From the NCBI RefSeq assembly GCF_902833085.1, contig NZ_CADFEB010000008.1:233858-297857 (forward strand): a DNA stretch of 64,000 nucleotides, read 5' to 3'. The stretch is from Burkholderia ubonensis. Lineage in GTDB: Bacteria; Pseudomonadota; Gammaproteobacteria; Burkholderiales; Burkholderiaceae. Shown here one piece after another: positions 1 through 64,000 of this stretch; the first letter of the stretch is position 1; each line of letters begins with the position of its first letter. Made by a program: the position numbers and the translations under genes. The notes below the pieces were generated by a model. It ran no database searches. It had not been told where the DNA came from and saw only the letters and a list, made by a program, of their open reading frames with translations.

Positions 1-845
1 CCGCGCAGCAGCGCGGCAAGCTCGTCGAGCTCGACGCACGCTGGAGCGACCCCGTGTACTGGCAGGCGATCGCGAAGAACGGCAGCGCGTACTCACCGTT
101 CTACCTGCTCGCGTCGCTCGATCACAAGCAGGACGGCTTCGGCCACGTCGTGCCCGCCGATCCGGACCAGTCGATCTACCTGGCGATCTTCGGCCGCACG
201 CTCGTGATCGGCGTCGCGGTCACGCTGTTCGCGCTGCTGCTCGGCTATCCGCTCGCATACTGGATCTCGACGCTGTCGGAGCGGCGCGCGAACCTCGTGA
301 TGATCCTCGTGCTGATTCCGTTCTGGACCTCGGTGCTGGTGCGCGTCGCCGCGTGGATCGTGCTGCTGCAGAGCGAGGGGCTCGTCAACAAGGCGCTGAT
401 CGGCAGCGGGCTGATCTCGCATCCGCTCGCGCTGCTGTTCAACCGGGTCGGCGTGTACATCTCGATGACGCACATCCTGCTGCCGTTCATGATCCTGCCG
501 CTCTTCAGCGTGATGAAGTCGATCCCGCCGACCTACCAGCGCGCAGCCGTGTCGCTCGGCAGCCATCCGTTCGCGGCGTTCTGGCGCGTGTACGTGCCGC
601 AGACCTACCCGGGCGTCGGCGCGGGCGCGCTGCTGGTGTTCATCCTCGCGATCGGCTACTACATCACGCCGGCGCTGCTCGGCGGGCCGAACGACCAGAT
701 GGTCAGCTACTACGTCGCGTACTTCACGAACGTGACGATCAACTGGGGCATGGCGTGTGCGCTCGGCGGGCTGCTGCTCGCGGCGACGCTCGTGCTGTAC
801 GCGGTCTACAACCGCTTCACCCGCTCGAACGTGAGCCTCGGCTGA
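1..845 (+). CDS. ABC transporter permease, PotB-like (5' partial)
   Basis: Inner-membrane permease of a spermidine/putrescine-type ABC importer. The frame is open to the left edge, so the true start lies outside the window. The visible part has about six hydrophobic segments and a typical cytoplasmic EAA-loop sequence (SLGSHPFAAFWRVYVPQTYPG, near position 555-615) that contacts the ATPase. The second permease follows after 30 bases, so the pair should be the heteromeric channel; the binding protein and ATPase are expected upstream. Polyamine specificity is inferred from family resemblance and could also be another small cationic or carboxylic solute. Confidence 0.85.
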   Translation, partial: AQQRGKLVELDARWSDPVYWQAIAKNGSAYSPFYLLASLDHKQDGFGHVVPADPDQSIYLAIFGRTLVIGVAVTLFALLLGYPLAYWISTLSERRANLVMILVLIPFWTSVLVRVAAWIVLLQSEGLVNKALIGSGLISHPLALLFNRVGVYISMTHILLPFMILPLFSVMKSIPPTYQRAAVSLGSHPFAAFWRVYVPQTYPGVGAGALLVFILAIGYYITPALLGGPNDQMVSYYVAYFTNVTINWGMACALGGLLLAATLVLYAVYNRFTRSNVSLG

Positions 846-875
846 GCCGCGGGAAACAGGGAAGGGGATTCGATC

Positions 876-1715
876 ATGAAACTGCTCGCCAGGCCGCTGT
901 TCGCGCCGCACATGTCGTTCGTCGAGCGCGCGTGGTACGTCGCATTGCGCGTGCTCGTCGTGCTGACGCTGCTGTACCTGATCCTGCCGGTGCTCGCGAT
1001 CGTGCCGCTGTCGTTTTCGTCGAGCACGTTCCTCGTCTATCCGATTCCGGGCTTCTCGACGCGCTGGTACGAGAACCTGATCGCGTCCGACGAGTGGCGC
1101 ATGGCGGCGAAGAACAGCTTCATCGTCGCGCCGTCGGCCACCGTCGTCGCGACCGTGCTCGGCACGCTCGCCGCGATCGGGCTCACGAAGGCCGACTTCC
1201 GCGGCAAGGGGCTGCTGATGGCGGTGCTGCTGTCGCCGATGATCGTGCCGGTGGTCGTGGTCGGCGTCGGCATGTACCTGTTCTTCGCGCCGCTCGGCCT
1301 TGCAAACACCTATACCGGGCTGATCGCCGCGCATGCGGCGCTCGGCGTGCCGTTCGTCGTTACGACGGTGGCCGCGACGCTGCAGGGCTTCAACCACAAC
1401 CTCGTGCGCGCGAGCCTGTCGCTCGGCGCGAATCCGGTCACGACGTTCTTTCGCGTCACGCTGCCGGTGATCGCGCCGGGCGTGATGTCGGGCGCGCTGT
1501 TCGCGTTCGCGACGTCGTTCGACGAAGTGGTCGTCACGCTGTTTCTCGCCGGCGCGGACCAGACCACGCTGCCGCGCCAGATGTTCACCGGCATCCGCGA
1601 GAACATCAGCCCGACGATCGCCGCGCTCGCGACGATCCTGATCATCTTCTCGACGAGCCTGCTGCTCGCGCTCGAATGGCTGCGCGGGCGCAATGCGCGG
1701 CGGGCGGTTGCGTGA
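876..1715 (+). CDS. ABC transporter permease, PotC-like
   Basis: Second inner-membrane permease of the same importer, 279 aa, the usual size for PotC. Six hydrophobic stretches are visible, and the EAA loop reads SLGANPVTTFFRVTLPVIAPG near residues 185-205. The start ATG at 876 is preceded by GGAAGGGG about 10 bases upstream. It is probably the last gene of the transporter operon, because the next gene is an unrelated efflux-type MFS protein about 200 bases away. The substrate is not readable from the sequence; polyamine-like uptake is the family default. Confidence 0.88.
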   Translation: MKLLARPLFAPHMSFVERAWYVALRVLVVLTLLYLILPVLAIVPLSFSSSTFLVYPIPGFSTRWYENLIASDEWRMAAKNSFIVAPSATVVATVLGTLAAIGLTKADFRGKGLLMAVLLSPMIVPVVVVGVGMYLFFAPLGLANTYTGLIAAHAALGVPFVVTTVAATLQGFNHNLVRASLSLGANPVTTFFRVTLPVIAPGVMSGALFAFATSFDEVVVTLFLAGADQTTLPRQMFTGIRENISPTIAALATILIIFSTSLLLALEWLRGRNARRAVA

Positions 1716-1910
1716 CGAGGTGATGCACCGAGGGCGGCGCCTGCTTTCGTTTGGCTGACTGGCGAAGCGGCCGCCTGCAGGATCGATGCGGCTCTGCAAC
1801 AATACGGAACGCGGCGGCGCGCGCACCGGTTGCACCGGACGACACGCGCGATGCCGAGCCGGTCCAACCGCGACGCATCGCATTGCGTCGCCCGTCAGCA
1901 GAGTCACATC

Positions 1911-3317
1911 TTGTCCGAAACCGCTTCCGCCGCCCGCACCCCGGAGCAGGCCGTCAACTGGCGCGCGATGGCCGCCGTGCTGCTGGCCGTCGCGCTCGCG
2001 ACGCTCGACACCGCGATCGCGAACACCGCGCTGCCCGCGATCGCCGCCGACCTGCGCGCGGCGCCGGCCGCATCCGTGTGGATCATCAACGCATACCAGC
2101 TCGCGATGGTCGCGACGTTGCTGCCGCTTGCAGCGCTCGGCGACATCGTCGGCCACAAGCGCGTGTATATCGCCGGCCTGGTCATCTTCACGCTGGCGTC
2201 GCTCGGCTGCTCGCTCGCGTCGACGCTGCCGCTGCTGACGGCCGCGCGGATCGTGCAGGGCCTGGGCGCGAGCGCGATCATGAGCGTCAACGTCGCGCTG
2301 ATCCGCAGCCTGTATCCCGCGCACCGGCTCGGGCGCGGCGTCGGCCTCAACGCGCTCGTCGTCGGCGTGTCGTTCGCGGTCGGCCCGACGATCGCGTCGC
2401 TGATCCTGTCGGTCGCCGCGTGGCCGTGGCTGTTCGCGGTGAACGTGCCGCTCGGCGTGTGTGCGTTCGCGGTGGCGATTCCGTCGCTGCCGCAGACGGC
2501 GCGCGGCCGCCACGCGTTCGATCCGGTGGCCGCGCTGCTCAACGTCGTCACGTTCGCCGCATTGATCTTCGCGCTCGGCGAGGCCGCGCAGCGCGGGCCG
2601 CTCTCCATCGTGCTCGCCGCCGCCACGCTCGCGCTCGGCTTCGGCTTGCTGCTGATCCGCCGCGAGGCCGGGCATCCTGCGCCGATGCTGCCGGTCGACC
2701 TGTTTCGCCGGCCCGTGTTTGCGCTGTCCGCGCTGACCGCGGTCTGCGCGTTCGCCGCGCAAGGGCTCGCGTTCGTGTCGCTGCCGTTCTATTTCGAAAC
2801 CGTGCTGCATCGGAGCGCGGTCGAGACGGGTTTCCTGATGACGCCGTGGTCGATCGTCGTCGCGCTCGCCGCGCCGCTCGCGGGGCGCTTGTCGGACCGC
2901 TACCCGCCCGGGCTGCTCGGCGCGGTCGGCCTTGCGCTGCTGTGCGCGGGTATGGCGTCGCTCGCCACGCTGCCGGCGGCGCCGCACGTGTTCGACATCG
3001 GCTGGCGGATGATGCTGTGCGGCGCGGGCTTCGGCTTTTTCCAGTCGCCGAACTTGAGAGCGCTGATGTCGAGCGCGCCGCCCGAACGCAGCGGCGGTGC
3101 GAGCGGAATCATCGCGACCGCGCGGCTGATCGGGCAGGCGACCGGCGCGGCGCTCGTCGCGCTGTCGTTCGGGATCGCGGGCCGTCACGGGCCGACGCTC
3201 GCGCTGGTGCTCGGCGCGTGCTTCGCGGGCGCCGCGAGCATCGTGAGCGGATTGCGGCTGTTCGTGCCGTCGCATCGGGCCGGCGTAGCGGTTGCATCGG
3301 AGCGGGCGACGAAGTGA
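1911..3317 (+). CDS. MFS transporter, DHA2 (EmrB/QacA-like) family
   Basis: Predicted inner-membrane drug/proton antiporter of about 468 aa with many hydrophobic helices (about 12-14). The first helix carries the DHA2 hallmark LDTAIANTALPAIAADL, and the loop after helix 2 carries GDIVGHKRVY, the MFS motif A. I chose the TTG at 1911 because the protein then begins just before helix 1; ATGs at 1830 or 1854 would add an odd Arg-rich tail of 19-27 residues. The gene ends facing the S53 peptidase. Exported compound unknown. Confidence 0.8.
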   Translation: MSETASAARTPEQAVNWRAMAAVLLAVALATLDTAIANTALPAIAADLRAAPAASVWIINAYQLAMVATLLPLAALGDIVGHKRVYIAGLVIFTLASLGCSLASTLPLLTAARIVQGLGASAIMSVNVALIRSLYPAHRLGRGVGLNALVVGVSFAVGPTIASLILSVAAWPWLFAVNVPLGVCAFAVAIPSLPQTARGRHAFDPVAALLNVVTFAALIFALGEAAQRGPLSIVLAAATLALGFGLLLIRREAGHPAPMLPVDLFRRPVFALSALTAVCAFAAQGLAFVSLPFYFETVLHRSAVETGFLMTPWSIVVALAAPLAGRLSDRYPPGLLGAVGLALLCAGMASLATLPAAPHVFDIGWRMMLCGAGFGFFQSPNLRALMSSAPPERSGGASGIIATARLIGQATGAALVALSFGIAGRHGPTLALVLGACFAGAASIVSGLRLFVPSHRAGVAVASERATK

Positions 3318-3352
3318 CGCCCGGTCGGTCCGGTGCATCCACGTGAAAAAGC

Positions 3353-3390
3353 AAAAAAACCGGCGCGCGGAGCAACGTCCCGCGCGCCGG
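3353..3390 (-). terminator. Intrinsic terminator of the S53 peptidase gene
   Basis: An 11-bp perfect stem (3360-3370 with 3380-3390, arms CCGGCGCGCGG and its complement) around a 9-nt loop. Read on the minus strand it is followed by seven T (A-run at 3353-3359). It sits in the gap between two convergent genes and points to termination of the peptidase transcript. Confidence 0.85.
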
Positions 3391-3405
3391 CTCTACACAC
3401 CTCGC

Positions 3406-5139
3406 TCAGAACCCGCCTGACTTGACCAGCTGGTTCAGGTTCGCGATGTTCAGGCTGCCGAAGCCGGTCGTGTAGTCCCAGCCCGTGCCCGCGTTGTAGC
3501 CGTAGCCCTGGTAGCCGTTGTTGCCCGACGTGACGTCATAGCGGACGAGTGACGGGTGCGACGGAATCGCGTTGTAGAGATTCCCGGCCGGGAACCCGAG
3601 GCCCGTGCCGTTCGCGGCCAGGATGCGCGCCCAGAAGCCGGAGAACAGCGGCGCCGACAGGCTCGTGCCGCCGATCTGCTGCAGCTGGCCATAGTTGTAG
3701 ATGTACGCGCCGGTGCTCTGCGCGGCATCGAACGACACGTCCGGCAGCTGGCGGTTGCTGCCCGACTGCCACGACGGGGCGGGCAGGATCGTGCTGACGC
3801 CGCCGCCCGTCGCCCACAGCTTGCCGTTGCCGTCGAGCCCTTCGTTCCAGACCGTTTCGTTCGAGAACGCGCCCGACGAGCTCGTGTACAGCGTCGTGCC
3901 GCCGATCGCGAGCACGTGCGGCGACGAGGCCGGCCACGACACCGTGTAGTTCGAGCCGTCCGGATAGCCGCGGTTGTTGCACTCGTACACGCCTTCGTCG
4001 CCGGACGACACCGAGAACGTCTGGCCTTGCGCGGCGGCCGTCGTGAAGATCTGCTCCTCGGCATCGAGCGTGCCGTCGGCGTTCGCGTCGGTCTCGCACC
4101 AGCCGAGCGACACGTTGATCACCTTCGCGACGTTGTCCGACACCGCGCGGTTGAACGCCTGCGTGAGCCCGGTGTTGCCCGACGCGTTCAGGTCCGCCAT
4201 GTAGAACACGAGCTTGCCGACCTGGCCGCCTGCCGCGCCCACGATCGACTGGCTGTCGAGATCCCATTCGCCCTGACCGTCCTGGTCGTCGGTGTAGTTG
4301 CCGCCGGAGCCGCCGGTTTGGACGGTCTGGGTCGAGACCGCGCGATAGCCATTGCTGGACGTAAAGGTACTCAGGTCCTGCAGCGTTTGCGCAACGCCGC
4401 CGATGGTCATGATGCCGACCGAGACGCCGGCCGCAGTCGGCACGCCGGTCGCGCTGTAGAGCGCCGGGAATTCCTTCGGATAGTGGCCGGTCGCGGTGCC
4501 CGCGGCGAGCGCCGTCGGCTTCGCTACGTTGCCGATGCGCAGCAGCGGATGCGCGCGCGCGACGTTCTGCAGCCCCAGCACCGAGCCGACGACGTCGCCG
4601 AGCGCGCGCGGCACCTGCGCGGTGGACGCGTTCGCGAAGCCCGAGCGGCCCGCGTACTGGAAGTGCACGAGCGACGTGTTGAACGCGGTCTTGACCGTGC
4701 CGGCGGTGCCGCGCGCGGAAACGAGCAGCCGGTTCGGCGCAACCTCGATGTCGACGAAGCCGCTCTTGCGCAGATGGTCGACGACCGACTTGACCTGCGC
4801 GTCGGTCGGCGCGTAGTTCGCGAGGAACTGGTCATGCGTGAGGAACTTGCGGTACTGCGCACTGCCGGGCCGGTTGACGTCGCGCGCGAGCTGCTTGAGC
4901 TGCGCGGCATTGCGCAGCTTCAGGCTGACCACGACGTTGGTCGTTTCGCCCGCTGCCAGTTCGAGCGACGGCGCCGCACTGCGCGCCATCAGCTGCGGGC
5001 CGGTCAGGAAGGCCTTCGTATGTGTGTCGACCCAGTCCGTCGCGCCGTGTGCCGCGCCGGCGGCAAGTACGAGCGGCCATGCGCAGGCGAGACGGCGGGG
5101 CGACGGCAGAGGCAGGGAAAACCAGGTGTTCCTTTTCAT
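3406..5139 (-). CDS. Secreted S53 family (sedolisin/kumamolisin) serine-carboxyl peptidase
   Basis: Acid-acting secreted endopeptidase made as a pro-enzyme, 577 aa from ATG 5139 (AAAGGA upstream). A signal peptide (about 1-33) is followed by an S53 pro-domain (about 55-205) and the catalytic domain. Visible catalytic residues are E291 and D295 in GEWDLDSQ, D381 in SSGDEG, and S493 in GGTSLSAP. C-terminal D535 and D555 fit the family calcium site. Unusually, residues 351-362 (DANADGTLDAEE) form a complete EF-hand-type loop between the SLGWCE strand and D381. A longer start at 5250 would put Arg-rich sequence before the signal peptide and is rejected. Likely an extracellular nutrient or virulence protease. 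Confidence 0.93.
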   Translation of the reverse strand: MKRNTWFSLPLPSPRRLACAWPLVLAAGAAHGATDWVDTHTKAFLTGPQLMARSAAPSLELAAGETTNVVVSLKLRNAAQLKQLARDVNRPGSAQYRKFLTHDQFLANYAPTDAQVKSVVDHLRKSGFVDIEVAPNRLLVSARGTAGTVKTAFNTSLVHFQYAGRSGFANASTAQVPRALGDVVGSVLGLQNVARAHPLLRIGNVAKPTALAAGTATGHYPKEFPALYSATGVPTAAGVSVGIMTIGGVAQTLQDLSTFTSSNGYRAVSTQTVQTGGSGGNYTDDQDGQGEWDLDSQSIVGAAGGQVGKLVFYMADLNASGNTGLTQAFNRAVSDNVAKVINVSLGWCETDANADGTLDAEEQIFTTAAAQGQTFSVSSGDEGVYECNNRGYPDGSNYTVSWPASSPHVLAIGGTTLYTSSSGAFSNETVWNEGLDGNGKLWATGGGVSTILPAPSWQSGSNRQLPDVSFDAAQSTGAYIYNYGQLQQIGGTSLSAPLFSGFWARILAANGTGLGFPAGNLYNAIPSHPSLVRYDVTSGNNGYQGYGYNAGTGWDYTTGFGSLNIANLNQLVKSGGF

Positions 5140-5688
5140 CGGGTGTCCTTTTGAGGAGAGACGACGTTGCTGGAACCCCCGGCCCTTGTGGGGCCGCGAG
5201 CGCAAAGGAGCGTAGGACGCCATAACACTTCGGGTAGCTGAGAGAAACATCAGCTGTCAGTTCTGACAAGGCGCCTCCCGCGCGACGGTCGCGCGGGACA
5301 GTGGAGGGCGGCGCATCGGGGCGGACTGCGGAACCGGTTCGCGCGTGCACCGCATGGCAGCGGGCGGCGCGTGCGCCAATCGAGCAGGCGCGGCAGCCGC
5401 GTGGGCGGCGAAGCGTGCGTTGCGGCGGCGTGCGTGGGTTCGCCCGGCGGTTCGGGCCGTGCGTCGCGTGCGCCGTGCCGCGTCGCACTATGTGGTCGGG
5501 GCTTGCGGCAAGCTTTCCGCCATCGCGTGTCGACGTCGCCGGAACATGGAGAAATCCGCGAGAAATCCGCCTGAACGGGGCGGGGCGTGCCGAATGGTGG
5601 AACAGCGCGCGGCGCAGTCTTGCAGGCGGCTTTCGGGTTGCGCGTCCGGACCCCACTTTAGAGTGAACGCTCTATCGAGCGCGCGGAC
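5140..5688. other. Intergenic region with two inverted repeats
   Basis: About 550 bases with no convincing gene. It holds a perfect 6-2-6 inverted repeat TGTCAG-TT-CTGACA at 5255-5268, about 115 bases upstream of the peptidase start and a plausible operator. A second repeat, TAGAG-6-CTCTA, lies at 5659-5674 and resembles TetR-type operators. Open frames here have the composition of high-GC noise and no recognisable domain. Confidence 0.5.
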
Positions 5689-5716
5689 GAAAAAAAGCCC
5701 GGCACGAGGCCGGGCT
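5689..5716 (-). terminator. Intrinsic terminator downstream of acnA
   Basis: 8-bp stem AGCCCGGC/GCCGGGCT (5696-5703 with 5709-5716), 5-nt loop. On the minus strand it runs straight into a T-run (A-run 5690-5696). Located 55 bases after the acnA stop. Confidence 0.9.
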
Positions 5717-5771
5717 TCCAAATCGGCCGCACCCGCCGAAGCGGGATACGGCACCTGCAAAAGCGGAGCGC

Positions 5772-8489
<2,718 letters not shown>

Positions 8490-8545
8490 GGTGATTTTCC
8501 TGGGTTTGAGGCTAGGAAAGAAACTCCTTGTTCTGTACCTGACGG

Positions 8546-9997
8546 CTAGATCACATACAGATCGACGTACTCATTGACCGGCATCGCTTCGAGCTTTGCC
8601 TGGTCCAGCGACACGTCGAGAATCGCTTGTTGCTGCTTTGCCGGGAAGCGGCGGGCGAGGTTGGTCCTGAACTTCTCGACCAGGAGCGGGATGCCGTCGG
8701 CGCGGCGTCGCTGATGGCCGATCGGATACTCGACCGCCACTTCGGCAAGCTTCGATCCGTCCGCGAACTCGATTGTCAGCGCATTCGCGATCGATCGCTT
8801 GTCCGGATCGTGGTAATCCTTCGTGAACTGCGGGTCCTCGACGCACGTCGTCTTCGCGCGCAGCGCGTCGATGCGCGGGTCCGCGGCGACCGCGTCCTCG
8901 TAGTCGGCCGCGGTCAGCCGGCCGAACAGCAGCGGCACCGCGACCATGTACTGGATGCAGTGGTCGCGGTCCGCCGGGTTGGCGAGCGGCCCCTGCTTGT
9001 CGATGATGCGGATCGCCGCCGCGTGCGTGCGGATCGTGATCCGGCTGATGTCGTCGGTCGATTTCCCTGCCGCGGCGAGCTGCGCGTGCAGCTGCATGGC
9101 CGCTTCGGCGGCCGTCTGCGCGTGGAATTCCGCCGGGAACGCGATCTTGAACAGCACGTTCTCCATCACGTACGTGCCGTACGGGCGCTGGAAGCGGAAC
9201 GGCTGTCCGTTGAACAGCACGTCGTAGAAGCCCCAGGTCGGTGCGGTCAGCGCCGACGGGTAGCCCATTTCGCCCGTCTTCGCGATCAGCGCGAGGCGCA
9301 CCGCGCGTGACGTCGCGTCGCCGGCCGCCCACGACTTGCGCGAGCCCGTGTTGGGCGCGTGCCGGTAGGTGCGCAGCGCGTGGCCGTCGACGAACGCGTT
9401 CGATACCGCGTTGATCAGCTCGTCGCGCGTGAGCCCGAGCAACCGGCCGACGACGGCGGTCGATGCGACCTTGACGAGCAGCACGTGGTCGAGCCCGACC
9501 TGGTTGAATGAATTTTCGAGTGCGATGCAGCCCTGGATCTCGTGGGCCTTGATCATCGCGATCAGCACGTCGCGCATCGCGAGCGGCGTCTTGCCGGCGG
9601 CGACGGCGGTGCGCGACAGCCAGTCGGCCGTCGCCAGGATGCCGCCGAGATTGTCGGACGGATGGCCCCATTCGGCGGCGAGCCAGGTGTCGTTGAAGTC
9701 CAGCCAGCGGATCGTCGCGCCGATGTCGAATGCGGCCTTGACCGGATCGAGCTGGAACGACGTGCCCGGAACCTTCGCGCCGTTCGGCACGATCGTGCCG
9801 GGTACGACGGGGCCGAGCAGCTTGGTGCAGGCGGGGTAGGACAGCGCCTCGAGTCCGCAGCCGAGCGTGTCGATCAGGCAATGACGCGCGGTCTCCAGCG
9901 CGAGCGCGCTGTCGATCCCCGCATTCAGCACGTAGTCGACGATGTCGACGAGTACCGGATCCGGGGCAGGGCGGACGCTGGAGGTCGGGGCGGACAT
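8546..9997 (-). CDS. prpD: 2-Methylcitrate dehydratase, MmgE/PrpD family
   Basis: Cytosolic enzyme that dehydrates 2-methylcitrate in propionate oxidation; some PrpD proteins also dehydrate citrate. The 483 aa match the usual length. The N-terminal segment contains the family stretch [20 protein letters not shown], followed by the helical MmgE/PrpD body and the C-terminal domain containing [13 protein letters not shown]. It stands next to acnA, without prpB or prpC in view. The full prp operon may therefore lie elsewhere and this copy may serve the TCA group. Family assignment is firm; substrate preference is inferred. Confidence 0.92.
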
Positions 9998-10019
9998 CGA
10001 GGGGCCTGGGTGAACGGGC

Positions 10020-10532
10020 TTAGTTCGTTGCCGGCTTCAGCTCGTTCGATTGCGTCGGCGCCGGCGTGCCTTGCGCCATTTCCGGCGTCACGCACTCGTC
10101 CGCGAGGCGCTCGCCGCCGTTCGCGTCGCTGAACAGCATCGCCTTGGTCGGGATCACGACCAGCTTGAAGCCGTTCGCCGGATCGTAGAACGTGTCGGCG
10201 CCCGTCGTCGTTGCCTGGCGCGGCAGCTTGTAGTTCCGCTTCGCCCAGTGAACCGTGACGATCTGGTCGCGCTTCATGTCGCCGGCGAGGTCGAACGACA
10301 GGCCGTCCTTGCACGCCCACTTCGCTGCGCCTTCCGGCACCGTATCGACCTTGGCCGCGGCACGCGCCTGTGCCTTCTTGCTGCGCGGGATGATGCGCTT
10401 GGCCGGCGCCGGGCGCTTGGCCGTTGCCTTCTTCGCGGTCGTGCCCGCTTCCTGGGCGAACGCGCTCGGAGCCGAGACCAGCATCGTGGCGGACAAGGCG
10501 CCGATGGCGGTAGCGATCAGGAGTTTCTTCAT
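10020..10532 (-). CDS. Periplasmic protein with MliC/PliC-like lysozyme-inhibitor domain
   Basis: 170 aa with a clear Sec signal peptide ([18 protein letters not shown]... ending at AFAQ-E). A Lys/Ala/Pro-rich linker (about 28-65) leads to a small C-terminal domain starting WACKDG and ending ADEC, with the pattern hydrophobic-strand / YKLP / G-x-x-x-FY / A-x-LF between the two cysteines. This resembles the MliC/PliC C-type lysozyme inhibitor fold, where the two Cys form a disulfide. The resemblance is by eye; a generic periplasmic protein remains possible. It ends 22 bases before prpD, so it may be co-transcribed with the TCA genes. Confidence 0.6.
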
Positions 10533-10718
10533 GGAGTCAGAACCTTTCGATAATCAGTTGACATGGGCCGGCGGCGTGGGGCCTCCGGCCGGGTAGAACT
10601 GCACGCGCCCCGGAAGCGCGCAGCGGCCGCTATTTTCACCTATTTGGGCGCGCAAATTTCAGGTTTTCAGGCTCCGTTACGTTTTTTGTCGTTTAGCAAA
10701 CCGGCGATCGGCTCGCGC

Positions 10719-11726
10719 TCACGGCGCGTCTGCCGCGGCGGCCGGGCCGAACAGCGGCGCCGCCTCGGCGGGCACCGGCTGGCCGGTGGCCCGCGCGCGG
10801 CGCAGCACCGACCAGTAATAGCGGTAGCTCGCGCGGTCGTGCAGCGTGTCGCCGTGCCGTGTCGGACCCCAGTCGGCGGCCTGCGCGGCCAGCAGGATCT
10901 CCGCGGCGAGCGCGACTTCGTCGATGCGCGGCGCGAACGCGTCGACGATCGGCCGGATCTGCGACGGATGGATGCTCCACATCCGCGTGAACGCGAACTC
11001 GTCGCGGGCGCGGCGCGCGTCGTTCGCGACGACGCTCATGTCGCGCACCTCGGTCGTCACGTTGTGCGACGGCGTCTTGCCGTGCGCATGGCAGGCCGCG
11101 GCGATCTCGAGCTTCGCGCGGTGCACGAGCGGATGCTCGAACTGGCCGGGCGAGCGCATCGCGCTGTCGGGAATCGCGCCGTGATGCGCGGAGACGAAGT
11201 CCATCAGCCCGAAGCTCAGCGTGCCGACGAGCGGCAGCGCGGCGAGGGCGGCGGCGTGAGCGAGCGCGCCGTGGGTCTCGACCAGCACGTCGACCGGAAT
11301 CGGCCGCGCGATGCCGAGCTCGCGGCGCGTGCCTTCGATGAACGCGCACATCTCGGCGGCGTCGGCGGCGTTCGCGATCTTCGGCAGCGTGAGGTAGGCC
11401 GGCGCCCGCGCCGCGCGCAGGATGATCCGCACGTCGTCGCGCCAGTGGGGGTGGGAGAAATCGTGGATCCGCGCGCCGACCCGCCCGAAGCGGTTGTCGG
11501 CGCTGCCGAGCAGGCCGGCGACCAGCTCCGCGTGCGCGGCTTCCCGGCCGACGGCCGCGCCGTCCTCGCAGTCGAGCGTGATGTCGAACACGGGGCCCGT
11601 CTCGGCCTGCAGCGCAAGCGACTTGCGCATCAGCTTCTCGCTGCCGGCGTAGTGATCGCAGCATGGCAGGATCGCGGGCGGGGACGCACCGTCGTACAAC
11701 ACTTCTGCAGGAGTAAGCGCGGACAT
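10719..11726 (-). CDS. HpcH/HpaI aldolase/citrate lyase family protein (CitE-like)
   Basis: Cytosolic TIM-barrel C-C lyase of the CitE/malyl-CoA lyase family, 335 aa. Family residues visible are the LDCEDGA strand, the arginine strand RVGARIHDFSHPH, the Mg ligands in VETHGALAHA and GLMDFVSAHHG, and a C-terminal WSIHPSQI segment. ATG 11726 is used; an upstream in-frame ATG at 11882 would translate through a palindromic spacer. It lies between mdh and the MliC-like gene. No citrate-lyase alpha or gamma subunit is present, so a stand-alone CoA-ester lyase (for example malyl- or citramalyl-CoA) is more likely than citrate lyase. Actual substrate unknown. Confidence 0.85.
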   Translation of the reverse strand: MSALTPAEVLYDGASPPAILPCCDHYAGSEKLMRKSLALQAETGPVFDITLDCEDGAAVGREAAHAELVAGLLGSADNRFGRVGARIHDFSHPHWRDDVRIILRAARAPAYLTLPKIANAADAAEMCAFIEGTRRELGIARPIPVDVLVETHGALAHAAALAALPLVGTLSFGLMDFVSAHHGAIPDSAMRSPGQFEHPLVHRAKLEIAAACHAHGKTPSHNVTTEVRDMSVVANDARRARDEFAFTRMWSIHPSQIRPIVDAFAPRIDEVALAAEILLAAQAADWGPTRHGDTLHDRASYRYYWSVLRRARATGQPVPAEAAPLFGPAAAADAP

Positions 11727-11820
11727 CGTCTCTACGTCTAGAAGGCAGGCCAGCGTGAAAAATCGGATGCGGGCGCGTTCTGGGCCGGTGGCGGCAAAAC
11801 GCGTCCGGATCGGATCGGGG

Positions 11821-11858
11821 GCGCAGCGGGCCGGCGGCATGCCGCCGGCCCGCTGCGC
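11821..11858 (-). terminator. 38-bp perfect palindrome downstream of mdh
   Basis: Two exact 18-bp arms (11821-11838, 11841-11858) around AT make a fully symmetric GC-rich hairpin between the mdh stop and the CitE-like gene. There is no T-run, so it may be a Rho-assisted stop, an mRNA stabiliser or a protein site. Confidence 0.6.
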
Positions 11859-11860
11859 AG

Positions 11861-11884
11861 CCGTGCCGCCCGCGGGCGGCACGG
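11861..11884 (-). repeat. 24-bp perfect palindrome next to the mdh stop
   Basis: A second perfect palindrome (CCGTGCCGCCCG and its exact mirror complement), two bases from the first one and 9 bases after the mdh stop. Together the two hairpins fill nearly the whole spacer. Confidence 0.6.
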
Positions 11885-11892
11885 CCGGCGCC

Positions 11893-12876
11893 TTACTTCA
11901 GCAGGTGGGCGACGCCGTCGCGCTCTTCGAGCAGCTCGGCCAGCGTGCCGTCCATCTTCTCGCGCGAGAACGCGTCGATTTCCAGGCCTTCGATGCGCTT
12001 GTACTCGCCGTTTTCGCACACGACCGGCACGCCGTAGATGATGTCTTCGGGGATGCCGTACGAGCCGTCCGACGGAATGCCCATCGTGACCCACTTGCCG
12101 TTCGTGCCGAGCACCCAGTCACGCACGTGGTCGATCGCCGCGTTGGCCGCCGACGCCGCCGACGACAGGCCGCGCGCTTCGATGATCGCCGCGCCGCGCT
12201 TGCCGACGGTCGGGATGAACGTGTCGCGGTTCCACACGTCGTCGTTGATCAGTTTCAGCAGCGATTCGCCTTCGGCGGTCGCGAAGCGGAAGTCCGGGTA
12301 CATCGTCGGCGAGTGGTTGCCCCACACCGCGAGCTTCTCGATCGACGCGACCGGCTTGCCCGACTTGGCTGCGAGCTGCGACAGCGCGCGGTTGTGGTCG
12401 AGGCGCAGCATCGCCGTGAAGTTCTTCTTCGGCAGGTCCGGCGCCGACTTCATCGCGATGTACGCGTTGGTGTTGGCCGGGTTGCCGACGACCAGCACCT
12501 TCACGTCGCGGCTCGCGACTTCGTTCAGCGCGGCGCCCTGGACCGTGAAGATCTCGGCGTTCGCCGACAGCAGGTCCTTGCGCTCCATGCCCTTCGAGCG
12601 CGGACGGGCGCCGACCAGCAGCGCGACGTCGGCGTCCTTGAACGCGACCTTCGGGTCGTCGGTGATCACGACGCCCGCGAGCAGCGGGAACGCGCAATCG
12701 TCCAGTTCCATCACGACGCCTTTGACGGCGGCTTGGGCTTGCGGGAGGTCGAGCAGTTGCAGGATGACCGGCTGGTCCTTGCCGAGCAGGTCGCCGTTCG
12801 CGATGCGGAACAGCAGCGAGTAAGCGATTTGACCTGCGGCGCCGGTGACGGCAACGCGCTTTGCGGGCTTAGCCAT
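11893..12876 (-). CDS. mdh: Malate dehydrogenase
   Basis: Cytosolic NAD-dependent enzyme of the TCA cycle (malate to oxaloacetate), 327 aa. This is the cytoplasmic-type MDH length found in beta-proteobacteria, not the 312-aa E. coli type. The Rossmann motif is [16 protein letters not shown] near residues 11-26, the catalytic Asp-Arg segment is [11 protein letters not shown], and the catalytic His is in [10 protein letters not shown] near residue 187. It is divergent from the gntR-sdh-gltA group across a 298-bp shared region holding a palindromic operator candidate, which suggests joint control. Confidence 0.97.
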
Positions 12877-13101
12877 TGAAAATCTCCAGGACGGGTGAAG
12901 CGTGGGACGCTAGGGAAAACGCCATTCTATGCGCGTTATGCGAAGCGTTGCTTTGAAGCAGGGCGGAGGACTCGCGGTTGCATGCGTGGTGAACCTGGAG
13001 ACGGGCCGAGGCACGTGGCCGGGGACGCGCTTTGCCACCCGCGAACCCTTGCTCGACCCGGAGTTTAGGAGCCGAGGAACGCAAAGTCAAACGGTATCAT
13101 A

Positions 13102-13117
13102 TGTCTTATATAAGACA
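13102..13117. promoter_or_regulatory. Perfect 16-bp palindrome, likely GntR-family operator
   Basis: TGTCTTATATAAGACA is fully symmetric and sits in an AT-rich island 58 bases upstream of the gntR start, in the region shared with divergent mdh. The form (GTC...GAC arms with a TATA centre) fits operators of HutC/GntR dimers. Autoregulation and control of mdh are inferred. Confidence 0.6.
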
Positions 13118-13174
13118 GATGTTTTGCGGAATTTGAGTGGACGGAAAAGCGCGGTTTGTGATGAAATGCGCGCC

Positions 13175-13978
13175 ATGACATCGAACCAGGCGAACAACGC
13201 GAATCCGACCGGCGCAGGCGGCCCAGGGCAGCCGGGCGCGGCCGAGCTCGCGCCCACGCCGTCCCCGACGTTCAGCCCTTTATACCAGCAGATCAAGGCA
13301 TTGATCACGCAGAGTCTCGAGTCGGGCGAATGGAAGCCGGGCGAGATCATTCCGAGCGAAGTGGAGCTCGCCGGCCGCTACAAGGTCAGCCAGGGCACCG
13401 TGCGCAAGGCGATCGACGAGCTGGCCGCCGAGAACCTCGTGGTTCGCCGGCAGGGCAAGGGTACGTTTGTTGCGACGCACAATGAAGACCGCGCGCAATT
13501 CCGGTTCCTGCGCCTGCTGGCCGACGACGGCGCGGAGCACGCGCACGTGAGCCGCCTGCTCGAGTGCCGGCGCACGCGTGCGCCGGCCGAGATCGCCCGC
13601 CAGCTTGACCTGAAGCCGGCCGACCCGGTGGTGCAGGTGCGGCGCCTGCTCGAATTCGAGGGCGAGACGACGGTGCTGGACGAGATCTGGCTGCCGGGCG
13701 CGATGTTCCGCGGCCTCACGTTCGAGCGGCTCAGCGAGTACAAGGGGCCGCTCTACGCGATGTTCGAGACGGAGTTCGGCACCCGCATGATCCGCGCGTC
13801 GGAGAAGATCCGCGCGGTGGCGGCGGAGCCGGCGGTGGCCGACCTGCTGCATGTGCCGACGGGTTTTCCGTTGCTGTCGGTCGAGCGCGTGTCCTATACA
13901 TATGGTGACCGGCCGGTGGAAGTGCGGCGCGGCTGGTATGTCACAACCGGGTATTACTATCAGAACGACTTGAGCTGA
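13175..13978 (+). CDS. GntR family regulator, HutC subfamily (UTRA domain)
   Basis: DNA-binding regulator, 267 aa from ATG 13175; an ATG three codons earlier is equally possible. A Pro/Gly/Asn-rich N-tail (1-33) precedes the winged helix-turn-helix (about 35-105; SEVELAGRYKVSQGTVRKAI and the wing RRQGKGTF), then a UTRA ligand-binding domain. It stands between mdh (divergent) and sdhC (downstream), so it is the best candidate for a local TCA-cycle regulator sensing a carboxylic acid. The effector is unknown. Confidence 0.9.
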   Translation: MTSNQANNANPTGAGGPGQPGAAELAPTPSPTFSPLYQQIKALITQSLESGEWKPGEIIPSEVELAGRYKVSQGTVRKAIDELAAENLVVRRQGKGTFVATHNEDRAQFRFLRLLADDGAEHAHVSRLLECRRTRAPAEIARQLDLKPADPVVQVRRLLEFEGETTVLDEIWLPGAMFRGLTFERLSEYKGPLYAMFETEFGTRMIRASEKIRAVAAEPAVADLLHVPTGFPLLSVERVSYTYGDRPVEVRRGWYVTTGYYYQNDLS

Positions 13979-14156
13979 CGGTGCGGGTATCGGCTCGTGT
14001 CTCGTGCATTCGCGCTCCCCACACTGTCCGCGAAGCACGTTTCGGTGCGCTTTTGTTCGCGTTTGCGTAACGCTCCTGAGCAGGTTTTCGCTGCAGCGCG
14101 ATATAAAAAGGCGCTAAAATCGCGGATTAGTGTCACAACATAAGTAGGGGTCTAGC

Positions 14157-14573
14157 ATGACTGACGCAGTAAGAAAGCCGAGGCCGGAATACCGGAACAT
14201 CGGGTTCGGCGACATCACGATGAAATATCGCCTGCCGCTAGCGGCGAAGGTTTCGATTCTCCATCGAGTCAGCGGTGCGCTGCTGTTCCTGTTCCTTCCG
14301 TTCCTGCTGTTCCTCTTCGACCAGAGCCTCACCTCCGAGCTCAGCTTCGAAGGCTTCAAGTACTTTCTTTCCAACGTCATCGTCAAGCTCATCGTCCTCG
14401 TGTTGTCGTGGGCGTTCTTCCTCCATTTCTGCGCCGGCATCCGCCACCTGCTGATGGACATCAACCACGATGCCGTCACCAAGGAGCGCGGCAAGTCGAC
14501 CTCGGTCGTCGTGATCGCCGTCTCGTCGCTGCTGACCATCGCCATGGCCCTCAAACTGTTCGGAGCATTCTAA
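14157..14573 (+). CDS. sdhC: Succinate dehydrogenase cytochrome b556 subunit
   Basis: Membrane anchor subunit of complex II, 138 aa, with three transmembrane helices. It holds the family opening RPEYRNIGFGD and the segment HRVSGALLF at helix 1; HFCAGIRHLLMD contains the likely heme b ligand His. It binds ubiquinone and heme together with SdhD, which follows after 3 bases. First gene of sdhCDAB; a TAAAAT -10-like box lies at 14115-14120, but no clear -35 box was found. Confidence 0.95.
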   Translation: MTDAVRKPRPEYRNIGFGDITMKYRLPLAAKVSILHRVSGALLFLFLPFLLFLFDQSLTSELSFEGFKYFLSNVIVKLIVLVLSWAFFLHFCAGIRHLLMDINHDAVTKERGKSTSVVVIAVSSLLTIAMALKLFGAF

Positions 14574-14576
14574 GAA

Positions 14577-14945
14577 ATGGCAGCCAACAACCGAATCGGC
14601 TCGAAGCGCCTCGTCGTCGGCGCGCACTACGGCCTGCGCGACTGGATCGCGCAACGCGTCACGGCCACGATCATGGCCGTCTACACGATCATCCTGCTGG
14701 TGCTGTTCTTCGGCGCGCACGATTTCTCGTACGAAGGCTGGGCGTCGATCTTCGCCGCGCAATGGATGAAGCTTGCCACCTTCGTGACGCTGCTCTCGCT
14801 CTTCTACCACGCATGGGTCGGCGTGCGCGACATCTGGATGGACTACGTGAAGCCCGTCGGTGTGCGCCTGCTGCTGCAATCGCTGACCATCGTCTGGCTG
14901 CTCGCATGTGCGGGCTACGCCGCGCAGATTCTCTGGAGAGTGTAA
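14577..14945 (+). CDS. sdhD: Succinate dehydrogenase membrane anchor subunit
   Basis: Second membrane subunit of complex II, 122 aa with three hydrophobic helices. The N-terminal RLVVGAHYGLRDWIAQRVTA is typical of beta-proteobacterial SdhD, and FYHAWVGVRDIWMDYVKP follows helix 2. It completes the quinone site with SdhC and SdhB. The gene lies 3 bases after sdhC and 3 bases before sdhA, a tightly coupled operon. Confidence 0.94.
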   Translation: MAANNRIGSKRLVVGAHYGLRDWIAQRVTATIMAVYTIILLVLFFGAHDFSYEGWASIFAAQWMKLATFVTLLSLFYHAWVGVRDIWMDYVKPVGVRLLLQSLTIVWLLACAGYAAQILWRV

Positions 14946-14948
14946 AGA

Positions 14949-16724
14949 ATGGCTGCAATCAAAACTTCCCTCCCGCGTCGCAAGTTCGACGTCGTGATCG
15001 TCGGCGCGGGCGGCTCCGGCTTGCGCGCGGCGCTGCAACTGTCGCGCGCGGGCCTGTCGGTCTGCGTGCTGTCGAAGGTGTTCCCGACGCGTTCGCACAC
15101 GGTCGCCGCACAGGGCGGGATCGGCGCATCGCTCGGCAACATGAGCGAAGACAACTGGCACTATCACTTCTACGACACGATCAAGGGCTCCGACTGGCTC
15201 GGCGACCAGGACGCGATCGAGTTCATGTGCCGTGAAGCGCCGAACGTCGTGTACGAGCTCGAGCACTTCGGCATGCCGTTCGACCGCAACGCGGACGGCA
15301 CGATCTACCAGCGCCCGTTCGGCGGCCACACCGCGAACTACGGCGAGAAGCCGGTCCAGCGCGCGTGCGCGGCCGCCGACCGTACCGGTCACGCGCTGCT
15401 GCACACGCTGTACCAGCAGAACGTCGCGGCGAAGACGCAGTTCTTCGTCGAATGGATGGCGCTCGACCTGATCCGCGACGCGGACGGCGACGTGCTCGGC
15501 GTGACGGCCCTCGAAATGGAAACGGGCGACGTCTACATCATCGAAGGCAAGACCACGCTGTTCGCGACGGGCGGCGCAGGCCGGATCTTCGCGGCGTCGA
15601 CCAACGCGTTCATCAACACCGGCGACGGCCTCGGCATGGCGGCCCGCTCGGGCATCGCGCTGCAGGACATGGAGTTCTGGCAGTTCCACCCGACCGGCGT
15701 GGCCGGCGCGGGCGTGCTGATCACGGAAGGCGTGCGCGGCGAAGGCGGCATCCTGCGCAACGCGAACGGCGAGCGCTTCATGGAGCGCTATGCGCCGACG
15801 CTGAAGGATCTGGCGCCGCGCGACTTCGTGTCGCGCTCGATGGACCAGGAAATCAAGGAAGGCCGCGGCGTGGGCCCGAACAAGGACCACGTGCTGCTCG
15901 ACCTGTCGCACATCGGCGCCGAGACGATCATGAAGCGTCTGCCGTCGATCCGCGAGATCGCGCTGAAGTTCGCGAACGTCGATGCGATCAAGGAACCGAT
16001 TCCGGTCGTTCCGACCATCCACTACCAGATGGGCGGCATCCCGACCAACATCCACGGCCAGGTCGTCGGCACGTCGCGCGACCACAAGGAGCCGATCAAC
16101 GGCTTCTACGCAGTGGGCGAATGCTCGTGCGTGTCCGTGCACGGCGCGAACCGCCTCGGCACGAACTCGCTGCTCGACCTCGTGGTGTTCGGCCGCGCGG
16201 CCGGCAACCACATCGTCGAGCACGTGAAGAACCAGCGCGATCACAAGCCGCTGCCGGCCGATGCAGGCGAATTCTCGCTGGCGCGCCTGAACAAGCTCGA
16301 GAAGTCGTCGTCGGGCGAATACACGCAGGACGTCGCGAACGACATCCGCGCGACGATGCAGAAGCACGCAGGCGTGTTCCGCACGTCGGCGCTGCTGAAG
16401 GAAGGCGTCGAACAGATGGCCGGCCTGAAGGAACGCGTTGCCAGCATCCACCTGAAGGACAAGTCGAAGGTGTTCAACACCGCGCGCGTCGAAGCGCTCG
16501 AGCTGGAGAACCTGATCGAGGTCGCCCGCGCGACGATGGTGTCGGCAGAGGCTCGCAAGGAAAGCCGCGGCGCGCACGCGCACAGCGACTACGAGCACCG
16601 CGACGACGAGAACTGGCTGCGCCACACGCTGTGGTACAGCGAAGGCGATCGCCTCGACTACAAGCCGGTCCAAATGAAGCCGCTGACGGTCGAATCCGTG
16701 CCGCCGAAGCCGCGCACGTTCTAA
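14949..16724 (+). CDS. sdhA: Succinate dehydrogenase flavoprotein subunit
   Basis: Catalytic subunit that oxidises succinate to fumarate, 591 aa. The FAD Rossmann motif VGAGGSG is at residues 18-24, and the covalent FAD site is His50 in RSHTVAAQGG. Substrate and catalytic segments seen are HPTGVAGAG, RGEGG and HGANRLGTNSL. Its flavinylation should depend on SdhE, encoded two genes downstream. Normal length, no disruptions. Confidence 0.98.
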   Translation: MAAIKTSLPRRKFDVVIVGAGGSGLRAALQLSRAGLSVCVLSKVFPTRSHTVAAQGGIGASLGNMSEDNWHYHFYDTIKGSDWLGDQDAIEFMCREAPNVVYELEHFGMPFDRNADGTIYQRPFGGHTANYGEKPVQRACAAADRTGHALLHTLYQQNVAAKTQFFVEWMALDLIRDADGDVLGVTALEMETGDVYIIEGKTTLFATGGAGRIFAASTNAFINTGDGLGMAARSGIALQDMEFWQFHPTGVAGAGVLITEGVRGEGGILRNANGERFMERYAPTLKDLAPRDFVSRSMDQEIKEGRGVGPNKDHVLLDLSHIGAETIMKRLPSIREIALKFANVDAIKEPIPVVPTIHYQMGGIPTNIHGQVVGTSRDHKEPINGFYAVGECSCVSVHGANRLGTNSLLDLVVFGRAAGNHIVEHVKNQRDHKPLPADAGEFSLARLNKLEKSSSGEYTQDVANDIRATMQKHAGVFRTSALLKEGVEQMAGLKERVASIHLKDKSKVFNTARVEALELENLIEVARATMVSAEARKESRGAHAHSDYEHRDDENWLRHTLWYSEGDRLDYKPVQMKPLTVESVPPKPRTF

Positions 16725-16745
16725 GCCGAGTCAAAGGAATCCGAA

Positions 16746-17447
16746 ATGGCAAAACGCATTTTTGAAGTCTACCGCTACGATCCGGACAAGGACGCAGCAC
16801 CGCGCATGCAAACGTACGAGCTGGAGCTCCAGCACGAGCGCATGCTGCTGGACGCACTGGTCAAGCTGAAGGCCGTCGACGAGACGCTGTCGTTCCGCCG
16901 TTCGTGCCGCGAAGGCGTGTGCGGTTCGGACGCGATGAACATCAACGGCAAGAACGGTCTCGCGTGCCTGACGAACCTGAACGACCTGCCGCAGAAGATC
17001 GTGCTGCGCCCGCTGCCGGGCCTGCCCGTCGTGCGCGACCTGATCGTCGACATGACGCACTTCTTCAACCAGTACCACTCGATCAAGCCGTACCTGATCA
17101 ACGACGCGCCGCCGCCCGAGAAGGAGCGCCTGCAGTCGCCGCAGGAACGCGACGAGCTCGACGGCGTGTACGAGTGCATTCTGTGCGCGAGCTGCTCGAC
17201 GTCGTGCCCGAGCTTCTGGTGGAACCCGGACAAGTTCGTCGGCCCGGCCGGCCTGCTGCAGGCTTACCGCTTCATCGCGGACAGCCGCGACACGGCGACC
17301 GGCGAGCGCCTCGACAACCTTGAAGATCCGTACCGTCTGTTCCGTTGCCATACGATCATGAACTGCGTCGACGTGTGCCCGAAGGGCCTCAATCCGACGA
17401 AGGCGATCGGCAAGATCAAGGAACTGATGGTTCGCCGCGCGGTGTGA
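16746..17447 (+). CDS. sdhB: Succinate dehydrogenase iron-sulfur subunit
   Basis: Electron-transfer subunit of complex II, 233 aa. The [2Fe-2S] ligands lie in [12 protein letters not shown] with a later cysteine in LACL. The [4Fe-4S] and [3Fe-4S] ligands lie in [12 protein letters not shown] and [17 protein letters not shown]. It passes electrons from SdhA to ubiquinone at SdhC/D. It follows sdhA after 21 bases, with AAAGGAA before the start. Confidence 0.98.
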
Positions 17448-17451
17448 TATG

Positions 17452-17520
17452 ACGACCCCCAAGCTCACTGCGTTCGCTGCCCCCCGTGGGGGCGTCGACA
17501 CCCTTGGGGCGGCCCGGCGG
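17452..17520 (+). repeat. Intergenic palindromic repeat (REP-like) inside the sdh operon
   Basis: A compact G/C-run element with outer inverted arms CCCCCAAG (17457-17464) and CTTGGGG (17504-17510) around an inner hairpin of C-run, GT, G-run (17481-17493). This layout matches short extragenic repeats I recognise from several Burkholderiales genomes. It fills the sdhB-sdhE gap and could trim or stabilise the mRNA between sdhCDAB and sdhE-gltA. Confidence 0.6.
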
Positions 17521-17528
17521 GTGTCTCG

Positions 17529-17801
17529 ATGAGCGACACCGCACATCAATCCGACCCGCACCGCCGCGCGCGCCTCCGCTGGCGCGCGCGGCGGGGTCTG
17601 CTGGAGAACGATCTGATCTTCGATCGTTTCTTCAGCCGATACGAGCATGACCTCACCGATGCAGACGTAGGTGCGATGACGCGCCTGCTCGATCTGAGCG
17701 ACAACGACCTGATGGACTTGCTCCTCGCGCGCAAGGAACCAGAAGGCGACCTTGACAGCCCGGAAGTCCACCGGCTGTTGGAGATGCTGCGCAACGTCTA
17801 A
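17529..17801 (+). CDS. sdhE: FAD assembly factor SdhE
   Basis: Small cytosolic protein of 90 aa (YgfY/SdhE family) that helps attach FAD covalently to SdhA. The diagnostic RGxxE segment appears as RRGLLENDL at about residues 23-31. The rest is a five-helix acidic domain (DLTDADVGAMTRLLDLSDNDLMDLLL). Its place between sdhB and gltA matches its role. It begins right after the repeat element, with no strong ribosome site. Confidence 0.92.
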   Translation: MSDTAHQSDPHRRARLRWRARRGLLENDLIFDRFFSRYEHDLTDADVGAMTRLLDLSDNDLMDLLLARKEPEGDLDSPEVHRLLEMLRNV

Positions 17802-17855
17802 CCGCGTTACGCCCGTTATCGAATCCCGTTTCTATATTTCGATTGAGGATGTGCC

Positions 17856-19157
17856 ATGACTCCGTCTGATGTAAAAGCCACGCTATCGTTCAGCGACAAC
17901 TCGCCTAGCGTCGAACTGCCGATCTACAAGGGCACGATGGGCCCGGACGTGATCGACATCCGCAAGCTGTACGGCCAGACCGGCAAGTTCACGTACGACC
18001 CGGGCTTCATGTCGACGGCCTCGTGCAATTCGGCGATCACGTATATCGACGGCGACAAGGGTGAGCTGCTGTATCGCGGCTACCCGATCGACAACCTCGC
18101 GCAGAACGCCGACTTCCTCGAGACCTGCTACCTGCTGCTGAAGGGCGAGCTGCCGAACGAAGCGCAGAAGAAGGAATTCGTCGCGACCGTCACGAAGCAT
18201 ACGATGGTGCACGAGCAGATGCAGTTCTTCTTCCGCGGTTTCCGCCGCGACGCGCACCCGATGGCGATCCTGGTCGCCGCAGTCGGCGCGCTGTCGGCGT
18301 TCTACCACGACTCGCTCGACATCAACGACCCGCGTCACCGTGAAGTGTCGGCGATCCGCATGATCGCGAAGCTGCCGACGCTCGTCGCGATGGCGTACAA
18401 GTACAGCATCGGCCAGCCGTTCGTGTATCCGCAGAACGATCTGTCGTACAGCGCGAACTTCATGCGCATGATGTTCGCGAACCCGTGCGAGGAATACCAG
18501 GTCAACGACGTGCTCGTCCGCGCACTCGACCGCATCCTGATCCTGCACGCCGACCACGAGCAGAACGCATCGACGTCGACGGTCCGTCTGGCCGGTTCGT
18601 CGGGCGCGAACCCGTTCGCGTGTATCGCGGCCGGTATCGCATGTCTGTGGGGCCCGGCGCACGGCGGCGCGAACGAAGCCGCGCTGAACATGCTCGAGCA
18701 GATCGGCACGCCGGACAACATCCCCGAGTTCATCAAGCAGGTGAAGGACAAGAACTCGGGCGTGAAGCTGATGGGCTTCGGTCACCGCGTGTACAAGAAC
18801 TACGATCCGCGCGCGAAGCTGATGCGCGAAACGTGCTACGAAGTGCTGAACGAGCTGGGCCTGCACGACGACCCGCTGTTCAAGCTCGCGATGCAGCTCG
18901 AGAAGATCGCGCTGGAAGACGAGTACTTCGTGTCGCGCAAGCTGTACCCGAACGTCGACTTCTACTCGGGCATCGTCCAGCGCGCACTGGGCATCCCGAC
19001 GTCGATGTTCACGTGCATCTTCGCGATGGCGCGTACGATCGGCTGGATCGCACAGTGGAACGAAATGATTGCGGATCCGGAGCAGAAGATCGGCCGTCCG
19101 CGGCAGCTCTTCATCGGCGACACGCCGCGCGAAGCGAAGCCGATCGGCGCACGCTGA
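17856..19157 (+). CDS. gltA: Citrate synthase (type II)
   Basis: Condenses acetyl-CoA with oxaloacetate to citrate, 433 aa, typical of hexameric NADH-sensitive GltA. Catalytic segments seen are the His regions [16 protein letters not shown] and [14 protein letters not shown], and the late Asp region [14 protein letters not shown] sits 8 bases before the start. It ends the gntR-sdh-gltA run and is followed by a strong terminator. Confidence 0.98.
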
Positions 19158-19215
19158 GCCGTATGCGGCGCGAATGGCCGGCAGGCCGTTCGCGTCGGAT
19201 GATCGCCATGCCAAG

Positions 19216-19252
19216 ACACCCCGGCGGGTTTGCCCGCCGGGGTGTTTTCATT
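19216..19252 (+). terminator. Terminator after gltA, shared with the convergent araC-type gene
   Basis: 13-bp perfect stem (19216-19228 with 19233-19245, arms ACACCCCGGCGGG and complement) with a 4-nt loop and TTTT at 19245-19248. The stop of the convergent regulator lies in the T-run, so the hairpin can act on both transcripts. Confidence 0.9.
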
Positions 19253-20219
19253 TGCGCGGCGTTGTTGCCGTCGTGGCCGCGCGTTCCAGCGACGGCGGGC
19301 GCGTGTCGAGATCCGCACGCGCATCGTCCGCGGGCGGATGGCCGTGACGCAGGAAGAACTGCCGGTACGCGCCGGGCGTCATCCCGCGGGTCGCGAGGAA
19401 CTGCCGGTTGAAGTTCGCGGCGTTCGGAATCCCGCAGCGCGCGGCGACGGTCGCGATCGGCCAGTCGGTGCCGACGAGGTGCCGGCACGCATGCGCGATC
19501 CGCAGGCGTTGCACGTAGCGGCCGACGCTTTCGCCGAGATGCCGGACGAACAGCCGCTGCAGCGTGCGCTCGGACAGGTGCGCGACGGCGGCGAGCGCGT
19601 CGACGCGCAGCGATTCGTGGAAGCGCCGGTCGATCACGTCGAGCACGCGGTCGAGGCGCTCGGCTTCGGGCGCGCCGGAGGCGGGCGTGCGCTCGTCGGG
19701 CCGGTCGTACGCCGGTGCGGTCGCGAGCGGCTCGCCATCCGCTTCGGCCAGTTCGGCGAGCGTGTCGAGCGTCGCGGCGAGCCGTTCGCGCGGCGACGGA
19801 TCGAGCAGTCGAGGCAGCCGGGCCCGCATCGCGCGCGCGGCGTCGGCGTCGAAGCGCAGGCCCGGCGCCGCGCGCCGCAGCAGCGAACGCAGCGGCGCGT
19901 ATTCGGGGCAGCAATCGACGAGCCGCCGCACCCAGTCGCCGTCGAACCAGACCACCAGCGCGACCTGCGGCGCGTGCGGATCGATGCGCTCGTTCGACGA
20001 CCACGTGTGCGGCAGGTTCGGCGGCACGAGCACGAGGTCGTCGTCCGCATAGCTCGCGATGTGATCGCCGATGAAGCGCTTGCCGCGGCTGTTGAGCGTC
20101 AGCGTCAGTTCGTACTCCGGATGGCGATGCCATTCGAACGGGATGCGCGCAAGCTTGCGGTGATAGACCCGGATCGAACAGCCGGGCGCGAACGTCACGT
20201 GCTCGTATTGCGGTTTCAT
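19248..20219 (-). CDS. AraC family transcriptional regulator
   Basis: 323-aa regulator. The N-terminal half is a cupin-type sensor (FAPGCSIRVYHRKLARIPFEWHRHPEYELTL has the His-rich AraC cupin look). The C-terminal half carries two helix-turn-helix motifs (LSERTLQRLFVRHLGESVGRYVQ and IATVAARCGIPNAANFNRQF). ATG 20219 has GGAGA at good spacing; a start 13 codons earlier is less likely. Divergent from the VOC gene with only 73 bases between them, so it may control VOC-DUF1479. Ligand unknown. Confidence 0.88.
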   Translation of the reverse strand: MKPQYEHVTFAPGCSIRVYHRKLARIPFEWHRHPEYELTLTLNSRGKRFIGDHIASYADDDLVLVPPNLPHTWSSNERIDPHAPQVALVVWFDGDWVRRLVDCCPEYAPLRSLLRRAAPGLRFDADAARAMRARLPRLLDPSPRERLAATLDTLAELAEADGEPLATAPAYDRPDERTPASGAPEAERLDRVLDVIDRRFHESLRVDALAAVAHLSERTLQRLFVRHLGESVGRYVQRLRIAHACRHLVGTDWPIATVAARCGIPNAANFNRQFLATRGMTPGAYRQFFLRHGHPPADDARADLDTRPPSLERAATTATTPRK

Positions 20220-20292
20220 CGCGATCTCCGGGCGACGGCAGGCGGCGCGCCGTGGCATGATCGTGCGTGATCGTCACGACGGAGCAAAGCCG

Positions 20293-20682
20293 ATGTTTTC
20301 ACACATTTGCGTGGGCGTCAGCGATTTGGCGCGCGCCTACGATTTCTATGCACCGCTGTGCGACGCGCTCGGCCTGCGGCTGAAATTCCACGAGCCGGAC
20401 GGCTGGACCGGCTGGATGCCGGCCGACACCGACCGGCCGCTGTTCTTCATCGGCCGGCCGCTCGACGGCAGCCCGCCCGCGCCGGGCAACGGCCAGACGA
20501 TCGCGTTCGACGCCGCCACGCGCACGCTCGTCGATCGCTGTCACGCGCTTGCGCTGCAGCGCGGCGGCACTTGCGAAGGGCCGCCGGGCCTGCGCCCGCA
20601 CTATCACCCCGACTATTACGGCGCGTATTTTCGCGATCCGGACGGCAACAAGCTCTGCGTGGTTTGCCACCGGCCGGAGTGA
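20293..20682 (+). CDS. VOC (glyoxalase/bleomycin resistance) family protein
   Basis: 129-aa single-module vicinal-oxygen-chelate protein starting FSHICVGVSDLARAYDFYAPL, with a C-terminal HPDYYGAYFRDPDGNKLCVVCH strand typical of the fold. The first His, a mid-region acid and the C-terminal Glu/His positions could bind a divalent metal. GGAGCAAAG precedes ATG 20293. Reaction unknown; possibilities include detoxification or isomerisation of a small carbonyl. Confidence 0.8.
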   Translation: MFSHICVGVSDLARAYDFYAPLCDALGLRLKFHEPDGWTGWMPADTDRPLFFIGRPLDGSPPAPGNGQTIAFDAATRTLVDRCHALALQRGGTCEGPPGLRPHYHPDYYGAYFRDPDGNKLCVVCHRPE

Positions 20683-20789
20683 TGCCCGGTTGTCAGGATT
20701 GTATCGATAGTTGACCGGATCGCGGTAAGGGACGGGATGCGGCGGCAATAAGCTTGCATCACGTTCCAACCCCACGACTGGAGACAAAG

Positions 20790-22034
20790 ATGCCACTGAC
20801 GATCGACGACCTGCCGGCCGCGATTCGCACCGCGAAACGGACGCTGCGCGCGGACTTGCCCGGCTATGCCACCGCGTTCAGGGAACTGGAGGGCGACATC
20901 GCGCGACAGGTCGATGCGATTCGTCGCGCGCACGCACGCGGCGACGACGTGATTCCGGTGCTGCCGTTCGCGCATATCGCGAACGGGACGGTCGACCCGC
21001 TCGTGATCGATGCGCTCCGCGCGCGCGGCGCGTGCGTGATTCGCGGCGTGTTCGACGCGCAGCAGGCGCGCGACTGGAACGACGAGATCGGCGCCTATCT
21101 CGACACGAATCGCCTGGCGGACCGGCTGCACGCACGCGCCGAGGACCGCTACTTCGGCAACCTTGCGTCCGGCAAGCCGCAGATCTATGGCGTCTACTGG
21201 TCGAAGCCGCAGCTGGCCGCGCGCCAGTCGCCGGCGCTCACGCAGGCGCGCGTGTTCCTGAACCGGCTGTGGCGTCATGCGGACGGCGCGCGTGCGCACT
21301 TCGATCCGGAGCAGGTGCCGGCCTATGCGGACCGGATTCGCCGCCGGCCGCCCGGCTCGACGTCGCTCGGACTGTCGCCGCACGTCGACGGCGGGTCCGT
21401 CGAGCGCTGGCTCGGCGCGAACTTCCGCCGGGTCTACCGGCACGTGCTGGCCGGCAACTGGCGCGCGTACGACCCGTTCGACGCGGAATTCCGTCCCGAC
21501 GTCGAGGAGATTCCGTCGCCGGCCGTGTGCTCGATGTTCCGCACGTTCCAGGGCTGGACCGCACTGACGCCGCAGGGGCCCGGCGACGGCACGCTGCAGC
21601 TCGTTCCGGTCGCGAACGCGATGGCGTACGTCGTGCTGCGCGCGCTGCAGGACGACGTGGCCGACGACGACCTGTGCGGCGCGCGCCCCGGCCGCGCGCT
21701 GTCGATCCTGCCCGAGTGGCATGCGCCGCTGCTCGACGCGCTGGTGCCGATTCCGCACATGGAGCCGGGCGATGCGGTGTTCTGGCATGGCGACGTCGTA
21801 CATGCGGTCGAGGATGCGCATCGCGGCAGCGGCGACAGCAACGTGATGTATATCGCCGCCGCGCCGGGCTGCGCGAAGAACGACGCGTATCTGCGTCGGC
21901 AGCTGCCCGCATTCCTGCACGGCGAAAGCCCGCCGGATTTTCCGGCCGATCACTTCGAGGTCGGGTTCGACGGGCGGGGCGGGGAAGGGGACCTGACGCT
22001 GCTCGGCCGCGCGCAGATGGGGTTCGGGCTGTAA
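20790..22034 (+). CDS. DUF1479 (YbiU-like) domain protein
   Basis: 414-aa cytosolic protein of the DUF1479 family, distant relatives of Fe(II)/2-oxoglutarate dioxygenases. Recognisable segments are ACVIRGVFDAQQARDWN, KPQIYGVYWSKPQ, SLGLSPHVDGGSVERW (His-x-Asp of a possible metal triad) and DAVFWHGDVVHAVED (second His). GGAGACAAAG precedes ATG 20790. It follows the VOC gene after 107 bases. The substrate is not known for the family as far as I can tell. Confidence 0.82.
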   Translation: MPLTIDDLPAAIRTAKRTLRADLPGYATAFRELEGDIARQVDAIRRAHARGDDVIPVLPFAHIANGTVDPLVIDALRARGACVIRGVFDAQQARDWNDEIGAYLDTNRLADRLHARAEDRYFGNLASGKPQIYGVYWSKPQLAARQSPALTQARVFLNRLWRHADGARAHFDPEQVPAYADRIRRRPPGSTSLGLSPHVDGGSVERWLGANFRRVYRHVLAGNWRAYDPFDAEFRPDVEEIPSPAVCSMFRTFQGWTALTPQGPGDGTLQLVPVANAMAYVVLRALQDDVADDDLCGARPGRALSILPEWHAPLLDALVPIPHMEPGDAVFWHGDVVHAVEDAHRGSGDSNVMYIAAAPGCAKNDAYLRRQLPAFLHGESPPDFPADHFEVGFDGRGGEGDLTLLGRAQMGFGL

Positions 22035-22207
22035 CAGCCGGCGCGCCGCCGAATCGGCTGCGCGCCTACGTCAATTCGACGCAATCGGCTGTCCGCGCAG
22101 CGGAAATCGACGCAACCGGCCTATTTTGACTCCCGATAATGGTCTGGAACACAGGGCGGCGGCACGGCGCTTCGCGCCGGCCGCCGCTCATGACCAAGGA
22201 GGAGTCG

Positions 22208-22966
22208 ATGCAGTTCACGCAAGCCATCGTTCGTCGCCCGGCCGCATCGTGCGCCGCCGGCCTCACGACCGCGCAGCTCGGCGCACCCGATTACGACAGG
22301 ACGCTGACGCAGTTCCACGCGTACTGCGACACGCTGCGCAAGCTCGGCGTCGCGCTCGTCGAGCTGCCGCCGCTCGACGCGTTTCCGGATGCGCACTTCG
22401 TCGAGGACGTGGCCGTGGTCACGCCGGAATTCGCGGTCGTCACGCGTCCGGGCGCGCCCGCGCGGCGCGGCGAAACCGCGCACATCGAAGCGCCGCTCGC
22501 CGCGCATCGCGACCTGCTGCCGATGCGCGACGGCCGTCTCGACGGCGGCGACGTGATGCTGGTCGGCAAGCGCTTCTACATCGGGCTGACCGGCCGCACC
22601 GACGCCGACGGCATCGCGGCGTTCGAGTCGCTGGTCGCGCCGTATGGCTATACGGTCGTCGCGGTGCCGGTCGGCGAGGGGCTGCATCTGAAGTCGGTCG
22701 TCAACTGCGTCGGCGACGACACGCTGCTCGTCAACGAGGCGCTGGCCGGGCACGCCGCGTTCGCGGGGTTCCGGCGGATCGTGGTCGCGCCGGCCGACGA
22801 ATACGCGGGCAACACGCTGCGCGTGAACGACGCGCTGATCACGCCGGCCGGCTATCCGCGCGTTCATGCCAGCCTCGAACCGCTGGGCCTGCCGCTGCAC
22901 GTGATCGACACGAGCGAGTTCCGCAAGATGGACGGCGGCCTGACCTGCCTGTCGCTGCGGTTCTGA
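22208..22966 (+). CDS. Dimethylarginine dimethylaminohydrolase (DDAH)
   Basis: 252-aa guanidino-modifying hydrolase that turns N-omega-methylated arginine into citrulline plus methylamines. The catalytic triad is visible: Cys247 in MDGGLTCLSL, His160 in GLHLKSVVN and the acidic pair E66-D67 in FVEDVAVV. The substrate loop LDGGDVML is also present. AAGGAGGAG gives a strong ribosome site for ATG 22208. An Lrp regulator and a basic amino-acid permease follow, suggesting a methylarginine or arginine/lysine use module. Confidence 0.9.
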   Translation: MQFTQAIVRRPAASCAAGLTTAQLGAPDYDRTLTQFHAYCDTLRKLGVALVELPPLDAFPDAHFVEDVAVVTPEFAVVTRPGAPARRGETAHIEAPLAAHRDLLPMRDGRLDGGDVMLVGKRFYIGLTGRTDADGIAAFESLVAPYGYTVVAVPVGEGLHLKSVVNCVGDDTLLVNEALAGHAAFAGFRRIVVAPADEYAGNTLRVNDALITPAGYPRVHASLEPLGLPLHVIDTSEFRKMDGGLTCLSLRF

Positions 22967-23065
22967 CCGGATGGCATGCGCCGCGGTTCGGCCGGATAAT
23001 GGGGCGCGCGTGCGAAGCCGGATCGGCTGCGCGCGCCAGCCATCACCCGACTGGAGCGAACGCGG

Positions 23066-23530
23066 ATGCCCGACAAGAAGATGCAGCTCGACAAGATCGA
23101 TCTCCGGATCCTCGACATCCTGCGCAATGAAGGACGAATCTCGTACCGGCAGTTGTCGGAGCGCGTGAACCTGACGCCGCGGCCATGCCAGGCTCGCGTG
23201 GAGCGGCTCGAGGCGCTGGGGATCATCGCGGGCTACCGCGCGGTGATCCACGCGCCGCGCGACAAGAAGTCGATCGTCGTGCTCGCGCAGATCGTGCTCG
23301 CCGATCACGGGCGCTCGCAGACGCCGTTCGAAGAGGAGATGCGCACGAATCCGGCGGTGCTCGACTGCTGGCTCGTCAGCGGCACGTTCGACTTTCTCGT
23401 GCGGCTTGCTTGCGAGGATCTCGACGAGTATCGCCGGATCGCGAACGCATGGCTCGAGAGCCGGCGCTTCAGGATCGAGAAGATCGTCACGACCGCGGAG
23501 CTGCAGGTGATCAAGCGCAGCGGCGCGTAA
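23066..23530 (+). CDS. Lrp/AsnC family transcriptional regulator
   Basis: 154 aa, a typical length. The N-terminal helix-turn-helix (DKIDLRILDILRNEGRISYRQLSERVNLTPRP) is followed by the RAM effector domain (VLAQIVLADHG... LVSGTFDFLVRLACEDLDEY). It sits between the DDAH gene and a permease, and is likely a local regulator of both that responds to an amino acid. Confidence 0.92.
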   Translation: MPDKKMQLDKIDLRILDILRNEGRISYRQLSERVNLTPRPCQARVERLEALGIIAGYRAVIHAPRDKKSIVVLAQIVLADHGRSQTPFEEEMRTNPAVLDCWLVSGTFDFLVRLACEDLDEYRRIANAWLESRRFRIEKIVTTAELQVIKRSGA

Positions 23531-23643
23531 CGTCGCGCGCTGCTTCGAGTCTGAATCCGCAGGCAATCGACGCAAAAGATCATGCCGGTTAATTTGCATA
23601 CCGAATCAAAATAATCGAATCGGATTTTCCCGGGGTGAACGAC

Positions 23644-25167
23644 ATGGATGCATTGCAAGCGACAGAAGGGGCGGCCGCGCCGTCGACGACGACGCTGAAG
23701 CGCCGCCTGCAGGGCCGCCACATCGCGATGATCGCGATCGGCGGCTCGATCGGCACCGGGCTGTTCGTCGCGTCCGGCGCATCGGTCGCGCAGGCGGGGC
23801 CGGGCGGGGCGATCGCCGCTTATGTCGTGATCGGGCTGATGGTCTATTTCGTCGTCACGGGGCTCGGCGAAATGGCCGCGCTGATGCCGGTATCGGGATC
23901 GTTCGCGGTCTACGGCGAGCAATACGTCGACGCAGGCTTCGGCGTCGCGCTCGGCTGGACCTACTGGTACAGCTGGGCCGTGACGATCGCGATCGAGCTC
24001 GTGGCCGCACAGATCGTGATGCGCTACTGGTTTCCCGGCGTGCCGGGCGTCTGGTGGGGCGCGGGCTTCCTGGTGCTGATCTTCCTGCTGAACACGCTGT
24101 CCGTGCGCGGCTTCGGCGAATCCGAATACTGGTTCTCGCTGATCAAGGTCGTCACCGTCGTCGCGTTCATCGCGGCCGGGCTGCTGATCGCGGCCGGCCT
24201 GCTCGGGAACGGGCACGCGGTCGGCTGGCGCAATTTCACGACGGGCGATGCGCCGTTCGTCGGCGGCGTGCACGCGATGATGAGTGTCGCGCTGATCGCC
24301 GGGTTCTCGTTCCTCGGCACCGAGCTGGTGGGGATCACGGCCGGCGAATCCGAGCATCCGCGCAAGACGATCCCGCGCGCGGTGAAGCAGATCTTCTGGC
24401 GCATCATGCTGTTCTACGTGCTCGCGATCTTCGTGATCGGCCTGCTGATTCCGTACACGGACCCGAACCTGCTGAAAAGCGACGTCACCGACATCGGCGT
24501 GAGCCCGTTCACGCTGGTCTTCAGCCATGCCGGTTTTCCGCTTGCCGCGGGCGCGATGAATCTCGTGATCCTGACCGCGGTGCTGTCCGCCGGCAATTCC
24601 GGCACGTATGCGGCGACGCGAATGCTGTACACGCTCGCGAGCGAAGGCCGCGCGCCGGCGATGTTCGCGACGCTGTCGCCGGGCGGCGTGCCGCGCAATG
24701 CGCTGTACGCGACGATGGCGGTCGGCGGGCTGTGCTTCCTGACGTCGCTGGCCGACAACCAGCGGATCTATCTGTGGCTGCTGAACACGGTCGGCATCAC
24801 CGGCTTCATCGCGTGGCTCGGCATCGCCGTCTGCCACTACCGGTTTCGCAAGGGCTTCCTGACGCAGGGCTACCGGCTCGACCAGCTGCCGTATCGCGCG
24901 AAGTGGTTCCCGTTCGGGCCTTTGTTCGCGATCGCGGTCTGTCTCGCGATTTCGCTCGGGCAGGACTATCAGGCGTTCTTCGCCGAGAAAATCGACTGGA
25001 TGGAGGTGCTGTCGATCTATGTGTGGATTCCGCTGTTCGTCGCGATCTGGTGCGGCTATCGGCGCGTCCGCAAGAGCCGGCTGGTGCGCTACGAGGACAT
25101 GGAGATCGGCCCGTGGCTGAACCGGTCCGTCGAAGCGGTCGATGCGGCGTCCGGCGCGAAGCGTTGA
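23644..25167 (+). CDS. Amino acid permease, APC/AAT family (LysP-like)
   Basis: Proton-coupled inner-membrane importer of 507 aa with about 12 hydrophobic helices. The helix-1 motif HIAMIAIGGSIGTGLFVASG and the segment FSFLGTELVGITAGESEHP are hallmarks of the amino-acid transporter family. The overall look is closest to lysine permeases. ATG 23644 is chosen; a GTG three codons upstream is possible. The DDAH/Lrp neighbours support a basic amino acid or methylarginine as substrate, by inference. Confidence 0.88.
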   Translation: MDALQATEGAAAPSTTTLKRRLQGRHIAMIAIGGSIGTGLFVASGASVAQAGPGGAIAAYVVIGLMVYFVVTGLGEMAALMPVSGSFAVYGEQYVDAGFGVALGWTYWYSWAVTIAIELVAAQIVMRYWFPGVPGVWWGAGFLVLIFLLNTLSVRGFGESEYWFSLIKVVTVVAFIAAGLLIAAGLLGNGHAVGWRNFTTGDAPFVGGVHAMMSVALIAGFSFLGTELVGITAGESEHPRKTIPRAVKQIFWRIMLFYVLAIFVIGLLIPYTDPNLLKSDVTDIGVSPFTLVFSHAGFPLAAGAMNLVILTAVLSAGNSGTYAATRMLYTLASEGRAPAMFATLSPGGVPRNALYATMAVGGLCFLTSLADNQRIYLWLLNTVGITGFIAWLGIAVCHYRFRKGFLTQGYRLDQLPYRAKWFPFGPLFAIAVCLAISLGQDYQAFFAEKIDWMEVLSIYVWIPLFVAIWCGYRRVRKSRLVRYEDMEIGPWLNRSVEAVDAASGAKR

Positions 25168-25206
25168 CCGTACGCCGGGTTTCGGGGCATCGCCAACGCC
25201 GCCGCG

Positions 25207-26121
25207 TCAGCGGGCCTTCTTCAGGTACGCCTTCATGAAATCCACCCACGCGCGCACCTTCTGCGGCACATGTCGCGTCGACACGTACAGCGCGTACACG
25301 CTTTGCGGCGGAAAGCGGTAGCCCGGCAGCGCATCGACCAGCACGCCGCGCGCGAGATCGTCGCGCACGAGCCATTCCGGCAGCAGCGCAACACCGCTGC
25401 CTTGCCGGGCCAACTCGCGCAGCACCGACGCGTTGTCGACGACGAGCCGTGGTTTCGCGCTCGGCCGGAACACGTGCTCGCCGCCGTCGCGGCTCACGAG
25501 GGGCCACGCGGCAACGCGCTCGAGCTGGCTGTGCCCGAGCTGGGGCAGGCGGGCGAGCGCATCGGGCGTGTCGATGCGCGCCGCGCCGGCCGTCGCGAGC
25601 AGTGCCGGGGATGCGACCGGCCGGACGTCGTAGCTGCTGAGACACACGCCGCGATACGGCAGGTCCGCGAACTGCTCCGCGCGGCCGAGCCGGATCGCGA
25701 CGTCGAAGCGGTCGCGCACGAGGTCGACCTGCGACGTATGCGTCTCGAGCCGCACCCGCAGCGCGGGGTGCTGCTGCGTGAACGCGTGCAGCGCCGGCGC
25801 GACGACCATCGACGCATATTCGACCGTCGACGTCACCCGCAGGCTGCCGTGCATGCCGCCGTGCTCGCCGCGTGCGTCGTCGATCGCGCTGTCGGCTTCG
25901 TCGAGTACGCGCAGGCAGCGCTTGTAGAAGCGCTCGCCCGCGTCGGTCAGCTCGACCCGTCGGGTCGTGCGCGTGAGGAGCGTGACGCCCAGCTCGGCTT
26001 CGAGCTGCTTGATGTTGAAGCTGACGGCCGCGCGCGCCTGGTTCAGCGCGGCCGCGGCGGCCGTGAACGAACCCGCTTCGGCCACGGCGCGGAAGACGGC
26101 GAAACGATCCAGGCTCACCAT
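25207..26121 (-). CDS. LysR family transcriptional regulator
   Basis: 304-aa regulator from ATG 26121. The N-terminal winged HTH (FRAVAEAGSFTAAAAALNQARAAVSFNIKQLEAELG) is followed by the periplasmic-binding-like effector domain beginning near residue 90. A 35-residue longer start lacks family sequence and is rejected. Divergent from an MFS exporter with 169 bases between them, the standard arrangement for local control of that exporter. Confidence 0.92.
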   Translation of the reverse strand: MVSLDRFAVFRAVAEAGSFTAAAAALNQARAAVSFNIKQLEAELGVTLLTRTTRRVELTDAGERFYKRCLRVLDEADSAIDDARGEHGGMHGSLRVTSTVEYASMVVAPALHAFTQQHPALRVRLETHTSQVDLVRDRFDVAIRLGRAEQFADLPYRGVCLSSYDVRPVASPALLATAGAARIDTPDALARLPQLGHSQLERVAAWPLVSRDGGEHVFRPSAKPRLVVDNASVLRELARQGSGVALLPEWLVRDDLARGVLVDALPGYRFPPQSVYALYVSTRHVPQKVRAWVDFMKAYLKKAR

Positions 26122-26290
26122 GGTTGTGTCGATCTCCGTGCGAAAACGATATCCGGATCGAAGGGTACCGGGAATGCGCGGCGGCGCGCGCGGATTGTCA
26201 AAATTTTTCGACCGGACCGTTCGCATCGCCGGCCTTATCCGCGCGGCCTTCGGACCTTACACTGCGGCGTTTCGTTCGAGTTCCGCCGAC

Positions 26291-27676
26291 ATGTCCGACC
26301 GCTCCAGGATCGCCGCCGTCTATCTGCTCGGCTTCGCGATCGATCTCGCCAACATGTTCATGCTCAACGCCGCGTATCCGGCGCTGCAGCGCGAACTGCA
26401 CGCGTCGGTCGCGCAGCTCGCGTGGGTCGGCAACGCGTACGTGCTCGGCCTGACCGTCGTGATCCCGCTCGGCGCATGGCTCGCGCGCCGGGTCGGCGAG
26501 CGGCGCGTGCTGTCGGCGTCGCTGCTGCTGTTCGGGTGCGCGAGCCTCGGTGTCGCGCTGTCCGCGTCGATCGGCGCGCTGCTCGCATGGCGCTTGATCC
26601 AGGGGCTCGGCGGCGGCCTGCTGATCCCGGTCGGGCAGGCGATGACGTATCGCGCGTACCCGCCGGACGCGCGCGCGCATCTGACGTCGGTCGTGATGAT
26701 GGTCGCGCTGCTCGTGCCCGCGCTGTCGCCGGCGCTCGGCGGCATCGTCGTCGACCGGGTGTCGTGGCGGGCGATCTTCGCCGGCATGCTGCCGCTCGCG
26801 GTCGCGACCTGCGGCCTCGCGCTCGCGTGGCTGCCGCCCGACGGCGCGCGTGCGCGGCCCGAGCCGCTCGACTGGCCGGGATTCGGCCTGAGCGCCATGG
26901 CGCTCGTCGCGCTGCTGTTCGGCCTGACGTTCGCCGGCCAGCCCGGCGCGGGCCGGCTCGCGATGCCGACGCTCGCGGCCGCGCTCGCCGCCGGCATCGG
27001 CTACGCGTGGCACGCGCGCCGCGCCGCCGCGCCGCTGCTCGATCTCGGCCTGCTCGCGCAGCCGCTGCTGCGTGTCGGCGTCGTCATCTATCTGTGCGTG
27101 CCGGGAGTATTCGTGGGCGTCAATCTCGTCGCCGCGCTGTACTTGCAGAACGGCCTCGGGTTGAGTGCCACGCATGCGGGCGCGCTGATGGCGCCGTGGG
27201 CGATCGCGTCGTTCGCCGCCATCGCGACGACGCGCCGGGGCTTGCCGCGCTGGGGCGCGAAGCCGCTGTTCGTCGGCGGCATCGTGGTGGACTGCGCGGG
27301 CATCGTGCTGCTCGCGACGCCGCTGGCCGCGATCGACGCGGGGCGCGTGGCCGCGTTCGCCGCGATGGGGTTCGGCGCCAGCCTGTGCACGAGCACCGCG
27401 CAGAGCGCGGCGTTCGTCGACGTGCCGGCGGAGCGCATGGGCGACGCGAGCGCGCTGTGGAACCTGAACCGGCAACTGAGCTTCTGTGTCGGCGTCGCGG
27501 TGCTCGGCAGCGCGTTCAACGGGCTGCTGGCGCTCGACGCGGGCGGCCCGGCATTGCTGCCTTACCGGCAGAGCTTCGCGCTCGCGGCCGCGCTGACGCT
27601 GATCCCGCTGTGGCTCGTCGCACGGCTTGCAACACGTCCCGCCGTGGTCGCGCAACCGGTTTCCCAACGATCCTGA
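26291..27676 (+). CDS. MFS transporter (DHA2-like)
   Basis: 461-aa inner-membrane exporter. Helix 1 reads FAIDLANMFMLNAAYPALQREL, then GAWLARRVGERRVL for motif A, and many hydrophobic segments follow. ATG 26291 is chosen because an upstream extension to 25967 would run back through the LysR gene. Probably regulated by the divergent LysR protein and co-transcribed with the short gene 10 bases downstream. Substrate unknown. Confidence 0.87.
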   Translation: MSDRSRIAAVYLLGFAIDLANMFMLNAAYPALQRELHASVAQLAWVGNAYVLGLTVVIPLGAWLARRVGERRVLSASLLLFGCASLGVALSASIGALLAWRLIQGLGGGLLIPVGQAMTYRAYPPDARAHLTSVVMMVALLVPALSPALGGIVVDRVSWRAIFAGMLPLAVATCGLALAWLPPDGARARPEPLDWPGFGLSAMALVALLFGLTFAGQPGAGRLAMPTLAAALAAGIGYAWHARRAAAPLLDLGLLAQPLLRVGVVIYLCVPGVFVGVNLVAALYLQNGLGLSATHAGALMAPWAIASFAAIATTRRGLPRWGAKPLFVGGIVVDCAGIVLLATPLAAIDAGRVAAFAAMGFGASLCTSTAQSAAFVDVPAERMGDASALWNLNRQLSFCVGVAVLGSAFNGLLALDAGGPALLPYRQSFALAAALTLIPLWLVARLATRPAVVAQPVSQRS

Positions 27677-27686
27677 GGAGCTTGCC

Positions 27687-28085
27687 TTGAAACTGTCGAA
27701 TCCGTATTTCCAGGAAGTCGTCGACGCGCACGTCGACATCGAAGCATGGCTGTCCGGCCGCGCGGAGCCCGGGCGGCTCGCGACGCTGCTGGCGCGTTTT
27801 TCGCCGCAGTTCTCGATGATTACGGTGCAAGGTGCGCCGATCGGTTACGCGGGCGTCGACGCGCTGTTTTCGCAGGGATGGAATGCGCGCCCCGGGCTGC
27901 GGATCGAGATCGACGAATGTCGGGAAATCGCCGCATGCGATGGCGGCGCGGTGATCGGCTACCGCGAGACACAGACCGACGGGATGGGACGATGCACCGT
28001 CAGGCGCTCGACCGTCGTATTCGAGCGCGATGCGCACGGGCGCATCGTGTGGCGGCATCTGCACGAAACGCCGGTTGCGGGCTGA
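27687..28085 (+). CDS. NTF2-like (DUF4440/SnoaL-type) small protein
   Basis: 132-aa protein with an NTF2-like cone pattern: N-terminal helices (NPYFQEVVDAHVDIEAWLSG), a central GYAGVDALFSQGW segment, and a C-terminal strand series ending STVVFERDAHGRIVWRHLHET. The start is a TTG at 27687 with GAGGAG at 27675-27680, overlapping the MFS stop, which supports translational linkage. Such proteins often hydrolyse or bind small ligands; no function can be assigned. Confidence 0.75.
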   Translation: MKLSNPYFQEVVDAHVDIEAWLSGRAEPGRLATLLARFSPQFSMITVQGAPIGYAGVDALFSQGWNARPGLRIEIDECREIAACDGGAVIGYRETQTDGMGRCTVRRSTVVFERDAHGRIVWRHLHETPVAG

Positions 28086-28146
28086 TGCCGCGTCGGGTGG
28101 CCTCCAGCTTGCGCATCGGCAAGAGGAGGACCGGACCTCGACGACG

Positions 28147-29274
28147 TCATTCCGACTCCGTCCGGGCCGCCCCGCCCATTTGCTTCAGGAATCGCCGCTG
28201 CGCGGCGATCAGCTCGCGGTAGGTGAGCACCCGGTATGGCACGCCGTGGCGCGCGGCGATCGGCGCGGCGAGCGCCGCGAGCGCGTCGCAGTGGCGATGG
28301 TGCCAGGTCGGGAACAGATGATGGGTCGCGTGGCGGTGCAGCCCGCCGAGCCAGAACGCGAGCCAGCGCGGCTCGGGCAGCCAGTCGACTGCCGTATGCA
28401 GTCCATGCTCGCGCCAGCCGTGCGGCAGCGGCTCGCAGTCGGGCGCGCGGTAGAACGCAACGTCGGCCCAGTGCGTGCCGAGCAGCAGCCCGACGACGAA
28501 GCACGATGCGCACATCTGCGCGATCACATATGCGGCGATGACACCGCCCCATCCGATGCCTGTTCCGTGTAGTGCCCAGACGGGCAGCGCGAGCATCAGC
28601 GCGAAGTGCGTGAGCTTCGCGCCGACGAACGTGAGCCAGCCGCGCACGCCGGGCAGCGGGCGGTGCCGCGCGACGGGCGTCTTGCCGAGCCGATCCGACC
28701 AGTCGTAGATCCAGCCGATGTACGGCATCGACAGTGCCGCGATCAGCGGCCAGTACAGGTGCTGGTAGCGGTGGTGCGGGCGGCGCGTCTGGAACGGCGT
28801 CTGGCACAGGAAGAAGTTTTCCTCCAGATCGAGATCGCGGCCCTCGATGTTCGCGTACGGGTGATGAAACGCGATGTGGCGTACGCGCCAGTACGCCGGC
28901 TCGATCCCGAGCGGCACGGTGACCGCGCGCGCGATCCACGCGTTCAGCCGGCGGCCCGCGGCGGGCGAGACGCGAGGCGGCCCGATCAGCGTGCCGTGCG
29001 CGGCGTCATGCATGAAGTTGATCGCGAGCACTGCGAACAGCATCACGAACGCGACGTACCCGAGCGCGAAGCGTGCCGGGCCGCCGGCCGTCAGCGCGAC
29101 ACCGCCTGCGCCGAGTGCGGCGCTCAGCAGGACGGCGCCCTTGAGCCATTGCCGCGCGTCCGCGTAGCGGTGATCGTTTGCCCCGCGCAGGTAGGCGGCG
29201 GATGCGATGCGCAGCTCCGCGTCGAACGGCGGCGTGCCTTCGGGCCACACGTGGGTGGCGGGTCGCGGGTCCAT
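28147..29274 (-). CDS. Membrane fatty acid desaturase
   Basis: 375-aa integral-membrane di-iron enzyme. The three histidine boxes are visible: HDAAH (near residue 88), HIAFHH (near 131) and HRHATHH (near 315), with hydrophobic helices between. It introduces a double bond or oxidation into an acyl chain. ATG 29274 overlaps the stop of the hydroxylase-type gene by one base (TGATG), so the two are translationally coupled. Last gene of the seven-gene lipid operon. Confidence 0.9.
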   Translation of the reverse strand: MDPRPATHVWPEGTPPFDAELRIASAAYLRGANDHRYADARQWLKGAVLLSAALGAGGVALTAGGPARFALGYVAFVMLFAVLAINFMHDAAHGTLIGPPRVSPAAGRRLNAWIARAVTVPLGIEPAYWRVRHIAFHHPYANIEGRDLDLEENFFLCQTPFQTRRPHHRYQHLYWPLIAALSMPYIGWIYDWSDRLGKTPVARHRPLPGVRGWLTFVGAKLTHFALMLALPVWALHGTGIGWGGVIAAYVIAQMCASCFVVGLLLGTHWADVAFYRAPDCEPLPHGWREHGLHTAVDWLPEPRWLAFWLGGLHRHATHHLFPTWHHRHCDALAALAAPIAARHGVPYRVLTYRELIAAQRRFLKQMGGAARTESE

Positions 29275-30386
29275 CAGCGTGCTCCGAGCATCGCGCGGTG
29301 CCGCTCGCGCGCGAACAGGCAGGCGGCGCCGTGCAGTCCGACCAGCGCGACGAGCGCACAGCCGAGCGGATCGCGCCAGCCGAACCCGACGATGAAACAG
29401 GCCGGCATCGCGAGCGCCGCGACGCTCCATGCGGTGCGCGCCCACGCGCGTCCGTCCGACAGCGCGCCGAGCGCGATCGTCTGCGCGGCGATCCAGCCGA
29501 ACAGCAGCGGCTGCTGCGGCGCGGGGAAGGTGCCTTGCCGGTGCACGTAGTAAATGACGACCGCGAACAGCGCGAGCCCGCCCGTCGCGATCCAGCCGTC
29601 GCCGATCCGCAGCGGATCGCGCGCGGGCAGCCGGGGCGCCGCGAGCCCGAGGTAGCGCAGCACCGGGATGTTGTTCGCCCAGAACGGATTGTCGGAGCGC
29701 ACCGCGTCGTGCACGCCGTAGCGGATCGGCGCATGCGGCAGTTCGCGCTGGTAGGTGCCGAACAGCTTGTCCCAGATCAGCAGCGTGCCGCCGAAGTTCT
29801 TGTCGATGTATTCCGGGTTCAGGCCATGATGGACCCGGTGGTTCGCCGGCGTCACGAAGAAGCGGTCGAGCCAGCCGGACCGGTAGATCGTGCCGCAGTG
29901 GTTGTAGAACTGCACCGAATAGTGAAACCCGCCCACCAGCACGAACGCCTCGACGGGCACGCCGAGCATGGCGAGGCCCGCGAAGAACGGGATCGACGTA
30001 AGCGACGAGTACCACGAATTGCGCACGCCGAGCGACAGGTTGAAATGCTCGCCTTCGTGGTGGACGACGTGGACCGCCCACATCAGCGGAATCTTGTGAT
30101 GCAGCCGGTGCAGCCAGTAGAAGCAGAAATCCCACGCGAAGAACGTGAAGATCCAGACGCCGGGCACGCCGAGCCGGTCGACCCAGTGCAGGTTCGCGTG
30201 CGCGGACAGCCACGCGAACACCGCGACCTCGGCGCCGCGGAACAGCCACAGCACGATGTGCCCGGAATTCAGGTTGAAGATCACGTCGCGCCACGGCGCG
30301 CGCTGCCCGCGCAGCCAGCGCAGGCCGGCCACGTCGGCGACCACGAGCGCCACCATCACGGCGAGCGGTAAAGCGAACACATTCAT
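29274..30386 (-). CDS. Sterol desaturase / fatty acid hydroxylase superfamily protein
   Basis: 370-aa integral-membrane di-iron oxidase. Histidine clusters are WLHRLHH, HVVHHEGEHFN and NHRVHHG within residues about 100-205, the pattern of the fatty-acid hydroxylase superfamily. The last 110 residues are extra hydrophobic helices, as in alkylglycerol-monooxygenase-like members. GGAGG precedes ATG 30386, which overlaps the PAP2 stop by one base. Probably hydroxylates or desaturates the lipid made by this operon. Confidence 0.88.
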   Translation of the reverse strand: MNVFALPLAVMVALVVADVAGLRWLRGQRAPWRDVIFNLNSGHIVLWLFRGAEVAVFAWLSAHANLHWVDRLGVPGVWIFTFFAWDFCFYWLHRLHHKIPLMWAVHVVHHEGEHFNLSLGVRNSWYSSLTSIPFFAGLAMLGVPVEAFVLVGGFHYSVQFYNHCGTIYRSGWLDRFFVTPANHRVHHGLNPEYIDKNFGGTLLIWDKLFGTYQRELPHAPIRYGVHDAVRSDNPFWANNIPVLRYLGLAAPRLPARDPLRIGDGWIATGGLALFAVVIYYVHRQGTFPAPQQPLLFGWIAAQTIALGALSDGRAWARTAWSVAALAMPACFIVGFGWRDPLGCALVALVGLHGAACLFARERHRAMLGAR

Positions 30387-30988
30387 CAAGCGGTCCTCCG
30401 GGAGAACGCGGGCAGCCTTGCGGCGAGCATCCCGCAGGCGAGCGCGACGAGCACGCCCGCCGAAATGTCGAGCGCCAGGTGGCGGCGCGTCTGTACGATC
30501 GAGTAGGTGATCGCCGCGCTCCACAGCACGACGAGCGTGCTGCGCCACGGACGGCGCGTGTCGACGAGTGCGCGCGCCGCGAGGCAGGTCAGCGCCGCGT
30601 GCAGCGACGGCAGGCAGTTCTGCGCGGAATCGCCCGCCGCGAGGAGCCGCAACGCGGCGGCGCTCAACGACGCGCCGGTGACGGGCGGGTAGTGCAGCGT
30701 GGTCGGGAACAGCACGAAGACGATGCCGGACACGAGCGCGCCGAACTGCATCGCGCGCATCAGCCAAGCCACGCGTGCGGCGTCCGCGCGAAGGTACGCA
30801 TACGGGATCAGCGCAAAGAACGACAGGTAGAGCCACACGCCGCTCGGATCGAATGGGACGAGCCGGTCGAGCGCGCTTTCGGTGAGTACCGTCCCGGGGC
30901 CCTGCAGCAGGCTGGACAGGGTATAGGCAACGCCGACCGCGCCCCAGCCGAGCGCCAGCGCGCGCAGTCGCGGCGGCAGCGCGATCAT
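30386..30988 (-). CDS. PAP2-family (inositolphosphotransferase-like) membrane protein
   Basis: 200-aa protein with about five membrane helices. PAP2 motif 2 appears as LPSLHAAL (near 126-133) and motif 3 as RRHLALDISAG (near 168-178). The first, Lys/Arg-containing motif is degenerate (only DTRRP at 143-147), so activity may differ from a classic phosphatase; the AUR1-like branch of PAP2 is a fair alternative. It may remove or transfer a phospho head group on a lipid. ATGA overlap with the adenylating-enzyme gene. Confidence 0.8.
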   Translation of the reverse strand: MIALPPRLRALALGWGAVGVAYTLSSLLQGPGTVLTESALDRLVPFDPSGVWLYLSFFALIPYAYLRADAARVAWLMRAMQFGALVSGIVFVLFPTTLHYPPVTGASLSAAALRLLAAGDSAQNCLPSLHAALTCLAARALVDTRRPWRSTLVVLWSAAITYSIVQTRRHLALDISAGVLVALACGMLAARLPAFSRRTA

Positions 30989-32286
30989 CGCGCCTCCTTC
31001 GCGCGGACGATGCGGCGCCGCTTCTGCGTGAAGTCGCGCGCGGGCACGACCGGGCTCAGGGTCCACGTGAGCGCGTCCGTGGCGACGCCGAGCCGCGCGA
31101 ACACGTCGACGAGATGCTGCCGGCACGCGGCGAGCGCGCCGGAGCCCGCACCGTCCACGCCCGTGTCGACCGCGAGCGAGAGCGCGGCGGGCGCCGTCTG
31201 CGTCAGCCGGTAGTCGGCGTGCAGCGGCAGCGCCTGCGCGAGCGCCCGCGCGCAGACGTCGGCGAACACGGTGCGCGGCGTGCCGTCGTGGCCGGGCAGC
31301 ACCAGCATGTCGTCGCAGCGCCCCTCGATCCGCTCGATCGCGAGCGCCGGGCTGCCGCAAGGGCAGGGTGTGCGGCGCACCGCGAGCACGTCGTCGAGCC
31401 GGTAGCGGACGATCGGCTGCGTGGAACGCGTGAAGTCGGTGATGACCGGCACGAAGCGCGTGTCGTCGAGCCACTGCGGTTCGACGTGGAGGAATTCCTC
31501 GTTCAGGTGCAGCGTGCCGTGCGCGCACGTCGCGCCGAGGAAGCCCTCGGTCGCCTGGTAGACCTCGTCGACGCGGCCGAACGTCTCGGCCAGCAGCACG
31601 CGGTCGAGCGGCTCCAGCACTTCGGCGACCGCGATGACGCGAGCCGGCCGCACGGCCAGCCGGCCTTCGCGCACGGCGATCGCGAGCGAGCACAGCACCT
31701 GGGCCGGCGCGACGACGATCGTCGGCCGGTACGCATCGAGCTGCGCGACCAGCGACTCGAACGGCTCGAACAGGTCGAAGAACCCGAACGACAGCCACGG
31801 CGTGCGGACCGCCGTGTACAGCCGGTTGTTCGCGCGCAGGAACAGCGCGACCCGTTCGCGATGCAGCAGCCCGTGCGGCAGCAGCTTCGCGAGCAGCACG
31901 CCGGCCCATGTCGCGCGCTCGGCCGGGCTCGCGACGAACACGCCGCGGCTGCCGGACGTGCCCGACGACAGGCCGACGCTGTAGCGCCCGAGCATCGGGC
32001 TGAAGTCGCGCGACTGCTCGGCGCGATGCGCGCACGCGAGCACCTCGTCGAGCGTCAGCCCCGCGGTGTTCATCGCGTCGAAGTGCGCGAGCATCGCCGC
32101 CTTGTCCATCAGCGGCCATGCGTCGCGCGGCTGGCTCGCGTACGGCGCGAACCACGGGCTGCGCGCGAGCACGGTGCGCGCGAATCGTTCGAGCCCGCGC
32201 GCCTGGTGGCGTTCGAGCGCCGCGCGGTCCGCGAAGCGGCGCGTGCGAGTGCGGGCGTAGGCCCACAGCAGGCGGTGCGGCTGCAT
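30985..32286 (-). CDS. PaaK/CapK-like adenylate-forming enzyme (F390 synthetase-related)
   Basis: 433-aa ATP-dependent carboxylate-activating enzyme of the PaaK/F390-synthetase-related group. Motifs seen are the phosphate loop LSSGTSGSRG (near 105-114), YQATEGFLG (aromatic-x-E motif) and YRLDDVL (ribose-binding Asp), with a C-terminal Lys/Arg-rich tail. It should activate an acyl or beta-hydroxy/keto acid as an acyl-AMP. It overlaps the MBL gene by one base upstream and PAP2 by four bases downstream. The acid substrate is unknown, but the KAS III and SDR partners suggest a fatty-acid-derived acid. Confidence 0.85.
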   Translation of the reverse strand: MQPHRLLWAYARTRTRRFADRAALERHQARGLERFARTVLARSPWFAPYASQPRDAWPLMDKAAMLAHFDAMNTAGLTLDEVLACAHRAEQSRDFSPMLGRYSVGLSSGTSGSRGVFVASPAERATWAGVLLAKLLPHGLLHRERVALFLRANNRLYTAVRTPWLSFGFFDLFEPFESLVAQLDAYRPTIVVAPAQVLCSLAIAVREGRLAVRPARVIAVAEVLEPLDRVLLAETFGRVDEVYQATEGFLGATCAHGTLHLNEEFLHVEPQWLDDTRFVPVITDFTRSTQPIVRYRLDDVLAVRRTPCPCGSPALAIERIEGRCDDMLVLPGHDGTPRTVFADVCARALAQALPLHADYRLTQTAPAALSLAVDTGVDGAGSGALAACRQHLVDVFARLGVATDALTWTLSPVVPARDFTQKRRRIVRAKEAR

Positions 32287-33092
32287 CACAGTGCGCCCTC
32301 GTGTGTAAGCAGGATCGTCGCGCGGCCGCCGGCGTCGAGCTGATGCAGCCGGTCGAGCGTCGCGTAATAGGCGCGCGGATCGTCCATGATCAGGTGCGCG
32401 ATCCGCGACGGTCCGCGCGGCTCGCGGTAGCCCTGCGGCGACCACGCCGAATCCGACGCGAGCAGCACCCAGCCGCTGTCGGTCGCGACGAACGCGCCGA
32501 GATGGCCCGCCGCGTGGCCGGGCAGTTCGACCAGCAGGATGTCGCCGCCGGCGTTCGGCAGCGCGTAGGCGTGCTCGAACGGCGCGAGCTCGGCGGGCAG
32601 CGCGACGCGCTCGAAGCTTTCGACGAAGCACGCGCGTGCGTCGAAGTCGTCCGGCATCAGGCCCGGCACGAAGCCGCGCCTGAGCGCCGCGATGCCGCGC
32701 AGCGGGCGCGTCGCGCGCCAGCCGTCCCCGGAACAGATCATCGGCACGCCCGGGAAGTCGCGCAGGCCCGCGATGTGGTCGCCGTGGAAGTGCGACACCA
32801 CGACGCCCGCGAGATCGGCGGGGCGCAGGCCTTCGCGCGCGAGCTGCGCGGCGATCGCGTCGGTGGCGTTGAAGTACACGGGCGTCACCTTGCGGTACAG
32901 CGCGAACACGCCGCGCCGCGTGTGGTCGAGGAAGTGCGACGCGTAGCCGGTGTCCCACAGCCAGCGCCGGCCGTTCGCCTGCAGCAGGTAGCAGCGCGAC
33001 GGGAACGCGCACGCGGAGAAGCCTGCGCCTCGCAGCGCGACGCAGCCGGGATGGGTGCAGTAGCCTGCCTCAAATGCCGTAATGGTTGCCAT
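32286..33092 (-). CDS. MBL-fold metallo-hydrolase
   Basis: 268-aa metallo-beta-lactamase-fold hydrolase. The dinuclear metal motif HFHGDH sits at 101-106 (H101, H103, D105, H106), with later ligands in PGHAAGH (about 195) and SDSAW. The sequence resembles the lactonase-like branch. Its gene overlaps the SDR gene by 23 bases. In this setting it may hydrolyse a thioester or lactone intermediate; this is inference. Confidence 0.87.
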   Translation of the reverse strand: MATITAFEAGYCTHPGCVALRGAGFSACAFPSRCYLLQANGRRWLWDTGYASHFLDHTRRGVFALYRKVTPVYFNATDAIAAQLAREGLRPADLAGVVVSHFHGDHIAGLRDFPGVPMICSGDGWRATRPLRGIAALRRGFVPGLMPDDFDARACFVESFERVALPAELAPFEHAYALPNAGGDILLVELPGHAAGHLGAFVATDSGWVLLASDSAWSPQGYREPRGPSRIAHLIMDDPRAYYATLDRLHQLDAGGRATILLTHEGAL

Positions 33093-34083
33093 GCGTACGA
33101 ATCCAGTCCGCGGTGAGACGTATGCCGTCGTCGATCGAGATCGGCGGCCGGTAGCCGAGCAGTGCGGCGGCGCGCGTGTTGCTGAGCGTCATGTCGAAAT
33201 GAAGCGCGCCGATCCCGTAGCGCGTGAGCAGCGGCTCGCGGCCGCGCGCGTGGCCGCCCAGCTCGGAAACGCGTGCGAGCGCGTCCAGCAGCGGATACGG
33301 CAGCGCGCGGATCCGGTAGCGCAGCTGAAGCGTGTCGCCGAGCAGGCGTTCGAGCAGCGACGCGAGCGTGCACGGCTCGAAGTTCGTGATGTTGAATGCG
33401 GCGCCCGATGCGACCTGCGCGTGCGTCGCGACGCGCAGCGCATGCACGACGTTGCCGACGTAGGTCAGGTCGACGAGCGCGGCGCCGCCGCGCGGCAGCG
33501 GCAGCACGCCGCGTCGCGCGTGCAGCAGCTGCAGGATGCGCGGCACGATCACGCGGTCGTGCGGGCCGAACAGCCCGCGCGGGCGCAGCAGCACGAAGGT
33601 CGTGCCGGGATGCGCGCCGGCGAGCGCGCACAGCTCGTCTTCTGCCTGCGCCTTGGTCGCCGCGTAGTGATTCACGAAGCGCGCGGCGCGATACGACTCG
33701 TCGATGTCTTGGTGATGCCGGTAGTCGAAGTAGATCGACGGCGTCGATACGTGCACGAAGCGCGGCACGCCGCGCGCGGCGGCCGCTTGCGCGAGCCGGC
33801 GGGTTGCGGTCACGTTCGACGCGACGAAGTCGTCGCGCCGGCCCCACGGCGACGACAGCGCCGCGCAGTGCCAGACCGCATCGACGTCGCGCAGCAGCGC
33901 GTCGGCCTGCGCGTCGTCGAGCGTCGCGAGCTCCGCCGGCACGAACTCGGCGCCGGCCGCGCGCAACGCCTCACCCGCTTCGAGATTGCGGCCGGTTGCG
34001 CGCACGGCGCGGCCGTCCGCCAGCAGTGCGTCGACGGCGTTGCGGCCGAGCCCGCTCGTCGCGCCGGTCACGAGGATCTTCAT
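33070..34083 (-). CDS. NAD(P)-dependent epimerase/3-beta-HSD family reductase (OleD-like)
   Basis: 337-aa extended SDR. The nucleotide motif VTGATSGLG is at residues 5-13, and the catalytic set is S113 in HVSTPS with Y140 and K144 in NHYAATK. It belongs to the 3-beta-hydroxysteroid dehydrogenase-like group that includes OleD, the reductase of 2-alkyl-3-ketoacids. Translationally coupled by ATGA to the KAS III gene, so it likely reduces the keto group of that enzyme's product. Confidence 0.88.
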   Translation of the reverse strand: MKILVTGATSGLGRNAVDALLADGRAVRATGRNLEAGEALRAAGAEFVPAELATLDDAQADALLRDVDAVWHCAALSSPWGRRDDFVASNVTATRRLAQAAAARGVPRFVHVSTPSIYFDYRHHQDIDESYRAARFVNHYAATKAQAEDELCALAGAHPGTTFVLLRPRGLFGPHDRVIVPRILQLLHARRGVLPLPRGGAALVDLTYVGNVVHALRVATHAQVASGAAFNITNFEPCTLASLLERLLGDTLQLRYRIRALPYPLLDALARVSELGGHARGREPLLTRYGIGALHFDMTLSNTRAAALLGYRPPISIDDGIRLTADWIRTHGNHYGI

Positions 34084-35060
34084 GCGACGAGCACCATCCC
34101 GCCAACCGTCAGTCCGGCCGCGGTGCCGATCAGCAGCGCGCGGGTGCCGCGCGTGAAGCGTCCCTGCTCGATCGCTTCGTGCAGCGCGGTCGGGATCGAC
34201 GCCGCGACCTGGTTGCCGTGCTGCGCGTAGATGTCGACGAGCGACTCGGGGCGCATGCCCAGACGCTTGCGGATGTGTTCCATCGCGAGGTGGCTCGCCT
34301 GATGCGGGATCACGACGTCGACGTTGCGCGCCGCGTGCGCGTTGCCGCCGAACAGCTGCTCGAGGAAGCCGCCGATCACCGTGGACGCGAGCCGGAACAC
34401 GCGCTTGCCGTCCATCCGGAACAGGTAGTCGGCCGGCTCGGCGCCGATGCGCGGATTGCGGCGCGTGCCGCCTGCGCGGACTTCGCAGAACGCGTTGCCT
34501 GCGGGGTAGGTTTCCATCCGGAACGCCTCGATGCCGGTTGCCGCATCGCCGCGCTCGACGATCGCGGCGGCCGCGCCGTCGCCGAAGATCAGCGATGCTT
34601 CCGGGTCGTTCCAGTCGATGCCGCGTGACGCCAGGTCCGACGCGACGATCGCGATGCGCCGGTATGCGCCGCTCGCGAGCAGGCTTGCCGCGACCTGCAG
34701 CGCGGCGACGAAGCTCAGGCAGCTCGCGTTCACGTCGAACGCGGCGGTGCCGGCCGGCAGCCCGGCCGGCCCGAGAATCCGGCTCGCGGTGCTGGGCAGC
34801 GCCTGCTCGCCGACGCCCGACGCGGACAGCAGCAGGTCGATCGACGCAGGCGCGACCTGGCCGCGCTGCAGCGCGTCACGCAGCGCGGTCGCGGCCAGCC
34901 CGGATTGCGTTTCGGCGTCGTCGGCGTAGTAGCGGACGTCGATGCCCGACTTCTTGCGCGAGAAACCCGGCTTGTGCTCGAGCAGCGCGTCGAGCTCGCT
35001 GGACGTGACGCGCCGCGACGGCAGCGCCTTGCCGGTGCAAATGATTCGAATGGGAAGCAT
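34080..35060 (-). CDS. 3-Oxoacyl-ACP synthase III family protein (FabH/OleA-like)
   Basis: 326-aa thiolase-fold condensing enzyme. The catalytic triad is C114 in NASCLS, H253 in IPHQAS and N283 in HGNQVAAS, all intact. It is the first gene of a seven-gene minus-strand operon. ATG 35060 is used although it lacks a clear ribosome site; GTG 35096 is an alternative. Lack of fab genes around it argues against housekeeping FabH. It more likely makes a dedicated beta-keto product from acyl-CoA or acyl-ACP for the downstream enzymes. Confidence 0.9.
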   Translation of the reverse strand: MLPIRIICTGKALPSRRVTSSELDALLEHKPGFSRKKSGIDVRYYADDAETQSGLAATALRDALQRGQVAPASIDLLLSASGVGEQALPSTASRILGPAGLPAGTAAFDVNASCLSFVAALQVAASLLASGAYRRIAIVASDLASRGIDWNDPEASLIFGDGAAAAIVERGDAATGIEAFRMETYPAGNAFCEVRAGGTRRNPRIGAEPADYLFRMDGKRVFRLASTVIGGFLEQLFGGNAHAARNVDVVIPHQASHLAMEHIRKRLGMRPESLVDIYAQHGNQVAASIPTALHEAIEQGRFTRGTRALLIGTAAGLTVGGMVLVA

Positions 35061-35177
35061 GGCGTGGGACAGTGGAAGCGGGGTGCCTGCGGTCACGCGC
35101 GAACGCGGCGCGCGATGCTTGACTTCGAGGGCCGATGACCGATTCCTGCGGAATGGATGTCAGGCGGGAAGCATTCG

Positions 35178-35270
35178 ATGAAACAGGACACCTTTCTTTC
35201 TCTCAGTTTGATTATCTTGATCGTTATCGCGCTGGTGCGGGGAGCGCGCGCTGCTGACGGTTCCCTCTGA
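35178..35270 (+). CDS. Possible 30-residue membrane peptide
   Basis: A short frame starting MKQDTFLSLSLIILIVIALV, which reads as one hydrophobic helix or signal-like segment, then RGARAADGSL. A weak GGGAAG lies 9 bases before the ATG. Its lower GC and hydrophobic run stand out from the surrounding spacer, but nothing else proves expression. Confidence 0.2.
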   Translation: MKQDTFLSLSLIILIVIALVRGARAADGSL

Positions 35271-35561
35271 CGCCGTTGGCCGACGCATGTCGTTCGCGAC
35301 AGGGAAGCCATGTTGCAGGCCGGCCGAATGCTACCAAAATTGGTCGCCGACAGGGCGGCGTCGTTGTGCAGGGCCGTCTCACGTTACTCGGCGGCACGCA
35401 TTGTGGTGCTGGCCGGCGTCCCGGGGCAGAAGTCATCGGCGCTGCGCATGAGCACGCACGCGATTGCCGGGTAATGCCGATACAGGTATTGCCACTACCA
35501 GCCAAGATGCTGTTTTTATTGGGTTTTTTCTCGTCGTGTGCGCACCGGAGCGCAATCTGCG

Positions 35562-35570
35562 TGGCATAAT
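35562..35570 (+). promoter_or_regulatory. Extended -10 promoter candidate for leuC
   Basis: TGG followed by CATAAT (35565-35570) forms an extended -10 box 47 bases before the leuC ATG. No clear -35 box. The resulting 5' leader would be about 40 nt. Confidence 0.4.
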
Positions 35571-35616
35571 CGACCGCATCCGCAAGGCTTGTAAGTCACA
35601 ACGACCCCGCATACCC

Positions 35617-37026
35617 ATGGCACAGACTCTCTACGACAAACTGTGGAATACCCACGTGGTCCACACCGAGGACGACGGCACGGCATTGCTCTACATCGAC
35701 CGCCAGCTGCTGCATGAAGTCACGAGCCCGCAGGCGTTCGAAGGGCTGAAGATCGCGCACCGCCCGGTGTGGCGCATCAGCGCGAACCTGGCCGTGTCGG
35801 ACCACAACGTGCCGACGACGGACCGCAGCCACGGCATCGCCGATCCGGTCTCGAAGCTGCAGGTCGACACGCTCGACGCGAACTGCGACAGCTTCGGCAT
35901 CACCCAGTTCAAGATGAACGACGTGCGCCAGGGCATCGTCCACATCATCGGCCCGGAGCAGGGCGCGACGCTGCCCGGCATGACGATCGTGTGCGGCGAC
36001 TCGCACACGTCGACGCACGGCGCGTTCGGCGCGCTCGCGCACGGCATCGGCACGTCGGAAGTGGAGCACGTGCTCGCGACGCAGACGCTGCTGCAGAAAA
36101 AGAGCAAGAACATGCTCGTGAAGGTCGACGGCGCACTGCCGCGCGGCTGCACCGCGAAGGACATCGTGCTCGCGATCATCGGCAAGATCGGCACCGCGGG
36201 CGGCACCGGCTACGCGATCGAATTCGGCGGCTCGACGATCCGCGCGCTGACGATGGAAGGCCGGATGACGGTCTGCAACATGGCGATCGAAGCGGGCGCG
36301 CGCGCCGGCATGGTTGCCGTCGACGACACGACGATCGACTACCTGAAAGGCCGTCCGTTCGTGCCGACCGGCGCGGAATGGGACCAGGCCGTCGAGTACT
36401 GGCGCCAGTTCACGTCGGACGACGGCGCGCAGTTCGACCGCGTGGTCGAGCTGAACGCGGCCGAGATCGTCCCGCAGGTCACGTGGGGTACGTCGCCGGA
36501 AATGGTCACGTCGATCGACGGCCGCGTGCCCGATCCGGAACGCGAGAAGGATCCGGTCAAGCGCGACGCGATGGAGCGCGCGCTTGCCTACATGGCGCTC
36601 GAGCCGAACACGCCGATCGAATCGATCAACGTCGACAAGATCTTCATCGGCTCGTGCACGAACGCGCGCATCGAGGACATCCGCGCGGCCGCGTACGTCG
36701 TGAAGAAGCTCGGCCGCCGCGTCGCGCCGAACGTGCGGCTCGCGATGGTCGTGCCGGGCTCGGGCCTCGTGAAGGCGCAGGCCGAGCACGAAGGGCTCGA
36801 CAAGGTGTTCACGGACGCCGGCTTCGAATGGCGCGAGCCGGGCTGCTCGATGTGCCTCGCGATGAACGCCGACCGGCTCGATCCGGGCGAGCGTTGCGCG
36901 TCGACGTCGAACCGCAACTTCGAAGGCCGGCAGGGCGCGGGCGGCCGCACGCACCTCGTCAGCCCGGCGATGGCGGCGGCGGCGGCGATCGAAGGCCACT
37001 TCGTCGACATTCGCAAGCTGGGGTAA
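35617..37026 (+). CDS. leuC: 3-Isopropylmalate dehydratase large subunit
   Basis: Leucine biosynthesis: isomerises 2-isopropylmalate to 3-isopropylmalate together with LeuD. 469 aa from ATG 35617, the family length. The [4Fe-4S] cysteines are in [10 protein letters not shown] and in GCSMCLAMN. No strong ribosome site is visible. First gene of leuCDB, 13 bases before leuD. Confidence 0.97.
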
Positions 37027-37039
37027 CGGGACACGGATC

Positions 37040-37690
37040 ATGGAAAAATTCACAGTGCATACCGGCGTCGTGGCGCCGCTCGATCGCGAGAACGTCGACA
37101 CGGACGCGATCATCCCGAAGCAGTTCCTGAAGTCGATCAAGCGCACCGGCTTCGGCCCGAACGCGTTCGACGAATGGCGTTACCTCGACCACGGCGAGCC
37201 GGGCCAGGACAACTCGAAGCGTCCGCTGAACCCGGACTTCGTGCTGAACCAGCCGCGCTACCAGGGCGCGTCGGTCCTGCTCGCACGCAAGAACTTCGGC
37301 TGCGGCAGCTCGCGCGAACATGCGCCGTGGGCGCTGCAGCAGTACGGCTTCCGCGCGATCATCGCGCCGAGCTTCGCGGACATCTTCTACAACAACTGCT
37401 TCAAGAACGGCCTGCTGCCGATCGTGCTGACCGAGCAGCAGGTCGATCACCTGTTCAACGAGACGGTCGCGTTCAACGGCTACCAGCTGACGGTGGACCT
37501 CGACGCGCAGGTCGTGCGCGCGCCGGACGGCCGCGAATACGCGTTCGACGTCGCCGCGTTCCGCAAGTACTGCCTGCTGAACGGCTTCGACGACATCGGC
37601 CTGACGCTGCGTCACGCGGACAAGATCCGCCAGTTCGAAGCCGAGCGGCTCGCGAAGCAGCCGTGGCTGAACAACAAGCTGGTCGGCTGA
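37040..37690 (+). CDS. leuD: 3-Isopropylmalate dehydratase small subunit
   Basis: 216-aa swivel-domain subunit that completes the LeuC active site. Key segments are [13 protein letters not shown] near the start and the substrate loop [15 protein letters not shown]. It is followed 74 bases later by leuB. Normal length and intact. Confidence 0.97.
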
Positions 37691-37764
37691 CGTCGTCCTT
37701 CGAGCGGGCGCACGCCGCGCGTGCGCCGCTTCGCATCCACAACCTACCCAGTCAGGAATAACGC

Positions 37765-38832
37765 ATGAAGATTGCAGTGCTGCCCGGCGACGGCATCGGT
37801 CCGGAAATCGTCAAGGAAGCGGTGAAGGTGCTGAACGCACTCGGCGAGACGTTCGAGCTCGAGGAAGCGCCGGTCGGCGGCGCGGGCTACGAGGCAAGCG
37901 GCCATCCGCTGCCGGACGCGACGCTGAAGCTCGCGAAGGAAGCGGACGCGATCCTGTTCGGCGCGGTCGGCGACTGGAAATACGACTCGCTCGAGCGCGC
38001 GCTGCGCCCCGAGCAGGCGATCCTCGGCCTGCGCAAGCATCTCGAGCTGTTCGCGAACTTCCGCCCGGCGATCTGCTATCCGCAGCTCGTCGATGCATCG
38101 CCGCTGAAACCGGAGCTGGTCGCGGGCCTCGACATCCTGATCGTGCGCGAGCTGAACGGCGACATCTACTTCGGCCAGCCGCGCGGCGTGCGCGCAGCGC
38201 CGGACGGCCCGTTCGCCGGCACGCGCGAGGGCTTCGACACGATGCGCTATTCGGAGCCGGAAGTGCGCCGCATCGCGCACGTCGCGTTCCAGGCCGCGCG
38301 CAAGCGCGCGAAGAAGCTGACGTCGGTCGACAAGGCGAACGTGCTCGAAACGTCGCAGTTCTGGCGCGACGTCATGATCGACGTGTCGAAGGAGTATGCG
38401 GACGTCGAGCTGTCGCACATGTACGTCGACAACGCGGCGATGCAGCTCGCGAAGGCGCCGAAGCAGTTCGACGTGGTCGTGACCGGCAACATGTTCGGCG
38501 ACATCCTGTCCGACGAGGCGTCGATGCTGACCGGCTCGATCGGCATGCTGCCGTCGGCGTCGCTCGACAAGAACAACAAGGGCCTGTACGAGCCGTCGCA
38601 CGGCTCGGCGCCCGACATCGCGGGCAAGGGCATCGCGAACCCGCTCGCGACGATCCTGTCGGCCGCGATGCTGCTGCGCTACTCGCTGAACCGCGCGGAG
38701 CAGGCCGATCGCATCGAGCGCGCGGTGAAAAAGGTGCTCGAGCAGGGCTACCGCACCGGCGACATCGCGACGCCGGGCTGCCGGCAGGTCGGCACGGTCG
38801 CGATGGGCGACGCGGTGGTTGCGGCGCTGTAA
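37765..38832 (+). CDS. leuB: 3-Isopropylmalate dehydrogenase
   Basis: 355-aa NAD-dependent oxidative decarboxylase, the last common leucine step before transamination. Family segments are [10 protein letters not shown] at the N-terminus, [15 protein letters not shown] for substrate binding, [14 protein letters not shown] with the metal-binding Asp, and the NAD loop [19 protein letters not shown] lies 6 bases upstream of the start. leuB ends the leu run, and a hairpin follows. Confidence 0.97.
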
Positions 38833-38848
38833 GAAGGCAGTAAAGGGT

Positions 38849-38880
38849 GCGAACGCGGCCGTGAAAAACGGCCCGTTCGC
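38849..38880 (+). terminator. Hairpin after leuB (probable terminator or mRNA end)
   Basis: Stem GCGAACG-(C)-GGCCGT pairs with ACGGCC-CGTTCGC (38849-38862 with 38868-38880), with one bulged C and a GAAAA loop. There is no T-run after it. It separates leuB from the asd leader region. Confidence 0.6.
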
Positions 38881-38928
38881 GCCGGGTTGGCCGTTGTGCG
38901 GCCAGACAGGTTTGTGTAGACTCGTGCG

Positions 38929-39048
38929 ATGGCGCTGATTTCCCTGATCTCCCCGGTCTTGAAACTCCACGGCAACACTGCCCGTGCGGTTACGCGCGCC
39001 ATCGTCATCACGAAAACCATTACCACGAAAACGATCATTAAACGCTGA
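38929..39048 (+). CDS. Putative attenuation leader peptide of asd
   Basis: A 39-codon frame ending 85 bases before asd. Its last codons are striking: of codons 25-38, five encode Ile, five Thr, three Lys and one Val (for example [11 protein letters not shown]). Aspartate-semialdehyde dehydrogenase lies at the branch that leads to Lys, Thr and, through Thr, Ile, so these are the amino acids a ribosome-stalling attenuator should sense. A TTGTGC (38894) / TAGACT (38917) box pair with 17-nt spacing would start RNA almost at the ATG, so the peptide might be leaderless. Proposed from pattern only. Confidence 0.55.
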
Positions 39049-39059
39049 TCGCCGTCGTG

Positions 39060-39104
39060 CCCGCCTGTTTCCCCGCGCGGTCACGCGGGGACGGAAATGG
39101 CGGG
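39060..39104 (+). promoter_or_regulatory. Nested hairpin between the leader peptide and asd (attenuator candidate)
   Basis: Inner stem TCCCCGCG/CGCGGGGA (39070-39077 with 39084-39091), enclosed by CCCGCC/GGCGGG (39060-39065 with 39099-39104). It begins 12 bases after the leader stop codon, so a stalled or terminating ribosome could change its folding. No T-run, so control may be Rho-linked or translational. Confidence 0.45.
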
Positions 39105-39133
39105 GAAGCTCCATTCAAAGCAAAGGGTTAGTC

Positions 39134-40255
39134 ATGAACGTAGGTCTCGTAGGTTGGCGCGGCATGGTCGGCAGCGTCCTGATGCAGCGCATGCAGGAAG
39201 AGGGCGATTTCGACCTGATCGAACCGGTGTTTTTCAGCACCAGCAACACGGGCGGCAAGGCGCCGTCGTTCGCGAAAAACGAGACTACGCTCAAGGACGC
39301 GACCAACGTCGACGAGCTGAAGAAGTGCGACGTGATCATCACGTGCCAGGGCGGCGACTACACGAACGACGTGTTCCCGAAGCTGCGCGCGGCCGGCTGG
39401 AACGGCTACTGGATCGACGCGGCGTCGTCGCTGCGGATGAACGACGACGCGGTCATCATCCTCGATCCGGTCAACCTCGACGTGATCAAGGACGCGCTCG
39501 TCAAGGGCACGAAGAACTTCATCGGCGGCAACTGCACGGTCAGCCTGATGCTGATGGCGCTCGGCGGCCTGTTCCGCGAGAACCTCGTCGACTGGATGAC
39601 GGCGATGACCTACCAGGCCGCATCGGGCGCGGGCGCGCAGAACATGCGCGAGCTGCTGTCGCAGATGGGCACGCTGAACGGCGCGGTGCAGGAACAGCTG
39701 GCCGATCCGGCGTCCGCGATCCTCGACATCGACCGCCGCGTGCTGGCCGCGATGAACAGCGACGCGATGCCGACCAGCCACTTCGGCGTGCCGCTCGCGG
39801 GCTCGCTGATTCCGTGGATCGACAAGGATCTCGGCAACGGGATGTCGAGGGAAGAGTGGAAGGGCGGCGCGGAAACCAACAAGATCCTCGGCAAGCCGGC
39901 GATGGGCGAGCCGGGCTCGATCCCGGTCGACGGCCTGTGCGTGCGGATCGGCGCGATGCGCTGCCACTCGCAGGCGCTGACGATCAAGCTGAACAAGGAC
40001 GTGCCGCTCGACGAGATCAACGGCATCCTCGCGTCGGCGAACGACTGGGTGAAGGTCGTGCCGAACGAGCGCGAAGCGTCGATGCGCGACCTGTCGCCGG
40101 CGAAGATCACGGGCACGCTGTCGGTGCCGGTCGGCCGCCTGCGCAAGCTCGCGATGGGCGGCGAATACCTGTCGGCGTTCACCGTCGGCGACCAGCTGCT
40201 GTGGGGCGCGGCCGAGCCGCTGCGCCGCATGCTGCGCATCCTGCTCGACAAGTAA
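39134..40255 (+). CDS. asd: Aspartate-semialdehyde dehydrogenase
   Basis: NADPH-dependent reduction of aspartyl phosphate to aspartate semialdehyde for Lys, Thr, Met, Ile and diaminopimelate. 373 aa from ATG 39134 with AAAGGG upstream. The nucleotide motif is [13 protein letters not shown], the catalytic Cys is in [10 protein letters not shown] near residue 136, and the late His segment is [12 protein letters not shown]. It is the gamma-proteobacterial-type Asd by length. Preceded by the leader-peptide region and closed by two hairpins. Confidence 0.96.
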
Positions 40256-40268
40256 GCCCGAAATGCGG

Positions 40269-40290
40269 AATCCGGCCCGCGGGCCGGATT
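40269..40290 (+). terminator. 22-bp palindrome after asd
   Basis: AATCCGGCCC-GC-GGGCCGGATT is a perfect palindrome 14 bases after the asd stop. It is followed by TTG rather than a T-run, so it is a weak intrinsic terminator or the first of two tandem stops. Confidence 0.6.
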
Positions 40291-40301
40291 GTCCACGCCA
40301 G

Positions 40302-40350
40302 CGCGCCGCGCCGGCCGTGACGATGTCACGGTCCGGCGCGGCGCGTTTTT
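40302..40350 (+). terminator. Bidirectional terminator between asd and flgE
   Basis: Long stem: 13 bp (40302-40314 with 40333-40345) plus 6 bp (40316-40321 with 40325-40330), with one small internal mismatch and a 3-nt loop, followed by TTTTT. It ends 11 bases before the convergent flgE stop, so it can serve both. Confidence 0.9.
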
Positions 40351-40360
40351 CATATACGCG

Positions 40361-41602
40361 TCAGCGCATGTTCAGTACCGCCTGGTCGACCGCCTGCTGG
40401 GTCTTGATCGTCTGCGCGTTCGCCTGGTAATTGCGCTGCGCGGTGATCAGGTTCACGAGCTGGACCGTCAGGTCGACGTTCGAGTTTTCCAGCGCGCTGC
40501 CCTGCAGCACGCCGTGGTTCGTGCTGCCCGGCGCGGAAATCTGCGGCACGCCCGACGCGGAGCTCTCGGCGTACTGGTTGCCGCCGAGGTTCGTGAGGCC
40601 GTTCGGGTTGTTGAAGTTCGCGAGCGCGATCAGGCCGAGCGTCTGCGTCTGGCCGTTCGAGTAGTTGCCGGTCAGCTTGCCGTCCGCGCCGATCGTGAAG
40701 GTCGTCAGCGTGCCGCTCGCGAAGCCGTCCTGCGCGAGGTTGTTCACGCCGTCCTTGCCGCCGTACTGGGTCGTGCCGGTCAGGTCGAGCGTCAGCTTCT
40801 GCGGCGTCAGGGAGCCGCCGGTGGCCGGGATCGTGAACTGGAACTGGCCGGTCGAGCCGGTGACGGGTGCGACCGGCGTCGTGCTTGCGATCTGGCCCGA
40901 CGTGTTGAACGCCACCGTGCCGAGATTGGTCGGCGTCTGGCCCTTGACGCCCGAGTAGACTTCCCACTGGCCGGCCGTCGCGCTCTTCACGAAATACATG
41001 TCGACTTGCTGCGCGCCGCCGAGCGTGTCGTACACCTGGATCGACGTCGAGTAGTTGTACGACGTGTTGACCGTCGGGCTGAACGGCGTCGTGGCCGGCA
41101 CCTTGTCCTGCGAGTTCAGGTTGAACTGGCCGGTGATCTTGGTCGTCGCGGTCGGCGCGAGGTTGGTGGTGGGCGCCTGCATCGGCACGGTGGCCGCGGT
41201 GTTGATCACGCCGCCCGCGGTCGCGTTATAGCCCATCAGGTTGCGGCCGTGCGAGTCGACGATGAAGCCGTTCTTGTCGCGATGGAACGTGCCGTCGCGC
41301 GAATAGGTGACCACGCCGTCGTTCGACATCTGGAAGAAGCCGTTGCCGTTGATCGCGACGTCGAGCGCGTTGCCGGTCGTATTGATCGTGCCCTGGCCGA
41401 ACTGCTGGTCCACCGACGCGAGCCCCGAGCCGATGCCGATCTGGGTGTTGACCGACGTCGCGACCGAGTTCGCGTACATGTCGGAGAAGTGCGCGCGGCT
41501 TTGCTTGAAGCCGACCGTGTTCGCGTTCGCGATGTTGTTGCCGATCACGTCGAGATTGTTCGACGCCCCGGCCAACCCGCTTAAGCCTTGCTGATAGCCC
41601 AT
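40361..41602 (-). CDS. flgE: Flagellar hook protein FlgE (isolated copy)
   Basis: 413-aa exported axial protein. The N-terminal rod/hook motif SGLAGASNNLDVIGNNIANANTVGFKQSRA and the C-terminal NSNVDLTVQLVNLITAQRNYQANAQTIKT coiled-coil segment are both present. Between them lies a variable Ser/Thr/Gly/Asn-rich region of hook type. No other flagellar gene is in the window, so it is separated from the usual flgBCDEF operon and may be a second hook gene. GGGGA precedes the ATG. A perfect 7-2-7 inverted repeat lies about 35-50 bases upstream (41635-41650). Confidence 0.9.
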   Translation of the reverse strand: MGYQQGLSGLAGASNNLDVIGNNIANANTVGFKQSRAHFSDMYANSVATSVNTQIGIGSGLASVDQQFGQGTINTTGNALDVAINGNGFFQMSNDGVVTYSRDGTFHRDKNGFIVDSHGRNLMGYNATAGGVINTAATVPMQAPTTNLAPTATTKITGQFNLNSQDKVPATTPFSPTVNTSYNYSTSIQVYDTLGGAQQVDMYFVKSATAGQWEVYSGVKGQTPTNLGTVAFNTSGQIASTTPVAPVTGSTGQFQFTIPATGGSLTPQKLTLDLTGTTQYGGKDGVNNLAQDGFASGTLTTFTIGADGKLTGNYSNGQTQTLGLIALANFNNPNGLTNLGGNQYAESSASGVPQISAPGSTNHGVLQGSALENSNVDLTVQLVNLITAQRNYQANAQTIKTQQAVDQAVLNMR

Positions 41603-42521
41603 GTTCGGTCCCCGTAACGAGCTGGTAAAGGAATGCAGTCGTGCGACTGCGCGGTAAAACTCCCTGAAATCTCGCCGCGTCAGTCCGGCCGATCGTAATG
41701 GTCGAATCGCGCTGATTCTTGTTTTCGGTTGATCGTAGCGGTGATCGTTATCGAATTTGTGTAGATTTGTGTAATGTGGGTGAATTACAAACGAAAGGTC
41801 GTTTTTGGAGGGATTTCGGGGCTCTATGATGAGCTTGAAATCCTTGCTGGGCGGGGGATTTGGTAGGATGAATGGTCAATTCGCCGATTAGATGGGAGGA
41901 TTGCCTTCTTATCGATAGATTGAAATTATTTTGAATGTGATTGGGGGTGCTGGGGCGGGATTTATTTGAATTTTCGGCCGTGATTTCATTAACGGCAGGT
42001 GCGGCGAATTATTGATGGTGACGACGACGCTTTATTTTCGGGCTGCGGGTTTTTCGCCGGCGGTTTGGAGGCGGCGCCGGTCGCGCGCGAAATGCCCGGT
42101 GCAAAAACGTGAAAGCCCCGAACCGCTTGCGCGGCCGGGGCTTTCTTGCATCGATTCCTTTGGCACGAGGAGAGGATGCGTCGCGAAGTATAAGCCGGTG
42201 GATTCGTTCCCGGCAGGAGGTTAATGTAGGGAGTTGCCGCAATTGCTGAAGTTTTGTTTGCGAACCGGCGGGATGGCCCCGATTGCGCCGCCGGCCGTGC
42301 AGGCGCCGCCCGAAACGCCGCGTGCGTGCCGGCCGGTGCGCGGCAACCGGGGACGAATTCGGCCCGAATCCGGGCGCGTGAAGTAAACTACGCGGTTACG
42401 ACGCGCAGACCAGCGGAAAGCGTCGCGTTCTGCGCGGCGCTTTTGCATTTCTGCGGCGACTTTTTTTGACGCTTCCAAACGCGAATCCGAGCCGCGCGCC
42501 AGCGCGGCGATAGAGCCAACG
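41603..42521. other. 0.9-kb spacer between flgE and fimV, partly AT-rich
   Basis: 41700-42010 is clearly richer in A/T than its surroundings and has no convincing gene; the longest local frames are short and featureless. 41635-41650 holds the inverted repeat GCAGTCG-TG-CGACTGC. The right half contains the orphan hairpin at 42111-42145 and a GTAAAC hexamer at 42383-42388 ahead of fimV. An unannotated small RNA is possible. Confidence 0.5.
42111..42145. terminator. Orphan hairpin, symmetric terminator form
   Basis: Perfect 10-bp stem GAAAGCCCCG/CGGGGCTTTC (42111-42120 with 42136-42145), with an inner CCGC/GCGG stem in the loop. A-rich and T-rich sides make it usable on either strand. No annotated gene ends at it, which suggests a short unannotated transcript nearby. 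Confidence 0.65.
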
Positions 42522-44669
42522 ATGTCCCGAATTTTCTTGTTTCCGCGTCAGTCCCGTCTGTCGCGCGCCGTGAGCGGCGTGCTGGCGATCCTCGCGCTCG
42601 GCGCTGTCGCGCCCGCCTGGGCGGCCGGCGCCAGCGACGCTGCGGCGCCCGCTGCCGGCGCTGCCGCGCCGCTCACGATCACGGTCCAGCCGGGCCAGTC
42701 CCTCAACGACATTGCGATTGCGGCCACGCAGTCGCACGATCCCGGCGTGATCGCCCGGGCCGGGCGCGCGCTGTTCGACGCGAATCCGCAGGCGTTCATG
42801 AAACGCGATCCGAGCCGCCTGAAGGTCGGCTCGGCGCTGACGGTGCCGGCGCTCGATGCGACGGGCGCGGCGATCCCGTCCGGCGCGTCGGCGGCTTCCG
42901 TGGCGCCGGCCGCGTCCGCCGGCGCGGCGTCCGCGCCGCATCCCGCGTCGGCGGCGCATGCGGCGTCGGCGGTGCAGGGCGCGCCCGCGACGTCCGCCGT
43001 TCATCCGGCGCAGACGAGCGACGCGCATGCGGCGGCGGCAACGGCAGGCGCGTCGGCCGCCGTCGGCGCGTCCGCCGCGCACGGCGCGTCCGGGCCCGGC
43101 GCAGAGCCTGCGGCGCAGCAGGCCGGCGCGAGCGGGCCGCACGTGTGGAGCGGCTCGATCCAGGCCGCGCCGTCGTCCGCCAGCGAAGCGGCTGCGCCGT
43201 CGACGCCGGGCGTTCCGGCGGCCGGCTCGCATGCCGCCCCGGGCGCGGCGCCGGTGGCGGCCGCGTCGCAGGCGCGTCCGTCCAGTCTGCAGCAGTTGCT
43301 TGCACTGAAGAATCGCGTGCTGATGGAACTGCAGAAACACGGGATCGGCAAGCCGGCCGCAACCGGCGCGGCGGCCGATGCGGGGCGTCCGCAGACGCCT
43401 TCCGCGCCGCGTCCGGCGGCCGGCGACGCAGGCGCGTCCGCCACTGCGCCGGGGGCCAGCGAGGCCGCGGCGACCGGTGGCGCGGCAAGCGCGGCGCAAC
43501 CGCAGACGCCGCCGGTGCGCCCGGTGAGGACGACCGGCGCGGCCGGGCAGGTCGACTGGCGCCCGGTTGCCGCGGCCGGCGCGGCAGCGGCGCTGCTGGT
43601 GGCCGGTCTCATGTGGCGCAAGCGTCGCAATGCGCGGCGCGGCGCTGCCGAGGCAGCTTCCGGCGCCGGCGACGTGAAGCCGTCGGTCGTGGAGGAGTTG
43701 CCGATCCAGCCCGAGACGCCGGTGTCGCGCGATGCGGCGGCCGACGTGCATCTGGCGGCCGCGACCGCGGCGGCGGTGGAGACGGTGGAGGCGCACGAAG
43801 CCCATGAAGCCCATGAAGCCCATGAAGCCCATGAAGCCCATGAAGCCCATGAAGCCCATGAAGCCCATGAAGCCCATGAAGCCCATGAATCTCACGATGC
43901 GCAGGTAGCGCCGCCGTCCGCCGAGCCTGCCCATGCCGATTCCACGCCGCACGCGCAGGAGGCGGGCGAGGTGGCGGAAGGGGTGGACGCCGGCCACGAC
44001 AAGCAGCCGACCGACGCCCTGGTCGAAGCCCCGGTCAACGCGCCGGCCGACAAGCCGCTCGAAACGCCTGCCCACGCACCGGCCGACACGCCGGCCGCCC
44101 CGGCGGCGGACACGCAGCAAGCAATCATGCAGAGCGCGATCGCCGCGCTCGATAGTCTCGATATGCCGCTGCCGCCGCGCGTATCGGACGAAGCGTCGCT
44201 GTCGACGACCGAAACAGCCCCGAAGGCAGGGCTTTTTGTCGACGACAAGAGCGCAACTAACGGTCAACCCGCCCCGCGCCCGCCGGTTGGCGATGATGAT
44301 CAGACCCCGGAACACCTTGCCGAGCAGGAAGAAGAGCCGGAATGGGACGGCGGCGCGACCCTGCACGGCCATTCGGGGGCGACGACCTCGGCATCTGCGT
44401 TCGCACCGCTCGGCGGCGCGCAGTTCGGCGCGCTGAAGCTAGACTTCGATCTCGACCTGCCGGCCGCGCCCGGCGCGGTGCCCCCGGCGCTCACGCCGGA
44501 CGAGCTGGCGCGCATCGCGCGCAACAAGCTCGAACTCGCCGGCGAATACGTCGAGCTGGGCGATCTGGCCGGCGCACGGACGCTGTTGCAGGAAGTGGTC
44601 GACGCAAACGACGCCGCGACGCGCGACGACGCGCGCGCGCTGCTGGCGAAACTGGCGGACGAGGCGTGA
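42522..44669 (+). CDS. fimV: FimV/HubP-like polar LysM protein
   Basis: 715-aa bitopic envelope protein. It has a signal peptide (about 1-35), a LysM-like peptidoglycan domain (about 49-107, [14 protein letters not shown]), a very Ala/Pro/Ser-rich periplasmic linker, one membrane helix (about 348-366, before WRKRRN), an acidic cytoplasmic region with an EAH tripeptide repeat (11 copies), and the conserved C-terminal FimV domain ([25 protein letters not shown]). Such proteins organise the cell pole, type IV pili or twitching. The stop overlaps the truA start by one base. Confidence 0.88.
43797..43886 (+). repeat. 9-bp tandem repeat (10 perfect units) inside fimV
   Basis: GAAGCCCAT is repeated ten times without error and flanked by one degenerate unit on each side (GAGGCGCAC and GAATCTCAC). 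Each unit encodes Glu-Ala-His, so unit gain or loss keeps the frame and changes only linker length. A likely variable-number locus. Confidence 0.97.
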
Positions 44670-45481
44670 TGCGGATCGCGCTGGGCATCCAATACGACGG
44701 CGCGGCGTTTTGCGGCTGGCAGTCGCAGCCGCACGGCAAGACCGTGCAGGACGCGCTCGAGCGCGCGCTGGCCGAGTTCGCGCAGACGCCGCTGCATACG
44801 ACGGTGGCGGGGCGCACCGACACCGGTGTGCACGGCCTCGGGCAGGTCGTGCACTTCGACACCGAGCTGGACCGCACCGACTTCTCGTGGGTCCGCGGCA
44901 CCAACGCGTTCCTGCCGTCGACGGTTGCGGTGCAATGGGCGAAGCCGATGCCGGACGCGTTCCACGCGCGCTTCTCGGCGTTCGAGCGCACCTACTACTA
45001 CGCGCTGTACGTGCATCCGGTGCGCTCGCCGATGCTCGACGCGCGCGCCGGCTGGATCCACACGCCGCTCGACGACGACGCAATGCGCGCGGCCGCGGCG
45101 CACCTGATCGGCGAGCATGACTTCTCGGCGTTCCGGTCGTCGGAATGCCAGTCGAAGACGCCGGTCAAGCACCTGTACCAGATCGACATCCGGCGCGCGG
45201 GCCACTTCGTGCATTTCCGGTTCCGCGCCAACGCGTTCCTGCACCACATGGTGCGCAACCTGATGGGCTGCCTCGTCGCGGTCGGCCGCGGCCGCTATCC
45301 GGCCGAGTGGCTCGCGGACGTGCTGGCCGGGCGCGACCGTAACCGCGCGGCGCCGACCTTCATGGCCGACGGGCTGTATCTTGCCCATGTCGGCTATCCT
45401 GCGGAATTCGCCGTTCCGCCCGCGCAGCTCGGCAGCGTGCCGTGGAGCGGCGTCTGGGCTGATCTGGATCCACAACCATGA
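44669..45481 (+). CDS. truA: tRNA pseudouridine(38-40) synthase
   Basis: 270-aa enzyme that makes pseudouridine at positions 38-40 of tRNA anticodon stems. The catalytic Asp51 is in [10 protein letters not shown], with further family segments [12 protein letters not shown] and [16 protein letters not shown]. Start overlaps the fimV stop (TGATG) and its stop overlaps the trpF start (ATGA), so it is translationally coupled on both sides. Confidence 0.96.
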
Positions 45482-46170
45482 CCGACATCGCGCTCTCTTC
45501 CGATCCCGCCGCCGCGCCGCCGCGCACGCGCATCAAGCTGTGCGGCCTGTCGCGCCCCGACGACGTGCTGCACGCGGCGGCGCTCGGCGCCGACGCGATC
45601 GGCCTCGTGTTCTATCCGAAGAGCCCGCGCGCGGTGACGATCGCGCAGGCGGCCGAGCTGGCGCGCCTCGCGCCGCCGTTCGTGTCGGTCGTCGGCCTGT
45701 TCGTGAACGCGACGGTAGACGAGATCGAGGCGGTGGTGCGCGACGTGCCGCTGACGCTCTTGCAGTTCCACGGCGACGAAACGCCCGAGCAATGCGACGC
45801 GCTCGGCCGCGCGGCGCGGCTGCCGTGGCTGCGCGCGGTGCGCGTCGGCCCCTCGACGCAGTCGGCCGATTTGGTAGAATCGGCACTTCATTATTCGAAA
45901 GCGCGCGGCCTCCTGTTCGACACCCTCGTGCCGGACTACGGCGGCAGCGGCAAGGTCTTCGATTGGTCACTTATTCCCGCAGAGCTCGCGCGTCGGGCCG
46001 TTTTGAGTGGTGGCTTGAACGCGCAAAACGTCGGTGACGCGATCCGCCAGCTGCGTCCATTCGCTGTCGATGTCTCGAGCGGCATCGAAGTGGAGGGCGC
46101 AAAGGGCGTGAAGGATCACGCCCGGATGGCGGCGTTCGTGCGCGCGGTGCGCGAAGCGGACGCCGGGTGA
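45478..46170 (+). CDS. trpF: Phosphoribosylanthranilate isomerase
   Basis: Tryptophan step three: Amadori rearrangement to CdRP. 230-aa TIM barrel. The catalytic Cys is in [12 protein letters not shown] near residue 22, the general acid Asp in [14 protein letters not shown], and the phosphate site in [17 protein letters not shown]. Four-base overlap with truA; trpB follows after 61 bases. Confidence 0.95.
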
Positions 46171-46231
46171 TGCATGCCGGTGCGGCGCCCCCAGGAACCG
46201 GGGCGCGCACCGACCGATCGAGAGTGACACC

Positions 46232-47425
46232 ATGTACAACCTTCCTGATGATCGCGGCCACTTCGGCCCGTATGGCGGCGTGTTCGTCGCCGAGACGCTG
46301 ATTCACGCGCTGGACGAGCTGCGCGCGGCGTACGAGAAATTCCAGCACGATCCCGACTTCGTCGCCGAATTCGAGCGCGAGCTGAAGCACTTCGTCGGCC
46401 GTCCGTCGCCGATCTACCACGCGCAGCGCTGGAGCGACACGCTCGGCGGCGCGCAGATCTACCTGAAGCGCGAAGACCTGAACCACACCGGCGCGCACAA
46501 GATCAACAACGTGATCGGCCAGGCGCTGCTCGCGAAGCGGATGGGCAAGAAGCGCGTGATCGCCGAGACGGGCGCCGGCCAGCACGGCGTCGCGACCGCG
46601 ACGATCTGCGCGCGCTTCGGGATGGAGTGCGTCGTCTACATGGGCGCCGAGGACGTGCGCCGCCAGGCTGCGAACGTCTACCGGATGAAGCTGCTCGGCG
46701 CTACGGTCGTGCCGGTCGAATCGGGCTCGCGCACGCTGAAGGACGCGCTGAACGAAGCGATGCGCGACTGGGTCACGAACATCGAGAACACGTTCTACAT
46801 CATCGGCACGGTCGCGGGCCCGCACCCGTACCCGATGATGGTGCGCGACTTCCAGCGCGTGATCGGCGACGAGTGCAAGGTGCAGATGCCCGAGCTCGCG
46901 GGCCGGCAGCCGGACGCGGTGATCGCCTGCGTCGGCGGCGGCTCGAACGCGATGGGCATCTTCTATCCGTACATCGACGACGCGTCGGTGCAGCTGATCG
47001 GTGTCGAGGCGGCCGGTGACGGGCTCGACACGGGCCATCACGCGGCGTCGCTGATCGCCGGCAGCCCGGGCGTGCTGCACGGCAACCGCACGTATCTGCT
47101 GCAGGACGACAACGGCCAGATCATCGAGACGCATTCGGTGTCGGCGGGCCTCGACTATCCGGGCGTCGGCCCCGAGCACGCATGGCTGAAGGACAGCGGC
47201 CGCGCGCAGTACGTGCCGATCACCGACGAGGAAGCGCTGAAGGCGTTCCACGACTGCTGCAGGATCGAGGGGATCATCCCGGCGCTCGAATCGAGCCACG
47301 CGATCGCGTATGGCGTGAAACTCGCGCCGACGCTGCCGAAGGACAAGATCCTGCTCGTCAACCTGTCGGGCCGCGGCGACAAGGACATGCACACGGTCGC
47401 CGAGCGATCGGGCATTTCGCTCTGA
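46232..47425 (+). CDS. trpB: Tryptophan synthase beta chain
   Basis: 397-aa PLP enzyme that joins indole with serine. The PLP lysine is in HTGAHKINN near residue 90, the phosphate loop is [10 protein letters not shown], and the COMM/indole-tunnel segments are of normal length. It partners with TrpA, encoded two genes on, with a methylase gene inserted 9 bases after trpB. Confidence 0.97.
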
Positions 47426-47434
47426 CCCCGACCG

Positions 47435-48286
47435 ATGCGTGACCTGATCGAAGAGCCGGCGGGCGGCGCCGCGAGCGAAGCGCAGGCGGTGCAAGCCGCC
47501 GTCGCCGAGCCGCGCGCGCTGCGCGCCGGCATCGAATTGCACAACCGCGATTTCCTGACCGAAGCCGCGCGCCTGCCGGACGCGTCGATCGACCTGATCG
47601 TCGCCGATCCGCCGTACGGGCTCGGCAAGGACTACGGCAACGACTCGGACAAGCGCTCGGGCGACGACCACCTCGCGTGGACGATTGCATGGCTGGAGCT
47701 GGCGATTTCGAAGCTCAAGCCGACCGGGTCGATGTACGTGTTCTGCACGTGGCAGTATGCGCCGGAGATCTTCAGCTTCCTGAAGACGAAGCTCACGATG
47801 ATCAACGAGATCATCTGGGACCGGCGCGTGCCGAGCATGGGCGGCACGACGCGCCGCTTCACGTCGGTGCACGACAACATCGGCTTTTTCGCGGTGTCCA
47901 AGGCGTATTACTTCGATCTCGATCCGGTCCGCATCCCATACGACGCCGATACGAAGAAGGCCCGCTCGCGCAAGCTGTTCGAAGGCAGCAAGTGGCTGGA
48001 GATGGGCTACAACCCGAAGGACGTCTGGTCGGTCTCGCGCCTGCACCGGCAGCACGCGGAGCGCGTCGATCATCCGACCCAGAAGCCGCTGGAAATCATC
48101 GAGCGGATGGTGCTCGCGAGCTGCCCGCCGGGCGGCCGCGTGCTCGATCCGTTCATGGGCAGCGGCACGACCGCGGTGGCCTGCGCGAGGCAGGGGCGCG
48201 ACTTCGTCGGCTACGAGATCAACGAAAGTTATTGCGCGATCGCGCACGAGCGCATTGCCGCGCTCGATGCGCAGGCGTGCGCGTGA
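47435..48286 (+). CDS. Orphan DNA methyltransferase (amino-methylase, beta-class order)
   Basis: 283-aa SAM-dependent DNA methylase. The catalytic motif DPPYG is at 58-62 and precedes the SAM motif DPFMGSGT at 238-245; this order, with the target-recognition region between, marks the beta class (N6-adenine or N4-cytosine). No restriction enzyme is nearby, so it is probably regulatory. It sits inside trpB-trpA with 9- and 41-base gaps. From memory, the equivalent B. cenocepacia gene (BCAM0992) was reported to methylate GTWWAC. Two such hexamers lie before fimV (42383) and accD (49144). Confidence 0.92.
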
Positions 48287-48327
48287 GTCGCGCCGCCGTT
48301 TCGCCGAACGAATCGAGGAAAATTGCC

Positions 48328-49143
48328 ATGTCCCGTATCCAGCAGACCTTCGCAGCGCTCGCCGAACAAGGCCGCAAGGGCCTGATTCCGTTCATCACCG
48401 CGGGCGACCCCGATCCCGCGAAGACCGTCGACTTCATGCACGCGCTCGCCGAAGGCGGCGCGGACGTGATCGAGCTCGGCGTGCCGTTCTCGGACCCGAT
48501 GGCCGACGGCCCCGTGATCCAGCGCTCGTCGGAGCGCGCGCTCGAACGCGGCGTCACGCTGAAGAGCGTGCTCGCCGACGTGAAGCGCTTTCGCGAGACC
48601 AACCAGACAACCCCCGTCGTGCTGATGGGCTATGCGAACCCGATCGAGCGGATGGGTGTCGACGCGTTCGCCGAGCAGGCGCATGCGGCCGGCGTCGACG
48701 GCGTGCTCGTCGTCGACTATCCGCCGGAAGAGGCGGGGGTGTTCGCGGAAAAAATGCGCGCCGCGCAGATCGATCCGATCTTCCTGCTCGCGCCGACGTC
48801 GACCGACGAACGCATCGCGGACGTCGGCAAGATCGCGAGCGGCTACGTGTATTACGTGTCGCTCAAGGGCGTGACCGGCGCCGGAAATCTGGATGTTTCG
48901 AGCATTGCGGGTAAAATCCCGGCCATCAAGTCGCGTGTGCCGGTTCCGGTGGGCGTCGGCTTCGGCATCCGCGACGCCGAAACGGCGCGCGCGGTGGCCG
49001 AAGTGTCGGACGCCGTCGTGATCGGCAGCCGTCTGGTGCAGCTCCTCGAGAGCGCCGCGCCGGAAGGCGCCGTCGCCGCGCTGAAGGCGTTCGTCGCCGA
49101 GGTGCGCGCCGCGCTGGACGGCGCGGGCAGGACGGCCGCGTAA
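48328..49143 (+). CDS. trpA: Tryptophan synthase alpha chain
   Basis: 271-aa TIM barrel that cleaves indole-glycerol phosphate to indole. Family segments are [10 protein letters not shown], the catalytic Glu in [16 protein letters not shown], and the catalytic Asp in [16 protein letters not shown] sits 9 bases before ATG 48328. Forms the channelled complex with TrpB. Confidence 0.97.
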
Positions 49144-49219
49144 GTAAACAACCTAGCTACCTAGGAAAGCGGGCCCGGGCGCATGTTGCCCGGCCTGCCA
49201 CGGAACAGGAAACCAAACG

Positions 49220-50092
<873 letters not shown>

Positions 50093-50115
50093 TCGGCGCC
50101 CAGGGTGTGAACCGC

Positions 50116-50160
50116 GCGCGTCGCCTGGCTCGATCGCCAGGCGGCGCGCTTCGTTTTTTT
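50116..50160 (+). terminator. Intrinsic terminator of the trp-accD transcript
   Basis: 14-bp stem (50116-50129 with 50136-50149) with one G-U pair and a 6-nt TCGATC loop, followed by TTCG and seven T. It separates accD from folC. Confidence 0.92.
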
Positions 50161-50193
50161 GCGTAGTGGCGGTACCGATTCAGATTTGATCCG

Positions 50194-51504
50194 ATGAGCA
50201 CTTTTCCCACTCTCGACGCGTGGCTTTCGCATCTCGAGCGCGCGCACCCGGTCGGCATCGACATGGGCCTCACCCGCATCGGCCAGGTCAAGGCGGCGCT
50301 CGGGCTCGAATTCGCGTGCCCGGTGATCACGGTCGGCGGCACCAACGGCAAGGGCTCGACCTGCGCGTTCCTCGAGACGATCCTCGTGCGCGCCGGCTAC
50401 AAGGTCGGCTGCCACACGTCGCCGCACCTGCTCGCGTTCAACGAGCGGGCGAGGGTGAACGGCGAGACGGTCGCCGACGACGAGCTGCTGCCGCATTTCG
50501 AGGCCGTCGAAGCGGCGCGCACGTCGCTGCCGGAGCCGGTGTCGCTCACGTACTTCGAATTCACGACGCTCGCGATCCTGCACCTGTTCGCGGCGCGCGG
50601 GCTCGACGCGGTGATCCTCGAAGTCGGCCTCGGCGGCCGGCTCGACGCGGTCAACATCATCGACACCGACTGCGCGATCGTCACGAGCATCGACATCGAT
50701 CACACCGAATACCTCGGCGACACGCGCGAAAAGATCGCGTTCGAGAAGGCCGGGATCTTCCGGCCGGGCAAGCCCGCGATCTGCGGCGATCCGGCTGTAC
50801 CGCAAACGCTGATCGACCACGCGGACGCGATCGGTGCGGACCTGTGGCTCGTCGGCCGCGATTTCCGCTACGAGGCGCAGCCCGGCGCGGAGCGCCAGCA
50901 GTGGAGCTACCTCGGCCGCGACAAGCGCTATCCGGCGCTCGCATACCCGGCGCTGCGCGGCGCGAATCAACTGATCAATGCGTCGGCGGCGCTCGCCGCG
51001 CTCGAATCGCTGCGCGCGGTGCTGCCGGTGTCCGCGCAGGACATCCGGCTCGGGCTCGCGAACGTCGAGCTGCCGGGCCGCTTCCAGGTGCTGCCGGGCA
51101 AGCCGGCGATCGTGCTCGACGTCGCGCACAATCCGCATGCGGCGGCCGTGCTCGCGCAGAATCTCGGCAACATGGGCTTCTTCCCGTACACGTACGCGGT
51201 GTTCGGCGCGATGCACGACAAGGATATCGACGGCGTGCTGCGGCACCTGAAGGGCGAGATCGACCACTGGTGCGTGACGGACCTGCCGCTGCCGCGCGCG
51301 GCGAGCGCTGAACAGCTGGAAGCCGCGCTGCGCCACGCGGGCGTCGAGGACGGCCCGGATTCGAGCGTCACGCGCCACGCGTCGCCGGCCGATGCGTTTC
51401 GCGATGCACTAAAAAGAGCATCGGAGAATGATAGAATCGTGGTTTTCGGCAGTTTCCATACGGTAGCTGGCGTGATGGCCTATCGTAAATCGCAGCAACA
51501 CTGA
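50194..51504 (+). CDS. folC: Folylpolyglutamate synthase / dihydrofolate synthase
   Basis: 436-aa Mur-ligase-type enzyme that adds glutamate to dihydropteroate and folates. The ATP loop is TVGGTNGKGSTCAFL (about 48-62), followed by SPHLLAFNERARVNG and the C-terminal LDVAHNPHAAAVL segment. It starts after the accD terminator, so it needs its own promoter; no clear one was identified. The SPOR gene follows after 29 bases. Confidence 0.96.
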   Translation: MSTFPTLDAWLSHLERAHPVGIDMGLTRIGQVKAALGLEFACPVITVGGTNGKGSTCAFLETILVRAGYKVGCHTSPHLLAFNERARVNGETVADDELLPHFEAVEAARTSLPEPVSLTYFEFTTLAILHLFAARGLDAVILEVGLGGRLDAVNIIDTDCAIVTSIDIDHTEYLGDTREKIAFEKAGIFRPGKPAICGDPAVPQTLIDHADAIGADLWLVGRDFRYEAQPGAERQQWSYLGRDKRYPALAYPALRGANQLINASAALAALESLRAVLPVSAQDIRLGLANVELPGRFQVLPGKPAIVLDVAHNPHAAAVLAQNLGNMGFFPYTYAVFGAMHDKDIDGVLRHLKGEIDHWCVTDLPLPRAASAEQLEAALRHAGVEDGPDSSVTRHASPADAFRDALKRASENDRIVVFGSFHTVAGVMAYRKSQQH

Positions 51505-51533
51505 CTGACGGGCAGTTTCGGACTCAGCCATTC

Positions 51534-52403
51534 ATGGGAATTTTCTCGTTCGGCAAGAAAGACGACGACGCGCCCACCCGGCGCGGCGGTCGTACCGGGA
51601 CCTCCCGGAACGTGCGTAGCGAGCGCACTGAACGCACAGAACGCGTCGAGCGGCGCTCGCGCCGCACCGAGCGTCCGGAATCGGACGCACTGCTCCTCGA
51701 TCCGACCCTTCCAGAAAAGCAACGCGCGCGCCGCCGCCTCGTCGGCGCGATCGCGCTCGTGGTGGCCGCCGTCATCGTGCTGCCGATGGTGCTCGATTCG
51801 CACCCGAAGCCGGTGACCGACGACATCGCGATCGACATTCCCAACCGCCCCGCGCACCATGCGGCCCCGTCGCGCGACGAGGATGCGTCCGACGTGCAGG
51901 CCGGCGTCGCGCACGACGAGCCGCCCGCGTCCGACACGGCCGCGACGGCCAATGCCGGCGCGGCCACGGACGTCGCGAAGGATGCCGCCAGGCCGGCGGC
52001 GAAACCCGACACCGCCACGACCACCGCAAGCGTCGCGCCGAAGCCCGCTCCGGCGGCGGCCGCACCTGCTCAACCAGCCAAGCCGGCCAAGCCGGCGGCG
52101 CCGAAGCCCGCGCCCGCGGCCGTCGCGAACGCCGATGCCGGCGGTGCGGACGGCGGCGACGCGGCGACGCCGTCGTCGCCTGCCGGCGCGCGGTTCGCGG
52201 TGCAGCTCGGCGCGTTCAAGGACGACGCGACGGCCCGCTCGTGGGCGACCAAGTTGAAATCGGCGGGTGTGCCCGCATATGTCGAACACCGCAAGCAGGC
52301 GGACGGCAGCACGGCTACACTGTTGCGTGCCGGTCCGTTCGCGGATCGCGCGGCGGCGTCCGCGGCGATCGCGAAGGTGCGCGAAGCCGGGCTGACCCAG
52401 TAA
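51534..52403 (+). CDS. SPOR domain protein (DedD-like)
   Basis: 289-aa bitopic protein: Arg-rich cytoplasmic N-tail (1-65), one membrane helix (about 70-86, GAIALVVAAVIVLPMVL), a long Ala/Pro/Lys periplasmic linker, and a C-terminal SPOR domain (about 215-289, RFAVQLGAFKDDATA to LTQ). SPOR domains bind septal peptidoglycan lacking stem peptides, so it likely acts at division like DedD. It is six bases ahead of cvpA. Confidence 0.92.
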   Translation: MGIFSFGKKDDDAPTRRGGRTGTSRNVRSERTERTERVERRSRRTERPESDALLLDPTLPEKQRARRRLVGAIALVVAAVIVLPMVLDSHPKPVTDDIAIDIPNRPAHHAAPSRDEDASDVQAGVAHDEPPASDTAATANAGAATDVAKDAARPAAKPDTATTTASVAPKPAPAAAAPAQPAKPAKPAAPKPAPAAVANADAGGADGGDAATPSSPAGARFAVQLGAFKDDATARSWATKLKSAGVPAYVEHRKQADGSTATLLRAGPFADRAAASAAIAKVREAGLTQ

Positions 52404-52409
52404 CGCGCG

Positions 52410-52904
52410 ATGCTGACGGCTTTCGACTACGCTGTATTGGCGGTGATTGCGTTGTCGGCGCTGCGCGGTGCGTGGCGCGGCTTCGTGTCGGAGATTTTCG
52501 GGCTGATCGGCTGGATCGCGGCGATCGTGATCGCCAGCCGCTACGTCGGGCTCGTGGTGCCGTATATCCCGGCAACCTGGCCGGGCGGCGCGCTGACGCA
52601 GTGGGTGCTCGCGTTCGCGCTGCTCGTGATCGGCGTCGTGTTCGTCGCCGGCGTCGCGAACGCGCTGCTGTCGCGGATCGCGCAGGTAACGGGGCTCGGC
52701 GGGGTCGACCGGTCGCTCGGCATGATGTTCGGGCTCGTGCGCGGCGGCGTGATGGTAGTGCTGCTGGTCGCCGCGGCGGGGCTGACCGAGCTGCCCAAAC
52801 AGGAATTCTGGCGCAATGCGCTTTTGCGTCCGCTGGCCGAAGAGGGCGTGCATGGGCTGAAATCGCTCTTGCCCGACGGCATGGCCCAGTACGTGCGCGT
52901 GTGA
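52410..52904 (+). CDS. cvpA: CvpA family membrane protein
   Basis: 164 aa with four hydrophobic helices, starting FDYAVLAVIALSALRGAWRGFVSEIFGL, the CvpA signature. Linked in enterobacteria to colicin V production and envelope homeostasis. Its position directly before purF is the classic cvpA-purF order. Molecular role not settled. Confidence 0.93.
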   Translation: MLTAFDYAVLAVIALSALRGAWRGFVSEIFGLIGWIAAIVIASRYVGLVVPYIPATWPGGALTQWVLAFALLVIGVVFVAGVANALLSRIAQVTGLGGVDRSLGMMFGLVRGGVMVVLLVAAAGLTELPKQEFWRNALLRPLAEEGVHGLKSLLPDGMAQYVRV

Positions 52905-52959
52905 TCACCGCGCGGCCGGGCAGGACGGAACCGTTTTTGTATTCTCAGAAGGACATGCC

Positions 52960-54495
52960 ATGTGCGGCATCGTAGGCGTTATTTCCCAATCCCCGGTCAA
53001 CCAGCTGATCTATGACAGCCTGCTGCTGCTGCAGCACCGCGGTCAGGATGCGGCGGGCATCGCGACGGCGGACGGCAGCAATTTCCATATGTACAAGGCG
53101 AACGGCATGGTGCGCGACGTGTTCCGCACGCGCAACATGCGCAGCCTGCCCGGCACGTACGGGATCGGCCAGGTCCGCTATCCGACCGCCGGTTCGGCGT
53201 CGAGCGAGGCGGAGGCGCAGCCGTTCTACGTGAACGCGCCGTTCGGGATCATCCTCGCGCACAACGGCAACCTGACGAACTGGCAGCAGCTCAAGGACGA
53301 GATGTTCCGGATCGACCGCCGGCACCTCAACACCAACTCCGACAGCGAAGTGCTGCTCAACGTGTTCGCGCACGAGCTGCAGCTGTCGACGACGGGCCTC
53401 GAGCTCGATCCGGCCGCTGTGTTCAAGGCGGTCGCGGGCGTCCATCGCCGCCTGGAGGGCTCGTACGCGATCGTGTCGCTGATCGCCGGCTACGGCCTGC
53501 TCGCGTTCCGCGATCCGTTCGGCATCCGTCCGCTCTGCATCGGCAAGCTGGAAACCGAGCACGGCACCGAATGGATGCTCGCGTCGGAATCGGTCGCGGT
53601 CGAAGGCATCGGCTTCGAGTTCGTGCGCGACGTGCAGCCGGGCGAGGCGATCTTCATCGACCAGGCCGGCAACTTCCACAGCCAGCAGTGCGCGGAGGCG
53701 CCGACGCTCAACCCGTGCATGTTCGAATACGTGTATCTCGCGCGTCCGGATTCGTGCCTCGACGGCGTGCCGGTCTACAACGTGCGCCTGCGCATGGGCG
53801 ACTATCTGGCCGAGAAGATCAAGCGCGAGCTGCCGAACGTGCCGATCGACGTGGTGATGCCGATTCCCGATTCGTCGCGGCCGGCCGCGATGCAGGTGGC
53901 CGCGAAGCTCGGCGTCGAGTATCGCGAAGGCTTCTTCAAGAACCGCTACGTCGGCCGCACGTTCATCATGCCGGGCCAGGCGGTGCGCAAGAAGTCGGTG
54001 CGCCAGAAGCTCAACGCGATGAGCATCGAGTTCAAGGACAAGCACGTGCTGATCGTCGACGATTCGATCGTGCGCGGCACGACGTCCCACGAAATCGTGC
54101 AGATGGCGCGCGACGCGGGCGCGAAGTCGGTGATCTTCGCGTCGGCGGCGCCGCCGGTGAAGTTCCCGAACGTGTACGGCATCGACATGCCGACGCGCGG
54201 CGAGCTCGTCGCGCACGGCCGCAGCGACGAAGAAGTCGCGAAGATCATCGGCGCCGACCACCTGATCTACCAGGACGTCGACGACCTGCGCCGCGCGGTG
54301 CGCGACATCAACCCGAAGCTCGAGCGCTTCGAGGCGTCGTGCTTCGACGGCAACTACATCACCGGCAACGTGACGCCCGAGTATCTCGATTCGATCGAGC
54401 GCGCGCGTCTCGCACCGGCGTCGCAGGCCGACCGCGACACGAGCGGCGAAGGCGCCGCGCGCTCGCAGATGAACCTGCAGCTGTCGGTCGAGTGA
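52960..54495 (+). CDS. purF: Amidophosphoribosyltransferase
   Basis: 511-aa first committed enzyme of purine synthesis. The Ntn nucleophile Cys2 comes directly after Met (MCGIVGVI), so no propeptide is needed. The glutaminase loop includes YPTAGSA, and the PRPP motif is VLIVDDSIVRGTTS near 363-376. Co-oriented with cvpA, 55 bases apart. The SAM-II-like element follows its stop by about 40 bases. Confidence 0.97.
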   Translation: MCGIVGVISQSPVNQLIYDSLLLLQHRGQDAAGIATADGSNFHMYKANGMVRDVFRTRNMRSLPGTYGIGQVRYPTAGSASSEAEAQPFYVNAPFGIILAHNGNLTNWQQLKDEMFRIDRRHLNTNSDSEVLLNVFAHELQLSTTGLELDPAAVFKAVAGVHRRLEGSYAIVSLIAGYGLLAFRDPFGIRPLCIGKLETEHGTEWMLASESVAVEGIGFEFVRDVQPGEAIFIDQAGNFHSQQCAEAPTLNPCMFEYVYLARPDSCLDGVPVYNVRLRMGDYLAEKIKRELPNVPIDVVMPIPDSSRPAAMQVAAKLGVEYREGFFKNRYVGRTFIMPGQAVRKKSVRQKLNAMSIEFKDKHVLIVDDSIVRGTTSHEIVQMARDAGAKSVIFASAAPPVKFPNVYGIDMPTRGELVAHGRSDEEVAKIIGADHLIYQDVDDLRRAVRDINPKLERFEASCFDGNYITGNVTPEYLDSIERARLAPASQADRDTSGEGAARSQMNLQLSVE

Positions 54496-54534
54496 CGCCG
54501 CTGCACGCCGTCGTACAGGCGTGATAGGATGTGG

Positions 54535-54600
54535 CCTTGCGTCGATTTGATTTCAGCTTGCGGACGCGGGGTTTCATCCCAAAACAGCTAAAGCGAAGGC
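54535..54600 (+). promoter_or_regulatory. SAM-II-like riboswitch aptamer upstream of metZ
   Basis: P1 stem CCTTGCGTC/GACGCGGGG (54535-54543 with 54563-54571; two G-U and flanking G-C pairs). The 19-nt loop begins GATTTG and contains AGCTTGCG. The 3' strand holds AAAACAGCTAAAG at 54581-54593, followed by AAGG. GAUUUG, GCUUGC and GCUAAA are the conserved SAM-II landmarks, and the gene controlled (homocysteine synthesis) is a classic SAM-II target. A small extra GGG-TTTCAT-CCC hairpin sits between P1 and the 3' strand. Confidence 0.75.
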
Positions 54601-54642
54601 CGGCGGCAGCCGGCCTGAGTCGACCGCTGTCGTACCGCACGA

Positions 54643-54676
54643 AGCCCGCTGATGCCGATGCATAGCGGGCTTTTTT
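54643..54676 (+). terminator. Intrinsic terminator between riboswitch and metZ
   Basis: 8-bp stem AGCCCGCT/AGCGGGCT (54643-54650 with 54664-54671), 13-nt loop, then TTTTTT. It lies 43 bases after the aptamer and 55 bases before the metZ start. It could be the riboswitch output or the end of purF read-through. Confidence 0.88.
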
Positions 54677-54730
54677 GTTTGGTCTGGTCCGTGCGGCGCA
54701 GCACGGACATCGAAAACGGAAAAACGGAAC

Positions 54731-55921
54731 ATGGACGACTCCCTCAACTTCGACACGCTTGCCGTGCGCGCGGGCACGCTGCGCAGCGACTTCAACGAGC
54801 ACTCGGAAGCGCTGTTCCTCACGTCGAGCTTCTGCTTCAAGAGCGCGGCCGAGGCGGCCGAGCGCTTCGCGAACTCGGAAGACTATTTCACGTATTCGCG
54901 CTTCACCAATCCGACCGTGACGATGTTCCAGGACCGTCTCGCGGCGCTCGAGGGCGGCGAGGCGTGCATCGCGACCGCGTCCGGAATGGCCGCGATCATG
55001 TCGGTCGTGATGGCCGCGCTGCAGGCGGGCGACCACCTGGTCAGTTCGCGCAGCCTGTTCGGCTCGACGCTGGGGATGTTCTCGCAGATCTTCAGCAAGT
55101 TCGGCATCACGACGACCTTCGTCGATCCGACCGACCTGAACGCGTGGCAGGAAGCGGTGCGGCCGGAAACGAAGATGTTCTTCCTCGAGACGCCGTCGAA
55201 CCCGCTGACCGAGCTTGCGGACATCGAAGCGATCGGCAAGATCGCGAAGGCCGCGAACGCGCTGTTCGTCGTCGACAACTGTTTCTGCAGCCCCGTGCTG
55301 CAGCAGCCGCTGAAGCTCGGCGCGGACGTCGTGATGCACTCGGCGACGAAGTTCCTCGACGGCCAGGGCCGCGTGCTCGGCGGCGCGCTGGTCGGCTCGA
55401 AGGAATTCATCATGGGCAAGGTGTTCCCGTTCGTGCGTAGCGCCGGGCCGACGCTGTCCGCGTTCAATGCGTGGGTGCTGCTGAAGGGGATGGAGACGCT
55501 GTCGCTGCGCGTCGAGCGGCAGTCGGCGAACGCGCTGGAGATCGCGCGCTGGCTCGATGCGCATCCGGCCGTCGCGCGCGTGTTCTATCCGGGGCTCGAA
55601 TCGCATCCGCAGCACGCGCTCGCGAAGCGCCAGCAGAAGGCGGGCGGCGCGATCGTGTCGTTCGAGTTGAAGGGCGACACGCCCGAGCAGCAGCGCGCGA
55701 ACGCGTGGCGCGTGATCGACGGCACGAAGCTGATTTCGATCACCGGCAACCTCGGCGACACGCGTACGACGATCACCCATCCGGCGACCACCACGCACGC
55801 CCGCGTCACACCGGAAGCGCGCGCGGCGGCGGGGATCACCGAAGGGCTGATCCGGCTCGCGGTCGGTCTCGAGGATGCGACGGACTTGCGCAACGATCTC
55901 GCGCGCGGGCTCGAAGGCTGA
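54731..55921 (+). CDS. metZ: O-succinylhomoserine sulfhydrylase
   Basis: 396-aa PLP enzyme of the Cys/Met-metabolism family that makes homocysteine from O-succinylhomoserine and sulfide. The PLP lysine is in MHSATKFLDGQGR near residue 209, and the cofactor loop is ATASGMAAIMS. The SAM-II-like element and terminator in its leader point to repression by S-adenosylmethionine. It faces bceM, with a hairpin between. Confidence 0.93.
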   Translation: MDDSLNFDTLAVRAGTLRSDFNEHSEALFLTSSFCFKSAAEAAERFANSEDYFTYSRFTNPTVTMFQDRLAALEGGEACIATASGMAAIMSVVMAALQAGDHLVSSRSLFGSTLGMFSQIFSKFGITTTFVDPTDLNAWQEAVRPETKMFFLETPSNPLTELADIEAIGKIAKAANALFVVDNCFCSPVLQQPLKLGADVVMHSATKFLDGQGRVLGGALVGSKEFIMGKVFPFVRSAGPTLSAFNAWVLLKGMETLSLRVERQSANALEIARWLDAHPAVARVFYPGLESHPQHALAKRQQKAGGAIVSFELKGDTPEQQRANAWRVIDGTKLISITGNLGDTRTTITHPATTTHARVTPEARAAAGITEGLIRLAVGLEDATDLRNDLARGLEG

Positions 55922-55930
55922 GCTCGGCGC

Positions 55931-55969
55931 GCGGCGTGGTGGGCGGTTGACCGACGCTCGCCACGCCGC
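55931..55969. terminator. Hairpin between convergent metZ and bceM
   Basis: 9-bp stem GCGGCGTGG/CCACGCCGC (55931-55939 with 55961-55969) with a 21-nt loop. There is no T-run on either side, so this is only a moderate terminator candidate. Confidence 0.45.
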
Positions 55970-55978
55970 CGGAACGCG

Positions 55979-57971
<1,993 letters not shown>

Positions 57972-57992
57972 CTAGTCGAAACGATGGAAAAA

Positions 57993-59072
57993 TCAGGCGG
58001 TGGTGCGCGCCGCCGCCGGCAATGCGCTGCGCACGGGGCCGCGCGTCAGGCGCCGCTCGAAGCCGTACCAGCTCGCGGTTGCATACGCGAGCGTGATCGC
58101 GAGCGCGAGCACGGCGGTGAGGTAGTGGTTCAGGTGCAGCGGCCACAGCGCGTACAGCACGCTCAGGTGGATCAGGTACACGGTGTAGCTGACGGTGCCC
58201 ACGTAGACGAGCGCGGGGTTCGTCAGCACGCGCTGCACGAAGCCGCGGCCGCGCAGCGCGATCACGACGATCGACGTGCACAGCAGCAGCGAGACGCTGT
58301 AGAGCGCCGCGTTCGACAGCGGCGTGTTCGCCGCGCGAAAGCGCGGGAACGACAGGTGCAGCCAGCCGAGGATCGCGAGCGCCACGAGCGCGCCGGCGAT
58401 CGCGAGCGGGTAGAACGGCTCCAGCGCGCGCCGGTCGCGGCGCAGCACGATCGCGAGCAGCGCGCCCGCGGCGAGCAGGTCCATGCGGAACGGCGTCAGG
58501 TAGTAGATCGGCCAGAACGAATCGAACCACGGCGTCGCGAGCGCGCGCAGCACCGGCGCCGCGACGATCAGCGCGGCCGCGATCCACAGCAGCGCGCGTT
58601 CCGAGCACCACAGCACGACGAACGGCCAGAAGATGTAGAACTGCTCCTCGACCGCGAGCGACCACAGCACGTTGAGGCTGTCGTGGCCGATGCTGCCGAG
58701 CGACAGCCCGATGTTGGTCGAGAAGAACGCGAACCACGGCCAGTGCGGCAGCCAGCTCGTGCCGAACAGCAGCGTCGACACGACGAGCAGCAGCGCGTAC
58801 GGCGGCAGGATGCGGCGCACGCGCCGCGCGTAGAAATGGCTGAAGTAGGACTGCCCGCGCGCCTTGCGCTCGAGCAGGATGCCGGTGATCAGCAGCCCGC
58901 TCAGCACGAAGAACAGGTCGACGCCCATCCACAGCGGCGCCTTCAGTGAGTGCTGCAGGAACACCGCGCCCACGGCGATCGCGCGCAGCCCGTCGAGCTG
59001 GACGATGCGGCCATGGTGCGGCACGGGCGTGTCGGCTGCGCGCCGCGCAATCGATGCGTGAACGTCATTCAT
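57993..59072 (-). CDS. bceO: Acyltransferase family 3 (OafA-like) membrane protein
   Basis: 359-aa integral-membrane O-acyltransferase with about ten helices. The family opening IVQLDGLRAIAVGAVFLQHS contains the catalytic His, and RKARGQSYFSHFYARRVRRILPP is the conserved Arg loop. Probably O-acetylates the exopolysaccharide repeat unit. Its 5' end lies only about 7-13 bases from an insertion element, so its native ribosome site and promoter may be displaced. Confidence 0.83.
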   Translation of the reverse strand: MNDVHASIARRAADTPVPHHGRIVQLDGLRAIAVGAVFLQHSLKAPLWMGVDLFFVLSGLLITGILLERKARGQSYFSHFYARRVRRILPPYALLLVVSTLLFGTSWLPHWPWFAFFSTNIGLSLGSIGHDSLNVLWSLAVEEQFYIFWPFVVLWCSERALLWIAAALIVAAPVLRALATPWFDSFWPIYYLTPFRMDLLAAGALLAIVLRRDRRALEPFYPLAIAGALVALAILGWLHLSFPRFRAANTPLSNAALYSVSLLLCTSIVVIALRGRGFVQRVLTNPALVYVGTVSYTVYLIHLSVLYALWPLHLNHYLTAVLALAITLAYATASWYGFERRLTRGPVRSALPAAARTTA

Positions 59073-59078
59073 GCGATT

Positions 59079-60411
59079 TGCTCTGAGAAACCCCGTCGTT
59101 CCTCCGAAGGGGACTTCCTTCGGGGCGTAGGATGGGGAGTGAAAGGAGTGCGGCCGAGTGGCCGCTTTTCCCAGGCTTGAGGCCCACGCGAACCTATGAC
59201 ATGGTGTGATGCATGGACATCAAGCGTGCCTACCGATTCCGGTTCTACCCGACGCCCGAGCAAGCAGTGATGCTTGCCCGGACGTTCGGGTGCGCGCGCT
59301 TTGTGTATAACCACATGCTGCGGATGCGTACCGATGCGTGGCATCAACGCCAGGAACGTGTCGGCTATCACGAAACCTCCGCCGCGCTCACCGCGCTGAA
59401 GCAAACGCCCGAACATGGCTGGCTGAACGAAGTCAGCTCAGTGCCGCTCCAGCAGGCATTGCGCCATTTGCAGACGGCGTTCGCGAACTTCTTCGCCAAG
59501 CGCGCCAAGTACCCGAACTTCCGGCGCAAGGACGGTGCGCAATCGGCCGAGTACACGGCGAGCGCTTTCAGATGGGATGGCACTTCGCTGAAGCTGGCGA
59601 AGATGGATGCGCCGCTCGCGATCCGCTGGTCGCGCAGGATTCCGTCGGGGGCGAAGGTGACCACCGTCACGGTGTCAAAAGACACCGCAGGCCGATACCA
59701 CGTATCCCTGCTTTGCGACGACGTGGTTTCCGCAAAATCGGAAGCAATCGGCAAGGTCGGCATCGACTTCGGGTTGACAGATTTTGTCGTTCTTTCGACG
59801 GGCGAGAAGATCGCTGCACCGAACGCGTTTCGCAAGAACGAATCCAGGCTCGTCAAGCTGCAACGACGGCTGGCAAGGAAGCAAAAGGGTTCCGCCAATC
59901 GCAGGAAGGCGAGACTCAAGGTCGCACGCATGCATGCCCGCATAGCAGATGCCCGCAGGGATTTCCTGCACAAGCTTTCGACGCGTTTGATCAACGAAAA
60001 CCAAGTGATCGCGATCGAAAGCCTTGTCGTCAGCCACATGCTGAAGAATCGAAAGCTCGCGAAATCGATCAGCGATGCCGGCTGGTCGGAATTCGTGCGG
60101 CAGCTGACGTACAAGGCCAGATGGTACGGCCGCACGTTGATCGGCATCGATCGCTGGTATCCATCCAGCAAGCGATGCGCCGATTGCGGGCATACCGTCG
60201 CCAGCCTGCCGTTGAAGGTGCGCGCATGGGACTGTCCGGGATGCGGATTAACCCACGACCGCGACATCAACGCCGCGCGTAACGTTTTGGCCGCCGGACT
60301 GGCGGTGTCAGCCCATGGAGAAAGCGTAAGTCCCATGTCTCTTTGAGGCGATGTCGGGTTGCATTCGGTGAAGTGGGAATCTCCTTCCTTTGGGGTAAGG
60401 AGAGCAGTCAA
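59079..60411 (+). mobile_element. IS200/IS605-type element with tnpB only
   Basis: A left-end hairpin (CCGAAGG/CCTTCGG, 59104-59110 with 59117-59123) and a right-end hairpin (CTCCTT/AAGGAG, 60381-60386 with 60397-60402), ending near TCAA at 60408-60411, frame a single tnpB gene with no tnpA. This is the IS1341-like layout, which needs a TnpA in trans. The exact left edge is uncertain (59079-59090). The hexamer GCGATT flanks both sides (59073 and 60412), possibly by chance. Confidence 0.75.
59213..60346 (+). CDS. tnpB: RNA-guided nuclease TnpB (IS605 OrfB family)
   Basis: 377 aa, full-length TnpB. The N-terminal wedge segment is RAYRFRFYPTPEQAVMLARTFG. The RuvC acidic residues appear in GIDFGLTDF, AIESLVV and THDRDINAARN. 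The zinc ribbon is CADCG and CPGCG. All catalytic residues are intact, so it could act as an omega-RNA-guided DNA nuclease that protects the element copy. The omega-RNA would span the gene's 3' end to about 60411. Confidence 0.95.
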   Translation: MDIKRAYRFRFYPTPEQAVMLARTFGCARFVYNHMLRMRTDAWHQRQERVGYHETSAALTALKQTPEHGWLNEVSSVPLQQALRHLQTAFANFFAKRAKYPNFRRKDGAQSAEYTASAFRWDGTSLKLAKMDAPLAIRWSRRIPSGAKVTTVTVSKDTAGRYHVSLLCDDVVSAKSEAIGKVGIDFGLTDFVVLSTGEKIAAPNAFRKNESRLVKLQRRLARKQKGSANRRKARLKVARMHARIADARRDFLHKLSTRLINENQVIAIESLVVSHMLKNRKLAKSISDAGWSEFVRQLTYKARWYGRTLIGIDRWYPSSKRCADCGHTVASLPLKVRAWDCPGCGLTHDRDINAARNVLAAGLAVSAHGESVSPMSL

Positions 60412-60807
60412 GCGATTAGGTGATATATCGAATCGAAATCGATTCTAGGGAAAAGAAATCGGCAAAAAAACGCGCGTCATTGGGTTGACGGAAATCATCC
60501 GATTTCCTTTCATGCGCATTGCTCGAAGATAATTTCTCGGCCGAAATGCCCGGGCCGGGCGCTCCGGCGCGGCACTTTCTACAGCTTCACCCCCGTCGAG
60601 CGGTCGTTCTTGCCGCTTCGCCATGTGTTTCCGAATGGGTTCGGGCTCGATATTTCACGCAGAAACATCCTCAAATATTTCCAAATTTCTTGTGATTAAT
60701 TTTGCTTGTAACCTGCATCGCGACGTTTGAAACCCATTTAGCGATGCGGCATTCGCGCGGCTGCGGCCGCCGCGCCGGATCGCTGAAGCATCGAGTGGAG
60801 AAGCGCA
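60412..60807. other. Promoter region between the insertion element and bceP
   Basis: 396 bases with no gene. It holds the perfect inverted repeat GAATCG-AAAT-CGATTC at 60430-60445 and AT-rich stretches around 60450-60540 and 60660-60720. A TTGACG -35-like box lies at 60484-60489. Before the insertion this was probably the shared divergent promoter for bceO-N-M and bceP-Q. Confidence 0.5.
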
Positions 60808-63045
60808 TTGCAACGTCTGATACTGGCCGCCATCGCGATGTGCGCGGCATGGCTGACGTGGGCCGCGCCGGCTGAAACGGTGCTGCCCGCGACGACGTCC
60901 TGGATCGGCAATACGTTCGGCTACGGCGACGGCTCCTGGACGCAGATCGACATTCGCGCGATCGCGGTGACGCCCGACGGCAAGGTGTATACGAACGCGC
61001 CGTGGGACGAGAGCGGCGCGGAAGCAAGCGTCTACCAGGACGGCAGGATGCTCGGCTTCGCCGGCGGCACGCACGGCTGGGGCAACCTCGGCGGCAATGC
61101 GGTCGCGGTGAACGGCAAGTATGCGTACGTCGCGATCGGCGTCGGCAACGAGCGCGGCCACCTCGTGTCGCCCGGCATCTGGCCGGACAAGGGCAAGCAA
61201 TGGTTCGGCATCTCGCGGCGCGCGCTAGGCGACATGAAGCAGCCCGCGCCGTTTCGCGCCGCGCCGCAGGTCGCGGCCGGCGGGCGCGCGGACGCCGGCC
61301 GCGCGCGGATGGCCGCGAGCTTCATGATGGTCAACGAAGTGCCGGCCAGCGCGAAGCCGGACGTGGGCGAGCTGAAGGCGGAAGTCGGTGGTCTCGCGGC
61401 CGACGACAGGACGCTGTTCGCGACCAATCCGGCGCATGACGAAGTCGTCGTGTACGACGCCGAGACGATGCAGAAGAAGGGCGCGTGGAACGCGCACGAG
61501 CCGGGCCGGATCGCGCTCGCGGCCGACGGCACGGTATGGCTGCTGACCGATACGCTGAACGGGCCCGCGCATCTCGTGCACCTGCGCGCGGACGGCCGCC
61601 GGATCGACGACGCGCCCGCGCTGCCGGACAACGCCGACGCGGTCGACGTCGCGGTCGACGCGAAAGGCCGCGTGCTCGTCGCCGACAACGGCCCGCGCCA
61701 GCAGGTCCTGATCTTCGCGAAAGGCGAAAAGGGCAATGAAAAGGGCAATGAAAAGGGCTACGCGCTGTCGGGCACGCTCGGCGAGCGCGGCGGCATCTTC
61801 TCGGGCGCGGTGCCCGGCCGGCCGGGGCCGCAGCGCTTCAACGGGCTGACCGGCGTGGGCGTCGATCGCGCCGGCAACATCTACGTCGCGACCAACGGCA
61901 TCGGGCCGCGCCACGACACGATCGGCGCGGGCCTCGGCGCGACGCTCGAGAGCTATGCGCCGGACGGCAAGCTGCGCTGGCAAGTGCAGGGCCTGCTGTT
62001 CGTCGACGGCGCGTGGATGGACCCGGCGCGGCCGAACAGCGTGTATACGGGCAACAAGCGCTTCGAGCTCGACCTGTCGAAGCCGGCCGGCCAGGAATGG
62101 AAGTACGCGGGCTTCCTGTCGAACCGCTTCAAGTATCCGGACGATCCGGTGTTCCACACCGACCAGTGGCCGGGCACGCCGATGGCGCGCCGTCTCGACG
62201 GCCGCACGTTCCTGTACCTGACCGACATGTACGCGGATCACCTGAAGATCTACCGCTTCGATCCGAAGCGCGACGGCGAGGTCGCGCTTCCGTCGGGCCT
62301 GATCGCGGGCCGCGCGCGGCCGGTCGACAAGGTGCCGAACAAGCCGCCGGGCGGCGACTGGATGTGGCGCGACGCGAACGGCAACGGCCGCCTCGACGCC
62401 GACGAGTTCGACATCAACACGACGGGCAAGGCAAAGGCGGGCGGCTGGGGCTGGTGGGTCGACACGAAGGGCGACATCTGGCGCACGAGCGACGTGCGCG
62501 GCATCCACCGGTTCCGCTACGGCGGTGTCGACCGCGCCGGCAACCCGGTCTACGCGTACGACAAGGTCACGACCTATCCGATGCCGCAGCCGTTCACGCA
62601 GCTGCGCCGCGCGATCTACGAGCCGCAGACCGACACGCTGTACGTGACCGGCTACACGCCCGACGCGCCGCCGCAGCCCGGCATCAACAAGGAAGTCGGC
62701 CGCGTGCTGATCCGCTTCGACAAGTGGTCGACCTCGCCTGTCGCGCGCTACACGGTCGCGCTGCCGTGGCAGCCGGACGCGAAGCCGATCCTGACGCTGG
62801 CCAGCATCACGGTCGAGGGCCGCTACATCTTCGCGGTGGAGCCGGTCGGCAAGATCCACGTGTACGACAAGGAATCCGGCAAGGAAATCGGCGTGATGAA
62901 TCCGGGGCCGGAGGTAGGCAAGGCATCCGGCTGGGTCGATGTGCCGTTCGGCATCAGCGCATCGAAGCGCGAGAACGGCGAGTACCTCGTGTTCGTCGAG
63001 GAAGACGCGCGCGGCAAGGTGCTGATGTATCGCTGGAAACCGTGA
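60808..63045 (+). CDS. bceP: Exported beta-propeller-like protein of the cepacian cluster
   Basis: 745 aa from a TTG start at 60808 with GTGGAG 7 bases upstream. A signal peptide (about 1-22) leads into repeated strand patterns of NHL/SMP-30-like propeller blades (for example RAIAVTPDGKVYTNAP and GVGVDRAGNIYVATNG). Residues 522-533 (DANGNGRLDADE) form a canonical EF-hand loop, and KGNE repeats three times near 309-322. Role in the exopolysaccharide pathway unknown; periplasmic binding or processing is plausible. The bceP name rests on position. Confidence 0.7.
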   Translation: MQRLILAAIAMCAAWLTWAAPAETVLPATTSWIGNTFGYGDGSWTQIDIRAIAVTPDGKVYTNAPWDESGAEASVYQDGRMLGFAGGTHGWGNLGGNAVAVNGKYAYVAIGVGNERGHLVSPGIWPDKGKQWFGISRRALGDMKQPAPFRAAPQVAAGGRADAGRARMAASFMMVNEVPASAKPDVGELKAEVGGLAADDRTLFATNPAHDEVVVYDAETMQKKGAWNAHEPGRIALAADGTVWLLTDTLNGPAHLVHLRADGRRIDDAPALPDNADAVDVAVDAKGRVLVADNGPRQQVLIFAKGEKGNEKGNEKGYALSGTLGERGGIFSGAVPGRPGPQRFNGLTGVGVDRAGNIYVATNGIGPRHDTIGAGLGATLESYAPDGKLRWQVQGLLFVDGAWMDPARPNSVYTGNKRFELDLSKPAGQEWKYAGFLSNRFKYPDDPVFHTDQWPGTPMARRLDGRTFLYLTDMYADHLKIYRFDPKRDGEVALPSGLIAGRARPVDKVPNKPPGGDWMWRDANGNGRLDADEFDINTTGKAKAGGWGWWVDTKGDIWRTSDVRGIHRFRYGGVDRAGNPVYAYDKVTTYPMPQPFTQLRRAIYEPQTDTLYVTGYTPDAPPQPGINKEVGRVLIRFDKWSTSPVARYTVALPWQPDAKPILTLASITVEGRYIFAVEPVGKIHVYDKESGKEIGVMNPGPEVGKASGWVDVPFGISASKRENGEYLVFVEEDARGKVLMYRWKP

Positions 63046-63056
63046 CGGGCGGGAGC

Positions 63057-64000
63057 ATGGACAAAGGCATTCTCAAGAACGTTTCGATCAATTTCATCGG
63101 GCTGATCCTGCCGACCTTCGTGTCGCTGGTGACGGTGCCCGCGTACATCCACGCGCTCGGCGTCGAGCGCTACGGCGTCGTCAGCCTCGTGTGGACGCTG
63201 ATCGGCTATTTCGGGATTCTCGATCTCGGGATGAGCATGGCCGCGCAGAACCACATCTCGAAGGCGCTCGCGAGCGGCGACGACGCCGAAAGCGCGCGCG
63301 TGTTCTGGAGCGCGTTCTGGCTGAATCTCGGCACCGGCATCGTGGGCGGGCTGCTGATCTACTTCGGCGCGTTCGTCTACACCGCGTATTTCACGAAGGT
63401 GACGGCCGCGATGCAGCACGAGGTGTATCTCGCGCTGCCGTGGCTCGCGCTCGCGATTCCGCTCGCGAACGTGTCGTGGGTGTTCGCCGGCGCGATCAAC
63501 GGCGCCGAGCGCTTCGGCGTGTTCAACACGAACCAGACGATCGGCACGTTCCTGTTCCAGCTGCTGCCGCTCGGCGCCGCGTGGTGGATCGCGCCGAACC
63601 TGCAGACGGTGCTCGCCGCGGCGGTCGTCGCACGCCTGATCGCGGCGGTGATGCTCGGCCACGCGAGCATCAAGGTGCTCGGCATCCGCCGCATCGACCC
63701 GCCGCAATGGGGCACCGCGAAAGGGCTGTTCAACTTCGGCGGCTGGATGCTGATCGCGAGCACGACCAGCATGATCGCCGACACGCTCGACCGCGTGATG
63801 CTCGGCGCGGGCATGGGCGCGAAGTTCGTCACCTATTACACGGTGCCGCAGAACCTCGTCACGCGCCTGAACATGCTGCCGAACGCGCTCGTGCGCACGC
63901 TGTTCCCGCGGTTGTCGGCGGTCGGCCGCGATCACGCGGATGCGCTCGCGCGCCAGTCGCTCGAATTCCTGAACGGCGTGTTCACGCCGGTCGCGGTCGT
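63057..64000 (+). CDS. bceQ: Polysaccharide flippase (Wzx/RfbX-like), 3' partial
   Basis: Integral-membrane lipid-linked repeat-unit flippase, 314 residues visible and still open at the window edge. It begins MDKGILKNVSINFIGLILP, has about eight hydrophobic helices in view, and contains YGVVSLVWTLIGYFGILDLGM, typical of the oligosaccharide-flippase family. GGGCGGGAG precedes ATG 63057, 11 bases after the bceP stop. It should move undecaprenyl-linked cepacian units across the inner membrane. Confidence 0.87.
   Translation, partial: MDKGILKNVSINFIGLILPTFVSLVTVPAYIHALGVERYGVVSLVWTLIGYFGILDLGMSMAAQNHISKALASGDDAESARVFWSAFWLNLGTGIVGGLLIYFGAFVYTAYFTKVTAAMQHEVYLALPWLALAIPLANVSWVFAGAINGAERFGVFNTNQTIGTFLFQLLPLGAAWWIAPNLQTVLAAAVVARLIAAVMLGHASIKVLGIRRIDPPQWGTAKGLFNFGGWMLIASTTSMIADTLDRVMLGAGMGAKFVTYYTVPQNLVTRLNMLPNALVRTLFPRLSAVGRDHADALARQSLEFLNGVFTPVAV

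Follow-up and report, generated by a model that had tools for sequence, protein, structure and literature searches.

Seven open reading frames (ORFs) lie on the minus strand of the window, the 64,000-nucleotide stretch of Burkholderia ubonensis DNA analysed here, running from 34080-35060 down to 28147-29274. They encode, in order, a KAS III ketosynthase (34080-35060), an SDR of the NAD-dependent epimerase / 3beta-HSD families carrying the YxxxK motif (33070-34083), an MBL-fold hydrolase (32286-33092), a PaaK-clade adenylating enzyme (30985-32286), a PAP2-superfamily membrane protein (PAP2_3; 30386-30988), a membrane fatty-acid hydroxylase (PF04116; 29274-30386) and a membrane fatty-acid desaturase (PF00487) with its histidine boxes (28147-29274). 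An earlier, sequence-only reading had placed seven same-strand genes here and described overlaps of 1, 4 or 23 bases at every junction. The ORF coordinates bear this out: with ATG starts, the overlaps from KAS III to desaturase are 4, 23, 1, 4, 1 and 1 bases. Alternative starts are possible at 35096 (GTG) for the KAS III, 32289 (GTG) for the adenylating enzyme and 30389 (TTG) for the hydroxylase. The domain calls for all seven are upheld by Pfam, which detects no ACP or acyltransferase among the seven genes. The genes sit in an accessory segment (28089-35466). In the congeneric genome G466 the site is empty: 97 bases separate the sequence matching the MFS/SnoaL flank from that matching the leuC flank. 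Base composition gives no clear argument for a foreign origin, as 1-kb windows of the operon have 69-74% GC vs 58-72% in the flanking windows.

The comparison set comprises the best 80 of 356 confirmed relatives and so leans to beta- and gammaproteobacteria; four were dropped for short flanks, leaving 76 loci with 5 kb of flank. The order KAS III-SDR-MBL-PaaK is found in 73 of these 76 (72 by chain script, plus L126 counted by hand) and the complete seven-gene set in 53. Both counts include two loci in which one gene is split into two ORFs, L050 (MBL) and L107 (KAS). When only loci with both genes placeable are counted and the start nearest the preceding stop is chosen, which favours overlap, an in-frame start overlaps the preceding stop in 72/76 loci for KAS-SDR, 59/79 for SDR-MBL, 77/79 for MBL-PaaK, 57/60 for PaaK-PAP2, 45/58 for PAP2-hydroxylase and 38/50 for hydroxylase-desaturase. 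All seven genes are under purifying selection, with dN/dS of 0.06-0.16 for E. coli against E. whittamii and 0.13-0.32 for the window against B. stagnalis. The order, the tight junctions and the selection are not due to chance, and the seven genes form one conserved unit. This strong co-conservation supports the earlier proposal of a single pathway built from lipid-type enzymes. In 12 of the 76 loci, the four-gene core has no PAP2, hydroxylase or desaturase gene within 300 bases; five of these are Xenorhabdus loci in which a PAP2 gene lies upstream of the KAS gene at a distance of 0.4-0.7 kb. The core product may therefore be useful alone or finished elsewhere.

The earlier reading would have been refuted by scattered genes without co-conservation in relatives. 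Instead, the genes are strongly co-conserved and spread far beyond Burkholderiales, though within Burkholderia itself the unit is a rare accessory element (3/61 genomes, its own included). A novelty confined to Burkholderia is therefore ruled out, the unit being rare there and common elsewhere. It occurs in 671 of 5426 complete E. coli genomes (about one in eight, ~12%), including CFT073, ABU 83972 and E2348/69, and the seven-gene form is found in Burkholderia, E. coli, Serratia and Pectobacterium. In an even sample of 398 Pseudomonadota genomes, ten carry the PaaK gene at E <= 1e-40, the B. ubonensis genome included. SDR, MBL and PaaK genes are adjacent in all ten, and the KAS gene joins them in the eight for which wider DNA was examined. 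A plasmid collection yielded 19 records with a match; eight of the ten opened hold all four core genes, from three phyla, with an ATP-grasp gene inserted twice and the KAS gene at the end once. A phage origin is rejected: a search of 50,697 phage records at E <= 1e-20 gave no match to the ligase. The core is also present in Alphaproteobacteria, Bacillota and Fusobacterium, where PAP2, hydroxylase and desaturase are missing. Cores outside the seven-gene form have other neighbours: a sulfotransferase (Ketogulonicigenium, Paracoccus), a GT21 protein of the ceramide-glucosyltransferase family, or ATP-grasp, GNAT and Rieske proteins. GT21 passes its Pfam cut-off in a Klebsiella sp. locus (L108) and a Fusobacterium locus (L153), with 31% identity. 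GT21 enzymes and sulfotransferases usually decorate a hydroxyl or an amine.

The window KAS III keeps an intact Cys114/His253/Asn283 triad and has Leu88 at the position of OleA Glu117 and PpyS Glu105, residues which PMC4578411 describes as the catalytic base. The Leu88 stretch reads ALP, PLP or SLP in 70 of the 76 locus KAS ORFs, the other six being unreadable by the motif script. The window enzyme scores 59 bits against an OleA (encoded beside an over-cut-off OleD) vs 127-146 bits against two FabH proteins. The leucine in place of glutamate and these scores speak against the earlier likening of the KAS III to OleA. Its best NCBIfam match, NF005541 / PRK07204, reaches 356.4 bits, below the cut-off of 402. 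Among solved KAS enzymes, MxnB and CorB are closest by sequence, and the NASCLSF and GG(T/S)R stretches are common to these two and the operon KAS. In the KAS tree, the operon enzymes group with MxnB/CorB and apart from the three FabH rows (90/78, below the tool's star level). OleA forms a very long branch on the operon-KAS side rather than the FabH side, although its place is unsure (92/90). With moderate tree support, the operon KAS III is thus probably nearest to the chain-fusing MxnB/CorB; plain FabH-like elongation would fit the same residues too. Like the enzymes of the myxopyronin and corallopyronin pathways, it combines a Cys-His-Asn triad with the absence of the PpyS/OleA glutamate. 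MxnB and CorB, however, release alpha-pyrones in antibiotic pathways, whereas the operon KAS sits with a reductase, a hydrolase and a ligase.

The best NCBIfam match of the SDR is the OleD-type 2-alkyl-3-oxoalkanoate reductase, at 146 bits against a cut-off of 580. The earlier description as OleD-like holds for its nearest relative but not for membership of that family. A distant core SDR (L131) also matches OleD best (189.5 bits), and the second SDR of the Klebsiella locus is matched best by the Shewanella model of the OleD-type reductase. The SDR glycine stretch is GxxxGxG, not GxxGxxG; the latter occurs in 12/79. The MBL protein carries HFHGDH and PGHA motifs, with HxHxDH kept in 79 of 80 locus MBLs. 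His101, His103, Asp105, His106, His193, Asp214 and His264 are invariant in 22 sequences, and we take them to be the ligands of a dizinc centre. Its predicted fold is nearest to AHL lactonases and 4-pyridoxolactonase; the best 50 fold matches listed include lactonases and no thioesterase. The motifs and the model point to a dizinc-type hydrolase with a lactonase fold, whose substrate may be a lactone.

The adenylating enzyme was thought to be of the PaaK/F390 type, and it belongs well within the F390 synthetase-related family TIGR02304 (511.2 bits; cut-off 251.9), whose name is not known to carry a tested function. YQATEG is conserved in all 80 locus ligases. The predicted model is nearest to PaaK-clade structures, and aryl acids (phenylacetyl adenylate, salicylic acid) occur in several of those that the fold search matched. 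In phmmer at 1e-3, the window ligase matched no ORF of one ole locus, including its OleC-type ORF, which was named by position and reading. This result and the PaaK-clade model argue against the comparison of the ligase with OleC.

The PAP2 protein has PSLH and HxxxD in 65 of 65 sequences and KxxxxxxRP in none, the PSLH motif being as in AUR1. In a profile comparison, LpxE (E 0.006) is a slightly stronger match than AUR1 (E 0.095), and a phosphatase or head-group phosphotransferase is predicted. Neither the PAP2 protein nor the desaturase has an NCBIfam match at 0.001. The hydroxylase weakly resembles the ornithine-lipid hydroxylase OlsE in NCBIfam, and PDB sequence searches with hydroxylase and desaturase returned nothing at E <= 1.

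We propose, with close to an even chance of being right, that the operon encodes a functionalised-lipid pathway, in which a conserved four-enzyme core is followed by a lineage-specific finishing set. The KAS III would couple one acyl chain with another that is bound to ACP or CoA. Since this KAS lacks the glutamate that deprotonates a plain acyl chain, the partner may be a beta-ketoacyl or malonyl thioester. The OleD-like SDR would then reduce the beta-keto group to a hydroxyl, and the dizinc-type MBL hydrolase may release the acid from its thioester or open a lactone. The PaaK-type ligase could adenylate the freed acid for placement on an acceptor. In the seven-gene form, the membrane di-iron enzymes would then introduce hydroxyl groups and double bonds into the chain, and PAP2 might remove or transfer a phosphate-bearing head group, giving a product probably located in the envelope. 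In other lineages, GT21, a sulfotransferase, or the ATP-grasp/GNAT/Rieske proteins may act as finishing enzymes that attach the head group. It is possible, though short of probable, that the core is an old mobile module for a new class of hydroxylated lipid backbones, present in at least three phyla, with interchangeable heads (sugar, sulfate, phospho-head group or amino-acyl).

Several known systems resemble parts of this scheme. OleABCD shares the condense-reduce-activate logic, and a head-to-head acyl fusion giving a 2-alkyl-3-hydroxy acid, then a beta-lactone and finally an oxidised olefin or beta-lactone lipid would parallel the four steps of OleA-D-C-B. The OleD matches of the SDRs and the side of the tree taken by the long OleA branch agree with such a route. 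We nevertheless consider it improbable, because the OleA/PpyS glutamate is missing from the KAS, which scores 59 bits against an OleA, the ligase falls in the PaaK clade and the SDR is far below the OleD cut-off. In addition, Pfam finds no alpha/beta hydrolase among the seven genes, confirming the reported absence of OleB; an MBL protein stands in its place, and membrane oxidases and PAP2 are added. We reject membership of the OleABCD pathway on account of the missing glutamate, the ligase and hydrolase types and the OleD cut-off. Since the comparison of KAS and ligase with their Ole counterparts is not supported and the SDR gains 146 of 580 bits, the suggested beta-lactone-derived product finds no specific support. 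A second alternative, which we regard as rather unlikely, needs a single chain. The PaaK enzyme would make an unusual, perhaps aryl, acyl-CoA, from which a FabH-like KAS III primes one malonyl extension; after reduction by the SDR, an MBL thioesterase would yield a 3-hydroxy fatty acid that is desaturated, hydroxylated and built into a lipid. The FabH-type triad with leucine at the base position fits decarboxylative condensation, the aryl acids in PaaK-clade structures suit the starter, and an MBL thioesterase beside a KAS III resembles PqsE with PqsD. Against it, the KAS groups with MxnB/CorB and not with FabH, the SDR is nearest OleD rather than FabG, and the MBL model is nearest lactonases.

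The kinship with the MxnB/CorB pyrone synthases, the lactonase-fold MBL and the core-only loci of Xenorhabdus would also suit a secreted signal or antibiotic (alpha-pyrone-, lactone- or acyloin-like), made by ring-forming fusion and processed by SDR and MBL. A lipid acceptor is suggested instead by PAP2, by the two membrane enzymes for hydroxylation and desaturation and by the GT21 and sulfotransferase neighbours, and we think the small-molecule explanation has little chance of being correct. The alkylquinolone enzymes PqsA/PqsBC/PqsD/PqsE resemble the operon in their logic, which also combines a KAS III with adenylation and an MBL hydrolase; the operon adds a lipid-type reductase, desaturase and hydroxylase. 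Bacterial sphingolipid and ceramide pathways share an epimerase-family SDR, a hydroxylase, a desaturase and, in some forms, GT21. The operon differs in forming its carbon-carbon bond by KAS III, and no serine palmitoyltransferase-type enzyme is detected by Pfam among its seven genes.

In line with the earlier statement that no described pathway has this exact set, we found no named pathway or description of the operon in the open-access PMC literature searched. Nor is it described in passages of PMC2649909, PMC9823363 and PMC5467263. Psyr_5009-5012 was considered as the same operon, apparently wrongly, one paper found under these tags being on the mgo (mangotoxin) operon. If the functionalised-lipid pathway is correct, many bacteria associated with plants, insects or humans use a conserved operon to make a lipid or a metabolite resembling one, with the well-studied E. 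coli carriers named above among the makers. Finishing-enzyme exchange around a fixed core would then show how bacteria diversify such lipids. Because the core has only four genes and some of its carriers are easy to grow, a single deletion mutant and its lipid extract would suffice to look for the product. In two annotated E. coli records, the unit sits after narI, next to narGHJI.

The seven genes form one conserved unit, and within it lies an uncharacterised, widely conserved four-gene core of lipid type (KAS III, SDR, metallo-beta-lactamase-fold (MBL) hydrolase and PaaK-type ligase) with exchangeable finishing enzymes. The ORFs span 35060 to 28147 on the minus strand, and with ATG starts the successive overlaps are 4, 23, 1, 4, 1 and 1 bases. 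The best NCBIfam family of the KAS III is NF005541 (356 bits vs a cut-off of 402). The SDR belongs to the epimerase/3beta-HSD family and the MBL-fold hydrolase to its namesake family (Pfam, NCBIfam for both), and the ligase falls in the F390 synthetase-related family TIGR02304, with 511 bits vs a cut-off of 251.9. The last three genes are PAP2_3, FA_hydroxylase and FA_desaturase. The gene list and coordinates of the sequence-only reading are thus confirmed by ORFs, Pfam and NCBIfam. The host genome is 7.77 Mb, and its ligase shares 97% identity with a named Burkholderia ubonensis ligase and 96% with the B. stagnalis one.

Named genomes were scanned with a 16-member ligase alignment, and the seven window proteins were mapped on the best 80 of the 356 relatives found, 76 of which have at least 5 kb on each side. 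Among these flanked loci, KAS-SDR-MBL-PaaK are consecutive in 73 (L126 being added from protein mapping, and two loci with one gene split being counted) and all seven genes are present in 53. The other three (L056, L058, L059) have no adjacent KAS. In a more even sample of 398 Pseudomonadota genomes, a ligase at E <= 1e-40 was found in 10, own genome included; SDR, MBL and PaaK are adjacent in all 10, and KAS is also present in all 8 loci read more widely (window included; genomes G334 and G374 are outside this count). Purifying selection acts on each of the seven genes in one Escherichia species pair and one Burkholderia pair.

In Burkholderia the operon is accessory, being carried by 3 of 61 genomes (own included). 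Genome G466 has an empty site, where the flanks match the window up to 28088 and from 35467 with 97 bases between them, vs 7378 in the window. A plus-strand SnoaL-like ORF (27627-28085) is convergent with the operon end, and the G466 match covering the end of this ORF stops 97 bases short of the leuC-side match. Full or core-only, the operon also occurs in Cupriavidus, Ralstonia, Paraburkholderia, Pseudomonas, Pectobacterium, Serratia, Erwinia, Xenorhabdus, Janthinobacterium, Chromobacterium, Snodgrassella and others. Of 5426 complete E. coli genomes, 671 have 80% or more of the seven-gene operon at a single location. In two annotated E. coli records (L128:8212-9001 and L156:5411-6200) it sits 111 bases past narI and in the same direction, ahead of purU/ychJ, with two tRNA-Tyr genes in between in ABU 83972; transcription of the anaerobic nitrate reductase operon may therefore read through into it. 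Despite this possible read-through, its hydroxylase and desaturase are oxygen-dependent types.

The four-gene core travels with different partners. The usual finish in beta- and gammaproteobacteria is PAP2, hydroxylase and one or two desaturases; a desaturase precedes KAS in 5/76 flanked loci and SDR in 2 of the 3 loci without KAS, and a second SDR continues the operon in 10/76. In the Klebsiella sp. locus L108, an OleD-like second SDR precedes a GT21 glycosyltransferase, a Pfam family that includes ceramide glucosyltransferase, and a protein whose matches to GT1/GT28 glycosyltransferases all fall below the cut-off. Next to its core, Fusobacterium vincentii has a GT21 that is 31% identical to the L108 one, as well as a small companion protein (L153:4130-4777) homologous to the one adjoining the GT21 gene in Mangrovibacter (L095:13385-13975; 26% identity, E 1e-14). 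This companion protein has no Pfam match in either locus and, judged by eye, may be alpha/beta-hydrolase-like. Beside the core, Ketogulonicigenium vulgare and Paracoccus alcaliphilus carry a sulfotransferase and a divergent TetR gene. In Paenibacillus and Pontibacillus, an annotated ATP-grasp gene is inserted between KAS and SDR, the Paenibacillus protein having no Pfam match. ATP-grasp and GNAT genes accompany the core in Paraburkholderia PREW-6R, and GNAT, Rieske and ATP-grasp genes in Shinella; L130 and L133 encode a Rieske protein together with an ATP-grasp protein that exceeds the Pfam cut-off, and the ATP-grasp match of L129 falls short of it. All four core genes are present in 8 of 10 plasmid-collection records examined (of 19 with a match). 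Two large plasmids carry, among hypothetical genes, ligase and MBL with no KAS hit (Pseudomonas sp. Leaf58, L150:6070-8194) or the ligase alone (P. amygdali pMPPla107, L155:6899-8197), and a separate use of the ligase there is possible. The finding is more general than could be seen from the window alone.

The window KAS III has an intact Cys114-His253-Asn283 triad, with Leu88 in place of the catalytic glutamate (OleA Glu117, PpyS Glu105) that, according to PMC4578411, deprotonates a plain acyl chain. The same paper places Val94 at this position in MxnB and CorB, the closest solved relatives, which share the NASCLSF and GG(T/S)R stretches with the window protein. The 22 core KAS and MxnB/CorB stand apart from FabH with moderate support (90/78) in a tree of 30 KAS III proteins, and the branch that has the core KAS alone on one side reaches only 55/64. 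MxnB/CorB-class membership is plausible for the KAS alone. A FabH-like single-chain version of the pathway is rather unlikely. OleA, on a very long branch and of unsure place, falls beside core KAS and MxnB/CorB, away from FabH (92/90), and OleD is the best NCBIfam family of the window SDR (146 bits vs a cut-off of 580). Ole membership fails on this cut-off and on three tested features, namely the glutamate, the ligase type and the OleB hydrolase. The ole/beta-lactone route proposed from the sequence is thus unsupported, and an Ole-type version of the pathway is improbable.

For the remaining enzymes, the SDR has as its nearest solved chain a decarboxylating sterol-4-alpha-carboxylate 3-dehydrogenase. 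In the MBL, all seven metal ligands expected are invariant in 22 sequences; among the matches listed, its predicted model (pLDDT 89) lies closest to AHL lactonases, followed closely by 4-pyridoxolactonase. The predicted ligase structure (pLDDT 86) comes closest to PaaK-clade members (BT_0428, PaaK1, NatL2, AjiA1) at TM-scores of about 0.5-0.6, and the adenylation motifs are conserved across related loci. PAP2 has PSLH and HxxxD in 65/65 sequences and KxxxxxxRP, the classical first phosphatase motif, in 0/65; a PDB profile search matches both phosphatase and AUR1-type transferase without deciding between them. Tentatively, and with odds a little short of even, we read the core as condensing, reducing, hydrolysing and reactivating. 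KAS III would join an acyl chain through a C-C bond to a beta-ketoacyl or malonyl thioester. The SDR would reduce the beta-keto group, the MBL hydrolase would release the acid or open a lactone, and the ligase would re-activate the acid for transfer; chain oxidation and attachment of a head group would fall to the finishing enzymes. The glycosyl-, sulfo- or phospho-group enzymes in several finishing sets suggest that the core product has a free hydroxyl. None of the seven genes encodes an acyltransferase. A version yielding a secreted molecule is distinctly unlikely.

Open-access passages on the ligase family yielded no description of the operon. A transposon screen in the kiwifruit pathogen Pseudomonas syringae pv. 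actinidiae lists, among 91 reduced-virulence mutants (PMC9823363), one in a gene called 'Coenzyme F390 synthetase' (IYO_RS29540; virulence score 2), a name akin to that of the family of the operon ligase. Elsewhere in the own genome, DNA at G000:C3:545109-545636 matches part of the operon hydroxylase gene with 69% identity and may thus belong to a hydroxylase paralogue. Two further KAS III genes, not close to the operon KAS, stand in tandem at G000:C9:55390-56726 (L143).
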